Positions 1 through 64,000 of a stretch of DNA of 64,000 nucleotides are shown piece after piece; position 1 is the stretch's first letter; each line of letters starts with the position of its first letter. The translations under genes and the position numbers were made by a program. The DNA comes from Lamellibrachia columna. Taxonomy: Eukaryota; Annelida; Polychaeta; Sabellida; Siboglinidae. Where the stretch lies: NCBI GenBank assembly GCA_963662155.1, contig OY759265.1, positions 58,268,220 through 58,332,219 of the forward strand, written 5' to 3'. The notes beneath the pieces are model-generated. The model was given only the letters and a program-made list of their open reading frames with translations, made no database searches and was not told where the DNA came from.

Positions 1-1740
1 TAGATACAACAATATCATAACTCGCACTACATCGTTCCACAATCAGCAACAGTCAGAATAGATACAACAATATCATAACTCGCACTACATCGTTCCACAA
101 TCAGCAACAGTCAGCATAGATACAGCAATCTCATGACTCGCACTACACCGTTCCACAATCAGCAACAGTCAGCATAGATACAGCAATCTCATAACTCGCA
201 CTACATCGTTCCACAATCAGCAACAGTCAGCATATATACAGCAATCTCATAACTCGCACTACATCGTTCCACAATCAGCAACAGTCAGAATAGATACAAC
301 AATATCATAACTCGCACTACATCGTTCCACAATCAGCAACAGTCAGCATAGATACAGCAATCTCATAACTCGCACTACACCGTTCCACAATCAGCAACAG
401 TCAGCATAGATACAACAATATCATAACTCGCACTACACCGTTCCACAATAAGCAACAGTCAGCATAGATACAACAATATCATAACTCGCACTACACCGTT
501 CCACAATCAGCAACAGTCAGCATAGATACAGCAATCTCATAACTCGCACTACACCGTTCCACAATCAGCAACAGTCAGCATAGATACAACAATATCATAA
601 CTCGCACTACACCGTTCCACAATAAGCAACAGTCAGCATAGATACAACAATATCATAACTCGCACTACACCGTTCCACAATAAGCAACAGTCAGCATAGA
701 TACAGCAATCTCATAACTCGCACTACACCGTTCCACAATCAGCAACAGTCAGCATAGATACAACAATATTATAACTCGCACTACACCGTTCCACAATAAG
801 CAACAGTCAGCATAGATACAACAATATCATAACACGCACTACATCGTTCCACAATCAGCAACAGTCAGCATAGATACAGCAATCTCATAACTCGCACTAC
901 ACCGTTCCACAATCAGCAACAGTCAGCATAGATACAACAATATCATAACTCGCACTACATCGTTCCACAATCAGCAACAGTCAGCATAGATACAACAATA
1001 TCATAACTCGCACTACTTCGTTCCACAATAAGCAACAGTCAGCATAGATACAACAATCTCATAACTCGCACTACATCGTTCCACAATCAGCAACAGTCAG
1101 CATAGATACAACAATATCATAACTCGCACTACATCGTTCCACAATAAGCAACAGTCAGCATAGATACAGCAATCTCATAACTCGCACTACTTCGTTCCAC
1201 AATAAGCAACAGTCAGAATAGATACAACAATATCATAACTCGCACTACACCGTTCCACAATCAGCAACAGTCAGCATAGATACAACAATATTATAACTCG
1301 CACTACACCGTTCCACAATAAGCAACAGTCAGCATAGATACAACAATATCATAACACGCACTACATCGTTCCACAATCAGCAACAGTCAGCATAGATACA
1401 ACAATATCATAACTCGCACTACATCGTTCCACAATAAGCAACAGTCAGCATAGATACAGCAATCTCATAACTCGCACTACACCGTTCCACAATAAGCAAC
1501 AGTCAGCATAGATACAACAATATCATAACTCGCACTACATCGTTCCACAATCAGCAACAGTCAGCATAGATACAACAATATCATAACTCGCACTAAATCG
1601 TTCCACAATAAGCAACAGTCAGCATAGATACAACAATCTCATAACTCGCACTAAATCGTTCCACAATAAGCAACAGTCAGCATAGATACAACAATCTCAT
1701 AACTCGCACTAAATCGTTCCACAATAAGCAACAGTCAGCA
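1..1740. repeat. 58-bp minisatellite array, about 30 units, open at the window edge
   Basis: Tandem 58-bp units, each containing AACTCGCACTAC and GTTCCACAAT. Variants alternate at a few fixed positions (caacaatatc/cagcaatctc, acatcg/acaccg, tcagc/taagc), so units fall into a small set of types mixed along the array. The array begins before base 1 and ends abruptly at about 1740. No coding potential. Confidence 0.97.
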
Positions 1741-2324
1741 CCGTTGGTGGAGATCGTGGCTTTGTGAAGGAAGATAGCATAGTGCAGGTATGTCGGCTGG
1801 TCTCGGGTAAAATCAAACGTATGTGTTACATGCCCTAAGATTCAGATAGCTTACTATTCCGTACTCGGTGTAGTCACTACTGCAAGACACCCGGGCGTCT
1901 CCAAACACACCCGGTGTCTCTTAAGTCTCCTACGACACCCATGCATCTCCTAAACACCAGAGCGTCTCCTGAGACACCCGGGCGTCTCCGAAGACACCCG
2001 GGCGTCTCCCAAGACTTGATGGAGGGTGATACATATTTCGATTCCATGCGGAGTTGAAATGTTTTCCCACAAAATAAAGTAAACTTTCGTCTTCAACTCA
2101 TTTGTCGCAGTTGTTATTTATCATAAAAGGTAACTTCCTATCGGCTAGAGTTTTCCGCCTGTCCTGTAGTGTGCCTGTGAGTAAACTTCTCCCGGGTGAA
2201 CTAGGCCGGACAAACTCGTACGCACAACATTATAATGTCACGTGGAAAGCATGCGTAATTCCACGACAATGCTTATATTATACAACTAAGTAACTGCTAA
2301 TTCCTTCCGCTAGCTGGTTAATAT
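1741..2324. other. Unique spacer with a short CCCGGG-centred degenerate repeat
   Basis: No gene is supported. From about 1888 to 2015 there is a loose tandem of roughly 24-bp units built on GACACCCGGGCGTCTCC, each close to its own reverse complement around CCCGGG. A 63-codon ORF at 2102-2293 has no features of a real exon. Confidence 0.5.
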
Positions 2325-3040
2325 TGCATTGACCAGTGTTAGAGCGGATCCACAGCGCATTGACCAGAACCTCTGTGTTAGAGCAGATCCACAGCGCATT
2401 GACCAGAACCTCTGTGTTAGAGCAGATCACAGCGCAATGACCAGAACCTCGGTGTTAGAACAGATCACAGCGCAATGACCAGAACCTCGGTGTTAGAACA
2501 GATCACAGCGCAATGACCAGAACCTCGGTGTTAGAGCAGATCACAGCGCATTGACCAGAACCTCTGTGTTAGAACGGATCCACAGCGCATTGACCAGAAC
2601 CTCTGTGTTAGAGCAGATCACAGCGCATTGACCAGAACCTCTGTGTTAGAGCAGATCCACAGCGGCAATGACCAGAACCTCGGTGTTAGAACAGATCACA
2701 GCGCAATGACCAGAACCTCTGTGTTAGAGCAGATCACAGCGCATTGACCAGAACCTCTGTGTTAGAACGGATCCACAGCGCATTGACCAGAACCTCTGTG
2801 TTAGAGCGGATCCACAGTGCATTTACCAGAACCTCTGTGTAAGAGCGGATCCACAGCGCATAGACCTGAACCTCTGTGTTAGAGCGGATCCACAGCGCAT
2901 TGACCAGAACCTCTGTGTTAGAGCGGATCCACAGTGCATTGACCAGAACCTCTGTGTTAGAGCAGATCCACAGCGCATTGACCAGAACCTCTGTGTTAGA
3001 GCGGATCCACAGTGCATTTACCAGAACCTCTGTGCTGGTA
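2325..3040. repeat. 39-bp minisatellite, about 18 units
   Basis: Units carry ATTGACCAGAACCTCTGTGT followed by TAGAGCGGATCCACAGCGC, with 38-bp variants lacking one C (GATCACAGC). The length variants shift phase along the array. The small ORFs on both strands here are repeat translations. Confidence 0.95.
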
Positions 3041-3180
3041 AATCATGGTAAATCATGGTAAAATAAAAAGATATACCATGGTATACCACAGTTGGCCATG
3101 TAATACCATGGTATACCATGTAATACCATGTAATACCATGGTATACCGTGTAATACCAAGTAATACCATGGTATATTTTC
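3036..3180. repeat. AT-rich patch of repeated ATACCATGGTAT palindromes
   Basis: The 12-bp perfect palindrome ATACCATGGTAT occurs four times, at about 3073, 3102, 3132 and 3162. The copies are linked by TGTAATACC-type spacers, next to two copies of GGTAAATCAT. The segment adjoins the end of the 39-bp array. It can form nested hairpins; no protein is implied. Confidence 0.85.
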
Positions 3181-4083
<903 letters not shown>

Positions 4084-4212
4084 ACCGTGTCATCGCCAGC
4101 ATCAACATCTACAGCGGACTCAGCTTAACATATTCGTGAGTGAATCCGCTGCTTAATATAATCAAATTGATATGTTCGAACTGCCGTCATGTACTATTAA
4201 CATGGCAACTAC

Positions 4213-5250
4213 TTCACAACCTACGAACACAACAGCGCCACAACAACTACTACACAACCTACGTACACAACACCGCCACAACAACTACTACACAACCTAC
4301 GTACACAACACCGCCACAACAACTACACAACCTACGCACACAACACCGCCACAACAACAACTACACAACCTACGTACACAACAGCACCACAACAACTACT
4401 ACACAACCTACGTACACAACACCGCCACAACAACTACTACACAACCTACGTACACAACAGCGCCACAACAACTACTACACAACCTACGTACACAACACCG
4501 CCACAACAACTACTACACAACCTACGTACACAACATCGCCACAACAACAACTACACAACCTACGTACACAACAGCGCCACAACAACTACTACACAACCTA
4601 CGTACACAACACCGCCACAACAACTACTACACAACCTACGTACACAACACCGCCACAACAACTACTACACAACCTACGTACACAACAGCGCCACAACAAC
4701 TACTACACAACCTACGTACACAACACCGCCACAACAACTACTACACAACCTACGTACACAACACCGCCACAACAACAACTACACAACCTACGCACACAAC
4801 ACCGCCACAACAACTACTACACAACCTACGTACACAACAGCGCCACAACAACTACTACACAACCTACGTACACAACAGCGCCACAACAACTACTACACAA
4901 CCTACGTACGCAACACCGCCACAACAACTACTACACAACCTACGTACACAACATCGCCACAACAACAACTACACAACCTACGTACACAACACCGCCACAA
5001 CAACTACTACACAACCTATGCACACAACACCGCCACAACAACTACTACACAACCTACGTACACAACAGCGCCACAACAACTACTACACAACCTACGTACA
5101 CAACAGCGCCACAACAACTACTACACAACCTGCGTACACAACACCGCCACAACAACTACTACACAACCTACGTACACAACACCGCCACAACAACAACTAC
5201 ACAACCTACGTACACAACACCGCCACAACTACTACACAACCTACGTAAAC
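4213..5250. repeat. 38-bp minisatellite, about 27 units, open in several plus-strand frames
   Basis: The unit contains CCTACGTACACAACACCGCC and ACAACAACTACTACACAA. Because 38 is not a multiple of 3, reading frames rotate through the units. The plus strand lacks stops in the repeat, giving overlapping ORFs of 415 codons (4140-5387) and 358 codons (4172-5248). The predicted peptide is Thr/Gln/Asn/His-rich with a super-repeat of 38 residues. No signal peptide or promoter was found, so I treat it as repeat DNA. Confidence 0.93.
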
Positions 5251-6039
5251 AACAACTGATACTGACTGTGACAGTACACTTACTTGTCACATACATAACA
5301 ACTGTCACTGACACTACTACTGTTCCGAACGTAACAATTGACACAAACAGTACACGTGTGACATACGCAACAACTGACACTGCATAATACCTCATGAACG
5401 TAACGAGTGAAACTGACAGTACACTTGTCACGAACGAACCAACTACCAGCGTCACTACAACAGTGACGAGGACCAACAACAAGAATGCGACTACTGCCAG
5501 CTGTTCTACTCTAGGTACTACATACATATCTCACCTGTCTGCCGGTATCATTCGACACACCTTCGTGAGCTTGAAGCCATAACAGAAACATCACAACTGC
5601 CTTAAGATCGACACATGACAACACGGTTGTGACCTCTTCAGCGCTATGTCTCAACATGGTTAATATGTGGACGCAGTGACGTCGTTATGCTTATGAGAAT
5701 TGTGATATTAAGCACATAGAGCAAGATGTCGCATATAATGATTCTCTTGGTTAGTAATTGTATGTAATGTTTATGTCTATAATGTATCGGTATCGCACGC
5801 TAATGTATGCGCTGGTCCGCATATACAAAGTATTTGTGGAAGTGATGCACATACTGGTGAGAGAAGCTGACAGAGAATAACAGATAATTAGTCATCTGTC
5901 GGTGACATCTTGGTGACAAGCAATTAGAGCTACAGCGACCTAGCCGACAACAAGGTGTCATGTTAGCATACAAACATAATCATTCATCAGGTCAAACACG
6001 CGCAAGCCTACACGTTCCATTCTTCTGGCAAGTCAAGTG
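5251..6039. other. Degenerate edge of the array and unique DNA
   Basis: Up to about 5510 the sequence keeps a diluted ACAACTGACACT character and is probably decayed array. From there to the LINE nothing is recognisable. Confidence 0.4.
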
Positions 6040-8125
6040 TTTCCTAACTCAACATGTCTTGGAACCAACCAGAGGTGGGAATGTGTTAGATTTAATTTTG
6101 TCTTCTCAAAATGAATTAGTTGACAATGTTAAAGTACACGAACCTTTGGGTTCAAGTGACCATAACCAAATCCATTTAAATATAAAAAGTAAAAACAGGG
6201 AATGCATAAAAAAACAATGGAGGAGGAACTTCAACAAAGGCAAATATAAAGAGATCAGAACATATCTTGCAGATATAGATTGGAATGCTGGACTTGTTTA
6301 AAATATGAGATTGAGGGCATTATTGAGAAATTTGCTCCATTAAGAAAACAAGGGAAAAGGTCCAGGAAGAAACACCTGTTAAAAGAGGCTATTAGAAAAA
6401 TTGCTCACAAACAGATGCTGTGGAGGATTTATAAACACACTGAAAATGAAGAAGACTACACAAACTACAAAGAGGCACTTAACCTAGCTACAACTGAAAT
6501 TAGAAAATCTAAAAGAACCTTTGAAAAAAAATTTGCAGGTAATATAAAAAGTGACAGCAAGAGTTTCTATGTTTATGTAAGGAGTAAACAGAAAGTTCGA
6601 GATAAAGTCGGACCACTCGAAAAAAACAGTGGAAACATAATTTCAGAGGGGTTTCAAATGGTCCTGAATGAGTATTTCAGCTCAGTTTTTACCACAGAAG
6701 ATATCAGCTCACTTCCAGTTCCATTTACTAAATTTGAGGGCAATAAATCAGAACATTTGGGGCAGTTATTTGTAACCCCTGAAATGCTAGAAAAGAAAAT
6801 TAAGAAGATGAAAGATAATAAATCACCTGGAGTTGATGGGATACCACCAAAACTGCTTAAGAAAACTGTTGAGCAAATTAGTACACCACTTGCAAAAGTG
6901 TTTAACTTGTCACTAGAAGAAGGAATAGTTCCTTCAGAATGGAAAGAAGCAAACATTACGCCACTATTTAAGAAAGGATCAAGGAACAAACCAGAAAATT
7001 ACAGACCAGTGAGTTTAACATTAGTTGCATGTAAATTACTCAAAACATTAATTAGAGATCACATGGTGGAATTCCTTGTAAAACATAAATTAATAAATAC
7101 ATCTCAACATGGGTTCCTAAAAGCAAGGTCATGTCTAACCAATCTCTTATGTTTTTTGGAAGAAATTACAAAGTGGGTAGATGACGGGTCACCAGTGGAT
7201 GTTGTCTATTTAGATTTTCAGAAAGCTTTCGATAAAGTGCCACATCAAAATTTTTTACTTAAACTAAAAGCCCATGGTGTAGGTAATGATGTAATCAACT
7301 GGATAGAAAAGTGGCTTACACACAGAAGACAGAGAGTAATAGTAGATGGTGAGATTTCAAACTAGAAATGTGTTTTGAGTGGGGTACCACAGGGATCAGT
7401 ATTAGGCCCTATATTGTTTTTAATATAATGACATATCTAGCAAAGTACTTAAATTTGCAGATGACACAAAAGTATTCAGAAAGGTTACTAATGTTACAGA
7501 TAACCAAAGTTTACAGGATGTTCTAGATAAATTAGTTAAATGGTCAGAAAAATGGCAAATGTTATTCAATTTTGGGAAGTGTAATTGCATACACATAGGA
7601 CATTGAAAAATGGATGAAGAATATGAAATGGGGGATGCTGTACTAGGTAGAACCACACAAGAAAAGGACTTAAGTGTAACATTTAGTGCTGACATGAAAG
7701 TTTCAGAGCAATGTGGGATTGCTGCTTCGAAAGGAAATCCAATTCTAGGGCTAATTAGGAGAACTATCATGTATAAGGAGAAACAGCTAATTGTACCCCT
7801 GTACGAAGCAATAGTTAGACCACATTTGGAATATGGTATACAAGCATGGAGGCCGTATCGTAAGAAGGACATAGACAAGCTAGAAAGAATACAACGAAGA
7901 GCAAATAAAATGATTCCACAATTAAGAGACATTAGTTATGAAAGCTTATTACAATGTTGACAACACTAGAATAGTACTAAAATAGAAATGACAGATATAT
8001 TGTAAGGGCGGGCTACACATAGATGATAAAATTGTTGGACTATCAATAAGCCAATGGCTTCCTTGTCCACTTGCCATCTGGAACTTGTTGTTTGGGATGG
8101 CAATCTTGTTAAATCTTGTTAAAAG
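6040..8125 (+). mobile_element. CR1-like LINE copy 1, 5'-truncated and decayed
   Basis: This plus-strand copy begins inside the endonuclease domain (FLTQHVLEPTRGGNVLD, about 6048). It runs through reverse transcriptase to the family's 3' tail, which ends in two AATCTTGTT repeats at 8102-8121. RT blocks are readable: PENYRPVSL, LDFQKAFDKVPHQ and, after frame changes, FADDTKVF. It is dead: sequence is missing near 6297, TGG has become TAG near 7363, about 30 codons are altered near 7425, and about 300 bp between the C-terminal region and the final RAGYT are deleted near 7955. It diverges clearly from the copy at 38.8-43.7 kb and appears to be an older subfamily. Confidence 0.93.
6048..7980 (+). 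pseudogene. LINE ORF2 remnant (endonuclease C-terminus and reverse transcriptase)
   Basis: The ORF2 reading is split over 5960-6301, 6280-7365 and 7610-7960, with a change of frame and a premature TAG. The SDHNQIH endonuclease motif is present near 6158, and the fingers and palm of the RT are legible. The start and the catalytic Asn/Glu region of the endonuclease are missing because of 5' truncation. It is not expected to make a functional protein. Confidence 0.9.
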
Positions 8126-8159
8126 GTCGATAGTCAAGGGCAGGGATTAACAGTTCAGG

Positions 8160-8215
8160 TGACGTCACAGTTAATGTGACGTCACAGTTAATGTGACGTC
8201 ACAGTTAATGTGACG
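8160..8215. promoter_or_regulatory. Three tandem CRE palindromes (TGACGTCA), 17-bp spacing
   Basis: Perfect TGACGTCA occurs at 8160-8167, 8177-8184 and 8194-8201, then a half-site TGACG at 8211. The unit is TGACGTCACAGTTAATG. It lies 35 bp beyond the LINE 3' end. TGACGTCA is the consensus for CREB/ATF bZIP dimers. Regulatory use is inference only, since no gene start is next to it. Confidence 0.6.
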
Positions 8216-8394
8216 AATCGTAGATCTACACATTCTTAATATTGTATGGTAATTTAAGGGAAATTCAAATAAGGTTTTGTAACAACACTAGTTTCCTCGA
8301 ACATAGGTCTCCATATCTAATGAGTGTGAATAGGTAAGTGTTTATAATTCCTCAATGTCGACAGTACTCAAACTTGAGCTCATCATTGCCTTTG

Positions 8395-8938
8395 CGGTGG
8401 AGACCTGGTCATTGCCACTGCAGTGGAGACCTGGTCATTGCCACTGCAGTGGAGACCTGGTCATTGCCACTGCGGTGGAGACCTGGTCATTGCCACTGCA
8501 GTGGAGACCTGGTCATTGCCACTGCAGTGGAGACCTGGTCATTGCCACTGCAGTGGAGACCTGGTCATTGCCACTGCGGTGGAGACCTGGTCATTGCCAC
8601 TGCAGTGCAGACCTGGTCATTGCCACTGCGGTGGAGACCTGGTCATTGCCACTGCAGTGGAGACCTGGTCATTGCAACTGCGGTGGAGACCTGCTCATTG
8701 CCACTGCAGTGGAGACCTGGTCATTGCCACTGCAGTGGAGACCTGGTCATTGCCACTGCAGTGGAGACCTGGTCATTGCCACTGCAGTGGAGACCTGGTC
8801 ATTGCCATTGCGGTGGAGACCTGCTCATTGCCACTGCAATGGAGACCTGGTCATTGCCACTGCGGTAGAGACCTGGTCATTGCCACTGCGGTGAAGACCT
8901 GGTCATTGCCACTGCAGTGGAGACCTGGTCATTGCCAC
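8395..8938. repeat. 26-bp minisatellite, about 21 units
   Basis: The unit is GTGGAGACCTGGTCATTGCC plus ACTGCA or ACTGCG. Since 26 is not a multiple of 3, frames rotate, and the plus strand is stop-free in all three frames. This yields three overlapping ORFs of 176-208 codons rich in Trp, Cys and His (WSLPLQWRPGHCHC). There are no gene signals. The unit is close to palindromic around CACTGCAGTG. Confidence 0.95.
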
Positions 8939-9097
8939 GCACAAGGGAGTGGGATTAGCGAAGGATCATACAAGACAGGTGCGACACAGTGGATGCAGCT
9001 GCCGCAAATACAATATATTTTTCAAATGTATCAGTATATCCTACTGTAATTGGTCGGAAGAAAGTTACACAAACTTATACGTTTGTGTTCGGCTCCT

Positions 9098-9512
9098 GTT
9101 TGATGAACTGCCTAAGACCACGGCCTTGTAGTGAATGTATTCTACCAATCTCATATGTTTGATGAACTGCCTAAGACCACGGCCTTGTAGTGAATGTATT
9201 CTACCAACCTCATATGTTTGATGAACTGCCTAAGACCACGGCCTTGTAGTGAATGTATTCTACCAATCTCATATGTTTGATGAACTGCCTAAGACCACGG
9301 CCTTGTAGTGAATGTATTCTACCAATCTCATATGTTTGATGAACTGCCTAAGACCACGGCCTTATAGTGAATGTATTCTACCAATCTTATATGTTTGATG
9401 AACTGCCTAAGACCACGGCCTTGTAGTGAATGTATTCTACCAATCTCATATGTTTGATGAACTGCCTAAGACCACGGCCTTGTAGTGAATGTATTCTACC
9501 AATCTCATATGC
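9098..9512. repeat. 59-bp minisatellite, 7 units
   Basis: Seven near-identical units start TGTTTGATGAACTGCC and continue through GACCACGGCCTTGTAGTG to CCAATCTCATA. Variation is minimal (TTATAGTG in one unit, CCAACCTC in another), so expansion is recent. Confidence 0.95.
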
Positions 9513-9597
9513 AATTGTTTTCACCACGTCCAGGGGATATTCAAATGCGAGAGCACTGAGTATTGGCGGCACCACTAGCTGCCCCAATGACACACTT

Positions 9598-9935
9598 AGC
9601 AGGCCCGTAGCCGGGGGGGGGGTGTTCAAGGGGTTCCCCGTTTTCCAAAGGTGCGTGTATACAACAAGACATGAAACCAGCATTTTGTATTGCTAGTTTT
9701 ATTTAATTGATACTGGTCTAAATTTGCACAATTATCTGTTGCTCATTCACAGCTCAGGGCATTTATCTAACTTTGGGCAATTTTAGTATTCCTTGATTAA
9801 TTACAATGGGGTTACTAGTGTCATTCACCCTGTTACTGCTGCAACACAACGTAAGCTCCACCCATTTGCTCTGGTGATTCCTCTAACCACCAATCAGGTA
9901 GCATTTTGTACCCCCAATCTCCGTGCTGACAATCG
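9598..9935 (+). mobile_element. Dispersed repeat (copy 1), possible non-autonomous element
   Basis: CAGGCCCGTAGCC plus a G-run at 9600-9620 resembles DNA-transposon termini seen in many invertebrates. The following stretch, about 9660-9930, recurs in reverse orientation at 28815-29080, for example GCACAATTATCTGTTGCTCA against TGAGCATCAGATCGTTGTGC. The family was not identified. Confidence 0.5.
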
Positions 9936-10256
9936 ATCTCGACATTTCACTGCCCTTATTTATCAATTTAAACTTCGACACGTGACTGTGATTTTCATAA
10001 ATGTGTACTTCTCATAAATTCTGACCTCGACATGTGACTGTGCTCGTCATAATTTTCTAACGTTTCGTCTGACCCCCCATGTCAACTTATAGCGCCCCTT
10101 CAGTCTGTTTTGGAAAATACGATCCCCGTGTAAACGTGTGGCGCCCCTGGAGTTTATTAAGAAAATATGGCGCCGCATGAACTTGTGGTGCTCCCTGGAA
10201 TCTGTATTGTGAAAAAAATGAACCCCCTCTCCTGTGAAAAGCTGGTTAAGGCCTTC
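9936..10256. other. Downstream flank of the aquaporin gene
   Basis: No coding sequence was recognised. It lies 3' of the aquaporin stop on the minus strand and should include its 3'UTR. On that strand a clear AATAAA was not located close to the stop. Confidence 0.3.
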
Positions 10257-10406
10257 TTAGCCACTGTTACCTCTGGACGTTACCGGTTCGAGGTCGACCC
10301 TGGAACTGGTGAAGTGTCGTCCAGACACCGGGTGCCCCACTCGGTCCATGATGGAGTAGACGAGTCCGGCCAGACCGCCGCCTGCGAACGGCCCCAGCCA
10401 GTACAC
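10257..10406 (-). CDS. Aquaporin, exon 5 (last; helix 6 and C-terminus)
   Basis: Read on the minus strand after an acceptor GTTGCAG, this 150-bp exon gives VYWLGPFAGGGLAGLVYSIM, the conserved start of aquaporin helix 6 (W-x-GP-x2-GG). A short polar tail follows, ending SRGNSG and a TAA at 10257-10259. The phase-0 junction with exon 4 restores DNHW|VYWLGPF, the order seen across the MIP family. The first 20 bases of this exon and the end of intron 4 form the unit of the adjacent minisatellite. Confidence 0.9.
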   Translation of the reverse strand: MYWLGPFAGGGLAGLVYSIMDRVGHPVSGRHFTSSRVDLEPVTSRGNSG

Positions 10407-10800
10407 CTGCAACGATCACAGCGTACAGACACTTGAACGGCCCCAGGCAGTACCACCTACAACGACCACAGCGTACAGACACTTGAACGGCCCCAGCCAG
10501 TACACCTGCAACGATCACAGCGCACAGACACTTGAACGGCCCCAGCCAGTACCACCTACAACGACCACAGCACACAGACACTTGAACGGCCCCAGGCAGT
10601 ACCACCTACAACGATCACAGCGTACAGACACTTGAACGGCCCCAGCCAGTACACCTGCAACGATCACAGCGTACAGACACTTGAACGGCCCCAGGCAGTA
10701 CCACCTACAACGACCACAGCGTACAGACACTTGAACGGTCCCAGGCAGTACCACCTACAACGATCACAGCGTACATACACTTGAACGGCCCCAGCCAGTA
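10402..10800. repeat. 49/50-bp minisatellite built from the exon-5 splice acceptor, 9 units
   Basis: GGCCCCAG (or GGTCCCAG) recurs at about 10391, 10441, 10490, 10538, 10588, 10638, 10687, 10737 and 10787. Read in the gene's direction, each unit holds TACGCTGTGATCGTTGCAG followed by GTGTACTGGCTGGGGCCGTT (or a variant GTGGTACTGCCTGGGGCC) and then AAGTGTCTG. It is therefore an end-of-intron plus start-of-exon sequence. The outermost unit at 10406 is the real exon 5 edge; the others lie in intron 4. Confidence 0.9.
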
Positions 10801-10868
10801 GGGAAGGAGGGAGGGAGGGAGGGAGGGAGGGAGGGAGGGAGGGAGGGAGGGAGGGAGGGAGGGAGCGA
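10801..10868. repeat. (GGGA)n microsatellite
   Basis: GGGAGGGA repeats of about 65 bp inside aquaporin intron 4, abutting the acceptor-derived minisatellite. Confidence 0.95.
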
Positions 10869-10869
10869 G

Positions 10870-11880
10870 GAAGGGACATAGCAATCTGCCTGTCCCCTTA
10901 CTTCCTCTTATGCAGTGGTCACTGTTCTGGATTCTCAACACGTAAACATAACATGTCTTTGTCCAGTCCAGCAGCTATACATAGTTCTCTCTTCGTAATG
11001 ATGTCACCTAAGCTGAAGCTCACCGAACCTGTCGTTAGGATTTCTTTGTGTAACACACCCTTAATTAGCCGCATTTTAGCAGCTGATGCCCGGTTTCAAA
11101 TACTAACCAAGACTGACCAAGCATTCATGCTGAAGGCACCGTATTGATCACCTAGGACGCGGCACATATCGCGTCAGGTGCCTACATCACGTGATAACAC
11201 GATTAATCTTTGGTGCATGTGTGAATGTTAATTATAGCTACAAATGTATGCTTGTTTTAGTTATCGTTGACTGTAGCCCAAAGAGACATATTACATATAT
11301 TAAAGCTGCTTCCTCAAATGGTTCAGCCCATCGCGAATCAGGTTTATTTATGTCCAGATGTGTAGCGTGTGACTAGCTTAAGTAATGTTCCCAATCTGTT
11401 TAATAATACAAAATGCCTATTTTTTTCGAAATTATCAAAATAATTGACTTTAGTCTTTAGATCTGGTAAAAATCAAAATAGTGGATATTGAAAATGGTAA
11501 ACACAGTGCAAGTTAATATCGTTCATGGGCGTGACTTCAATCCTCTAGCCAATCACATGACAAGGTTGAATATCGTTCATGGGCGTGACTTCAATCCTCT
11601 AGCCAATCACATGACAAGGTTGAAAATCGTGATTTTCCAACATTTCGATTTTCATTTCACTTGATGCTTGAACAAGCATTAAGTAATGTAATAGTTTGTC
11701 TGATGATTTAACAAAAGCTACATACAAACGTTGCACACATGAGCTCGCATGTTGCAGTAGACACTAGGTAGGTTTGGTTTTTCGCAAATTAATTTTAAAT
11801 GAGACTAGCCAAAAAAAATCAAACTGAGGAGGCAACTTTAAACATAAATGTTTGTCTCGCAGTAACCACGTGGTACTTAC
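10870..11880 (-). other. Remainder of aquaporin intron 4
   Basis: No gene. It contains a perfect two-copy 55-60 bp tandem at about 11515-11625 (ATCGTTCATGGGCGTGACTT in each copy). The intron donor GTAAGT lies at 11875-11880 on the minus strand. Confidence 0.6.
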
Positions 11881-11961
11881 CCAATGGTTGTCCCAAATGT
11901 TCATGACGACGGCTGGACCAAGAGACCTCGCTGGGTTCATACTGCCGCCGGTGTAGGCGAA
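11881..11961 (-). CDS. Aquaporin, exon 4 (second NPA motif)
   Basis: An 81-bp, 27-codon phase-0 exon between acceptor TTCTGTTGCCAG and donor GTAAGT. It encodes FAYTGGSMNPARSLGPAVV and ends NIWDNHW. This is loop E with the second Asn-Pro-Ala and the invariant filter Arg directly after it (NPAR). The residue three before the NPA Asn is Gly, where mercury-sensitive AQP1-type channels carry Cys. Confidence 0.93.
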
Positions 11962-12088
11962 CTGGCAACAGAAAACGCGTTTCGTGTAGATGAAGATTTT
12001 AACAATAACGCAACGACGATAACCGGTGACATGGAAGAGGCATAGCAACGAAAGGTCATGCTACCCCGGTACCTACCCCGGTACCTAC

Positions 12089-12296
12089 CCCGCACATGAT
12101 GCCGAGAGCTACGGAGAAGCCGATAGGGACGGTCGGCATATGGAGGTCACCCTTGCGGTCGGCGTTCGTCGCCCCGAACACGGTCATGACGAGAATGAAG
12201 GTAATGGCTGCCTCGACGAGGAGTCCCTGCCAGGACGAGATGTCACTGCCTAGCACCGTCGCTGCCAGCGTCTCGCGGTGCTTCGCCGGCGTCACA
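12089..12296 (-). CDS. Aquaporin, exon 3 (helices 4 and 5)
   Basis: A 208-bp exon between acceptor TTACATGCAG and donor GGG|GTAGGT. It encodes a short loop (VTPAKHRETLAATVLG), then helix 4 with the family's Glu (LLVEAAITFILVMTVFGATN), the loop DRKGDLHMP, and helix 5 (PIGFSVALGIMCG). The donor is followed by two further 12-bp-spaced donor-like copies (GTAGGT, then GTAGCA) created by a small tandem repeat at 12061-12094. Confidence 0.92.
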
Positions 12297-12585
12297 CTGC
12301 ATGTAACAGCCAGGGGTGAGAGTGGGTGATCACAGCACGCAATACCCAATAATAATATTGTATACGAACATTATTACTTAGAGTGCCATGCTTAATCATT
12401 TCTGGGTCACTGTAAATATCACTCCCTGTATTTTAGCTTTCATTTATGATATTAGCACATATATACCTCGGTATATCTCCATTACTAGGACACTCACGCA
12501 CTGCAGTGTCACATCCAAGTACTACCGAGGGGCGTGTATAAACATATTAAATTAATTAACTTACTGTGACTTGCCGTACACTTAC

Positions 12586-12646
12586 CCGTAGACGAAGGCA
12601 GCGCCGCAGATGGCGCCTAGACACTGGGCCACGATGTACGCCAACG
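12586..12646 (-). CDS. Aquaporin, exon 2 (helix 3)
   Basis: A 61-bp exon between acceptor TTTTGTCTTACAG and donor GTAAGT. The split codon with exon 1 gives FVR-A-LAYIVAQCLGAICGAA, the MIP helix 3 signature (Y-I-x-AQ-x2-GA). Intron 2, of 289 bp, separates it from exon 3. Confidence 0.92.
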
Positions 12647-12667
12647 CTGTAAGACAAAAGCTGAGTA

Positions 12668-12672
12668 AGACA

Positions 12673-12728
<56 letters not shown>

Positions 12729-12762
12729 CACACGGACGCACGCACGCACGCACGCACGCGCA
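12668..12762. repeat. (CGCA)n microsatellite
   Basis: About 23 tetranucleotide units with a few interruptions (CACACGGACG), close upstream of the exon 2 acceptor in the aquaporin intron. Confidence 0.95.
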
Positions 12763-13499
12763 AGCACACACAATAGCCAGCAACAAAATGGAGGGTGTTG
12801 TCACATCAATTAATATAATGCAATTACCAAATCGTGCACTAATCAGACCACGACCCGGTAAAGGTAACCTCCATATTATACTATCGTCATTTTCTTCGCT
12901 ATCATCGTCCTTACTGTCATGTTTTGCGGTCAAATTGCAATAAACGAAATGGCCATGTCACAGTGATTTATTAGACGTAAATAATGAAGACAATTACGCC
13001 AAGTGTTTGCCACCAACAAGAGCCAGCACATATACTTCGCTGATTAATCGAGAGCATGTCCGTCGATTTAGTTCAGTTGTTGCGTGTGGCCGACGTGACA
13101 CGGTTAATTGTGTTCTGTTATTGACACAAGTCGATCAGTCACTACGAACTCATCTAACGCAATCGAACAGACTTGTTTTGCAGTAGGTAAACATTAATCT
13201 GTTTTTGTTGAGAAAGACGAACCATAGATGTGCCACTGGGAAAGTTGAAAGCAAGTTTTCATCTGGCCCCTGCACTTGGCACCGGCGTCAACACTGACCG
13301 GTCCACCTTTACCGTGTTTCGTGTGATACACCGACGCTATTGGCTACTATTACTAACCTGGCACTGACTTGGATGTTTCATCGGAGCTTTCAATAACTGC
13401 TATGATGAACTGAGACCGTTGAGACTACAAGACAACATGTGTCCTACCATCGTTGCTTATTTCCTTCCACTTCGTCCAACTACACATCTTCATTTCAAA

Positions 13500-13675
13500 A
13501 TATATCCTTTTCGTCTTCTACATTAGGTTACGCCTTCGTCTTCTACATTAGGTTACGCCTTCGTCTTCTACATTAGGTTACGCCTTCGTCTTCTACATTA
13601 GGTTATGCCTTCGTCTTCTACATTAGGTTACGCCTTCGTCTTCTACATTAGGTTACGCCTTCGTCTTCTACACAG
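13500..13675 (+). repeat. 25-bp tandem repeat inside the 5' part of LINE copy 2, about 7 units
   Basis: Units read TTCGTCTTCTACATTAGG plus TTACGCC. Two of the same units occur inside ORF2 of the minus-strand copy at 36305-36355, so this is an expanded element-internal insertion and not host satellite. The last unit has ACACAGG in place of ACATTAGG and leads directly into the ORF2 sequence. Confidence 0.88.
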
Positions 13676-13737
13676 GTTATAAATGCCCGTGTTTAAATGC
13701 TACGAGTATAGTAAATAAGAAAAACGAATTAAACATT

Positions 13738-15556
13738 ATGGTAGAAGATACTGACCCTCACATAATTGGTATAACCGAATCATGGGCCAACCCAGACATA
13801 ACAGATGCTGAATTAGGATTGACAGGATACATAATGTTTAGGAAAGATCGAATAGGAAGAAGGGGAGGGGGAGTTATTTTATATGTTAAAGAATCTATTC
13901 AGGCTTATGAAATAAAATTAGAAAGGGAAGCAGATTGCGATGAAGCTGTTTGGTGCAAAATAGTTCCAGGAAATTCAAAATTAACTATAGGATTAGTTTA
14001 CCTAACTCAAAACATAAACGAAGAGGATAACACAAAAATACAAAATGCTATAAAGGAAGTTAGTAAAGGGGAATGTATCATAATGGGATATTTTAGCCAT
14101 GGACACATACAATGGAAATCTCTAGAGAGTACAGGGGGTGAGTACCAACAAGTTCTATTTTTAATTCATGGTTTGCTTCCTTACTCAGCACATGCTAGAA
14201 CCAACCAGGGGAGATAATGTATTATAATTATATAGTTTTGTCATCACAAAAAGAATTAGTGGACAATGTAAAAATACATGAACCACATGTAATGCAATGT
14301 AAAAATACAGTGACCACAATCAAATACATTTTGACATCAATGTAAAGAGAAACTTCCACAAAGGTAACCATAAAAATAACAGAAAATACTTAGCAAAGCT
14401 AAATTGGAATAACATGCTGATGAATAACACCGCAATTGAATGTTGGAATATTCTAAAATATGAAATTGAGAGTATCATCGATAAATTTGTTCCCTTGAAA
14501 AAACAAGGAAAACGGTCTAGAAAGAAACACTTGTCAAAAGAAGCTATTAGAAAAATAGTGTTTATGCAAACTATGTGGAGGGTTTATAGGCATACCAGAA
14601 AGGATGAAGACTATGCAAATTACAAAGAGGCACTTAACCTAGCTACAACTGAAATTAGAAAATCTAAAAGAACCTTTGAAAAAAAATTGGCTGGTAATAT
14701 AAAAAATTACAGCAAGAGTTGCTATGCTTATGTAAGGAGTAAACAGAAAGTTCGAGTTAAGGTCGGACCACTGGAAAACAACAGTGGAAACATAATTTCA
14801 GACGGGTTTCAAATGGCAGCGGTCCTGAATGAGTATTTCAGCTCAGTTTTTACCACAGAAGATATCAGCTCACGTCCAGTTCCATTTACTAAATTTGAGG
14901 GCAGTAAATCAGAACATTTAGGGCAGTTATTTGTTTTTAAGAAGATGAAAGATAATAAATCGCCGGGAGTTGATGGGATACCACCAAAACTGCTTAAGGA
15001 AATTGTTGAGCAAATTAGTACATCACTTGCAAAATTGTTTAACTTGTCACTAGAAGGAATAGTTTCTTCAGAATGGAAAGAGGCAAACATTACGCCGCTA
15101 TTTAAGAAGGGATCGAGGAACAAGCCAGAAACTTACAGAACAGTGAGTTTAACATCAGTTGTATGTAAATTACTCGAAACATTAATTAGAGACTACATGG
15201 TGGAATTCCTTGTAAAACATAAATTAATAAATACATCTCAACATGGGTTCCTAAAAGCAAGGTCATGTCTAACCAATCCATGTTTTTTTTTGAAGAAATT
15301 GCAAAGTGGGAAGATGACGGGTCACCAGTGGATGTTGTCTACTTAGATTTTAAGAAAGCTTTCGATAAAGTGCCACATCAAAGATTGTTACTTAAACTAT
15401 AAGCCCACAGTATAGGTAATTATGTAATCAACTGGATAGAAAAGTGGCTTACACAAAGAAGACAGAGAGTAATAGTAGATGGTGAGATTTCAAACTGGAA
15501 ATATGTTTTGAGTGTGGTACCACAGGGATCAGTATTACGCCCTATGCTGTTTTTAA
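13738..15556 (+). pseudogene. LINE ORF2 remnant of copy 2
   Basis: ORF2 is split into 13738-14217 and 14414-15346 with deletions near 14220-14345, where the SDH motif region is scrambled (GTGACCACAATC is still visible). The catalytic FADD block is missing because the RT is cut at the (TA)n tract. The NARS motif of the intact copy is NATS here. Confidence 0.88.
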
Positions 15557-15558
15557 TA

Positions 15559-15559
15559 T

Positions 15560-15609
<50 letters not shown>
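15559..15609. repeat. (TA)n microsatellite inside LINE copy 2
   Basis: About 25 TA units between truncated RT coding sequence and the LINE 3'UTR, filling what should be over 800 bp of ORF2. Confidence 0.95.
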
Positions 15610-15612
<3 letters not shown>

Positions 15613-15679
15613 TAAGCCAATGGCTTCCTTGTCCACTTGCCATCTGTTGTTTGGGATTAAAAATCTTGTTAAAACATAA

Positions 15680-16660
15680 TACTTTGTGGATGCTTTCTCA
15701 AGATTGTACCTGATCACAAGTCAGTGGATTTTGCTGACGACTTTAGAACCCGGCTTTTAACTCGTGTACGCGAACGAAGGATGTCCGCACTTCGAGGAGA
15801 TCGACACCACAAGCCAACTTCGACTACGGCGAGATACATCTGCGGCAATGTTTCAGGGTTGGTATTCTTCAAGTTGTTTCAGGGTTGGTATTCTTCAAGT
15901 TGCATATCCTGTTCAGGACGTCACAGCCCAAATCTCCTTGAGAAACCGATGTCTCTGTCCCGCCATTCTATCAGCTGCTGTTACTGGGAGTAGACAGAAG
16001 AAGGACCCACTGGCAGAACATCCTCCAGTTTGTATCACCTGCGTCAGACCACTAGCTCCGCGTCGGCTTGTGTAAGATCTCATGTCCCGAAGCACTGACA
16101 GTAATGTCCTTGTCGAAAGTCTATGTTTAGCTAATGGACCTGCGGTGGACCGCCGCCGCGTCAATGCGGTGAAGGGTCGCCTCATTCGGCGAACAGAACA
16201 AAGCACTCTACGTTGGGACACGGCGCTGCGTCGACCAACCTTCTCAGTTCATCAATACTCATCACCGGCAGTGCAGGTAATCCAAGCAGCAGGTCTACAT
16301 GGCTTCTAGCATCTAGTCTACGCATGATCGCGCTTCAATACATTTTAATAGACGTGTTTACGTGTACGTTGCTGGCGCCGAGTCGTGGTCATATTCCTGC
16401 AGATATCCACTGCTGAGGATAACATTCGTGTCTGGATTGCAGCGGTCTTTCTAAAACCTTTCACTTTTGAAAAGCCTCCTTATATATACTGCATATACAC
16501 TGTCGAGAAAATTAGCAGATACAATCCTCTTTTCTGTTTGTTAAAACAGAATCCGTGATACGTCATTCGTCTGTCAAAACAAAGAATTACCTTCGAAAAT
16601 CACAAAATAACATAGACGTCTCAGAAAAGTCCAGACCATCTCTGCATTGACTGCGTTGCC
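15680..16660. other. Intron 1 sequence without recognised features
   Basis: Apart from the 28-bp duplication at 15848-15902, I find no coding, RNA or mobile feature. Overlapping small ORFs on both strands look like chance. Confidence 0.4.
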
Positions 16661-16663
16661 GTG

Positions 16664-17028
<365 letters not shown>

Positions 17029-17481
17029 CGATCTCAGGTGCTGCCGGCCGCATCGTTCCATATACCGTTCACGGATTACAAATAAATCTATTGTCCTCAT
17101 GGAAAGGGGAACGCATCAGTGTGCGTACGACCAATCACTCGACTAGGTATGGATCAGGTTATCGCAACAGGCCGCTACGCTATCGCAACAAGCCGCGCCA
17201 CATATGAACAAAGGTAGTAGATCCTGAACTGTCGATGTCCCGTCGCTGCATTCGTCCTTCTGTTGAAACTGTTAATCTCTGCCTATAATATCAAATTATA
17301 ATATTTCCTAACTTATTTTTTTCGTAACTCCAACGCACCATTTATGTACACTATCCCGAACCGACCTGCTTGCGTACTGCTACTAATTAACTCGGACACA
17401 TGCTAGGGACACTAATGATCACACTCGTCGTAACTCGTTTCTGTACATCTTAAAAATACATATGGCTTACTCAACACGTAC

Positions 17482-17791
17482 CTCTGACGAACGTTACGCG
17501 GAAGCAGAGCGCCATGCTGAACGTGACAGCCGGGTTCATGTGTCCTCCTCCGAACTCGTCCACCGTCCAGCCCATGACGCACACGATGAAGCCGACGGAC
17601 AGGCCGACCTCGACGGGGCTGCCGTAGCCGGGGTTACCGTGACGGAGCGGCACGAAGCACTGCACGGTGACCAGCATGGTCGTGGCGACGAACTCAGCGA
17701 ACACGTCCCGCCAGAATAGGGGCGAGAACGGCTCGGTCGTGGCGACGTCGGAGTAGTCCTCGCGCTTCATGACCCTCGTCATTCTCCGCAA
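17482..17791 (-). CDS. Aquaporin, exon 1 of the coding region (N-terminus, helices 1-2, first NPA)
   Basis: A water/solute channel of the MIP superfamily acting in membranes. The proposed start is MTRVMKREDYSD at 17782; an acceptor-like GTTGCAG just before it suggests a non-coding upstream exon. Helix 1 is WRDVFAEFVATTMLVTV, helix 2 is VEVGLSVGFIVCVMGWTV, then GGGHMNPAVTF with the first NPA. The donor G|GTACGT joins a split codon to exon 2. The five exons together give 266 residues, normal for the family, with both NPA boxes intact. By counting from the NPA Asn residues, the aromatic/Arg filter would be Val63, Ile187, Gly196 and Arg202. Ile/Gly/Arg matches AQP8/TIP-type pores, while Val replaces the usual Phe or His. 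Subfamily assignment is inference. Confidence 0.92.
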
Positions 17792-18920
17792 CTGCAACAA
17801 CCAATGTCTAAGTTCGTGTCTTCCTTACAACTCTTCTATGCCCCTTTTTGAATATGCCAGAAGGTTGCTGTCCAGAGTGATACCTATGCGACCCGTTTAA
17901 AACAAATATTCGTGTAACATTTCACATCGAGAGTATTGTGCCAACGTTTTGCAAGCAACATATCCCAGTTATTTCTATTGGGAGCTTTTTATGCTCCTGC
18001 ACAGACATTAGTTATAAAAGAGTTAATATCACGTCTCCGGTTTACGTATATGCTAGAAATACAAATGTTACTTACAACTTCACAAAGCTGTAGTGAATGC
18101 GGGCAGACGACGCACTCTTGTCCGACCTATCGCTAGTCACCCTCGTCTCGCTCCAAGTCGCCCACCGTGAGAACAACTTTGTAAGAAAACACAAACCGTC
18201 TGTCTAGACGATGTCCTATTGAATTAAATAGACGTCTTTGTGTGCTGTACCGTTTGGTATGAATGTATGTCAAGTTGTCACTAAGGCTCCCCGGTTGACG
18301 CTGTGCAATTACGTACGGTAATTCCAAGACGTCCTGTTCTTACACGAACGCAACATGGAAATGGTGAACCTGCGTACGTAATAATGTACGCCAATTTGTA
18401 TTTTGTTCAGTCCTCTTGATCACTAACCGTCAAATCCCATCACTGGAGAGGCTCAACAGAAACTAGTCCCAGACACGTGACAAAGAACTGCAGAGGTGGA
18501 GACACGTGGAGACAGAAGTCCATCTAGCTGCCAACTGTCTTTCAGCTGTCCTTAACATACGCCAACTTTGAGCTACTTCAGTGCTGCTGCTGCTGCGTTC
18601 GCTCGCCGGCATCAGCAATGCCGTCGAACGGACGCGCGCCGTTAAATAGCTGCAGCAGAAGACGATCGCCTGTGCCAATCAGTATTAGAGATAATGCATT
18701 CGACATTTATTAATGATAATTATCCGGGCAAAGCATTAGCGACGTCGTCACGGCTAACAACATCCTCCGTTGCCACGTCATACATCTCCGTACAGTGACA
18801 CTCCGTGTCGTGTAGTATTAAACGAAACCAGAGCTGGGCAGTCAACTGTCTTTTCACAACCTACAATCATTAGAGGTCGTATCTTTTGTGAACTGCTGCC
18901 GAAAAAAAAATTGCACCCCT
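17792..18920 (-). other. Upstream region of the aquaporin gene; candidate promoter
   Basis: No coding exon was recognised. On the minus strand at about 18690-18640 a CCAAT-type GATTGGC is followed by GCTATTTAAC and a GC-rich GGCGCGCGTCCGTTCG, with CACGTG E-boxes near 18474 and 18509. This is a plausible promoter and 5'UTR region for the aquaporin gene, but no transcript evidence exists in the sequence. Confidence 0.25.
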
Positions 18921-19085
18921 ACAGTATAACCACCATTTCACCTCTACAGTATAACCACAATTGAACCCCTACAGTATAACCACAATTGCAACATTACATT
19001 ATAACCACAATTGCACCTCTACAGTACAACCAAAATGGCACATCTACAGGATAATCACAACTGCACCTCTAACCACAATTACAAC
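18905..19085. repeat. Degenerate 25-bp tandem (CTACAGTATAACCACAATTG), about 7 units
   Basis: Repeated ACCTCTACAGTATAACCACA with frequent substitutions, hence an older array. One unit with flank (AATGGCACATCTACAGGATA) recurs at 19593 immediately before the SINE. Confidence 0.85.
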
Positions 19086-19309
19086 CTTGCAGTATGATTG
19101 TTCTTAAACGATGCTACTTCATGTTCGATGCCAGTTACCTTTATCGGGAAAATCATGCAATATCCTACCCACACTTAGCCTCAGGTATTCCCGAGCGAAA
19201 ATTAGGAAAGAGTCATTTGTAATTATAAACACACATCTCTTTCGACTGCCGAAGCCCCACACTTCCCAGAGATACTTCCCAGAGATAATCCAATGAATCG
19301 CTTTTCTAA

Positions 19310-19520
19310 TAAACATGTCTGTCACACAGAGTCAGAGAACGGCATGTGGTGTGTTATATCGGTCTCAAAGATGTCTGTCACACAGAGAACGGCATGTGGT
19401 GTGTTATATCCGTCTCAAAGATGTTTGTCACACAGAACGGCATGTGGTGTGTTATATCGGTCTCAAAGATGTCTGTCACACAGAGAACGGCATGTGGTGT
19501 TATATCGGTCTCAAAGACAA
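19310..19520. repeat. 46-50 bp tandem repeat, about 4 units
   Basis: Units contain GTCACACAGAGAACGGCATG, TGGTGTGTTATATCGG and TCTCAAAGATGTCT, with small length differences that shift frame. The small ORFs here are repeat translations. Confidence 0.9.
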
Positions 19521-19619
19521 ACTACTTCGCTTGTAGTTGTACTTTTGCCTTAAGGCTTAACGTAATTATATTTATCTTTACGGTTTGGCACAAAATGGCA
19601 CATCTACAGGATAATCACA

Positions 19620-19990
19620 ATGGGGCGCGGTGGTCGAGTGGTACAGCGTCGGACTTTCGGTCGAGGGGACCGGGGTTCAAAACCACCTGTGGCAGAGCGT
19701 CGGACTTTTCGGTCGAAGGGATCGGGGTTCAAAACCACCTGCTGCCGTTTCAAAACCTGGGCAAATTTGTTCACCCCACTTTGCTCGTGTCTTTCGGAAG
19801 AGACACTAAAAGCTGTTGGTCCCTTCTACCTGGTGTCTATGCCAGGGGAAGTAAAAGATCCCACACAGGGGGTAAATGTGTAACCTGTTGTGGACTCAGA
19901 GTGGTGGTCTCTATCTCTAACCCACCAATTCCCGGCAAGTGAGAGGCGCCGAACGACAGAACCATCAACATAATGATGTTGGCCGTTTAA
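19620..19990 (+). mobile_element. tRNA-derived SINE with a duplicated B-box half
   Basis: The head has an A-box-like TGGTCGAGTGG and a B-box-like GGGTTCAAAACC, as in tRNA-derived SINEs. The second half of the tRNA-like part is repeated (about 19649-19690 and 19696-19740), giving two B boxes. A body follows with TCTTTCGGAAGAGACACTAA and GGGAAGTAAAAGATCCCAC, reminiscent of conserved central domains of invertebrate SINEs. It ends in a GAAGAAGAAGAA tail. It is not a tRNA gene: no acceptor or anticodon arms fold around it. Confidence 0.8.
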
Positions 19991-21270
19991 TGGAAGAAGA
20001 AGAATATGCTTGTCTATAACTATGTATGACATAGACTGTGTCTATATATGATAATCGGAAAGACCCCGAAGGTTATTACGCCAATGTTTATTTTGTCAAT
20101 GGAAATCCCCGCATGGTTATTTGAAACTTATGCCATGAATTCTATTATCAGCAATGACATTCTCGCCATAGTCATAGCCTACGTAATCAAGCTAATGTAA
20201 TAAATAATGGTTGATCAATTCGATGACATCGTCATCAAAAAGCATGAGTAATATTAACAATAATTTTCCCATAATCAATTCTTAGAATACAATAGTGTGT
20301 ATCTTGTCGGGAGCCACCCATGATTACAGGCACTAGTTATAATTGTTATAGTGTAGCTTGCAGTTGATGTAAATTGTAATACATGATTGCCTGTGTCTGT
20401 GAAGTGAAAACACTTACTTGAGGAGGCATGATGACGTCTTAACTTTGTTGGGGACGTCCACGCACTACCAATACCATATGTTATGCAACAAAAGTAAAGT
20501 AGATGGAGTCGACTGGATGCTCCGGAGTCACGATTTCGTCTGATGTGATTTCTGATTCGATGTAGTTTCGTCTCGCCGCTTGTAGGTAGGATGCGCCGAA
20601 CAAAATAACCCGACTGATCAAAAAGCACTAAAAAAATGGTTGTCCGCGTTGAAACGGGTTGAGTAGTAGTTTGAGCGATGTTTTACCGTTCTTGCGTGCC
20701 GATAACGCAAATGTTGGTGTAGCCGTAGGCCAATATGTGAATGAATGCTAGGAGTAGGGCTAGGCATAGCCATAGTCACTAAGCAAAAAATACTTCAGTG
20801 ATAAATTACAGTAATTATTGTTATTGAAAAAAATTATATTACTACGTATGCGTAGTTAAATAATAATGCGTTGTTGGGTCTCGGGAGATGTTATGTTCAC
20901 CAAATTTAATACGAATGCATGAATCATGACTGATCCCTTGCCTTGGCCTTGGCCTTGCCCTTGGGTCTTGCTGGTATCAATATGTTTTAAGAATAATACC
21001 TTTATTGGTAAAAAAAAACAAAACATGGATATACATTTGATAAAACTACGGTAAGGAGTTAAAAATACAAAGTACAAAGTACCTGCGAGAAAAATACTTT
21101 AAGTAAAAAAAGAACCAGCAAGAACATGTATATAGTTCAATAGCTTGCACATACCCCTCTGCTCTGGCTCTGGCTCTGACTGAAGGCTGTGACTCTGTAA
21201 CTAAGCAATCATGAGTTAAGCCTTAAGGGCCCTGGTGGCGGATGTTACAAAAGATCTGCTGTAACTGGCG
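19991..21270. other. Unique AT-rich DNA
   Basis: No genes recognised. Small simple stretches occur: TTGGCC repeats at 20938-20965 and CTCTGG repeats at about 21160-21178. Confidence 0.4.
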
Positions 21271-21277
21271 GTGCGTG

Positions 21278-21948
21278 CAGAGATGGACAGATACTGCCTG
21301 ATCTCGCTGGAATGAATGGACAGATACTGCCTGATCTCGCTGGAATGAATGGACAGATACTGCCTGATCTCGCTGGAATGAATGGACAGATACTGCCTGA
21401 TCTCGCTGGAATGAATGGACAGATACTGTCTGATCTCGCTGGAATGAATGGACAGATACTGCCTGATCTCGCTGGAATGAATGGACAGATACTGCCTGAT
21501 CTCGCTGGAATGAATGGACAGATACTGCCTGATCTCGCTGGAATGAATGGACAGATACTGCCTGATCTCGCTGGAATGAATGGACAGATACTGCCTGATC
21601 TCGCTGGAATGAATGGACAGATACTGCCTGATCTCGCTGGAATGAATGGACAGATACTGCCTGATCTCGCTGGAATGAATGGACAGATACTGCCTGATCT
21701 CGCTGGAATGAATGGACAGATACTGCCTGATCTCGCTGGAATGAATGGACAGATACTGCCTGATCTCGCTGGAATGAATGGACAGATACTGCCTGATCTC
21801 GCTGGAATGAATGGACAGATACTGCCTGATCTCGCTGGAATGAATGGACAGATACTGCCTGATCTCGCTGGAATGAATGGACAGATACTGCCTGATCTCG
21901 CTGGAATGAATGGACAGATACTGCCTGATCTCGCTGGAATGAATGGTG
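21278..21948. repeat. 33-bp minisatellite, about 20 nearly identical units
   Basis: The unit is ATGGACAGATACTGCCTGAT plus CTCGCTGGAATGA. Copies are essentially identical except one CTGTCTGAT near 21428. Because 33 is divisible by 3, one plus frame (MNGQILPDLAG repeated) and two minus frames stay open, giving 230-285-codon ORFs. No promoter, signal peptide or splice signals were seen. The uniformity indicates very recent expansion or strong conversion. Confidence 0.95.
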
Positions 21949-21959
21949 TGCAGTGGACG

Positions 21960-23150
21960 TGTTGCATCGTGTATACTGGTTGGTGTAGTTTTCGACCTAC
22001 TTAATAGAATATGCCGTTTAAAAAAAATCGGAAGAAATATTTTGTGTAAGAGATCGATATACCAAATCAGCAAAAGCTACTTCATTTATTCAATGCAAAC
22101 AAAGTATTAAAACAGTTGTTTTGAGCGAAAAACTTACGAATATTGAACGTCTGAACGATGTCGCGCTAGTCAAGGAAACCGGCGGAATTCGACTTATATT
22201 TATGGCAAGCCGTACAGACAATCGTTTTTAATTTTACCACTTTGTTCCAATTATGTCAACCTTTTTATCAACCAAGCTTGACATAGCGCTTTATAAAACA
22301 CATACAAATATATTTGCATTGAATATATAACGTTAATGTAGTAAATTTTTTCTCGTATATTTAACACATTTCAATTATTCCTACTTTTATGATTTAACAA
22401 GATTGCCACCCCAAACAACAAGTTCCAGATGGCAAAGTGGACAAGGAAGCCATTGGCCTATCGAGAGTCCAAATGACAAGACTAGCTTGCCATACATCTA
22501 CCACAAAAAAGGGCTATTATTGTCACGTGGTCAAGAAGGAGACATGCGTCAGCAGACGCTCAATAATAATGTCTGGTAAGCATGCAAAGTCGGTTTCATC
22601 CAATATCTCAACAATTGAGAATTGTTATTTTTTGAGGCAAATCGTCCGACAAAATATAGTGCGTGCGCTCGTGCGTCAGTATGCATGCGTGTGCGGGTGC
22701 GTGCGTCACCGTGTGTGTCCAGTCTAACTGCGTACCTAAAGGGCAATGACCTTGTGGAGGGATTATCATTCGGATATTGTCTAGTTGTCACAAATATTAG
22801 AATTGCGCATACATTACGAATCTAAGGCAACGAAACTAACCATCGATGCTTATCATTTGTTACGTGTTACAGTTAGTTTAGTTTGTTTTGCACTGCCACT
22901 GGCTGATATCTTTGTAACGATGCAAAGGTCGTTGTTGCGAGGGAATTAATATTTATTCTACTTATTCATTCGGTGATACAGAATCGCCAGTAAGACCTAA
23001 GGCCACCGTAACCACAATCAACAATTAATTATATACAATGTTAATTCGATTAACAATTAGTTAAAATGATGTCATTTACGCGATATGACATGAGTAGGAG
23101 CCAATATGTCCATAGATGGTGTCCTACATAAACGCGAATTTACCAGGGAT
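21960..23150. other. Unique AT-rich DNA with a short LINE tail fragment
   Basis: No gene recognised apart from the CR1-like 3' fragment at 22396-22475 listed separately. Confidence 0.4.
22396..22475 (-). mobile_element. CR1-like LINE 3' end fragment
   Basis: On the minus strand this is the family's tail: GGACTCTCGATAGGCCAATG, then TTGCCATC with a loop of the CCAGATGG...TTGTTGTTTGGGG type and TGGCAATCTTGTTAAATC. Only about 80 bp remains, an extreme 5' truncation. The loop type matches copy 1 at 8.1 kb. Confidence 0.85.
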
Positions 23151-25480
23151 TATGTATATACAAGGCGATACAGTACACTACAAACACTTCTATTGCGCTA
23201 AAATCCTCGGAAAACCGAGAAACCCAAGCTGAGAGCACACCAAAACAAAAGGTTTAGATAGTTTCCAATCTAGGGAGCTATAAGCGAGTTTAAACAGGTA
23301 GGTTTGTAGTTGACGGCGAAATGTTATTATATTTCCTGCTGACTGACGCTAACAGGGAGTGAGTTCCACAGAGACGGTGCGTGAACGCTAATAGGGAGTG
23401 AGTTCCACAGATTTTGTGCGTGAACGCTAACAGGGAGTGAGTTCCACAGAGACGGTGCGTGAACGCTAACAGGGAGTGAGTTCCACAGAGACGGTGCGTG
23501 AACGCTAACAGGGAGTGAGTTCCACAGAGACGGTGCGTGAACGCTAACAGGGAGTGAGTTCCACAGAGACGGTGCGTGAACGCTAACAGGGAGTGAGTTC
23601 CACAGAGACGGTGCGTGAACGCTAACAGGGAGTGAGTTCCACAGAGACGGTGCGTGAACGCTAATAGGGAGTGAGTTCCACATATTTTGTGCGTGAACGC
23701 TAACAGGGAGTGAGTTCCACAGAGACGGTGCGTGAACGCTAACAGGGAGTGAGTTCCACAGAGACGGTGCGTGAACGCTAACAGGGAGTGAGTTCCACAT
23801 AGACGGTGCGTGAACGCTAACAGGGAGTGAGTTCCACAGAGACGGTGCGTGAACGCTAATAGGGAGTGAGTTCCACAGAGACGGTGCGTGAACGCTAACA
23901 GGGAGTGAGTTCCACAGAGATGGTGCGTGAACGCTAATAGGGAGTGAGTTCCACAGAGACGGTGCGTGAACGCTAATAGGGAGTGAGTTCCACAGATTTT
24001 GTGCGTGAACGCTAACAGGGAGTGAGTTCCACAGAGACGGTGCGTGAACGCTAACAGGGAGTGAGTTCCACAGAGACGGTGCGTGAACGCTAACAGGGAG
24101 TGAGTTCCACAGAGACGGTGCGTGAACGCTAACAGGGAGTGAGTTCCACAGAGACGGTGCGTGAACGCTAACAGGGAGTGAGTTCCACAGAGACGGTGCG
24201 TGAACGCTAACAGGGAGTGAGTTCCACAGAGACGGTGCGTGAACGCTAACAGGGAGTGAGTTCCACAGAGACGGTGCGTGAACGCTAACAGGGAGTGAGT
24301 TCCACAGAGACGGAGCGTGAACGCTAACAGGGAGTGAGTTCCATAGAAACGGTGCGTGAACGCTAACAGGGAGTGAGTTCCACAGAGACGGTGCGTGAAC
24401 GCTAACAGGGAGTGAGTTCCACAGAGACGGTGCGTGAACGCTAACAGGGAGTGAGTTCCACAGAGACGGTGCGTGAACGCTAACAGGGAGTGAGTTCCAC
24501 AGAAACGGTGCGTGAACGCTAACAGGGAGTGAGTTCCACAGAGACGGTGCGTGAACGCTAATAGGGAGTGAGTTCCACAGAGACGGTGCGTGAACGCTAA
24601 TAGGGAGTGAGTTCCACAGATTTTGTGCGTGAACGCTAACAGGGAGTGAGTTCCACAGAGACGGTGCGTGAACGCTAACAGGGAGTGAGTTCCACAGAGA
24701 CGGTGCGTGAACGCTAACATGGAGTGAGTTCCACAGAGACGGTGCGTGAACGCTAACATGGAGTGAGTTCCACAGAGACGGTGCGTGAACGCTAACAGGG
24801 AGTGAGTTCCACAGAGACGGTGCGTGAACGCTAACAGGGAGTGAGTTCCACAGAGACGGTGCGTGAATGCTAACAGGGAGTGAGTTCCACAGAGACGGTG
24901 CGTGAACGCTAACAGGGAGTGAGTTCCACAGAGACGGTGCGTGAACGCTAACAGGGAGTGAGTTCCACAGAGACGGTGCGTGAACGCTAAAAGGGAGTGA
25001 GTTCCACAGAGACGGTGCGTGAACGCTAACAGGGAGTGAGTTCCACAGAGACGGTGCGTGAACGCTAACAGGGAGTGAGTTCCACAGAGACGGTGCGTGA
25101 ACGCTAACAGGGAGTGAGTTCCACAGAGACGGTGCGTGAACGCTAACAGGGAGTGAGTTCCACAGAGACGGTGCGTGAACGCTAACAGGGAGTGAGTTCC
25201 ACAGAGACGGTGCGTGAACGCTAACAGGGAGTGAGTTCCACAGAGACGGTGCGTGAACGCTAACAGGGAGTGAGTTCCACAGAGACGGTGCGTCAACCGA
25301 TAAAGCTCTAGTTCCCCCGTTTGTCTTAACACTGGAATCACACAGTGGATTAGAACTAGATCAAAGTTGTCTGGTTTGTCTTTCTCAGCAGGTATTACTC
25401 CAGTCTGAATGTATAAACAGGTTGGACAACTTATAACACACTTTAAGGAATCACGTAAAGTATCAAGTGTTATACACATC
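23150..25480 (-). mobile_element. L2-like LINE 3' end with an internally expanded coding minisatellite
   Basis: On the minus strand the segment reads SSVKTNGGTRALSVDAPSLW then NSLPVSV, matching the C-terminal end of the LINE at 50.2-51.3 kb (PSVNRNVGTIAFSLAAPTLW). Past the array it continues into FRRQL-like codons and a 3'UTR with TTCCGAGGATTTTAGCGCAA, shared with 51300-51320. The 39-bp block encoding VHAPSLWNSLPVS has expanded about 50 times in between. Confidence 0.9.
23345..25292 (-). repeat. 39-bp minisatellite (about 50 units) derived from LINE ORF2 codons
   Basis: Unit ACGCTAACAGGGAGTGAGTT plus CCACAGAGACGGTGCGTGA on the plus strand. In its minus-strand frame it encodes a 13-residue VHAPSLWNSLPVS; a second minus frame (THRLCGTHSLLAF) is also open and gives a 729-codon ORF. 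A variant unit with ATTTTGTGCG recurs at intervals (for example 23412, 23690, 23997, 24621). The 13-codon length keeps the LINE frame throughout. Confidence 0.95.
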
Positions 25481-26150
25481 AGTCTTTGAGTATAAAATCG
25501 CTTTTAGACAAATACAGGTCATAAACATTCACTTATGAACATGTTAAAATACTGTATGACCTTATATAAATCTACAGCGTAGATAGTGGCACACGCCATA
25601 CACACATTTGGATGCGCCACTGTAAATTAGTTTGGCTACATACAGTATAAAAATTCAAAATGTATATTAAGCCATCGTCGTGGATTCTGGCGCGCAAAGA
25701 CCGTTATTAAATACGGCAAAATATACAAAACATGCCACGCTAGGCAAGAATAAACATATTCATGATGGCACGTATGAAAGCAGCCCCAAGCCACTGTTCA
25801 ACGCAACACAAAAACGGCAGTTAAATGTACATAGATATTATACCACATCATGGTCTGCACCTATTCCATAGTGTTATTCGTGTGCTCTTTCTGTCAGTAA
25901 CAAAGAAAAAACAGCACAACAGTTCATGTTAACGCTGCTGCTTAAGATTATATTGGCAACATAGTTGAAGGGAAATCGGAAACTGTCAAATAATTCGCTC
26001 ACTGGCGTTATTTTCGCGTTGTTAAGTCCACAGTTCGGCTTACAGTCGTTCACACAATTGTAACGTTAATATTTAAATAGCGTTTACTTTGTCTATGGGG
26101 CCCTATATGATGTCCGTCTACTTGTATATTCCGATGTACGTGTGATCATT
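25481..26150. other. Unique DNA
   Basis: Nothing recognised. It should contain the 3'UTR of the minus-strand exon that ends at 26151. Confidence 0.35.
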
Positions 26151-26802
26151 TCAGTCAAAGTTTACGATCGAGATACATGCGACAACAATAACGACGAGAC
26201 CGACGAGTATCGCAGCGAAGTAGAGGGCGGACAGCAAGACCTCGAAGAACAACTGCAATACCGCCACCATCATGGCGACCGCTAGGACAACGACCAAGAT
26301 GGCGGCCGCCGCTATGATGACGCAGGCCAGCGTCCATCTCTTGAAGCTGTGTTCGGCGCCGGGGTCCGAAAACGAGTCGTAGACGTCGGCGATCCAGCCG
26401 AGGAGCCAGCAGTAGAAGACGGCTGCGAGGCGGTCCGGGATCAACCCTTGCCTGCGACGGCAGCAGACATCATACTGACAGCACAGGACATTCTGCACGA
26501 GCTGCGACGGAGGGTGCCGAGCAGACGACTCGCGCCTTTCGAAAGACCTTCGTCGTTTTGCCGAAGATCGCTTGCGGAATCTGACGAAGGAGCGTCGAGC
26601 CGGGTAAGCCTCCCAGCTTGTGTCCTGGCTGTAGATGTAGGCGCCGGACTCCTTGGCTTTCGAGACGAGGCATGGCCATAGGGAGATGCTGGCAGCACTC
26701 GGTGGACATGGAGTAGATCTGCCGTCGTGAGGTGTAAATGGCGACAGTGGTATCTCCTTCAGTTGAAGTGACGGCAATGGATTACCCAGCAACAGTTGAG
26801 TC
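26151..26802 (-). CDS. Terminal exon of an unrecognised membrane protein
   Basis: Minus-strand ORF of about 217 codons entered through a good acceptor (TTTCTTTAAAACAG at 26803-26816) and ending TGA at 26151-26153. The upstream part is polar and basic (RFRKRSSAKRRRSFERRES). A Cys-rich stretch (VLCCQYDVCCRRR), a semi-hydrophobic LAAVFYCWLLGWIADVYDSF and then two adjoining hydrophobic segments follow (LACVIIAAAAILVVVLAVAM and LLSALYFAAILVGLVVIVVA), with a very short tail. Codon use is GC-rich compared with the flanks, as in the aquaporin exons. I do not recognise the family. The two-segment C-terminal hairpin resembles small tetraspan or dispanin-like layouts only loosely. Upstream exons were not found. 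Confidence 0.6.
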
Positions 26803-26819
26803 CTGTTTTAAAGAAAGAG

Positions 26820-27930
26820 GTTGACTTTTTATCAATGTTCAATGCACACTCGTTCATTCATGTTTCTTTCCCATAAATCCATTCGAAAAATCTGGAATGT
26901 GAAATCCGATCGTCCAGCACAAAAACGATGTTCAATCTATGTAGAATTGATAACTGGTTAATAATAGTATAATGCGAACAATAAAAAAAATTTAACTGAA
27001 ATAATATATTATTTTGCAGTATATATGTAATTGGAGGGAGGAATATAAATAATGTTTTGTCATAATGACAAAATCATTGAAATGCACCATTGGGTTGAAT
27101 GAGGGACATTATATTATACTATTAAACGATCTTGTCTGATTTATAATATTTATTCCCCGGATATTCACTTTATATCATTCTTATTGTAACGCTGTTCTAC
27201 CAGCATATTCATGAAAATGTGGGTGTCAGTGACACACTTTCTGGTCGTCCTAGATCTGTAACTGCGCAGTTTTAAGACGGCTGAAACACAACACGCAGTT
27301 AAAGTGTTCTGTTTAGCCCAATCAAATTTTGCACATCAGCCTAGATAACAACATTCCGTCAACGTACTTCAACAATCATTGGCGCATAATCAACTTCAGT
27401 TCATCAGGTACGGAGCTCGCGGAAACGTAAACAAACCTTGTCAGTGTATTCAATGCCTCCATGTCTCCGTGGTAGGTAACTAGAGAATACTCATTTCACG
27501 CGGCAATCGCCGAAAATCGAACATCGCGTTCGACACGTATGGATCTAACGGCGTCGATGCAGTCTGACAACGACCTTTGAATTTGGTGTTATCAGCCACT
27601 GAACGAAAACAAACAGCTGGCTGGTCGAACTCCCGTCCAACACGCGCATTCGCCGATGGTCTCTGTTGGTAACATCGAGTTCAAAGTACAACAGAGCGGG
27701 ACAGACACGTGTGTTACCCGCCTGGGATTGCGTACATCATCGGTAGCTGCCCAACGTTCCTTCGGGGTGTCTGATTACCGAGGACGGGAGCGTCATCTCA
27801 CTCGCAGTCACTCAACCGGGTATAGGCCGGCGACTGTGCATATGCTAGCAGTGTTAATATAAGGAGACAGATCATTATTTTATTTCCGTGTTCACGACAT
27901 CGAATAAAGTGCCAGTGATTTTGACACGGT
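26820..27930. other. Unique AT-rich DNA (probable intron or intergenic)
   Basis: No exon recognised; a 68-codon ORF at 27656-27862 has no supporting features. It lies upstream of the membrane-protein exon, so missing exons could be here or farther right. Confidence 0.35.
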
Positions 27931-28059
27931 CCCCCATTTCAACGATTTTTTACCCTGAAAAAAAGAGTTATGATCAGGGAAAGGGACAGTTGCGGACCAC
28001 GACACTCGTACTGGGCACAAGTTTTAATTTCTTTTGCAGGTTGGCAGCGTAATGTACAC

Positions 28060-28290
28060 GTGTCAGTGATCCCCGGGTACAAGGACATATCTATGTCGGT
28101 GATGGAAGGATCCGCGGGTACAAGGACATATCCGTGTCTGTGATGGAAGGACAGAACCATGTCAGTGACGGAAGGATCCCCGGGTACAAGGACAGATCCA
28201 TGTCAATGATAGAAGGATCCCCCTGGTACAAGGACAGATCCATGTCAGTGATGGAAGAATCCCCGGGTACAAGGACAGATCCAAGTTTCA
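28060..28290. repeat. Degenerate 42-46 bp tandem repeat, about 5 units
   Basis: Units contain GGGTACAAGGACAGATCCAT, GTCAGTGATGGAAG and GATCCCC, with indels. A second small duplication (CAATAGTGGTCTTACGTCA) lies at 28302-28370. Confidence 0.85.
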
Positions 28291-28574
28291 TACGAAAGTA
28301 CAATAGTGGTCTTACGTCACATGTTCAAAGGGAAAAACAATAGTGGTCTTACGTCATATGTTCAAACACAGAAAAGTAAATAACCACATATAGGTGCAAT
28401 TAGAAAAATCGAACTATCTTCGTTTGCTGACATTACATACCCGGAAATTACACGCCGGACATTATATGCCCTTGTATACACGAACGAATGCTTAGCAATG
28501 CATCTACCTATAACAACTAGTGGAAACGTCAATACTAGTCTTCGTTTGTAGCAAGTATTTTAGAGATTTAAAAG

Positions 28575-28650
28575 GATTGCATGGGCAACAAACTCGAGAT
28601 GGCATGTGGACAAGGAAGCTATTGGCTTATCGACAGTCCACCAGTGTTTA
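28575..28650 (-). mobile_element. CR1-like LINE 3' end fragment
   Basis: Minus-strand GGACTGTCGATAAGCCAATA, GCTTCCTTGTCCAC and GCCATCTCGAG match the LINE tail, with decay of the 3' hairpin arm. About 75 bp remain. Confidence 0.75.
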
Positions 28651-28814
28651 TTTTTTGTATTTACACAAAACCATGTGTTACGTAATATAATGGTAACATA
28701 ACACTAGTTACGCAGATTACCTAGAATATTATTGGCCTATTTATGCTTTCCTGAGTGTACCGAACAATCGTCAGATTATAAATCAAGCTAGACACCGTAA
28801 ACACGCTGTCAGCA

Positions 28815-29085
28815 CGGAGATTGGGGGCACATAATGCTCCCTGGTTGGTTAGAGTAATCACCAGAGCAAATGGGTGGAGTTTACGTTGTGTTGCAGCAGT
28901 AACGGGGGAATGACACTAGTAACCCGATTGTAATTAATCAAAGAAGACTAAAACTGCCCAAAGTTAGATAAATGCCCCGAGCTGTGAATGAGCATCAGAT
29001 CGTTGTGCAAGTTTAGACCAGTATCAATTAAATAAAACTAACAGTACAAAATGCTGGTTTCATGTCTTGCTGTGTACAAGCACCT
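28815..29085 (-). mobile_element. Dispersed repeat (copy 2), reverse orientation
   Basis: Reverse complement of 9660-9930 with modest divergence: GGGTGGAGTTTACGTTGTGT, CAGTAACGGGGGAATGACAC and ACAAAATGCTGGTTTCATGT all match. No coding capacity, so probably a non-autonomous element. Confidence 0.7.
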
Positions 29086-29106
29086 TTGTCTGGCCTATGC
29101 TGTGTG

Positions 29107-29107
29107 T

Positions 29108-29156
<49 letters not shown>

Positions 29157-29158
29157 TG
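29107..29158. repeat. (GCGT)n microsatellite
   Basis: About 13 tetranucleotide units. Confidence 0.95.
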
Positions 29159-29579
29159 TTATATGAATATGTGGAAGCCATATAGCATGACACCACAACA
29201 TAAAGGGTAATTGGCTTGCTAACTTTGCATTGTTTCAGTAAGCAGATATTTTCTGAAACCATAATATTTTCCGCTTACAAATCTTCATGCTGTATTAATA
29301 ACAACTTAGCGACTGTCTGTAGTATCTGTACACGTTGTCTACTGCTCTCTGGCTGTTGCCAACTGTTCACACGTAAGGTGACTTGCTAACACATTTATAG
29401 TTGGAATAAGATTATGTTTCAAACAAATCATATAGTTGTATAATATATAATTATTTGATTGGAACTCACTTCTGAAAAGTGTGAACCCCCAATGATCTGA
29501 AGATAATACCAATTGTATTATTATTATTATTACTGTATCCGGATTAGAAACCTGCTCAAAGGCGCTAACAAGATAATGC

Positions 29580-31190
29580 TAAATAATTTCAAATAAATTG
29601 AAAGGCTAAAATAAAATGTGGTTAAGAGACAGGTGTTAAATAAAAAGCTAAATAAATGAATTAAATAAATGAGTTATATAAAGAAGTTAAATAAATAAAT
29701 ACATTAAATTAAAAAAGTTAAAATAAACAACTACAATTAAGTAGATACATTAGATAAACATTATAAGTTAATCAGATAAGTTAACTTCGCGAAAGAGATG
29801 TGTTTTTTAGAATGACTTGAATACCGCAACGGAGTTGGCTTGCCTAACTGCGGGAGGCAGGGCGTTGCACAGTGTCGGCCCTGCCACAGAAAAGGCCCGA
29901 CGACCTTACCGGTCGAGATGGTACCGCGGTATAGTCAATACATGTTGATCGGTGGATCTCATTGTTCGGATGGGTATGTATGGAATCACTAGCGACAACA
30001 GATACACTAGGCAAAGATGATGCACAGCGCGAAACACAGGTAAAAGAAGCTTCAATTCGATTCGCTGACGAACAGGCAACCAATGTAAACTAAATAAAAC
30101 TGGTGTTATGTGATCTCGTCTGCGGGTTCCAGTAACCAGCCGTGCAGCGGAGTATTGAACCATCGGCAGTTTCCGCAGCTGCGTTTCGGGCAGTCCATAA
30201 AGCATAGCGTTGCCGTAGTCCAAGCGCGACATGACTGAAGCATGAATGATTGTTTTGTAAGCAGTGGTGGAAAGGCAATTCCTGATAGTTGCGATGCTGC
30301 GAATGTGACAGTATGCCACCTGGCAGACACGGCGTATCTGCGCCGCCATTGACATTGTGTCATCAAATACAAAACCGATGTCGTCGATAAACAGTTTCGG
30401 CGTGACGGAGCAGCCACAGACATCAATGACTAGGTCAACAGGAGGTTGAACACGTTTGCGATTCTGCGCAGCGGAAACGACGACGGCTTCCGTTTTACAC
30501 TCGTTAAGAAGAAGGTTGTGGGACACCATCCATGACTTTACATCGGCGGTACATCGCGATATGCGGTCAGTGACAGTTGTAGCATGCGCTGGCTGATCAC
30601 GCGGAAATTCAACATACAACTGGGTATCGTCAGCATACATGTGGTAACGGAGTTGGTGGAGTTCGAAGACATGGTTGAGCCCCAGACAGTAGATCGTAAA
30701 AACAAGGGTCCCAGCACGTTACCCTGCGGTACACCAAAGCATAAATCAACACTTCTTGAGATGAGGTGACGTTATCGACTTTAACAGCTTGCGTTCGCTG
30801 CGAAAGGTACGACTGCATCCAGCAGTGTGCGTTGTCACGTATACCAATTTCGTGCAGTTTGACTAGAAGCAGACGGTGATCGACAGTATCGAAGGCAGCA
30901 CTGAGATCGAGCAACACCAATATCACGGTATTCCGATTGTCGAGCGAATGTGGAATGTCGTCCTGTATACGAACGAGGTGAGCAGGACGATACGCACTCT
31001 GAAAGACATCGAAAAGATCATTCGCGTCCCTGTACTGCCGGATCTGCGATGCTACACACTTCTCGAGGAGGTTTGATATGAAACTCAGGTTGGATATCGA
31101 TCGGTAGTTGGACAGTATTTCAGGGTCGAGATCACTCTTCTTTAACAATGGTGTCACGATGGCGTGTTTCATAACAGCTGGCATTGTTAT
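29580..31190 (-). mobile_element. L2-like LINE (3' half), decayed
   Basis: A minus-strand reverse-transcriptase fragment. It begins at PAVMKHAIVTPLLKKSDLDP and shows NYRSISNLSFISNLLEK, VLLDLSAAFDTVDHRLLL and YADDTQLYVEF. Its C-terminal block includes LDYGNAMLYGLPETQLRKLP and SLHWLPVRQRIELKLLL. The D of DLSAAFD and the YADD pair are kept. On the left it ends in a TTTAATTTATTT-type tail (29590-29760), consistent with the 3' end. The QGSVLGP region near 30740 is frameshifted. Confidence 0.9.
29844..31184 (-). pseudogene. LINE ORF2 remnant (reverse transcriptase, L2-like)
   Basis: Split into two frames, 30630-31184 and 29906-30640, with a frameshift around 30640-30780 that removes the GVPQGS motif from the frame. 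The endonuclease is missing through 5' truncation at the foldback element. Confidence 0.88.
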
Positions 31191-31194
31191 TTAA

Positions 31195-31430
31195 ATAAAC
31201 GTGAACCCCCTTTTTCACAAATGTGAACCCGCTTCTCAAAAGTATGAACCCTCCTCGCTAATGCGTGAACCTCTTAAAAAGAATGAACCAACCAATAATA
31301 TGAAAATAATATAATTATCTTCGTATTATTATTATGGAAGTTCACGCTTTTGAGAGGGGGGTTCACGGTATGGGGTGGGGGTCACATTTTTGAAAAAGGG
31401 GGTTACTATTTTTGAAAAAAAGGAACCCCC
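31195..31430. mobile_element. Foldback/MITE-like imperfect inverted repeat
   Basis: The left arm carries GTGAACCCCCTTTTTCAC, ATGTGAACCC and CTCAAAAGTATGAACC. The right arm carries GGAAGTTCACGCTTTTGAG, GGGGGTTCAC, GTCACATTTTTG and AAAAAGGGGGTTAC, roughly mirror-ordered around an AT-rich centre at 31290-31330. A related fragment (AAAGTGTGAACCCCC) lies at 29475. No transposase. Confidence 0.55.
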
Positions 31431-31599
31431 TGGCGACGGTCCTGTGGCTATTGACCTCTTAATGGTCCGGTTGATTTATATCTGATCCAGCATACAATAA
31501 TATGCTGCATTTTATTATTATTATATTATTTATTATTATCTTCAGCTGATATAATAAAAACGCAACAATTATATTTTATACACTCAAACTGTGCCTTAT

Positions 31600-31905
31600 T
31601 AATGACGTGTGCAACAGCGTAACCTGCTACCCGGTAGTGGCCTGCATAGTGCACATGCATTATAATCTCGTGATTGAAATATATCACTGCAATAAAGATT
31701 GCATTTAGAGTCTTCAGGAGAGGTCCATGGAATCATTGACGAAGTAGGCCTCCTAGAAATGTTGTTTTTGTAGCGGCTACGCATAAATAATTATCGCTCC
31801 CTAAAAGGTAGTGAGTTCACTTCCGCTTTTGACTCGAGTTGTAAACTTGGACTTCAATAAAAAACTTCGTGTTTCATTGACTAGTCGTGCGTACACTTCA
31901 GTGGT
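31600..31905 (+). mobile_element. Probable 5' LTR remnant of a Ty3/gypsy element
   Basis: Before the gag ORF the sequence has AATAAA (31856) in a short AT-rich stretch, then CGTACACTTCAGTGGTGACC. TGGTGACCC directly after the LTR end is a common primer-binding-site region in metazoan gypsy elements. The left LTR boundary is not clear and no second LTR was found. Confidence 0.5.
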
Positions 31906-32193
31906 GACCCTGACGACCCAAGGCGGCATCTTGGGTTTGTGTCAGAATTGTTCGAGCTACAAAACACGCGGTCTATTCACCCGTACAAATCAACGCGGCC
32001 TGCAAGCATTTGCCAATTAAAGCGCGTGGCGATTTTGGCCCACAGCCAACTCGCGCACAATCAACACGGCCTTCAGACTATTCGGCCGACAACTAATTCG
32101 GCTAACAGTCAATTGAGCTCGCAAACAACTCGGCCAACTGTGAACTAGCATAACGACAGTCGCCCACGACTAATCAGTCCGCGCAAAACAAAC

Positions 32194-32433
32194 ATGGCAG
32201 AAAACGCAGTTGGACTGAAGCTTCCCGTCTTCTGGGCTGACCGCCCTCGTGTGGGGTTGCAGCAAGCAGAGGCGCAGTTTGCCCTTCGGCACATCACCTT
32301 AGACGACACAAAATACGTAGTGGTAGCATTGGATCAAACGACAGCGCTGCGCCTAATTGACATCCTCGAAGAACCGCCACAGGCTAACAAATACAAACAT
32401 TTGAAAACTCGCCTCACGTCATATTTGGCTTGA
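32194..32433 (+). pseudogene. Ty3/gypsy gag fragment
   Basis: A 79-codon ORF, MAENAVGLKLPVFWADRPRV, with QAEAQFALRHITLDDTKYVV and ALDQTTALRLIDIL. It matches the N-terminal capsid-like domain of metazoan Ty3/gypsy Gag, which usually reads LPPFWxxxPxxWFxQxEAQF. It stops after about 80 residues, well short of a full Gag. Confidence 0.8.
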
Positions 32434-32619
32434 ATAGCCTGGCTCAACAATAGCTATAGAAAACCTGCTACATAAGATAGTTGCTATCACTACGACTGTT
32501 GTGTAAAAATAAAATAAATGTATAATATTCACATTGTTACAACTGCCCCTCACAAGATAATACATTTATGTTTTGATTTACATAACTTCAAACGTAGTTC
32601 AGTTCATTTGTTACAACCC

Positions 32620-33385
32620 ACAGCAACTTAGAAACTTTGCAGTTGTATTATCTGTGCCTTTAACAATGCGTACTCGATAACAGTATATCTGCATGTGAAG
32701 AGGTTCATGAAAGCTAAAGGCTGAAGATCTGTCTCTAGTATGAATTCCGTACCGTACAAGTAACGTGTAACCGTTTAGTTGCCCAGAACAATCCCAAACA
32801 CTCGCGTTCAATTGTTGAATAGCAAGTCTCTGCCTCACTGAGCTTTCTACTGCTGACATATCCATACCATCATGCTCCTGTAACAGTGCATCACCCAAAC
32901 CTCCATCCGACGCATCGGTACGCAACACAAACTGCTTTTGGAAGTTAGGTAGTTTAAGGATTAGCGTTTGGGTCAGTTCTCTCTTTAAGGCTACATCATC
33001 ACCGTTATACTCATCGTCCCATCTAACATGATTAGGATCTCCTTTCTTCAGTCGATTTGTCAGTGGCTTTGCCTTATTGGCGTAGTTATCAATGAACTTT
33101 TGACAATACCCAACAGTGCCCAGAAACGACCTAAGTGCCTTTTTGGTTTCTGGCTTTCTCGTGCCTAGAATCTTTGCTAGCTTCTTATCCTGTGACTTTA
33201 TTTACCCACGTCCCACTAGGCCACTACATGTCCTAACAGGTCAAGTTCAGCATGTCCAATTTCACACTTAGACGGCTTGGCAGTCAAACCGTGTCGTCGT
33301 CACCTCAAGCACCTGTCGTATGGCTCTTATGTGGTCATCCCATGTCACTGTATGGGATACTATGTCATCCACATACGAGTCAAGT
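32620..33385 (-). pseudogene. Ty3/gypsy pol fragment (RT end and RNase H), decayed
   Basis: On the minus strand, out of one frame, these are visible in order: YVDDIVSHTVTWDDHIRAIR (RT catalytic YVDD near 33365), HGLTAKPSKCEIGHAELDLL, TKKALRSFLGTVGYCQKFI, FVLRTDASDGGLGDALLQEH (RNase H) and RIVKGTDNTTAKFLS. Stops and small indels break it. It is opposite in strand to the gag fragment, so the two derive from separate or rearranged insertions. Confidence 0.85.
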
Positions 33386-33479
33386 TATGGACCCAGCACC
33401 CTCGACTTCTACCCCAGCACCCCTCGACAGTCCATGCCTTCCTGTCGTTTATGTGTCCTTGCTTTCCTGCCGCTCAAGT

Positions 33480-33600
33480 CCACCACGCCCTCACACGACG
33501 CCACAGCTCGCCCTCACACGACGCCCCAGCTCGCCCTCACTCGACGCCCCAGCTCGCCCTCACACAATGCCTCAGCTCGCCCTCCGCTGCGCACGTCTCT
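33480..33600. repeat. About 20-bp tandem (CAGCTCGCCCTCACACGACG)
   Basis: Five or six units of CCCCAGCTCGCCCTCAC with a variable tail, leaving three overlapping plus-strand ORFs open. Repeat translation only. Confidence 0.85.
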
Positions 33601-33974
33601 CGACTATTCAGGCCGAGCTGGTTCTGCATGATATAATTTAACCAAATTGTTACAAGAAAATTACAATAACTGAACAAACAATATGTAATAAGTATACAAT
33701 ACGAGCAAACTGACTGAAGATGCCTACAGAGAACCCTCTGTGCAGCCTTTGTCTTCTAACTGTTACCCACACTATAGCAAAACAAGAAAGCTAATACTGC
33801 ATCATCTTGTAAACACAGTAGTAAGAATAATGTGCCCTTTAATAACACACAGCTGCTTTGTTTAACAAAAGTTAGTGACGTTGTGAGGCACAGTTGCCTT
33901 ACATACACACTTACATGATTTATTGACTAGCGACGTAAAATAAAAAGAATACTTACGCCAGTCGCTCTGGCAGT

Positions 33975-34050
33975 GTTCAAACCGTACAAATGCAATTTCG
34001 ATAGTCGACTTCTCGCGATGTTCAAACCGTACAAATGCAATTTAACAAGA
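33975..34050. repeat. 45-bp satellite, remnant units at the LINE copy B 3' junction
   Basis: Contains GTTCAAACCGTACAAATGCA twice, ending at AATTT|AACAAGATTTGCC where the minus-strand LINE tail begins. Same family as 38650-38800 and 43673-43885. Confidence 0.88.
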
Positions 34051-34699
34051 TTTGCCATCCAAGCCAAAGGCCCAGATGGCAAGTGGACAAGGAAGCCATT
34101 GGCTTATCGAGAGTCCAACAATGTTCATCTACTTATAACCAGCCCTCCTGAGATATGTGTCAACCTTGTTTTTAAACATATTCGCGCTACTAGCAGTTAC
34201 ACAATCTGTAGACAATTTGTTCCATTCATTTATTGTCCTCTGTGAGAACGAGTGCTTCCTGATGTTCAATCTACATTGATCCTTTACTAATTTTACCTCA
34301 TGTCCTCTAGTTCTGCTATCCTTCTTGAGTGAGAAAAACACCGTACAAATGCAATTTCGATAGTCGACTTCTCGCGATGTTCAAACCGTACAAATGCAAT
34401 TTAACAAGATTTGCCATCCAAGCCAAAGGCCCAGATGGCAAGTGGACAAGGAAGCCATTGGCTTATCGAGAGTCCAACAATGTTCATCTACTTATAACCA
34501 GCCCTCCTGAGATATGTGTCAACCTTGTTTTTAAACATATTCGCGCTACTAGCAGTTACACAATCTGTAGACAATTTGTTCCATTCATTTATTGTCCTCT
34601 GTGAGAACGAGTGCTTCCTGATGTTCAATCTACATTGATCCTTTACTAATTTTACCTCATGTCCTCTAGTTCTGCTATCCTTCTTGAGTGAGAAAAACA
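33982..34699. repeat. 359-bp perfect tandem duplication
   Basis: 33982-34340 and 34341-34699 appear identical by eye. Each contains part of the 45-bp satellite, the LINE 3' tail and the C-terminal ORF2 codons down to FFSLKK. It is a segmental duplication formed after insertion of the LINE. Confidence 0.92.
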
Positions 34700-34734
34700 T
34701 ATTTCTATCAATATTTTCATACCCATTCAATATC

Positions 34735-36410
34735 TTAAAAACTTAAACTTAAAAACAACATCTGCCATTTCTCAGACCATTTCACTAATCTGCCTAGATC
34801 GATTTGTAAATGTTGTTTATCACCATCAGTATTAACCTTTCTAAACAGTTTTGTGTCATCCGCAAATTTCAGTACGTTACTTGTTATACTGTCGTCCAAG
34901 TCATTGATATATATTAAGAATAATATAGGTCCTAATACTGATCTCTGAGGTACCCCACTCAAAACCGATTTCCAATTTGAAACTTCTCCATCTACTACAA
35001 CTCGTTGTCTTCTGTCAGTCAGCCATTGTTCTATCCAGTCAGTTATGCTATCCCCGATACCATGGGCTTTTAATTTAAGTAGTAATCTTTGATGTGGCAC
35101 TTTGCCAAAAGCTTTCTGAAAATCTAAGTACCTGGTAGATAATATCTACTGGCGATCCCACGACTATCCACTTAGTGATTTCTTCCAAAAAAACAACATA
35201 TTTGTTAAGCATGACCTCGCTTTAAGGAATCCATGTTGAGATGAATTTAATAATTTATGCTTAACGAGGAAGTCCACCAGTTTTTTGTTACATGCTAGTT
35301 TTTGCTCATAGCTTCTTTTAGATTGTCTGATTTCAGTTGTAGCTGCCTAGTTGTAATTTGCATAGTCTTCTTCCTTTCTGGTATGCCTATAAACCCTCCA
35401 CATAGTTTGTTTTAACACTATTTTTCTAATAGTCTCTTTTGACAAGTGTTTCTTTCTACACCGTTTTCCTTGTTTTTGGAAGGGAAAAAATTTATCGAGG
35501 ATACTCCCAATTTCATATTTTAGAATATACCAACATTCAATTGCGGTCTTATTCTTCAGCATGTTATTCCAATCTAGCTTTGCTAAGTATTTTCTCATAT
35601 CTTTGTAGTTACCTTTGTGGAAGTTTCTCTTGTACGTTTTCTTATTTTTACTTTCTGATTTTTACATTGATGTCAAAATGTATCTGATTATGGTCACTGT
35701 TACCCAATGGTTCAAGTATGTTTACATTGTCCACTAATTCTTTTTGTAATGACAAAACTATATCTAATACATTTTCTCCCCTGGTTGGTTCTAGCACGTG
35801 CTGAGTAAGAAAGCTATCCTGGATTAAAAATAGAAATTGTTGGTCCTCACTCCCTATGCTCTCTAGAGAATTCCATTGTATGTGTCCATGGCTAAAATCT
35901 CCCATTATGATACATTCCCCTTTACTAACTTCCTTTATAGCGTTTTTTATTTTTGTGTTGTCCTCTTCGTTTATGTTTGAACTTCGGTAAACTAATCCTA
36001 TAGTTAATTTTGAATTTCCTGAAACAATTTTGCACCAAACAGCTTCATCGCAATCTGCTTCGCTTTCTAATTTGATTTCATAAGCCTGAATAGATTCTTT
36101 AACATATAAAATAACTCCCCCTCCCCTTCTTCCTATTCGATCTTTCCTAAACATGATGTATCCTGTCAGTCATAATTCAGCATTTGTTATGTCTATGTTG
36201 GCCCATGATTCGGTAATACCAATTACGTGAGGGTCAGTATCTTCTATCATAATGTTTAATTCGTTTTTCTTATTTACTATACTCATAGCATTTAAACACG
36301 CGCATTTGTAACCTGTGTAGAAGACGAAGGCGTAACCTAATGTAGAAGACGAAAAGGATTTTAAACATACGCATCTATAACCTGTTTCAGAGATGTTTTT
36401 CGGACGATTT
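34735..36410 (-). pseudogene. LINE ORF2 remnant, copy B
   Basis: Pieces lie at 34735-35100 (PHQRLLLKLK to KFADDTKLF), 35347-35598 and 35648-36154 (RRGGGVILYVKE, GDFSHGHIQW). Two large deletions, at least one TAA early in ORF2 (near 36450) and frame changes make it non-functional. The endonuclease Asn motif reads NAMS where the intact copy has NARS. Confidence 0.92.
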
Positions 36411-36480
36411 GATATTGGTTTGTCTGTACTAGTGGCCTCTTGTTCTGCTTAAGACACCTCTAGGTAACCCCCCTGCACTT

Positions 36481-37666
36481 CTAGTTTAAACAATGTTTAC
36501 TACCAAAAATATTTGTCATTGTACCCATGCCACTATCTACTGCTGCTGAAAGTTCGTCCGCGAATACTGCTGCCCCCTTTCCACTTAGATGAAGCCCATC
36601 CTTCATGTACATATCAGCACTCCCAACAAAACTTCCCCATAAATCCACAAATCCAACTTCCTCTTCCCTACAAAGCTTCTGGACTAACATATTAATTGCC
36701 ATCCCCCGACAATTTCGATATTTGAGACCCCTCCTGCCCATTACTGGTAAAATCCCTGACAGTATTACCTGTTCAACCCGCGTCTGTTTTAGTGTTCTGA
36801 CCAACTGCCTATATTTCCTAACCATGGCAGTTGTGCCCTCCCTCTCTACGTTATTTGTCCCTACGTGTACTAAAACAGATCCACCCTTACCCGGGCCTAC
36901 GATGTTTTCTACCCTCTCAGTTATCGCCTCTATTTTGGCTCCAGGCAAGCAGACCACCACATCATCTCCCTTGTTTAAGACTCTGTCGGTCTTCCTAACT
37001 ATCGAATCCCCCACAAACACCCTCGCTCTCTTCCTCACCCCCTCTATCACTGCTGCAGAATAGCTCTTCCGTTCGATCCCTTCCATCACATTCTGTCCTG
37101 ACCCCTTCCCTCCTGTCTCCTTCGCTCCTGCCTCCCCCACTTCCCCCTCCTTCGCTCTTGTCTCCCCCACTCCCCTCTCCTTCACTCCGGTTATTTTCCC
37201 TCCCGTCTCCCCACTCCCTTCTCCTTCCCTCCTGTCTCCCCTACTCCCCTCTCCTTCACTCCGGTTGTCTTCCCTCACGTTCCTTTCCTTCCCGTCTCCT
37301 TACGTCCTGTCTCCCTACGACCTGTCACCTTCCCTTCTCTCAGCTTCCTCCCAGGCTGAGATGAGCTCTCCCTAGCATATTTCGTGTCTTTCCCCACTTT
37401 ATCATTTACTGTTCCCCCACCGGAACTACTGGCACAACCCCCCGTTCCCTTCCCACCATTGCCACACCGAGCAGCCTCAGCTCTTCCAACTCCACTTCTA
37501 GTTCCTTCATCTTCGTACATTCCCTACACTCAAAACTAAAACTATCTACCTGGACCTCAGCCCAGGACTTCTCGCACCCAGACTTGGCGAATTCCACCCA
37601 GTTACTGCAACTGCCACAAATTAAGTGCCTTGTGACTTTTAACTGCCGTTTGCACGGCGCCATCAT
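36481..37666 (-). pseudogene. LINE ORF1 remnant, copy B
   Basis: Starts MMAPCKRQLKVTRHLICGSC like the intact copy but is spread over three frames (37406-37666, 37275-37520, 36481-37278). The esterase half is readable: VFVGDSIVRKTDR, HVGTNNVEREG and DGLHLSGKGA keep the Ser, Asn and Asp/His positions. The end keeps TTTAAACTAG, the same junction as the intact copy. Confidence 0.92.
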
Positions 37667-37964
37667 ACAATTTAGTTTGAATTAGTTTGCTACGTTAGCC
37701 TTGAATAAGGTTGTTTTTGTGTTCAAAAGAACACTTTAGGCTAATAAATATACTTGCTAACTATGTCTTCTATTAAGCGCGCATGAGCAAAAAAGAAGCC
37801 TGCTACCTAGCGAATACGGTGAACACTGTGTAACAAAACAACGAAATCCGTGTGTACTCATTTACGCTAACATCCTGCTGTTAATTCCTTTTTACCGAAA
37901 ACGTTTACTACCACTATGTCAGATATTACCTTATGTATATAATTTAAGTAAATATGTCACTTTA

Positions 37965-37965
37965 T

Positions 37966-38036
<71 letters not shown>
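37965..38036. repeat. (AT)n microsatellite in the LINE B 5'UTR
   Basis: About 33 AT units, bordering the palindrome that follows. Confidence 0.95.
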
Positions 38037-38038
<2 letters not shown>

Positions 38039-38039
<1 letters not shown>

Positions 38040-38113
38040 TCAACGAGTGATAAAAGGGAGTTTGTTTACAGGTCGTGAATACAACTGGTGCATCGAACTA
38101 TCGTTTACATTGG

Positions 38114-38163
<50 letters not shown>

Positions 38164-38239
38164 CCAATGTAAACGATAGTTCGATGCACCAGTTGTATTC
38201 ACGACCTGTAAACAAACTCCCTTTTATCACTCGTTGAGT
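38039..38239. repeat. Perfect 200-bp palindrome with an (AT)n centre
   Basis: Arms 38039-38118 and 38160-38239 are exact reverse complements (CTCAACGAGTG ... CACTCGTTGAG), joined by an (AT)n core that is self-complementary. The intact LINE copy has only one arm-like sequence before its (AT)n (GTTTACATTGGCTAATAT at 39072), so the second arm is an inverted duplication. Confidence 0.93.
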
Positions 38240-38649
38240 TTGAGTCCGGGAAAAAATACTACCTCTGTTAACAAAAACGGTTTCTTAATATATGTCTACA
38301 AGAAGTTTGTGAAAAATATATGTATAATAGTAATACTTATTCTTATTCTAACCAATATTCCAATGTTACTGACTATTCACTATGCTATCTCAATTTTCGA
38401 ATGTTAAACAACCCTATTAACGCTCGCTGACTTCCTTGAGTCCGAAACTAAGTTACGGTACAATACTGCCTCTGACTTATAATTAACAAAACCTGTTCCC
38501 TAATATATGTCTACAATATGTTTATGTATAATATATATATGCAATAGTAATACTTATTCTATTTGATATTCGATGTTTTTCTATAAATTCTCTTCACCAA
38601 TTTCAAATCGTTGCTGCACCAAGTCAATATCCGCTTTGTTTCAGTAGAC

Positions 38650-38800
38650 ACCTTCTTGCGATGTTCAAACCGTACAAATGCAATTTCAGTAGTCATCTTC
38701 TCGCGATGTCCAAACCGTACAAATGCAATTTCAGTAGTCACCTTCTCGCCATGTTCAAATCGTACAAAAGCAATTTCAGTAGTCACCTTCTCGCCATCTA
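38650..38800. repeat. 45-bp satellite between the two head-to-head LINEs, about 3.5 units
   Basis: Units of TTCAAACCGTACAAATGCAA, TTTCAGTAGTCACC and TTCTCGCGATG in the plus orientation. Both LINE 5' ends abut this stretch. Small ORFs on each strand (FKPYKCNFSSHLLAM) are repeat translations. Confidence 0.92.
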
Positions 38801-38817
38801 TCTACTTCCGGCTACTT

Positions 38818-39397
38818 GGACTTGGTGCAGCGACTTGAATTTGGTGTAGATAATTTACAGAAAAACGCGGTATATCAAATAGAATAAGTATTACTATTGA
38901 ATATATATTATACACAAACGTATTGTAGACATATATTAGGAAACAGGTTTTGTTAATTATTAGTCAGAGGGAGTATTTTAGAGTAAGTTAGTTTCGGATT
39001 CTGTCGGGGAATTCAGCGAGCGATAATAAGGTTGTTTACTATTCGAAAATTGAGATAGCATAGAGTAGTGAATAGTTTACATTGGCTAATATATATATAT
39101 AAGATACAGTGATCTATTTACTTAAATTACATACATAAGGTAATATCTGACATAGTGGTAGTAAACGTTTTCGGTAAAAAGGAATTAACAGCAGGATTTT
39201 AGCGTAAATTAGTACACACTGACTTCGTTGTTTTGTTACACAGTGTTCTCCGTATTCGCTAGGTGGCAGGTTTTTTGTTTCTCATGCGAGGTTAATAGAA
39301 GACACAGTTAGCAAGTATATTAGACTAAAGTGTTCTTTTGATCACAAAAACAGCCTTATTCAAGGCTAACGTAGCAAACTAATTAAAATTAAATTGT
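38818..39397 (+). promoter_or_regulatory. 5'UTR / internal promoter region of the intact LINE
   Basis: Starts GACTTGGTGCAGCGACTTG. It contains one copy of an approximately 200-bp block (GAATAAGTATTACTATTG through GTTTACATTGGCTAATAT) that is present twice in tandem in copy B, then a short (TA)n and a block shared with copy B up to ATGATGGC. Promoter function is inferred from the position and from what is known of LINE 5'UTRs. Confidence 0.6.
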
Positions 39398-40690
39398 ATG
39401 ATGGCACCGTGCAAACGGCAGTTAAAGGCCACAAGGCACTTAATTTGTGGCAGTTGCAGCAACTGGGTGGACTTCGTTAAGTCTGGGTGCGAGAAGTCCT
39501 GGGCTGAGGTCCAGGCAGATAGTTTTAGTTTTGAGTGTAGGGGATGTACGAAGATGAAGGAACTAGAGGTGGAGTTGGAAGAGCTGAGGCTGCTCGTTGT
39601 GGCAATGGTGGGAAGGGAACAGGGTGGTTGTGCCAGTAGTTCCGGTGGGGGAACAGTAGATGATAAAGTGGGGAAAGACACAAGAGATGCTAGGGAGAGC
39701 TCACCGCAGCCTGGGAGGAAGCTGAGGGGAGGGAAGGTGACAGGTCGTAGGGAGACAGGACGTAAGGAGACGGGAAAGAAAGGAACGGGAGGGAAGACAA
39801 CAGGAGCGAAGGAGAGGGGAGTAGGGGAGACAGGAGGGAAGGAGAAGGGAGTGGGGGAGACAGGAGGGAAGGAGAAGGGAGTGGGGGAGACAGGAGGGAA
39901 GGAGAAGGGAGTGGGGGAGACGGGAGGGAAAACAACTGGAGTAAAGGAGAGGGAAGTGGGGGAGACGGGAGGGAAAACAACCGGAGTGAAGGAGAGGGAA
40001 GTGGGAGAGACAAGAGCAAAGGAGTGGGAAGTGGGGGAGACAGGAGCGAAGGAGACAGGAGGGAAGGGGTCAGGACAGAATGTGATGGAGGGGATCGAAC
40101 GGAAGAGTTATTCTGCAGCAGTGATAGAGGGGGTGAGGAAGAGAGCGAGGGTGTTTGTGGGGGATTCGATAATTAGGAAGACCGACAGAGTCTTAAACAA
40201 GGGAGATGATGTGGTGGTCTGCTTGCCTGGAGCCAAAATAGAGGCGATAACTCAGAGGGTAAAAAACATCGTAGGCTCGGGAAAGGGTGGATCTGTTTTA
40301 GTACACGTAGGGACAAATAACGTAGAGAGGGAGGGTACAACTGCCATAGTTAGGAAATATAGGCAGTTGGTCAGAACACTAAAACAGACGCGGGTTGAGC
40401 AGGTAATACTGTCAGGGATTTTACCTGTAATGGGCAGGAGGGGTCACAAATATCGAAATTGTCGGGGGATGGCAATTAACATGTTAGTCCAGAAGTTATG
40501 TATGGAAGAGGAAGTTGGATTTGTGGATTTATGGGGAAGTTTTGTTGGGAGGGCTGATATGTACATGAAGGATGGGCTTCATTTAAGTGGAAAGGGGGCG
40601 GCAGTATTCGCGGACAAACTTTCAGCAGCAGTAGATAGTGACTTGGGTACAATGACAAATATTTTTGGAAGTAAACATTCTTTAAACTAG
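39398..40690 (+). CDS. LINE ORF1 protein: Cys-rich (PHD-like) finger plus SGNH esterase
   Basis: 430 residues. The N-terminus has Cys17-x2-Cys20, Cys31 and Cys47-x2-Cys50, a PHD/zinc-ribbon-like arrangement, followed by a short Glu/Leu-rich helix (KELEVELEELRLL). Residues about 100-225 are low-complexity Gly/Lys/Glu repeats (KGVGETGGKE). The C-terminal half is an SGNH hydrolase: GDS with Ser257, GTNN with Asn307, and DGLH with Asp392 and His395. CR1-group ORF1 proteins commonly carry this PHD-esterase pair, which is thought to aid RNP or membrane handling; its exact role is uncertain. The reading ends TCT-TTA-AAC-TAG, placing a -1 slippery heptamer directly before the stop. The start is supported by the same MMAPCKRQLK in copy B. 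Confidence 0.95.
   Translation: MMAPCKRQLKATRHLICGSCSNWVDFVKSGCEKSWAEVQADSFSFECRGCTKMKELEVELEELRLLVVAMVGREQGGCASSSGGGTVDDKVGKDTRDARESSPQPGRKLRGGKVTGRRETGRKETGKKGTGGKTTGAKERGVGETGGKEKGVGETGGKEKGVGETGGKEKGVGETGGKTTGVKEREVGETGGKTTGVKEREVGETRAKEWEVGETGAKETGGKGSGQNVMEGIERKSYSAAVIEGVRKRARVFVGDSIIRKTDRVLNKGDDVVVCLPGAKIEAITQRVKNIVGSGKGGSVLVHVGTNNVEREGTTAIVRKYRQLVRTLKQTRVEQVILSGILPVMGRRGHKYRNCRGMAINMLVQKLCMEEEVGFVDLWGSFVGRADMYMKDGLHLSGKGAAVFADKLSAAVDSDLGTMTNIFGSKHSLN
40681..40690 (+). promoter_or_regulatory. Candidate -1 ribosomal frameshift site TTTAAAC followed by TAG
   Basis: TTTAAAC at 40681-40687 is in the X-XXY-YYZ register of ORF1 (T-TTA-AAC), followed at once by the ORF1 stop TAG. A -1 slip reads TTT-AAA-CTA-GAA-GTG and enters ORF2. 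Downstream, CTAG (40708-40711) can pair with CTAG (40739-40742), extended by GGT/GCC, with GTG/CAC outside it. This is a modest stem. Copy B keeps the heptamer and the stop. Confidence 0.7.
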
Positions 40691-43566
40691 AAGTGCAGGG
40701 GGGTTACCTAGAGGTGTCTCAAGCAGAACAAGAGGCCACTAGCACAGATAAACCAATATCAAATCATCCGAAAAACATCACTGAAAAAGGTTATAGATGC
40801 GTATGTTTAAATGCAAGGAGCATAGTAAATAAGAAAAACGAATTAAACATTATGGTAGAAGATATTGACCCTCACATAATTGGTATAACTGAATCATGGG
40901 CCAACATAGATATAACAGATGCTGAATTAAGACTGACAGGATATGTAATGTTTAGGAAAGATCGAATAGGAAGAAGGGGCGGGGGAGTTATTTTATATGT
41001 TAAAGAATCTATTCAGGCTTATGAAATAAAACTAGAAAGGGAAGCAGATTGCGATGAAGCTGTTTGGTGCAAAATTGTTTCAGGAAATTCAAAATTAACT
41101 ATTGGATTAGTTTACCGAAGTCCAAACATAAACGAAGAGGACAACACAAAAATAAAAAACGCTATAAAGGAAGTTAGTAAAGGGGAATGTATCATAATGG
41201 GAGATTTTAACCATGGACACATACAATGGAATTCTCTAGAGAGCACAGGGTTTGAGGACCAACAATTTCTATTTTTAATCCAGGATAGCTTTCTTACTCA
41301 GCACGTACTAGAACCAACCAGGGGAGAAAATGTATTAGATATAGTTTTGTCATCACAAAAAGAATTAGTGGACAATGTAAAAATATTTGAACCATTGGGT
41401 AATAGTGACCATAATCAAATACATTTTGACATCAATGTAAAATCAGAAAGTAAAAATAAGAAAACGTACAAGAGAAACTTCCACAAAGGTAACTACAAAG
41501 ATATGAGAAAATACTTAGCAAAGCTAGATTGGAATAACATGCTGATGAATAAGACCGCAATTGAATGTTGGAATATTCTAAAATATGAAATTGAGAGTAT
41601 CATCGATAAATTTGTTCCCTTCCAAAAACAAGGAAAACGGTGTAGAAAGAAACACTTGTCAAAAGAGGCTATTAGAAAAATAATGCTAAAACAAACTATG
41701 TGGAGGGTTTATAGGCGTACCAGAAAGGACGAAGACTATGCAAAATACAAAGAGGCACTTAATGCAGCTACAACTGAAATCAGACAATCTAAAATAAGCT
41801 ATGAGCAAAAACTAGCATGTAACATAAAAAATGACAGCAAGAGTTTTTATGCATATGTCAGGAGTAAACAAAACGTACAATACAAGGTTGGACCTCTAGA
41901 AGACAGTGCTGGAAATATAATATCACAGGGGTTTTTAATGGCGGAAGACCTAAATGGTTACTTCAGTTCAGTGTTTACCAAAGAAGATATTAGTTCATTA
42001 CCAGTTGCTGATGCTAAATTTCAGGGGGCTAAATCTGACTATTTAGGTCCGTTAGTTGTAACTCCAGAATTGGTAGCTAAGAAAATAAAGGCAATGAAGG
42101 ATAACAAATCACCGGGAGTGGATGGGATTCCTCCAAAATTACTAATGGAAACAGTAGAACAAATCAGTATACCACTTGCAAGAGTATTCAACTTGTCATT
42201 AAAAGAGGGAGTTGTTCCGTTTGAATGGAAAGAAGCAAACATCATACCATTATTTAAAAAGGGTTCGAGAAATAAGTCAGAGAATTACAGACCAGTGAGT
42301 TTAACGTCAGTGATTTGTAAATTATTAGAAAGGTTAATTAAAGACCATATGGTGGACTTCCTCGTTAAGCATAAATTATTAAATTCATCTCAACATGGAT
42401 TCCTTAAAGCGAGGTCATGCTTAACAAATATGTTATGTTTTTTGGAAGAAATCACTAAGTGGATAGACGTGGGATCGCCAGTAGATATTATCTACTTAGA
42501 TTTTCAGAAAGCTTTTGACAAAGTGCCACATCAAAGATTACTACTTAAATTAAAAGCCCATGGTATCGGGGATAGCATAACTGACTGGATAGAACAATGG
42601 CTGACTGACAGAAGACAACGAGTTGTAGTAGATGGAGAAGTTTCAAATTGGAAATCGGTTTTGAGTGGGGTACCTCAAGGATCAGTATTAGGACCTATAT
42701 TATTCTTAATTTATATCAAAGACTTGGACGACAGTATAACAAGTAACGTACTGAAATTTGCGGATGACACAAAACTGTTTAGAAAGGTTAATACTGATGG
42801 TGATAAACAACATTTACAAAACGATCTAGACAGATTAGTGAAATGGTCTGAGAAATGGCAGATGTTGTTCAATTTTGGGAAATGTAAATGCCTACATACA
42901 GGACATAGGAACTTGAATGTAAACTATAGAATGGGAGATACTGTTCTGGGTACTACTGTAAAAGAAAAGGACTTAGGAGTTACAATAAGCGCTGATATGA
43001 AAGTTTCAGAGCAGTGTGGTATTGCAGCTTCAAAGGGTAATCAAATTCTTGGATTGATTAGAAAAAACATAACATACAAGGGAAAAAAGTTAATTATACC
43101 TCTTTATAAAGCAATAGTTAGACCTCATTTAGAATACTGTATACAAGCATGGAGACCATATCGTAAGAAGGATATAGATACGCTTGAACGCATACAAAGG
43201 AGAGCAACTAAAATGATTCCAGAACTGAGAGACCTTAGTTATGAAGAACGCCTGAAAGAATGTGGTTTAACAACTCTAGAGACAAGGAGGTTAAGAGGAG
43301 ATCAGATTGAAGTTTTTAAGATATTGAATGGGTATGAAAATATTGATAGAAATATGTTTTTCTCACTCAAGAAGGATAGCAGAACTAGAGGACATGAGAT
43401 AAAATTAGTAAAGGATCAATGTAGATTGGACATCAGGAAGCACTCGTTCTCACAGAGGACAATAAATGAATGGAACAAATTGTCAACAGATTGTGTAACT
43501 GCTAGCAGCGTGAATATGTTTAAAAACAAGGTTGACACATATCTCAGGAGGGCGGGCTATAAGTAG
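40687..43566 (+). CDS. LINE ORF2 protein: APE-type endonuclease and reverse transcriptase
   Basis: 959 codons counted from CTA at 40687, in the -1 frame relative to ORF1, ending TAG at 43564-43566. Endonuclease motifs: Asn42 (LNARS), Glu69 (TESW), Asp173/Asn175 (GDFNHGH) and Ser240-Asp241-His242. RT motifs: NYRPVSLTS, LDFQKAFDKVPHQ, SGVPQGSVLGP and the catalytic FADD (Asp693-Asp694). A C-terminal region follows with RRATKMIPELR and ends RRAGYK. There is no RNase H. The frame has no ATG before the catalytic Asn; the first is in NELNIM, downstream of it. The product is therefore best explained as a fusion to ORF1 by frameshifting, with non-AUG initiation or re-initiation as alternatives. All catalytic residues are present. 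Confidence 0.93.
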   Translation, partial: LEVQGGYLEVSQAEQEATSTDKPISNHPKNITEKGYRCVCLNARSIVNKKNELNIMVEDIDPHIIGITESWANIDITDAELRLTGYVMFRKDRIGRRGGGVILYVKESIQAYEIKLEREADCDEAVWCKIVSGNSKLTIGLVYRSPNINEEDNTKIKNAIKEVSKGECIIMGDFNHGHIQWNSLESTGFEDQQFLFLIQDSFLTQHVLEPTRGENVLDIVLSSQKELVDNVKIFEPLGNSDHNQIHFDINVKSESKNKKTYKRNFHKGNYKDMRKYLAKLDWNNMLMNKTAIECWNILKYEIESIIDKFVPFQKQGKRCRKKHLSKEAIRKIMLKQTMWRVYRRTRKDEDYAKYKEALNAATTEIRQSKISYEQKLACNIKNDSKSFYAYVRSKQNVQYKVGPLEDSAGNIISQGFLMAEDLNGYFSSVFTKEDISSLPVADAKFQGAKSDYLGPLVVTPELVAKKIKAMKDNKSPGVDGIPPKLLMETVEQISIPLARVFNLSLKEGVVPFEWKEANIIPLFKKGSRNKSENYRPVSLTSVICKLLERLIKDHMVDFLVKHKLLNSSQHGFLKARSCLTNMLCFLEEITKWIDVGSPVDIIYLDFQKAFDKVPHQRLLLKLKAHGIGDSITDWIEQWLTDRRQRVVVDGEVSNWKSVLSGVPQGSVLGPILFLIYIKDLDDSITSNVLKFADDTKLFRKVNTDGDKQHLQNDLDRLVKWSEKWQMLFNFGKCKCLHTGHRNLNVNYRMGDTVLGTTVKEKDLGVTISADMKVSEQCGIAASKGNQILGLIRKNITYKGKKLIIPLYKAIVRPHLEYCIQAWRPYRKKDIDTLERIQRRATKMIPELRDLSYEERLKECGLTTLETRRLRGDQIEVFKILNGYENIDRNMFFSLKKDSRTRGHEIKLVKDQCRLDIRKHSFSQRTINEWNKLSTDCVTASSVNMFKNKVDTYLRRAGYK

Positions 43567-43672
43567 ATGAACATTGTTGGACTCTCGATAAGCCAATGGC
43601 TTCCTTGTCCACTTGCCATCTGGGCCTTTGGCTTGGATGGCAAATCTTGTTAAATCTTGTTAAATATTCAAA
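43567..43672 (+). terminator. LINE 3'UTR with a conserved RT-recognition-type hairpin
   Basis: TTGCCATC (about 43613) and GATGGCAA (about 43637) form an 8-bp perfect stem around a loop with an inner GCC-TTT-GGC. It is followed by ATCTTGTTAAATCTTGTTAA. The stem is kept at 8.07-8.10 kb (copy 1) with a different loop. Conserved 3' hairpins plus short terminal repeats are what stringent LINE RTs recognise; here this is inference. Confidence 0.7.
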
Positions 43673-43885
43673 CCGTACAAATGCAATTTCAGTAGTCACC
43701 TTTTCGCGATGTTCAAACCGTACAAATGCAATTTCAGTAGTCATCTTCTCACGATGTTCAAACCGTACAAATGCAATTTCAGTAGTCACCTTCTCGCTAT
43801 GTTCAAACCGTACAAATGAAATTTCAGTAGTCACCTTCTCGCCATGTTCAAACCGTACAAATGCAATTTCAGTAATCTCCTTCTC
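43673..43885. repeat. 45-bp satellite, about 5 units, right of the LINE
   Basis: Continues the family seen at 38650-38800. At about 43885 it changes into the 50-bp satellite through the shared module CAGTAGTCACCTTCTCGCGA. Confidence 0.93.
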
Positions 43886-46800
43886 GCGACATACCACTGG
43901 CCGCCTCTTACTACAATTGTAGTAGTCTCCTTCTCGCGACATACCACTGGCTGCCTCTTACTACACTAGCAGTAGCCGCCTTCTCGCGACATACCACTGG
44001 CCTCCTCTTACTACACTTGTAATAGTCTCCTTCTCGCGACATACCACTGGCCTCCTCTTACTACACTTGTAGTAGTCACTGGCCTCCTCTTACTACACTT
44101 ATAGTAGTCACCTTCTCACGACATACCACTGGCCGCCTCTTACTACACTTGTAGTAGTCACCTTCTCGCGACTTACCACTGGCCTCCTCTTACTACACTT
44201 GTAGTAGTCGCCTTCTCGCGACTTACCACTGGCCTCCTCTTACTACACTTGTAGTAGTCTCCTTCTCGTGACTTACCACTGGCCTCCTCTTACTACACTT
44301 GTAGTAGTCTCCTTCTCGTGACTTACCACTGGCCTCCTCTTACTACACTTGTAGTAGTCTCCTTCTCGCGACATACCACTGGCCTCCTCTTACTACACTT
44401 GTAGTAGTCACCTTCTCGCGACTTACCACTGGCCTCCTCTTACTACACTTGTAGTAGTCGCCTTCTCCCGACATACCACTGGCTGCCTCTTACTACACTT
44501 GTAGTAGTCTCCTTCTCGCGACATACCACTGGCCTCCTCTTATAACACTTGTAGTAGTCGCCTTCTCACGACATACCACTGGCCTCCTCTTACTACACTT
44601 GTAGTAGTCGCCTTCTCGCGACATACCACTGGCCTCCTCTTACTACACTTGTAGTAGTCACCTTTTCGTGACATACCACTGGCCGCTTCTTACTAAACTT
44701 GTTGTAGTCACCTTCTCGCGACATACCACTGGCCTCCTCTTACTACACTTGTAGTAGTCGCCTTCTCACGACATACCACTGGCTGCCTCTTACTACACTT
44801 GTAGTAGTCTCCTTCTCGCGACATACCACTGGCCTCCTCTTATTACACTTGTAGTAGTCGCCTTCTCGCGACATACCACTGGCCTCCTCTTACTACACTT
44901 GTAGTAGTCGCCTTCTCGCGACATACCACTGGCCTACTCTTACTACACTTGTAGTAGTAACCTTCTCGCGACATACCACTGGCCGCCTCTTACTAAACTT
45001 GTTGTAGTCACCTTCTTGTGACATACCACTGGCCTCCACTCACAACACTTGTAGTAGTCACCTTCTTGCGACATACCACTGGCCACCTCTTATTGCACTT
45101 GTAGTAGTCACCTTCTCGCGACATACCACTGGCCACCTCTTACTGCACTTGTAGTAGTCACCTTCTCGCCACATACCACTGGCCTCCTCTTACTACACTT
45201 GTAGTAGTCACCTTCTCGCGAAATACCTCTGGCCGCCTCTTACTACACTTGTAGTAGTCACCTTTTCGCGACATACCACTGGCCACCTCTTACTACACTT
45301 GTAGTAGTCACCTTTTCATGACATACCACTGGCCTCCTCTTACTACACTTGTAGTAGTCACCTTTTCGTGACATACTACTGGCCTCCTCTTACTACACTT
45401 GTAGTAGTCACCTTCTCGTGACATACCACTGGACGCCTCTTACTACCCTTGCAGTAGTCACCTTCTTGCGACATACCACTGGCCGCCTCTTACTACACTT
45501 GTAGTAGTCACCTTCTCGTGACATACCACTGGACGCCTCTTACTACACTTGTAGTAGTCACCTTCTCGTGACATACCACTGGACGCCTCTTACTACACTT
45601 GTAGTAGTCACCTTCTTGCGACATACCACTGGATGCCTCTTACTACACTTGTAGTAGTCACCTTCTCATGACATACCACTGGCCGCCTCTTACTACCCTT
45701 GCAGTAGTCACCTTCTTGCGACATACCACTGGACGCCTCTCACTACCCTTGCAGTAGTCACCTTCTTGCGACATACCACTGGCTGCCTCTTACTACCCTT
45801 GCAGTAGTCACCTTCTTGCGACATACCACTGGATGCCTCTTACTACACTTGTAGTAGTCACCTTCTCGCGACATACCACTGGCTGCGTCTTACTACACTT
45901 GTAGTAGTCACCTTCTTGCGACATACCACTGGCCTCCTCTTACTACACTTGTAGTAGTCACCTTCTCGCGACATACCACTGGCCGCTTCTTACTACACTT
46001 GTAGTAGCCACCTTCTCGCGACATACCACTGGCCTCCTCTTACTACACTTGTAGTAGTCGCCTTCTCACGACATACCACTGGCCGCCTCTTACTACACTT
46101 GTAGTAGTCACCTTTTCGCGGCATACCACTGGCCTCCTCTTACTACACTTGTAGAAGTCACCTTCTCGCGACATACCACTGGCTGCCTCTTACTACACGT
46201 GTAGTAGTCACCTTCTCGCGACATACCACTGGCTGCCTCTTACTACACTTGTAGTAGTCACCTTCTTGCGACATACCACTGGCCTCCTCTTACTACACTT
46301 GTAGTAGTCACCTTCTCGCGACATACCACTGGCCGCCTCTTACTACACTTGTAGTAGTCGCCTTCTCGCGACATACCACTGACCGCCTCTTACTACACTT
46401 GTAGTAGTCACCTTTTCGTGACATACCACTGGCCTCCTCTTACTACACTTGTAGTAGTCAACTTTTCGTGACATACCATTGGCCGCTTCTTACTACACTT
46501 GTAGTAGTCACCTTCTCGCCACATACCACTGGCCTCCTCTTACTACACTTGTAGTAGTCAACTTTTCGTGACATACCATTGGCCGCTTCTTACTACACTT
46601 GTAGTAGTCACCTTCTCGCGACATACCACTGGCCTCCTCTTACTACACTTGTAGTAGTCGCCTTCTCACGACATACCACTGGCCGCCTCTTACTACACTT
46701 GTAGTAGTCACCTTCTCGTGACATACCACTTGCCTCCTCTTACTACACTTGTAGTAGTCACCTTCTCGCGACATACCACTGGCGACCTCTTACTGCACTT

Positions 46801-49483
46801 GTAGTAGTCACCTTCTCGCCACATACCACTGGCCTCCTCTTACTACACTTGCAGTAATCACCTTCTCGTGACCTACCACTAGCCACCTGTTACTATACTT
46901 GTAATAGTCACCTTTTCACGACATACCACTGGCCTCCTCTTACTACACTTGTAGTAGTCACCTTTTCGTGACATACCACTGGCCGCTTCTTACTACACTT
47001 GTAGTAGTCACCTTCTCGTGACATACTACTGGGCTCCTCTTACTACACTTGTAGTAGTCTCTTTCTCGCAACTTACCACTGGCCTCCTCTTAATACACTT
47101 GTAGTAGTCTCCTTCTCGCGACATACCACTGGCTGCCTCTTACTACACTTGTAGTAGTCACCTTCTCGCGACATACTACTGGCCTCCGCTTACTACACTT
47201 GTAGTAGTCTCCTTCTCGCGACATACCACTGGCCTCCTCTTACTACCCTTGCAGTAGTCACCTTCTTGCGACATACCACTGGCCGCCTCTTACTACATTC
47301 GTAGTAGTCACCTTCTCGTGACATACCACTGGACGCCTCTTACTACCCTTGCAGTAGTCACCTTCTTGCGACATACCACTGGCCGCCTCTTACTACACTT
47401 GTAGTAGTCACCTTCTCGTGACATACCACTGGACGCCTCTTACTACACTTGTAGTAGTCACCTTCTCGTGACATACCACTGGACGCCTCTTACTACACTT
47501 GTAGTAGTCACCTTCTTGCGACATACCACTGGATGCCTCTTACTACACTTGTAGTAGTCACCTTCTCATGACATACCACTGGCCGCCTCTTACTACCCTT
47601 GCAGTAGTCACCTTCTTGCGACATACCACTGGACGCCTCTCACTACCCTTGCAGTAGTCACCTTCTTGCGACATACCACTGGCTGCCTCTTACTACCCTT
47701 GCAGTAGTCACCTTCTTGCGACATACCACTGGATGCCTCTTACTACACTTGTAGTAGTCACCTTCTCGCGACATACCACTGGCTGCGTCTTACTACACTT
47801 GTAGTAGTCACCTTCTTGCGACATACCACTGGCCTCCTCTTACTACACTTGTAGTAGTCACCTTCCCGCGACATACCACTGTCCGCCTCTTACTACACTT
47901 GTAGCAGTCGCCTTCTCGCGACATACCACTGACCGCCTCTTACTACACTTGTAGTAGTCACCTTCTCACGACATACCACTGGCCGCCTCTTACTACACTT
48001 GTAGTAGTCACCTTCTCGCGACATACCACTGGCCTCCTCTTACTACACTTGTAGTAGTCACCTTCTTGCGACATACTGCTGGCCGCCGAATACTACTCCT
48101 GTAGTAGTCACCTTCTTGCGACATACCACTGGCCTCCTCTTACTACACTTGTAGTAGTCACCTTCTCGTGACATACCACTGGCTGCCTCTTACTACACTA
48201 GCAGTAGTCACCATCTCGTGACATACCACTGGCCTCCTCTTACTACACTTCGCGTAGTCGCCTTCTCGCGACATACCACTGTCCGCCTCTTACTACACTT
48301 GTAATAGTCACCTTCTCGCGACATACCACTGGCTGCCTCTTACTACACTTGTAGTAGTCGCCTTCTCGCGACGTACCACTGGCCGCCTCTTACTACACTT
48401 GTAGTAGTCACCTTCTCGCGACATACCACTGGCTACCTCTTACTACACTTGTAGTAGTCACCTTCTCGCGACATACCACTGGCCTCCTCTTACTACACTT
48501 GTAGTAGTCACCTTCTCGCGACATGCCACTGGCTACCTCTTACTACACTTGTAGTAGTCACCTTCTCGCGACATACCACTGGCCTCCTCTTACTACACTT
48601 GTAGTAGTCACCTTCTCGCGACATACCACTGGCTGCCTCTTACTACCCTTGTAGTAGTCGCCTTCTTGCGACATACTGCTGGCCGCCGAATACTACTCCT
48701 GTAGTAGTCACCTTCTTGCGACATACCACTGGCCTCCTCTTACTACACTTGTAGTAGTCACCTTCTCGTGACATACCACTGGCTGCCTCTTACTACACTA
48801 GCAGTAGTCACCTTCTCGTGACATACCACTGGCCTCCTCTTACTACACTTCGAGTAGTCGCCTTCTCGCGACATACAACTGGCCGCCTCTTACTACACTT
48901 GTAGTAGTCACCTTCTCGCGACATACCACTGGCTGCCTCTTACTACACTTGTAGTAATCGCCTTCTCGCGACATACCACTGGCCTCCTCTTACTACACTT
49001 GTAGTAGTCACCTTCTCGCGACATACCACTGGCCGCCTCTAACTACACTTGTAGTAGTCGCCTTCTTGTGACATACCACTGGCCGCCTCTTACTACACTT
49101 GTAGTAGTCACCTTCTCGTGACGTACCACTGGCCGCCTCTTACTACACTTACAGTAGTAGCCTTCTCGCGACATACCACTGGCCTCCTCTTACTACACAT
49201 GTAGTAGTCACCTTCATGTGACATACCACTGGCCGCCTCTTACTACACTTACAGTAGTCGCCTTCTCGTGACATACCACTGGCCGCCTCTTACTACACTT
49301 ATAGTAGTCGCCTTCTCGCGACATACCACTGGCCGCCTCTTACTACACTTGTAGTAGTCACCTTCTCGTGACATACCACTGGCCGCCTCTTACTACACTT
49401 ACAGTAGTCACCTTCTCGTGACATACCACTGGCCGCCTCTTACTACACTTACAGTAGTCGCCTTCTCGGTATATCTAGCACAG
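43886..49483. repeat. 50-bp satellite array, over 110 units
   Basis: Unit GTAGTAGTCACCTTCTCGCG, ACATACCACTGGCCTCCTCT, TACTACACTT. Each unit contains TACTAC-ACTT-GTAGTA, a perfect 6-bp stem with a 4-base loop. Variant blocks are copied at a distance: 45431-45960 matches 47331-47860 (offset 1900 bp, 38 units), and 48061-48360 matches 48661-48960 (offset 600 bp, 12 units). There are no long ORFs and no protein coding is suggested. Confidence 0.96.
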
Positions 49484-49611
49484 CCCTGATCTGGATTTTA
49501 TCATACATAACCAAAGAGTGGTGATAGCTAATTGCTTTTTAGTGTCACTACCCACTTCATGTGGTGTTCCTCGGGGACCATTCCTTTTTATTCTTTGCAC
49601 TACTCCACTCT
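49484..49611 (+). mobile_element. Duplicated 5' edge of the L2-like LINE inside the satellite
   Basis: 128 bp (TATATCTAGCACAGCCCTGA to CACTACTCCACTC) identical to 50192-50335, followed again by 50-bp satellite units. It arose when a segment of about 710 bp spanning the satellite/LINE junction was duplicated. Confidence 0.9.
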
Positions 49612-50191
49612 GGTGACTACTACTACATGTAGTAGTCACCTTCATGTGACATACCACTGGCCGCCTCTTACTACACTTACAGTAGTCGCCTTCTCGTGAC
49701 ATACCACTGGCCGCCTCTTACTACACTTATAGTAGTCGCCTTCTCGCGACATACCACTGGCCGCCTCTTACTACACTTGTAGTAGTCGCCTTCTTGTGAC
49801 ATACCACTGGCCGCCTCTTACTACACTTGTAGTAGTCACCTTCTCGTGACGTACCACTGGCCGCCTCTTACTACACTTACAGTAGTCGCCTTCTCGCGAC
49901 ATACCACTGGCCTCCTCTTACTACACATGTAGTAGTCACCTTCATGTGACATACCACTGGCCGCCTCTTACTACACTTACAGTAGTCGCCTTCTCGTGAC
50001 ATACCACTGGCCGCCTCTTACTACACTTATAGTAGTCGCCTTCTCGCGACATACCACTGGCCGCCTCTTACTACACTTGTAGTAGTCACCTTCTCGTGAC
50101 ATACCACTGGCCGCCTCTTACTACACTTACAGTAGTCACCTTCTCGTGACATACCACTGGCCGCCTCTTACTACACTTACAGTAGTCGCCT
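49612..50191. repeat. 50-bp satellite, second block (about 11 units)
   Basis: Same family and variants as the end of the preceding block (TTCATGTGAC and ATAGTAGTCG variants in the same order), as expected from the segmental duplication. Confidence 0.93.
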
Positions 50192-51420
50192 TCTCGGTAT
50201 ATCTAGCACAGCCCTGATCTGGATTTTATCATACATAACCAAAGAGTGGTGATAGCTAATTGCTTTTTAGTGTCACTACCCACTTCATGTGGTGTTCCTC
50301 GGGGACCATTCCTTTTTATTCTTTGCACTACTCCACTCAGCTCTACTATTCAAACTTACAACTTGGACCACCACCTATATGCAGATGATACACAGATTTA
50401 CCTTTCCTTGGTCACCCCGGATACAAATTGCTCCTTAAACCAACTCAGGGATTGCCTACTGATATTTTCCACTGGATGACTGGCAGCGAATTAAAGTTAA
50501 ATGCACATAAAACATAGCTTCTTCTTATTGATACACAAAAGCAGCGTGGTAAACTTGATTATTTTTTTCCCGACACCTATGCTGAACCAGCATTTAACAC
50601 CGACCCTCTCATCACGGAATTAAGAGTCAACGTTGATAATAATTACAATTTTTGACAACATATTTCACAAACTTGTCGTTGCTACTTTTATCACATTCGT
50701 GACCTTCGTCGTATTTGCCGGTAGATGTCTTTTGCTGTCGCCAAAACTATTGCAATTGCTCTTGTTAGCAGTAGACTTGACTATTGCAATTCCCTTTATC
50801 ATAATAGTGCTCCCAACGACATCTTGAAACTTTAACGTATGCAAAATTGTTTGGCAAGGGTAGTTACTTGATCTCCCATTTTCTCTCACTCAGCACCACA
50901 TATTAAATCATTGCATTGGCTCGCTGTCCGATATCGCATTATTTTTAAGATCTGCGCAATTACCTATCAAGCACTTTCACCCAAGCAAAAAGCATATTTA
51001 CATTCATTGCTCGCTCCTGCAAGACAGCCCAGATAGCTTCGATCATCTAATTCTAGTCTACTTGTTGTTCCCAGTGTTAACAGAAATGTCGGAACTATAG
51101 CTTTTTCACTTGCTGCACCGACTCTGTGGAACTCACTCCCTGTTAGTGTTAAGTTTGTAGGAAATACAACAACATTTCGCCGTAAACTAAAAACCCACTT
51201 CCATAGCTCCCCAGTTTACCAATCCAATTGTTTACAACTGGAACTGCTTATCGACTAGACACTGGTTCTGTTTTGGTGCGTTACCGAGTTTGGGTCTCCC
51301 GAGGATTTTAGCGCAATAGAAATATTTTATATTGTATTTGATATTGTATTGTATCTTCAATGTCTAAATGCATTTTACTTCACCGGAGTGACGTGCTATC
51401 ATGAAAACTCGGCGCTACTG
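50192..51420 (+). mobile_element. L2-like LINE 3' end, decayed
   Basis: Plus-strand RT from CGVPRGPFLFILCTTPLSS through LDHHLYADDTQIYLSL, then in broken frames SRLDYCNSL, SLHWLAVRYRIIFKICAITY and AAPTLWNSLPVSVKFVG. A 3'UTR with CCCGAGGATTTTAGCGCAAT and TTGTATTTGATATTGTATTG follows. The same family supplies the 39-bp minisatellite at 23.3-25.3 kb. Confidence 0.92.
50240..51260 (+). pseudogene. LINE ORF2 remnant (L2-like RT)
   Basis: YADD is intact near 50375, but stops and frameshifts (for example at 50478 and 50826) break the ORF. It is 5'-truncated at the GVPQGS motif, which reads GVPRGP. Confidence 0.9.
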
Positions 51421-51584
51421 TTTTGTGCTTAATTGCTTTTGTGCGTGCTTTGCGCAAGTCATTGATTGGCTTCAAATCTGTTTTAATCGGACCCTATTCA
51501 TACGGTTACCCGACTGTTAAGCTAGCGTTCGAGTGAACGGTCTTTCGGTTACTCGGACTCCGTCTAGTCGGACCCGGCGAACTG

Positions 51585-52090
51585 GTGCTCGTCTTATACA
51601 AATGCATGTGCCGGGCTAATGTCTTATACAACTGCATGTGCCGGGCTAATGTCTTATACAACTGCATGTGCCGGGCTAATGTCTTATACAACTACATGTG
51701 CCGGGCTAATGTCGTATACAACTACATGTGCCGGGCTAATGTCTTATACAACTACATGTGCCGGGGTAATGTCTTATACAACTACATGTGCCGGGCTAAT
51801 GTCTTATACAACTACATGAGCCGGGCTAATGTCTTATACAACTACATGTGCCGGGCTAATGTCTTATACAACTACATGAGCCGGGCTAATGTCTTATACA
51901 ACTACATGTGCCGGGCTAGTGTCTTATACAACTACATGTGCCGGGCTAATGTCTTATACAACTACATGAGCCGGGCTAATGTCTTATACAACTACATGTG
52001 CCGGGCTAATGTCTTATACAACTACATGAGCCGGGCTAATGTCTTATACAACTATATGTGCCGGGCTAGTGTCTTATACAACTACATGTG
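51585..52090. repeat. 30-bp minisatellite, about 17 units
   Basis: Unit ATGTCTTATACAACTACATG plus TGCCGGGCTA. It is divisible by 3, so a 179-codon plus ORF (CRANVLYNYM repeated, 51585-52124) stays open. TGTG/TGAG variants alternate. No gene signals. Confidence 0.95.
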
Positions 52091-52249
52091 CGGGGATAAT
52101 CTGTTTGTTGACACCGTGTCTTAGCCTTGACACACTGATCTCGAGTTTCCGCTCGAAGCTGCATTAACCAGTAATGACCATCATTATGTTTAATATACGA
52201 GTGGCGATTATAATAGCTAGTAGATCGTTGATGGTTCGTCATTGCATGT

Positions 52250-52375
52250 CGTATATTTTGCGTCGTCGTCGTTGTTGTTGCTATTGATGTTGTTGTTGTT
52301 ATCGTCGTCGTTGTCGTTGTTGTTATGGTTGGTGGTAGTCATCGTCCTTGTTGTTGTTGTTGTTGTGGGGCTTGA
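52250..52375. repeat. (GTT/GTC)n imperfect trinucleotide repeat
   Basis: Runs of GTTGTTGTTG and GTCGTCGTTG in several blocks. A small perfect tandem of GAGCCGAGAAGAG lies at about 52418-52455. Confidence 0.85.
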
Positions 52376-52459
52376 ATCTAGTATTTTGTGAAGTCAAGAA
52401 CAATGCGGCGTGAAGAGGAGCCGAGAAGAGGAGCCGAGAAGAGGAGCCGAGAAGGCGGC

Positions 52460-54355
52460 TCCGGTTTTGGAAAACTCCCATGAAAAGGTGCAATGCATAG
52501 TATATTTGTATGTGGTTGTGATAATTCCCTCTACGTGAATTCGAGCTAAAATTATTTACTGTAATCCATGAAACGACGACTCCTTGGAGGCGCGCTGGGA
52601 CAATCGTAGATGGTTGGGCACTCAGTAGTTCGGGCTCACATTTTCGGAATGACCTGCTATTCCTGTGGAAAGTTGGAAACATGAGCTTGTGGTGCTGAGG
52701 TTAATTGGTTGGCTTTCGTAGTAACGAGTTTATTGACGGAGATGTTGTTTGGTGTTTCGGAAGCAACGCTCGCAAACAATACTCTCGGTAAATGTGTGTA
52801 CCGTGATTAAAGTGACAACTGTGATTGGTGCTGGCACAACGTCTCAATGGATGAACCCATAGCAACATCCTCCAAGTATGGAAAGGTGGTCGTCATTCCG
52901 TTACATGTTGTTACGTGGTGGTTTTCAGAAAGATATATATGTCTAAAGGTTTAGATGGCAGAGTCCAACCTGGCATTGATAAAATAGAGATATTCTGACA
53001 GTGTGACTTGTTCAAGAGCAGGAATAGTAATAACTCACTGGGTAGGCTTTCGTTTTTAAAAGAACACATTCTGAACATGCTGTTCTCGTAAAATCAAGTT
53101 ATACAATATAAGTTATATTTAGTGCAACGTGTGACCGTACTTTAATTTATAATTAAGGGTATTAAAATTACACAGATTTTAACGAGTTCACAGTTTAAAG
53201 ACAATGGGAACCAACAAAATGGTATTGTAGCCCCAAACGGACAACACCCATTATTGGTTGGCCACGTCTGAAGTTAGTGCGTGCCATGATTATATTTGAT
53301 GTGATGCACGTGTAATTTCCTCCTCTGGTGTTTTAGATTACAAGGTACGCCATATTTGAGATGGATTCCTACAATGACGTGTTGAGTCGGCTTACTAACT
53401 AGCTTCACGTACAACGCTGCGCACAATTAATAGCGTCCGTGTACTTTAGTGTCATTACCGTGCCCACTGTCACGTGTGTGTACTAGGTCTAATAAAAAAG
53501 AAAATGGTTTTTCGTCCGTATTTTATTATTTACTATTTATAGAGTACCCGGAAGAAGAAGATGGCCGCCATGTCTCAGATGTTCACTGTGATTGATTAAA
53601 AGACAAGCTGTAGTTTTATCAATGCAATGTGGAACATGCCAGTGATACATATTACCATGTAGCCTGCCATTATATTTGTCAATTAGCAAATACAATACGT
53701 CTTAGCGGGAATGGCAGATGAATAGAAACATTTACGGCAATAGATTATGGCACGTACGTGTTACTCCGGAAAACTACTTAAATTTACTAGAAAAGAAGAA
53801 GAAACAAACGCAATGTTGAATGTATTTATGAATGTCATGTGTAGGTTTGACGATGATTTCATTTCACAAGCCTACTGAATGACATTTATACTGATTGAGA
53901 CTGCTATTATGTAAATGTGTCTGCGTAAAGAGTATCTAAAGCAAGGGGTAATCGTTCTTATTTTGGACTCGCAAACAGTAGAATTCACATACAGCCCTAC
54001 GCCCTGTATGGTGCATAACTAGTGAACTAAATAAGTCAAACAGTACCTCGTAAGGCAAGTTTTGGAAAGAGATTTCTTCACACAACCCAAAAAACTAAAA
54101 TAATTTTTTTTTTCAATAGCAAATAATAAAAAAGGAGGCGGCGCAAAAAGGAAGCGGACAGGGACGAGAAACTAGTTTCTTTTTTACTAGGCCTAATGTG
54201 AGATGTGTAAAATGCACTGGCCGGTGTCTTCTTCCGGCAGCCGGATGTCAGCGTGACCCCGACTCGTCATTAAACGTTAATAGTTGATGCTTTTATGTTC
54301 GCGTCGCCAGAGCTGTGCACTCACAATATAGGCAAGGAGGAGAAGGAGGAGAAGG
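52460..54355. other. Unique DNA; one housekeeping-promoter-like motif cluster
   Basis: No exon was recognised. At 53548-53575, CCCGGAAGAAGAAGATGGCC then GCCATG combines an ETS-type CCGGAAG with a YY1-type AAGATGGC. It resembles the start of a TATA-less promoter, but the ORF that follows is only 12 codons. Confidence 0.25.
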
Positions 54356-54357
54356 AG

Positions 54358-54406
54358 GATATATACATATATATATGTATATATATATATATATAAACAC
54401 ACACAC

Positions 54407-54447
<41 letters not shown>

Positions 54448-54478
54448 AACACACATTTATATATATATATATATACTC
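54358..54478. repeat. (AT)n/(AC)n microsatellite followed by a CT-rich tract
   Basis: ATATATAC-type repeats with CACACACA interruptions, then CTCCCTCC-type repeats to about 54560. Confidence 0.93.
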
Positions 54479-54560
54479 CTCCCTCCCTCTATCTCTCTCC
54501 TCCTGCTCCTCCCTCCATCCCTCCCTCCCTCTATCTCTCTCCTCCTCCCTCACTCCGTCC

Positions 54561-55050
54561 GATGGACGGAGGAAGGAAGGAGAAGTTCTGGTCAACCAAC
54601 CTGCCATCTCCCACCAGTTTGTGGGGACAATCTCCCACCCCACAATTGTTGACAGTCAACCTTCTACTAATCCCTCCTCCGACCTCCAGTCTATTTTTGG
54701 AATCAACCCCACCTCTCATTTCCTGCCTCGTATCCCTCATAATAACATTTCGGCGTCACCTGAAGATAACCCATTTTAGTAATAATGACTACATGTGCAA
54801 CTTTATAGAAAAGCAAACAGAGCACACGTGTGCGTTTGTTGTTGTCTTCACATTTAAACGTCGTTGATGACACGAATTCTGAAGAATCGACAAAAGCCCA
54901 GTTCGTTCGCTCAAATCGTCAGATGTGCTTGCTTACATTTAGATTCTCAAACAGTGACGTCATTATCCCCTATTGTTTTTAATACACTCTCAGAGCGCAT
55001 TGCATACATGCGTGTTGTTGATGCGTAACATGATTAACTAGGAACCTAGC
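54561..55050. other. Unique DNA
   Basis: No supported feature. The ORFs at 54315-54867 are mostly driven by the neighbouring simple repeats. Confidence 0.35.
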
Positions 55051-55061
55051 GGAGAGAGGGA

Positions 55062-55412
55062 GTACCGGTGTTGTCACCGTGCCTTAGTGTTAATGCATGT
55101 TTACATATCCTGTATCGGTGTTGTTACCGTGCCTTAGTGTTAATGCATGTTTACATATCCTGTACCGGTGTTGTTACCGTGCCTTAGTGTTAATGCATGT
55201 TTACATATCCTGTACCGGTGTTGTTACCGTGCCTTAGTGTTAATGCATGTTTACATATCCTGTACCGGTGTTGTTACCGTGCCTTAGTGTTAATGCATGT
55301 TTACATATCCTGTACCGGTGTTGTTACCGTGCCTTAGTGTTAATGCATGTTTACATATCCTGTACCGGTGTTGTTACCGTGCCTTAGTGTTAATGCATGT
55401 TTACATATCCTG
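55062..55412. repeat. 50-bp minisatellite, 7 units
   Basis: Unit GTACCGGTGTTGTTACCGTG, CCTTAGTGTTAATGCATGTT, TACATATCCT. The first unit differs (GTTGTCACC) and the rest are identical. It is unrelated to the 50-bp satellite at 44-50 kb. Confidence 0.95.
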
Positions 55413-56040
55413 CATTTGTCATTTGAAAGGTTTGTTTTATAGATATGTGGAAATCTGATTGCACATGGGCCGAGTGACATTTATCGGGTTGTGTCCGCTC
55501 TCGAATCCAATCAATCATGTATAATGTGCGTATTGCTATGTAGGGGCTGAATCTAATTCATTAGTGAGGCACATGTATACAGACACAAATATCGTAATGC
55601 TGCAGATCGGGAAACTATGGAAATTATTGTAATCTACCATCGACTATAGCAATCATGCATAGTGACAATTATGGATGCGAGACGAACGTTGCTTATCCCT
55701 CCCTTTTATTGGCTAGAAATAGTGTTTAATCGGATTTATGATCCAACTCGGGGTTCTTGCGCACGATAAAACGCACAGAAAACAAACCCACGAAGAGTCT
55801 CCCGTATAGTGCTGCATAGGCAGATTTTAGTCATATTGGGGATGTCACAATTAAACTATAACTCAACTTACTTGCCTTCCCGTCTCTGTGTTCCACGTAA
55901 GTCATGTTGTATGTTGTATTCAAGATGTGTTACAGGGAAACGTCACGGAACAGATTCACGGGCTAGAACGACATGTGACGCTATGTGTTAACATTCAATA
56001 GGCATATATATAAATGATGGTGAGGTGAGCTTTACATCGA
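55413..56040. other. Unique DNA
   Basis: Nothing recognised. Confidence 0.35.
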
Positions 56041-56140
56041 TTAAACATGTGGGACTCTTGACAAGAACATGGCTTCATTGTCCACTCGCCATGTACAGCT
56101 CGCTGCTTTGGGTGGAAATCTTGTACAATCTTTTATTTTG
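56041..56140 (+). mobile_element. CR1-like LINE 3' end fragment, divergent
   Basis: GGGACTCTTGACAAGAACAT, GGCTTCATTGTCCACTCGCC and GGAAATCTTGTACAATCTT follow the order of the CR1-like tail seen at 43.57-43.67 kb, with more substitutions. The 3' hairpin is weakened (CGCCAT / GGTGG). Confidence 0.75.
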
Positions 56141-56209
56141 TACAACATAGTAAAGTTCACGTTGTAAGACGGATTGACACCGAACGTACACTTGAATGCG
56201 CCATTTCTC

Positions 56210-56335
56210 CAATATGCACATAAGAGACTCCTCGTGGACAGCGGACCGTGACGCGCTCACGATTCATTTCTCTAATGTGCACTCTAGTCTCAGAGACTCC
56301 TCGTGGACAGCGGATCGTGACGCGCTCACGATTCA
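56210..56335. repeat. Two-copy 75-bp direct duplication
   Basis: AGAGACTCCTCGTGGACAGC and GTGACGCGCTCACGATTCAT occur twice, at about 56223 and 56291. GTGACGCGCTCAC is itself a near-palindrome. Confidence 0.85.
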
Positions 56336-56846
56336 TCGTTGTAACTCGTTCAATATGACGTCACGCTGTTCTGATTTTGTTGTGAGCAGTAAACCGTGAC
56401 ACAGTCACGATCTACCCTGTCACAACAGCAGTGGCAGTGCACCAACTTGCAAATCTTAAAGTGGATGCCACCACACCGGTGCCACATCAGGTCAACGTGA
56501 CCTCATCGTGTCGTCGTGACCGGAAACAGCCATCGATGTACATTGAAATATGAGCAATAGCGTTAAATATATCTACTCTAAATTGTTCTCCTGCTTGGCA
56601 TGACCAGTTGTTTGTGAACAGTTTATTTAAGAAGAAAACTGACCCTGGATCGTGACATGCGTTATATCCAATCAGTATTAATGTTCATTTGGAGCAACTT
56701 GACATCTCTCGGCGGGTACAAGCATCGATTTCCAGACCAAAACACTACCCACCCCATAAGGTTTGGAGTGCCTATTTTTTCAAATAAATAGATATTTAGA
56801 TATCATTGTATCCATATATCTATATGATATTGGTTTGGTTTGATAC

Positions 56847-57320
56847 TGTGACATCCACTAGGCAGTAGCATTACTCCTGGTCATGTTGATCCGTGTGACA
56901 TCCACTAGGCAGTAGCATTACTCCTGGTCATGTTGATCCGTGTGACATCCACTGGCAGTAGCATTACTCCTAGTCATGTTGATCCTGTGACATCCACTAG
57001 GCAGTAGCATTACTCCTGGTCATGTTGATCCGTGTGACATCCACTGGCAGTAGCATTACTCCTGGTCATGTTGATCCGTGTGACATCCACTAGGCAGTAG
57101 CATTACTCCTGGTCATGTTGATCCGTGTGACATCCACTGGCAGTAGCATTACTCCTGGTCATGTTGATCCGTGTGACATCCACTAGGCAGTAGCATTACT
57201 CCTGGTCATGTTGATCCGTGTGACATCCACTAGGCAGTAGCATTACTCCTGGTCATGTTGATCCTGTGACATCCACTAGGCAGTAGCATTACTCCTGGTC
57301 ATGTTGATCCGTGTGACATC
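56847..57320. repeat. 45-47 bp minisatellite, about 10 units
   Basis: Unit GTGACATCCACTAGGCAGTA, GCATTACTCCTGGTCATGTT, GATCC(GT). Length variants lack TAG or GT. Confidence 0.95.
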
Positions 57321-57920
57321 GCTCTGTGCGTGCAGGTATGGATCTTGTGGCCAAAATGTCACCCACCCTGTAATGTCACTAGTGCCTTTTTTGTCGAATA
57401 TGGGGACATTTTTGGCCAGGAAATTGACACGTGCATCAATAAAGAGATGCAAGTTAGCTCGAAATGACCAGGAGTAATGTCAGTAGATGTCACCATAGGA
57501 AAAACATTTTTTAACTTGTTTAACGGGTTACAATTTTATCTTGATGTGTATTTATTTGACAAAATAGGCACTCGTGTCTTTACAGAGTGGAGGAAAGTTT
57601 GGGCCACTAAATCAATGCTTGTACCCACAGAGAGGTGTCAAATGTCTCTGTGTGACTGGTAGTAATGTGTATAGGTGTCACAATAGCAAAATACCTATTT
57701 TACTTAATGTTTATTTTTGGCCAAAAAATATACTCGCGACTTTACAGGGTGGGGAACATTTTTGGCCAGGAGTTGTATTAACTATCGAGCAGCCCCCGCC
57801 TCCGATACTGGCGCGAGTATTGTGACCCGACGAAACACCTGCTTCACCACCACGTGTCAAACACGCACTACAAAGATAATACGTCATGAAGTTGGGCAGC
57901 TTTCCAAAATACACGAAATA
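57321..57920. other. Unique DNA with loosely repeated GGGGACATTTTTGGCCAGGA motifs
   Basis: TTTTTGGCCAGGA occurs at about 57408 and 57758, with related TTTTTGGCCAAAAAATA at 57713 and GTGGCCAAAATG at 57349, suggesting an old degenerate tandem. No gene. Confidence 0.4.
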
Positions 57921-58002
57921 ACTTATTTTTGGTCACGATGTTTGGTCCGATTTGAACTCCTGTGACATTTCAATTATGCAAAACACTTGCATGCTTAAGC
58001 GA

Positions 58003-58121
58003 TCACGTGACAGGAGTGGGTATATAAGGAGCCCTACTGGCGTGACAGACCAACACGACGATAGGACGTTGAACGTCGCCGTGCACACTGCACAGACAGA
58101 GACCGCACGTTGTAGAGCCAG
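58003..58121 (+). promoter_or_regulatory. Promoter-like segment, copy 1 (TCACGTGA, TATATAAGG, donor-like CAG|GTGGGT)
   Basis: TCACGTGA at 58003-58010 lies 11 bp before TATATAAGG at 58021-58029. About 90 bp further on, GAGCCAG|GTGGGT (58122) could be a 5' splice site of a short non-coding first exon. TCACGTGA is a bHLH-ZIP (USF/TFE) type E-box. Transcription is inferred only. Confidence 0.45.
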
Positions 58122-58618
58122 GTGGGTGTCAGACTTCTTGTTAATACCTTGCACGTGTGTCGTATAGGGATATGTTCAGTTTGACTTGAGCTCCCTTGTC
58201 TGCTACATATGGGGAATTCTTGAACACGTTCATCCGAAATGGTGCATACATATTAAAAAAATATATATCGGAAAACTACTTTTTCTAGCTTGTATAAAAG
58301 TAACCACACCTGAAGCTACTGCGCCAATTTGGAAATAACTAGTTACAGTTTTTAAGGAAGTGTCGGCCCTACGGAGATGTCAGCCACTGTCTTACGGGAC
58401 ATCATAGAAACAGTTTTAGAGATCATGGCGGAATATAACGCTAAGCCCTATATATGTGACTCATTCTCTTTCCTGTGGTGCGTTTGTACTGTATATCTAA
58501 TCAGAATACTCCACTCACCAGTTTGTTGACATATATACTTATTTTTGGTCACGATGTTTGGTCCGATTTGAACTCCTGTGACATTTCAATTATGCAAAAC
58601 ACTTGCATGCTTAAGCGA

Positions 58619-58738
58619 TCACGTGACAGGAGTGGGTATATAAGGAGCCCTACTGGCGTGACAGACCAACACGACGATAGGACGTTGAACGTCGCCGTGC
58701 ACACTGCACAGACAGAGACCGCACGTTGTAGAGTCAGG
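58619..58738 (+). promoter_or_regulatory. Promoter-like segment, copy 2
   Basis: Same elements as copy 1: TCACGTGA at about 58619 and TATATAAGG at 58637-58645. The donor-like site is GAGTCAG|GTGGGT. The preserved order and spacing come from the duplication. Confidence 0.45.
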
Positions 58739-59138
58739 TGGGTGTCAGACTTCTTGTTAATACCTTGCACGTGTGTCGAATAGGGATATGTTCAGTTTGA
58801 CTTGAGCTCCCTTGTCTGCTACATATGGGGAATTCTTGAACACGTTCATCCGAAATACATATTAAAAAAATATATATCGGAAAACTACTTTTTCTAGCTT
58901 GTATAAAAGTAACCACACCTGAAGCTACTGCGCCAATTTGGAAATAACTAGTTGCAGTTTTTAAGGAAGTGTCGGCCCTACGGAGATGTCAGCCACTGTC
59001 TTACGGGACATCATAGAAATAGTTTTAGAGATCATGGCGGAATATAACGCTAAGCCCTATATATGTGACTCATTCTCTTTCCTGTGGTGCGTTTGTACTG
59101 TATATCTAATCAGAATACTCCACTCACCAGTTTGTTGA

Positions 59139-59616
59139 CCTATAGGAGAGCACGTAATCATAACACGTGCTATCGTCACGAATCAGACCGGACCGTTCAA
59201 CACGGGCCGCACCTTTCGCATAATCCGCCAGGGCTTTTTGAATAGTGGTCACGGTTCATTGTGTCGTGTAATTAATTGTGTGATTGCGTGAACAGAAACT
59301 TCAGAACGTGTGTTTGTAATATATTTAATTTAGAATCCCATGAATTATCAAATACCAACAACGATGACAACTACCTCGTTGAGCTCATAGGGCCATCACG
59401 ACACAATTGTTTACGGAGTATTTCTCACACAAGCTACACGTGTAATATTACGTGCCATTAGTTGTTGCCGTGGATTTTCGAAGGTTACCAATATCCACCA
59501 GGCCATGGTTTCACATGTTTAGCTAACGGACAAATGTTGTCTAGTTATCTCTCTGCGGGCCAAAGGAAGCAAATAGTTATGAACATATAGCCCCCCCCCC
59601 CAGTCAGTGGTCATGA
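59139..59616. other. Unique DNA
   Basis: No supported gene. Confidence 0.35.
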
Positions 59617-60425
59617 CAGTAATTTTTTATATTTTGTTTTGAAATTGTTTACTGTTATTGCATTAACACAGTTGCTTGGTAGTGTATTCCATGGCTTGAT
59701 TACTCGCTGTGAAAAGAACTTGTGTCGTGCATCTAGTAGGCTGTGGTGTCGTACTATTGACTTGTTGTGTCCTCCTGGATGGGGGGGGGGTATGGTTTAG
59801 CTCGAATATTCTCTTCGTGTCTATGTCAATAGTTCCATTAATAATCTTGAAGACTTCGAGCATATCAGCCCTTTTCCTCCTATCTAGTAAAGACAGGAGG
59901 CCACACTTTCGCAATCTTACATAATATGGGAGCTTAAAGATTCCAATGATCATCTTAGTGGCCCTCCTCTGCACACTTTCTAATGTGTCTATATCTTTCT
60001 GAAGATGTGGGTACCATGCCTGTTGGCAGTTTTTGATGATGGGTCGGACCAAGGTGATGTATAAGTTTTGTTTATGTTTTTCATGCTTTTGTTTGTGTAG
60101 GCCCTACGAATTGTCCCTAGTATTCTATTTGCTTTCTTGACTACATAGTTTACTTGCTCCTTTACTTTCAGTGACTTATGTATGTGTACTCCTAGGTCTT
60201 TCTCCATATTTATCGATTCTATACGTTCATCTCCCATAAAATAGTCGTAGTTCGGGTTGTTGTATCCAATGTGCAGGCATTTGCATTTAGTGAAGTTAAA
60301 CAATAGCTGCCAATCCTGACTCCATTTATACATATTCAACATCAGGAACTTGCTTCAACGTGTTCGTGTCATCAGCAAACTTTAACAGGGAGCTTACTAC
60401 AGATGAGTCAATGTCAGTTATAAAA
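59617..60425 (-). mobile_element. CR1-related LINE fragment, RT C-terminus
   Basis: Minus-strand: SSLLKFADDTNTLKQV (FADD kept, near 60390), WQLLFNFTKCKCLHIGY, MEKDLGVHIHKSLKVKEQV, then in another frame KDIDTLESVQRRATKMIIG, RADMLEVFKIINGTIDI, and an end near TVNNFKTKYKKLLS. Colinear with the CR1-like ORF2 at 42.75-43.56 kb but a different subfamily. Truncated on the 5' side. Confidence 0.9.
59663..60342 (-). pseudogene. LINE ORF2 remnant (CR1-related)
   Basis: Two frames (59989-60342 and 59663-60052) separated by a frameshift near 60055, plus a stop after the FADD block. Non-functional. Confidence 0.88.
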
Positions 60426-60850
60426 TAACAAATAACATTTGGCAGAGTATTAAAGGTACTCACATGCAGAGTTTATACTTGCCTGACCCACACCTAGAAT
60501 ACAGAAAACACCCTTTACAGGTCGTGTCAAAACTGCCCAAGCATGAAGATGTTGTGACAAAGCAATTAATTATTTTTTATTTAATTATTTTATTTTACGC
60601 GGGCCACAGTTTGTGGAACGCCGCAATGATTATGGGTTACATCTTCTGAAGGCGCACTGATGTTAACCACGTGACTGGTTGTAAATGTAAAACACCTATG
60701 AGCATCACGACCACGTCACTGGTATGTAACACTACGACTCCGGCAGTCATCGCGGCCACGTCACTGGTGTGTAACACGACGACTCCGGCAGTCATTACTA
60801 GTCAACGTGTAGCATCCCCGACAGGAAGGAAGATTTAACACCAGGTGGGT
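60426..60850. other. Unique DNA with a short duplicated CCACGTCACTGG block
   Basis: CCACGTCACTGGTRTGTAAC followed by GACTCCGGCAGTCAT occurs twice (about 60710 and 60757). Confidence 0.5.
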
Positions 60851-60858
60851 GCGAGGTG

Positions 60859-60870
60859 TATATATTAAAA
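60859..60870 (+). promoter_or_regulatory. TATA-box-like TATATATTAAAA
   Basis: Lies 50-60 bp before the ATG at 60920, a spacing that would put a start site near 60890 and leave a leader of about 30 bases. Not proven. Confidence 0.35.
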
Positions 60871-60919
60871 ACCATGCCGGGGATACAGAAGGACGTCAGA
60901 TAGTGCACAGTAGTTCAAC

Positions 60920-62374
60920 ATGAGCTTGTCTTGGCAAACTATACTCGGCACAGTCCAAACCCACGCCTGCATCTATCGAACTGTGCCAACACACAAACTA
61001 CACTCGGCCCGGTCCAAACCCACGCCTGCATCTATCGAACTGTGCCAACACACAAACTATACTCGGCAAGGTCCAAACCTACGCCTGCATCTATCGAACT
61101 GTGCCAACACACAAACTACACTCGGCCCGGTCCAAACCCACGCCTGCATCTATCGAACTGTGCCAACACACAAACTATACTCGGCACGGTCCAAACCTAC
61201 GCCTGCATCTATCGAACTGTGCCAACACACAAACTACACTCGGCACGGTCCAAACCCACGCCTGCATCTATCGAACTGTGCCAACACACAAACTATACTC
61301 GGCAAGGTCCAAACCCACGCCTGCATCTATCGAACTGTGCCGACACACAAACTATTCTCGGCACGGTCCAAATCCACGCCTGCATCTATCGAACTGTGCC
61401 AACACACAAACTATTCTCGGCACGGTCCAAACCTACGCCTGCATCTATCGAACTGTGCCAACACACAAACTATATTCGGCCCGGTCCAAACCCACGCCTG
61501 CATCTATCGAACTGTGCCGACACACAAACTATATTCGGCCCGGTCCAAACCCACGCCTGCATCTATCGAACTGTGCCGACACACAAACTATATTCGGCCC
61601 GGTCCAAACCCACGCCTGCATCTATCGAACTGTGCCAACACACAAACTATTCTCGGCACGGTCCAAATCCACGCCTGCATCTATCGAACTGTGCCAACAC
61701 ACAAACTATTCTCGGCACAGTCCAAACCCACGCCTGCGTCTATCGAACTGTGCCAACACACAAACTATTCTCGGCACGGTCCAAACCCACACCTGCATCT
61801 ATTGAACTGTGCCAGCACACAAACTATTCTCGGCACGGTCCAAATCCACGCCTGCATCTATCGAACTGTGCCAACACACAAACTATTCTCGGCACGGTCC
61901 AAACCTACGCCTGCATCTATCGAACTGTGCCAACACACAAACTATATTCGGCCCGGTCCAAACCCACGCCTGCATCTATCGAACTGTGCCGACACACAAA
62001 CTATATTCGGCCCGGTCCAAACCCACGCCTGCATCTATCGAACTGTGCCGACACACAAACTATATTCGGCCCGGTCCAAACCCACGCCTGCATCTATCGA
62101 ACTGTGCCAACACACAAACTATTCTCGGCACGGTCCAAATCCACGCCTGCATCTATCGAACTGTGCCAACACACAAACTATTCTCGGCACAGTCCAAACC
62201 CACGCCTGCGTCTATCGAACTGTGCCAACACACAAACTATTCTCGGCACGGTCCAAACCCACACCTGCATCTATTGAACTGTGCCAGCACACAAACTATT
62301 CTCGGCACGGTCCAAATCCACGCCTGCATCTATCGAACTGTGCCAACACACAAACCAACTGCCACAATTATTAA
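60920..62374 (+). CDS. Possible intronless ORF made of a 59-bp minisatellite (484 codons)
   Basis: The ATG sits in a fair context (CAACATGAG) after a TATA-like box, and the stop TAA (62372-62374) overlaps AATAAA (62373-62378). Nearly the whole ORF is the 59-bp repeat. As 59 is not divisible by 3, the protein repeats every 59 residues: one unit is read as ILGTVQTHACIYRTVPTHKL, the next as HSARSKPTPASIELCQHTNY, the next as TRQGPNLRLHLSNCANTQT. All three plus frames are open, so openness alone proves nothing. No signal peptide or domain. It could simply be satellite DNA; the promoter/poly(A) framing is the only reason to list it. Confidence 0.25.
   Translation: MSLSWQTILGTVQTHACIYRTVPTHKLHSARSKPTPASIELCQHTNYTRQGPNLRLHLSNCANTQTTLGPVQTHACIYRTVPTHKLYSARSKPTPASIELCQHTNYTRHGPNPRLHLSNCANTQTILGKVQTHACIYRTVPTHKLFSARSKSTPASIELCQHTNYSRHGPNLRLHLSNCANTQTIFGPVQTHACIYRTVPTHKLYSARSKPTPASIELCRHTNYIRPGPNPRLHLSNCANTQTILGTVQIHACIYRTVPTHKLFSAQSKPTPASIELCQHTNYSRHGPNPHLHLLNCASTQTILGTVQIHACIYRTVPTHKLFSARSKPTPASIELCQHTNYIRPGPNPRLHLSNCADTQTIFGPVQTHACIYRTVPTHKLYSARSKPTPASIELCQHTNYSRHGPNPRLHLSNCANTQTILGTVQTHACVYRTVPTHKLFSARSKPTPASIELCQHTNYSRHGPNPRLHLSNCANTQTNCHNY
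60945..62360. repeat. 59-bp minisatellite, about 24 units
   Basis: Unit ACTCGGCACGGTCCAAACCC, ACGCCTGCATCTATCGAACT, GTGCCAACACACAAACTAT. Variants (CCCGGTCC, CAAGGTCC, GCCGACAC, ATTCGG) recur in blocks: about 61340-61805 is repeated as about 61807-62280, a higher-order duplication of 8 units. Confidence 0.95.
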
Positions 62375-62379
62375 TAAAA

Positions 62380-63049
62380 CTAGTTTATAAATTGCAGAGC
62401 TGGGACTGGAAAATTATGTCCACTATTATCGTAGATCTAGTGTCTAGCTGTTTAAAACATAGTTCGGAGTTTTAAAGGTGTTTCATATTATTGCCCATCG
62501 TGGTTTGGTGGCTTGGTGTCCAGTACTGCTGGTTTTTACAGTATTTGCTGGTGGCAATAATGATATCGTTCTCTGCAATGCGGTACCTATCACCCAGTCA
62601 ACAGTGACGTATGTTGAAGGAATAGAAAGGCAGTGACGACAGTAAAAGGGCGTAGTCAGTACTGGTCGTGTATGGATGATATAGCGTTACACGTTGACGG
62701 ATCGAGTTAGCCACTTTCGTGACGTGGTTATGTATATTGCATGAATCTTTTTCATACAGTGGCCTTCTGTTAAACGATATCGCAGCATGTCAAGTGACTT
62801 GCATAAGGTGTTACGACCGCTTGAAAATTACATTGACACGTCACGAACGGGGGGACGGCCGGCCGTTCAGTTCGTAGTGAGTCACTTATTAAAACCAATA
62901 AGTGATTGATGCGCTTATTAATTAATTACAACACAGGCAAATGTGTACGGGGACTGTGTAATATATCATCAATACTCCCGCAGATGGTGTGTAGGCGTGT
63001 CTAACGTAACTAGTCCTACAATCGCATCCCTGTGCCCACAACGACACAG
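62380..63049. other. Unique DNA
   Basis: No gene recognised. GGCCGGCC and a G-run at 62848-62866 are the only local compositional features. Confidence 0.35.
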
Positions 63050-63262
63050 TTGATTCTTGTTGTAATACTGCTTATTACTGAGTATGATTCGGACTGATTC
63101 GTGTTATAATATGCCGAGTATAATTTAGACCGATTCGGGTAGTGCAGGTTATATAAACATGTAACTCCGCCGAGCTAGCGTTGAGATCTTCTCAATAAAA
63201 CCACTTTAATTGTTTGTTCTTATGTGTCCAAGAGACATATTATTTGATGGTGGCAGAACGGT
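63050..63262 (+). mobile_element. LTR-like segment with a primer-binding-site-like edge
   Basis: A segment starting TGTTGTAATACTGC contains a TATA-like GTTATATAAACATG (63149), then CAATAAAACC (63193) and ends GAGACA. It is followed by TTTGATGGTGGCAGAACGG, close to the TGGTGGCAGAGCGG that follows 5' LTRs of many LTR retrotransposons. A second LTR or internal coding region is not seen before the window end, so it may be solo or truncated. Confidence 0.45.
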
Positions 63263-63835
63263 AAATTTGGAAAAGACACCTATTATCTTATAATAAAAAC
63301 GAAACAAACTAATACATACGTATTGTTTTATTAAATAACATTAAAAAACATTAATAGTGATATTTCAATTCCATGTCACCCACTGGCACTGACACCCAGT
63401 GGCATTTTCAGCAGGCCTGCATTAACTAGCCCGAGAGAGGTCAGGTTCAGACATGTGTGAATTAGTACAAGTCTGAACGGACCAGTACTGGGGAAATTGT
63501 AGCTACTAAGCAGTAGACACTAGTTAACACAATTGGAAAATACTAACTGAGGTGGGCACTAGGCAGTGGAAAGTCATTCAGGCAGGCAACATTTGGAGGG
63601 AAGACCTAGACAATAGAATGTCCACTGGTAGGGTGAAAGAGTGATAAGTTGATGGTTAATCATGGCTTGATTGTCTCTGCAAATATGTCTAAAGTAAACA
63701 TTTGGGGCTGGTTACTTCCAGCCAAGTGAACTTATGGGGCCATTAGATCTTTGCAAAAGGCTGCATTCATGCCAAATATATGCATCTGTAACACCTGTAT
63801 TCTGTATGGACTGTGTAGCAGTAATATGGTAATAT
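63263..63835. other. Unique DNA downstream of the LTR-like segment
   Basis: No gag-like ORF or other gene was recognised. Confidence 0.35.
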
Positions 63836-63859
63836 GTATGGGTTTTGTATTATTATTTT

Positions 63860-63975
63860 AATAGGCCCAGGCCCGACCAGGCCCGGCCCAAGCCTGATAT
63901 GTTTAATATCTTTTCAGGCCCGGCCCAGGCCCGAAAAATTTAGACCCAGGAAATTAGTAGAGACCCGACCCATGC
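63860..63975. repeat. Cluster of GGCCCGGCCC-type motifs
   Basis: AGGCCCAGGCCCGACCAGGC, then CGGCCCAAGCC and CAGGCCCGGCCCAGGCCCG within 110 bp of otherwise AT-rich DNA. It looks like the terminal/subterminal region of a DNA transposon, or a short satellite. Cut close to the window edge. Confidence 0.5.
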
Positions 63976-64000
63976 TGGACACTAATACCAGTATCTTCGC

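Follow-up and report, generated by a model that had tools for sequence, protein, structure and literature searches.

How is the second protein of a LINE made when the frame that encodes it has no usable start codon of its own? This question is raised by a CR1-like element in the 64-kb window (the whole stretch of DNA analyzed here), in which the end of ORF1 overlaps the beginning of ORF2 at a slippery heptamer. An earlier note on this DNA had read the arrangement as an ORF1-ORF2 fusion produced by frameshifting. Our analysis supports that reading at the level of sequence, through the register of the heptamer, the -1 offset of ORF2, the absence of a usable AUG and the retention of the junction in a second family. 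The endonuclease/reverse transcriptase (RT) is very probably made by programmed -1 frameshifting at UUUAAAC-UAG, as an extension of the ORF1 protein.

The element and its ORF1-ORF2 junction

The element, its two frames and the parts of the junction are located in the window as follows:

38950..43655, plus strand: LINE with the junction (from comparison by blastn with the other window copies; the 5' end is somewhat further left)
39398..40690, plus strand: ORF1, 430 codons, translation ending ...GSKHSLN-UAG
40675..43566, plus strand: ORF2 frame, offset -1 from ORF1, 963 codons between stops, first AUG at 40852
40681..40687, plus strand: U UUA AAC slippery heptamer in zero-frame register, kept in families 2 and 3
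40688..40690, plus strand: ORF1 UAG stop directly 3' of the heptamer, kept in families 2 and 3
40691..40703, plus strand: AAGUG followed by CAGGGGGG, a short spacer and G-run after the stop

By blastn within the window, the 3' ends of the element's other copies stop near 43655. The C-terminal part of ORF1 contains an SGNH/GDSL esterase domain (Pfam Lipase_GDSL_2, PF13472, E 9e-10), and the nearest solved relative of ORF1 is the ORF1-encoded protein 4c1b (E 2.5e-22). ORF2 carries an APE endonuclease and an RT (Pfam RVT_1, E 8e-32; Exo_endo_phos_2, E 8e-14), with Pfam matches to PF14529, PF03372 and PF00078. A structure prediction for ORF2 was set aside at a mean pLDDT of 37. The traits of the CR1/L2 lineage, an esterase (type IV) ORF1 and an APE endonuclease/RT in ORF2, are both present. 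We use the name CR1-like on the basis of overall likeness rather than of an RT tree, because an esterase ORF1 is known also from RTE and Penelope elements, according to the accessible part of PMC3905857. The octamer repeat TTCTGTGA given for the 3' end of avian CR1 in the accessible part of PMC2612034 is absent from the element, which has TCTTGTTAAA in one or two copies at its 3' end. Scanning the window for Rfam families and tRNAs gave no match.

Within ORF1, positions 39755-40067 of the window form an in-frame 15/30-bp tandem repeat (KEKGVGETGG-like). Homologues of ORF1 vary in length from 378 to 464 aa among the 120 listed, for which the copy number of the tandem repeat is likely part of the cause. 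The window holds two copies of the element arranged head to head, the plus-strand copy (38950-43655) and a minus-strand copy with its heptamer at 36490. Both are flanked and separated by the same 45-bp satellite (33974-34402, 38639-38794 and 43667-43889). The 3' end of the minus-strand copy lies in a 359-bp tandem duplication at 33981-34699 (two copies, 100% matches), and a large 50-bp satellite array is found beside the element at 44077-46000 (38.5 copies in the stretch scanned). Open frames at 32611-33201 and 29906-31190, both on the minus strand, resemble by eye Ty3/gypsy pol and the reverse transcriptase of another LINE.

Direct reading of the sequence and a script both gave the end of ORF1 as ...AAA CAT TCT TTA AAC TAG. 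The earlier description of TTTAAAC in the zero-frame register, with the stop as the next codon, was thereby confirmed, as was the statement that ORF2 is open at -1 from 40675 and overlaps ORF1 by 16 bases. The first feature of a -1 signal, a heptamer of the form X XXY YYZ in zero frame at the overlap of the two frames, is present at this site. TTTAAAC occurs in frame only once across ORF1 and ORF2 of the element. Strong in-frame -1 heptamers occupy 2 of 429 positions in ORF1 and 5 of 962 in ORF2, and the occurrence of one exactly before the stop is therefore unlikely by chance. The accessible part of PMC5009743 places U_UUA_AAC in the group of -1 heptamers at which mammalian ribosomes slip most readily.

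A further feature of -1 signals, a downstream frame at -1 without a usable AUG of its own, was found as well. An AUG scan placed the first AUG of ORF2 in family 1, the family of the element, at codon 60 of the frame. When counting starts at the TTT of the heptamer, family 1 has its first AUG at codon 58 and family 2, a diverged relative described below, at codon 55. In profile alignments, the Asn of the motif CLNARS (codon 46) falls on N14 of human L1 ORF2p, which we take to be a catalytic residue. The first AUG lies 3' of the CLNARS Asn in both family 1 and family 2, and an ORF2 begun at this AUG would therefore be without part of the endonuclease. Initiation at an AUG, which cannot yield the whole endonuclease in either family, was rejected as the origin of ORF2. 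The earlier note had named a clear AUG start for ORF2 as evidence against its reading; neither family has a usable one.

The junction in other copies, families and animals

Copies of family 1 were sought in the host assembly (879,693,805 bases, or 880 Mb). The 12-mer TCTTTAAACTAG occurred 1994 times (58 times for the reversed control), and a pattern with fixed flanks and twelve open positions recovered 1914 junctions (control, 0). Among the 100 listed of these 1914, the heptamer was intact in 96 and altered in 4, and the UAG was lost in one of the 96 heptamer-intact junctions. The codon before UUA in family 1 junctions was TCT, TGT or TAT. Twenty loci chosen by the 12-mer, together with 8 more, had the same arrangement, with varying decay. 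The other copy in the window has it too:

36484..36490, minus strand: TTTAAAC of the second window copy (TGT TTA AAC TAG, same -1 arrangement)

In this minus-strand copy, a TAA interrupts the ORF2 frame at the 14th codon, counted from TTT.

A search with the ORF2 protein P0136 (~74% identical) involved no selection for the heptamer. It produced 87,975 candidates, of which 48 were scored, and 46 of the 48 were given a 963-aa open frame. From these 48 ORF2 matches 30 loci were cut, 29 of them (all except L043) with a readable junction. TCTTTAAACTAG was present in 29 of 29, and ORF2 was open for 961 codons from the heptamer in 28 of 29; ORF1 was open from its MAPCK start within the flank in 11 of 29. 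The frame lengths reported by the tool are not always strict: L038 has TAG as the sixth codon from TTT, though its frame figure was given as 963. The earlier note had singled out two kinds of copies as speaking against a fusion. None of the first kind, with a disrupted heptamer and both ORFs intact, was found among the 29 readable junctions drawn by ORF2 match, nor did the copies read include any of the second, intact but with ORF2 at a different offset from ORF1. Because these copies are young and near-identical, retention of the heptamer within family 1 is not evidence of selection.

More diverged copies belong to family 2, represented in the window by one truncated copy:

6041..7942, plus strand: family 2 copy, 5'-truncated, 76% DNA identity to the element

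The query for family 2 was the ORF2 protein from the part of this copy at window positions 6250-7362, and the heptamer was not used. Of its 110 scored matches, 23 are listed as having a 972-aa frame free of internal stops (the tool's figure). Pieces of 141-257 bases, chosen by their distance from the match, were read. The junction is GAT TAT TTA AAC TAG in two copies and AAT TAT TTA AAC TAG in one; in the three copies read, the -1 frame gives LFKLDAQGELTEK, or LFKLDTQGELTEK in one copy. The earlier note had proposed conservation in relatives as a check, and UUUAAAC-UAG, its register and the -1 offset are present in 3 of 3 family 2 copies read, with flanks that differ. Families 1 and 2 agree in 10 of 10 bases of TTTAAACTAG, compared with 10 of 33 before it and 19 of 32 after it (ungapped, anchored on the heptamer). 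The p value for this match at the junction is about 0.0008, an approximate figure because of the anchoring on the heptamer. The base before UUA stays T while its codon changes (TCT, TGT and TAT, for Ser, Cys and Tyr). Conservation of heptamer and offset in a diverged relative, another feature of a -1 signal, is thus seen in family 2. Two family 2 copies, L060 and L061, have UAGAUG at the stop; the zero-frame AUG in this hexamer is not a start for ORF2, because its frame runs only M-R-R-G-N-stop.

In family 3, the junction is CAT TAT TTA AAC TAG and the -1 frame gives LFKLEAQGGYLEM. This is one copy, nearer to family 1, and the resemblance between the two families is so close that the match at the junction carries little weight (p about 0.15). 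The pattern used to select this copy includes the heptamer itself, so the independent support from it is limited to its two frames.

Beyond this genome, the ends of ORF1 proteins were compared. A search for homologues of ORF1 of the window lineage found 1123, of which 120 were listed, and 117 of these 120 end in S/C-L-N; the exceptions to the LN end are P0109 and P0110, which read through, and P0114. A bird ORF1 bait found 528 homologues with 120 listed. Among these 120, 86 end in LN and 84 in A/S/C-L-N. The 34 without LN are, by eye, mostly truncated or out of frame; the stop is read through in P0295, P0296 and P0318, and other end residues occur in P0250, P0256, P0272, P0274 and P0301 (Zosterops). 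For 20 homologues the animal is named: birds (Limosa, Pelecanus, Dryobates, Hirundo, Grus, Zosterops and Pitangus), turtles, a lizard and a frog (Pelodiscus, Chrysemys, Chelonia, Natator, Caretta, Malaclemys, Lepidochelys, Salvator and Ranitomeya). Of these, 19 end in ALN and P0301 (Zosterops) in ASN. When the 190 columns of the ORF1 alignment are ordered by identity, the Leu comes 4th and the Asn 14th.

The LN ends, known in those animals from proteins alone, are what GCT-, TCT- or TGT-TTA-AAC would give. We consider it likely, with less assurance than the frameshift in the element itself, that UUUAAAC-UAG is an ancient joint shared by CR1 LINEs of the esterase type in this genome and in those of birds, turtles, lizards and frogs, and that the RT of these elements is made only as a -1 fusion. 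The ORF2 protein P0147, of another family, has QLFKLDSQGG, that is FKL, in the -1 frame. If its ORF1 ends in LN, the site would have to be TTTAAAY followed by TAG. P0130 (QLVKLVSQGG) would need GTTAAAY if its ORF1 ends in LN, and this counts against the frameshift reading.

No DNA related to CR1 was found in viral contigs, prokaryote contigs or phages. Plasmids gave 448 records, all with best places below 60% identity, and the 20 listed are mostly bacterial reverse transcriptases. One protein, P0291, is named a Klebsiella pneumoniae SGNH/GDSL hydrolase and is a CR1-type ORF1 ending in RALN; it likely represents animal DNA in a bacterial assembly.

Sequence downstream of the heptamer

The earlier note had also proposed a stem downstream of the heptamer and the prediction of pseudoknots in this region. 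The stem was not borne out: the MFE of 40692-40800 has a z-score of 0.18, and 110 of 200 shuffles fold at least as well. For the 90 nt 3' of the heptamer, the MFE was matched or bettered by 63 of 200 shuffles and the best hairpin stem by 92 of 200. The best H-type pseudoknot, under a simple scoring of our own, was matched or bettered by 148 of 200, and none beats the shuffles in family 1. A stimulatory stem-loop or pseudoknot about 5-9 nt downstream, a further feature of a -1 signal, was thus not detected above shuffles in family 1, and this weighs against the frameshift reading. Over the first 100 nt after the heptamer, the fold of family 2 is different from that of family 1 and weaker (-8.9 versus -15.1 kcal/mol).

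The motif CAGGGGG lies at the same distance from the stop in families 1 and 2; it does so in family 3 as well, where the copy was picked by a pattern containing CAGGGGG. As the sole shared downstream candidate element, it may be coding (Gln-Gly) or may be an RNA signal. The pattern TTTAAACTAG-N5-CAGGGGG was found at 3323 places in the host genome (reversed control, 0), and among the 100 listed of these the N5 was AAGTG in 63, ATGCG in 16, AAGCG in 13 and others in 8. With a stop codon and a G-run following the heptamer, a strong downstream structure is possibly not needed.

Translation of ORF2 and comparison with known systems

In the proposed mechanism, the majority of ribosomes would decode UCU-UUA-AAC, terminate at UAG and set free the esterase protein ORF1p. 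A smaller share would shift back by one base, the Leu-tRNA moving from UUA to UUU and the Asn-tRNA from AAC to AAA. The slipped ribosomes would continue with CUA-GAA-GUG..., resulting in a fusion of ~1389 residues (430 from ORF1 and 959 from ORF2). We infer the slippage itself, its rate, its stimulator and the activity of the fusion as an enzyme. Slippage at a low level would suit an enzyme that is required in small amount.

Alternatively, ORF2 might be translated after the ORF1 stop by termination-reinitiation or internal non-AUG initiation, for example at the GUG of codon 7, the heptamer being incidental. This explanation is unlikely, though it has precedent: unconventional, ORF1-dependent initiation of ORF2 is the picture given for SART1 and L1 in the accessible part of PMC2881922. 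A GUG stands at codon 7 in family 1, where the predicted ORF2 proteins P0121-P0123 begin, and the family 2 copy L059 has ACG, a possible near-cognate start, at the same position. However, both L060 of family 2 and the copy of family 3 have GCG, neither AUG nor GUG, at this codon, and no AUG is located 5' of the endonuclease core. Nor does initiation of this kind explain why family 2, amid different flanks, has retained UUUAAAC together with its register and the stop directly behind it.

It is considerably less probable that the ORF1 protein needs the Leu-Asn-stop end for its function, with the heptamer as a by-product. The Leu and Asn belong to the most conserved residues of the protein, and those found before them, A, S and C, are all small. 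However, the preceding residue can be Tyr as well as Ser or Cys, each with T as the third base of its codon, and families 1 and 2 use the same codons for Leu and Asn although Leu has six and Asn two. ORF2 would still be without a start. The least credible explanation is that any ORF1 end may look slippery by chance, a rare indel or RNA splicing being what connects the two ORFs. It can appeal to single heptamers being not rare in AT-rich coding DNA (the 2 of 429 and 5 of 962 positions above) but is disfavoured by the ten identical bases in the independently located family 2 and by an ORF2 open at -1 for 961 codons in 28 of the 29 copies drawn by ORF2 match.

Programmed -1 frameshifting, the preferred reading, has close parallels. 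In coronaviruses, as in the element, the frame downstream of the -1 site encodes the polymerase. Coronavirus-type sites (U_UUA_AAC, for example in IBV; PMC5009743, accessible part) have the identical heptamer in the same register as the element. A pseudoknot follows in coronaviruses, whereas none was found at the element's junction; the element further differs in having the zero-frame stop immediately after the heptamer, and in that the carrier is a LINE in genomic DNA. As given in the accessible part of PMC5009743, a 2003 survey had pol in the -1 frame in 28 of 51 animal retroelements. The Gag-Pol arrangement of animal LTR retrotransposons resembles that of the element, with a structural protein in the first frame and the rarer enzyme as its C-terminal extension; in the element, however, the first protein is the esterase-type ORF1p of a non-LTR element and not Gag.

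Among LINEs, the type IV elements of the CR1 lineage (PMC4120745 and PMC3905857, accessible parts) share with the element an esterase ORF1 and an ORF2 with APE and RT. CR1 has two ORFs, called "closely spaced" in a title cited in the accessible part of PMC4316615. The non-LTR cases of frame change in the accessible part of PMC5009743 are HeT-A, TART and mammalian LINEs. For the Drosophila telomeric elements HeT-A and TART, which are non-LTR like the element, frameshifting or an unknown frame change is invoked there. In HeT-A, unlike the element, frameshifting is needed for a Gag-like protein and no RT is encoded; how the product of TART is made is called unknown in the same source. L1 and SART1 (PMC2881922) and Zorro3 (PMC1965478), in the accessible parts of these sources, resemble the element in that their LINE RNA has two ORFs and the second is translated only through an unusual step. 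This step is described as internal initiation or reinitiation, in Zorro3 from an AUG that matters, whereas the element has no AUG before the endonuclease core and its frames overlap at a slippery site.

No description of ORF1-ORF2 frameshifting in CR1 was found in the open literature searched, in part as accessible text; the main CR1 papers lie outside that scope and a prior description is possible. Nor did the same literature, so far as accessible, give a mechanism for the translation of CR1 ORF2. The means by which LINEs translate ORF2 at a low, set ratio have long been in question. According to the accessible part of PMC4316615, CR1 outnumbers every other transposed element in birds, crocodilians, turtles and snakes. 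If the frameshift reading is true, the enzyme would be Gag-Pol-like in being physically tied to ORF1p, the rate of slippage would set the ratio of ORF1p to RT, and CR1 elements would become sensitive to host factors that influence -1 frameshifting.
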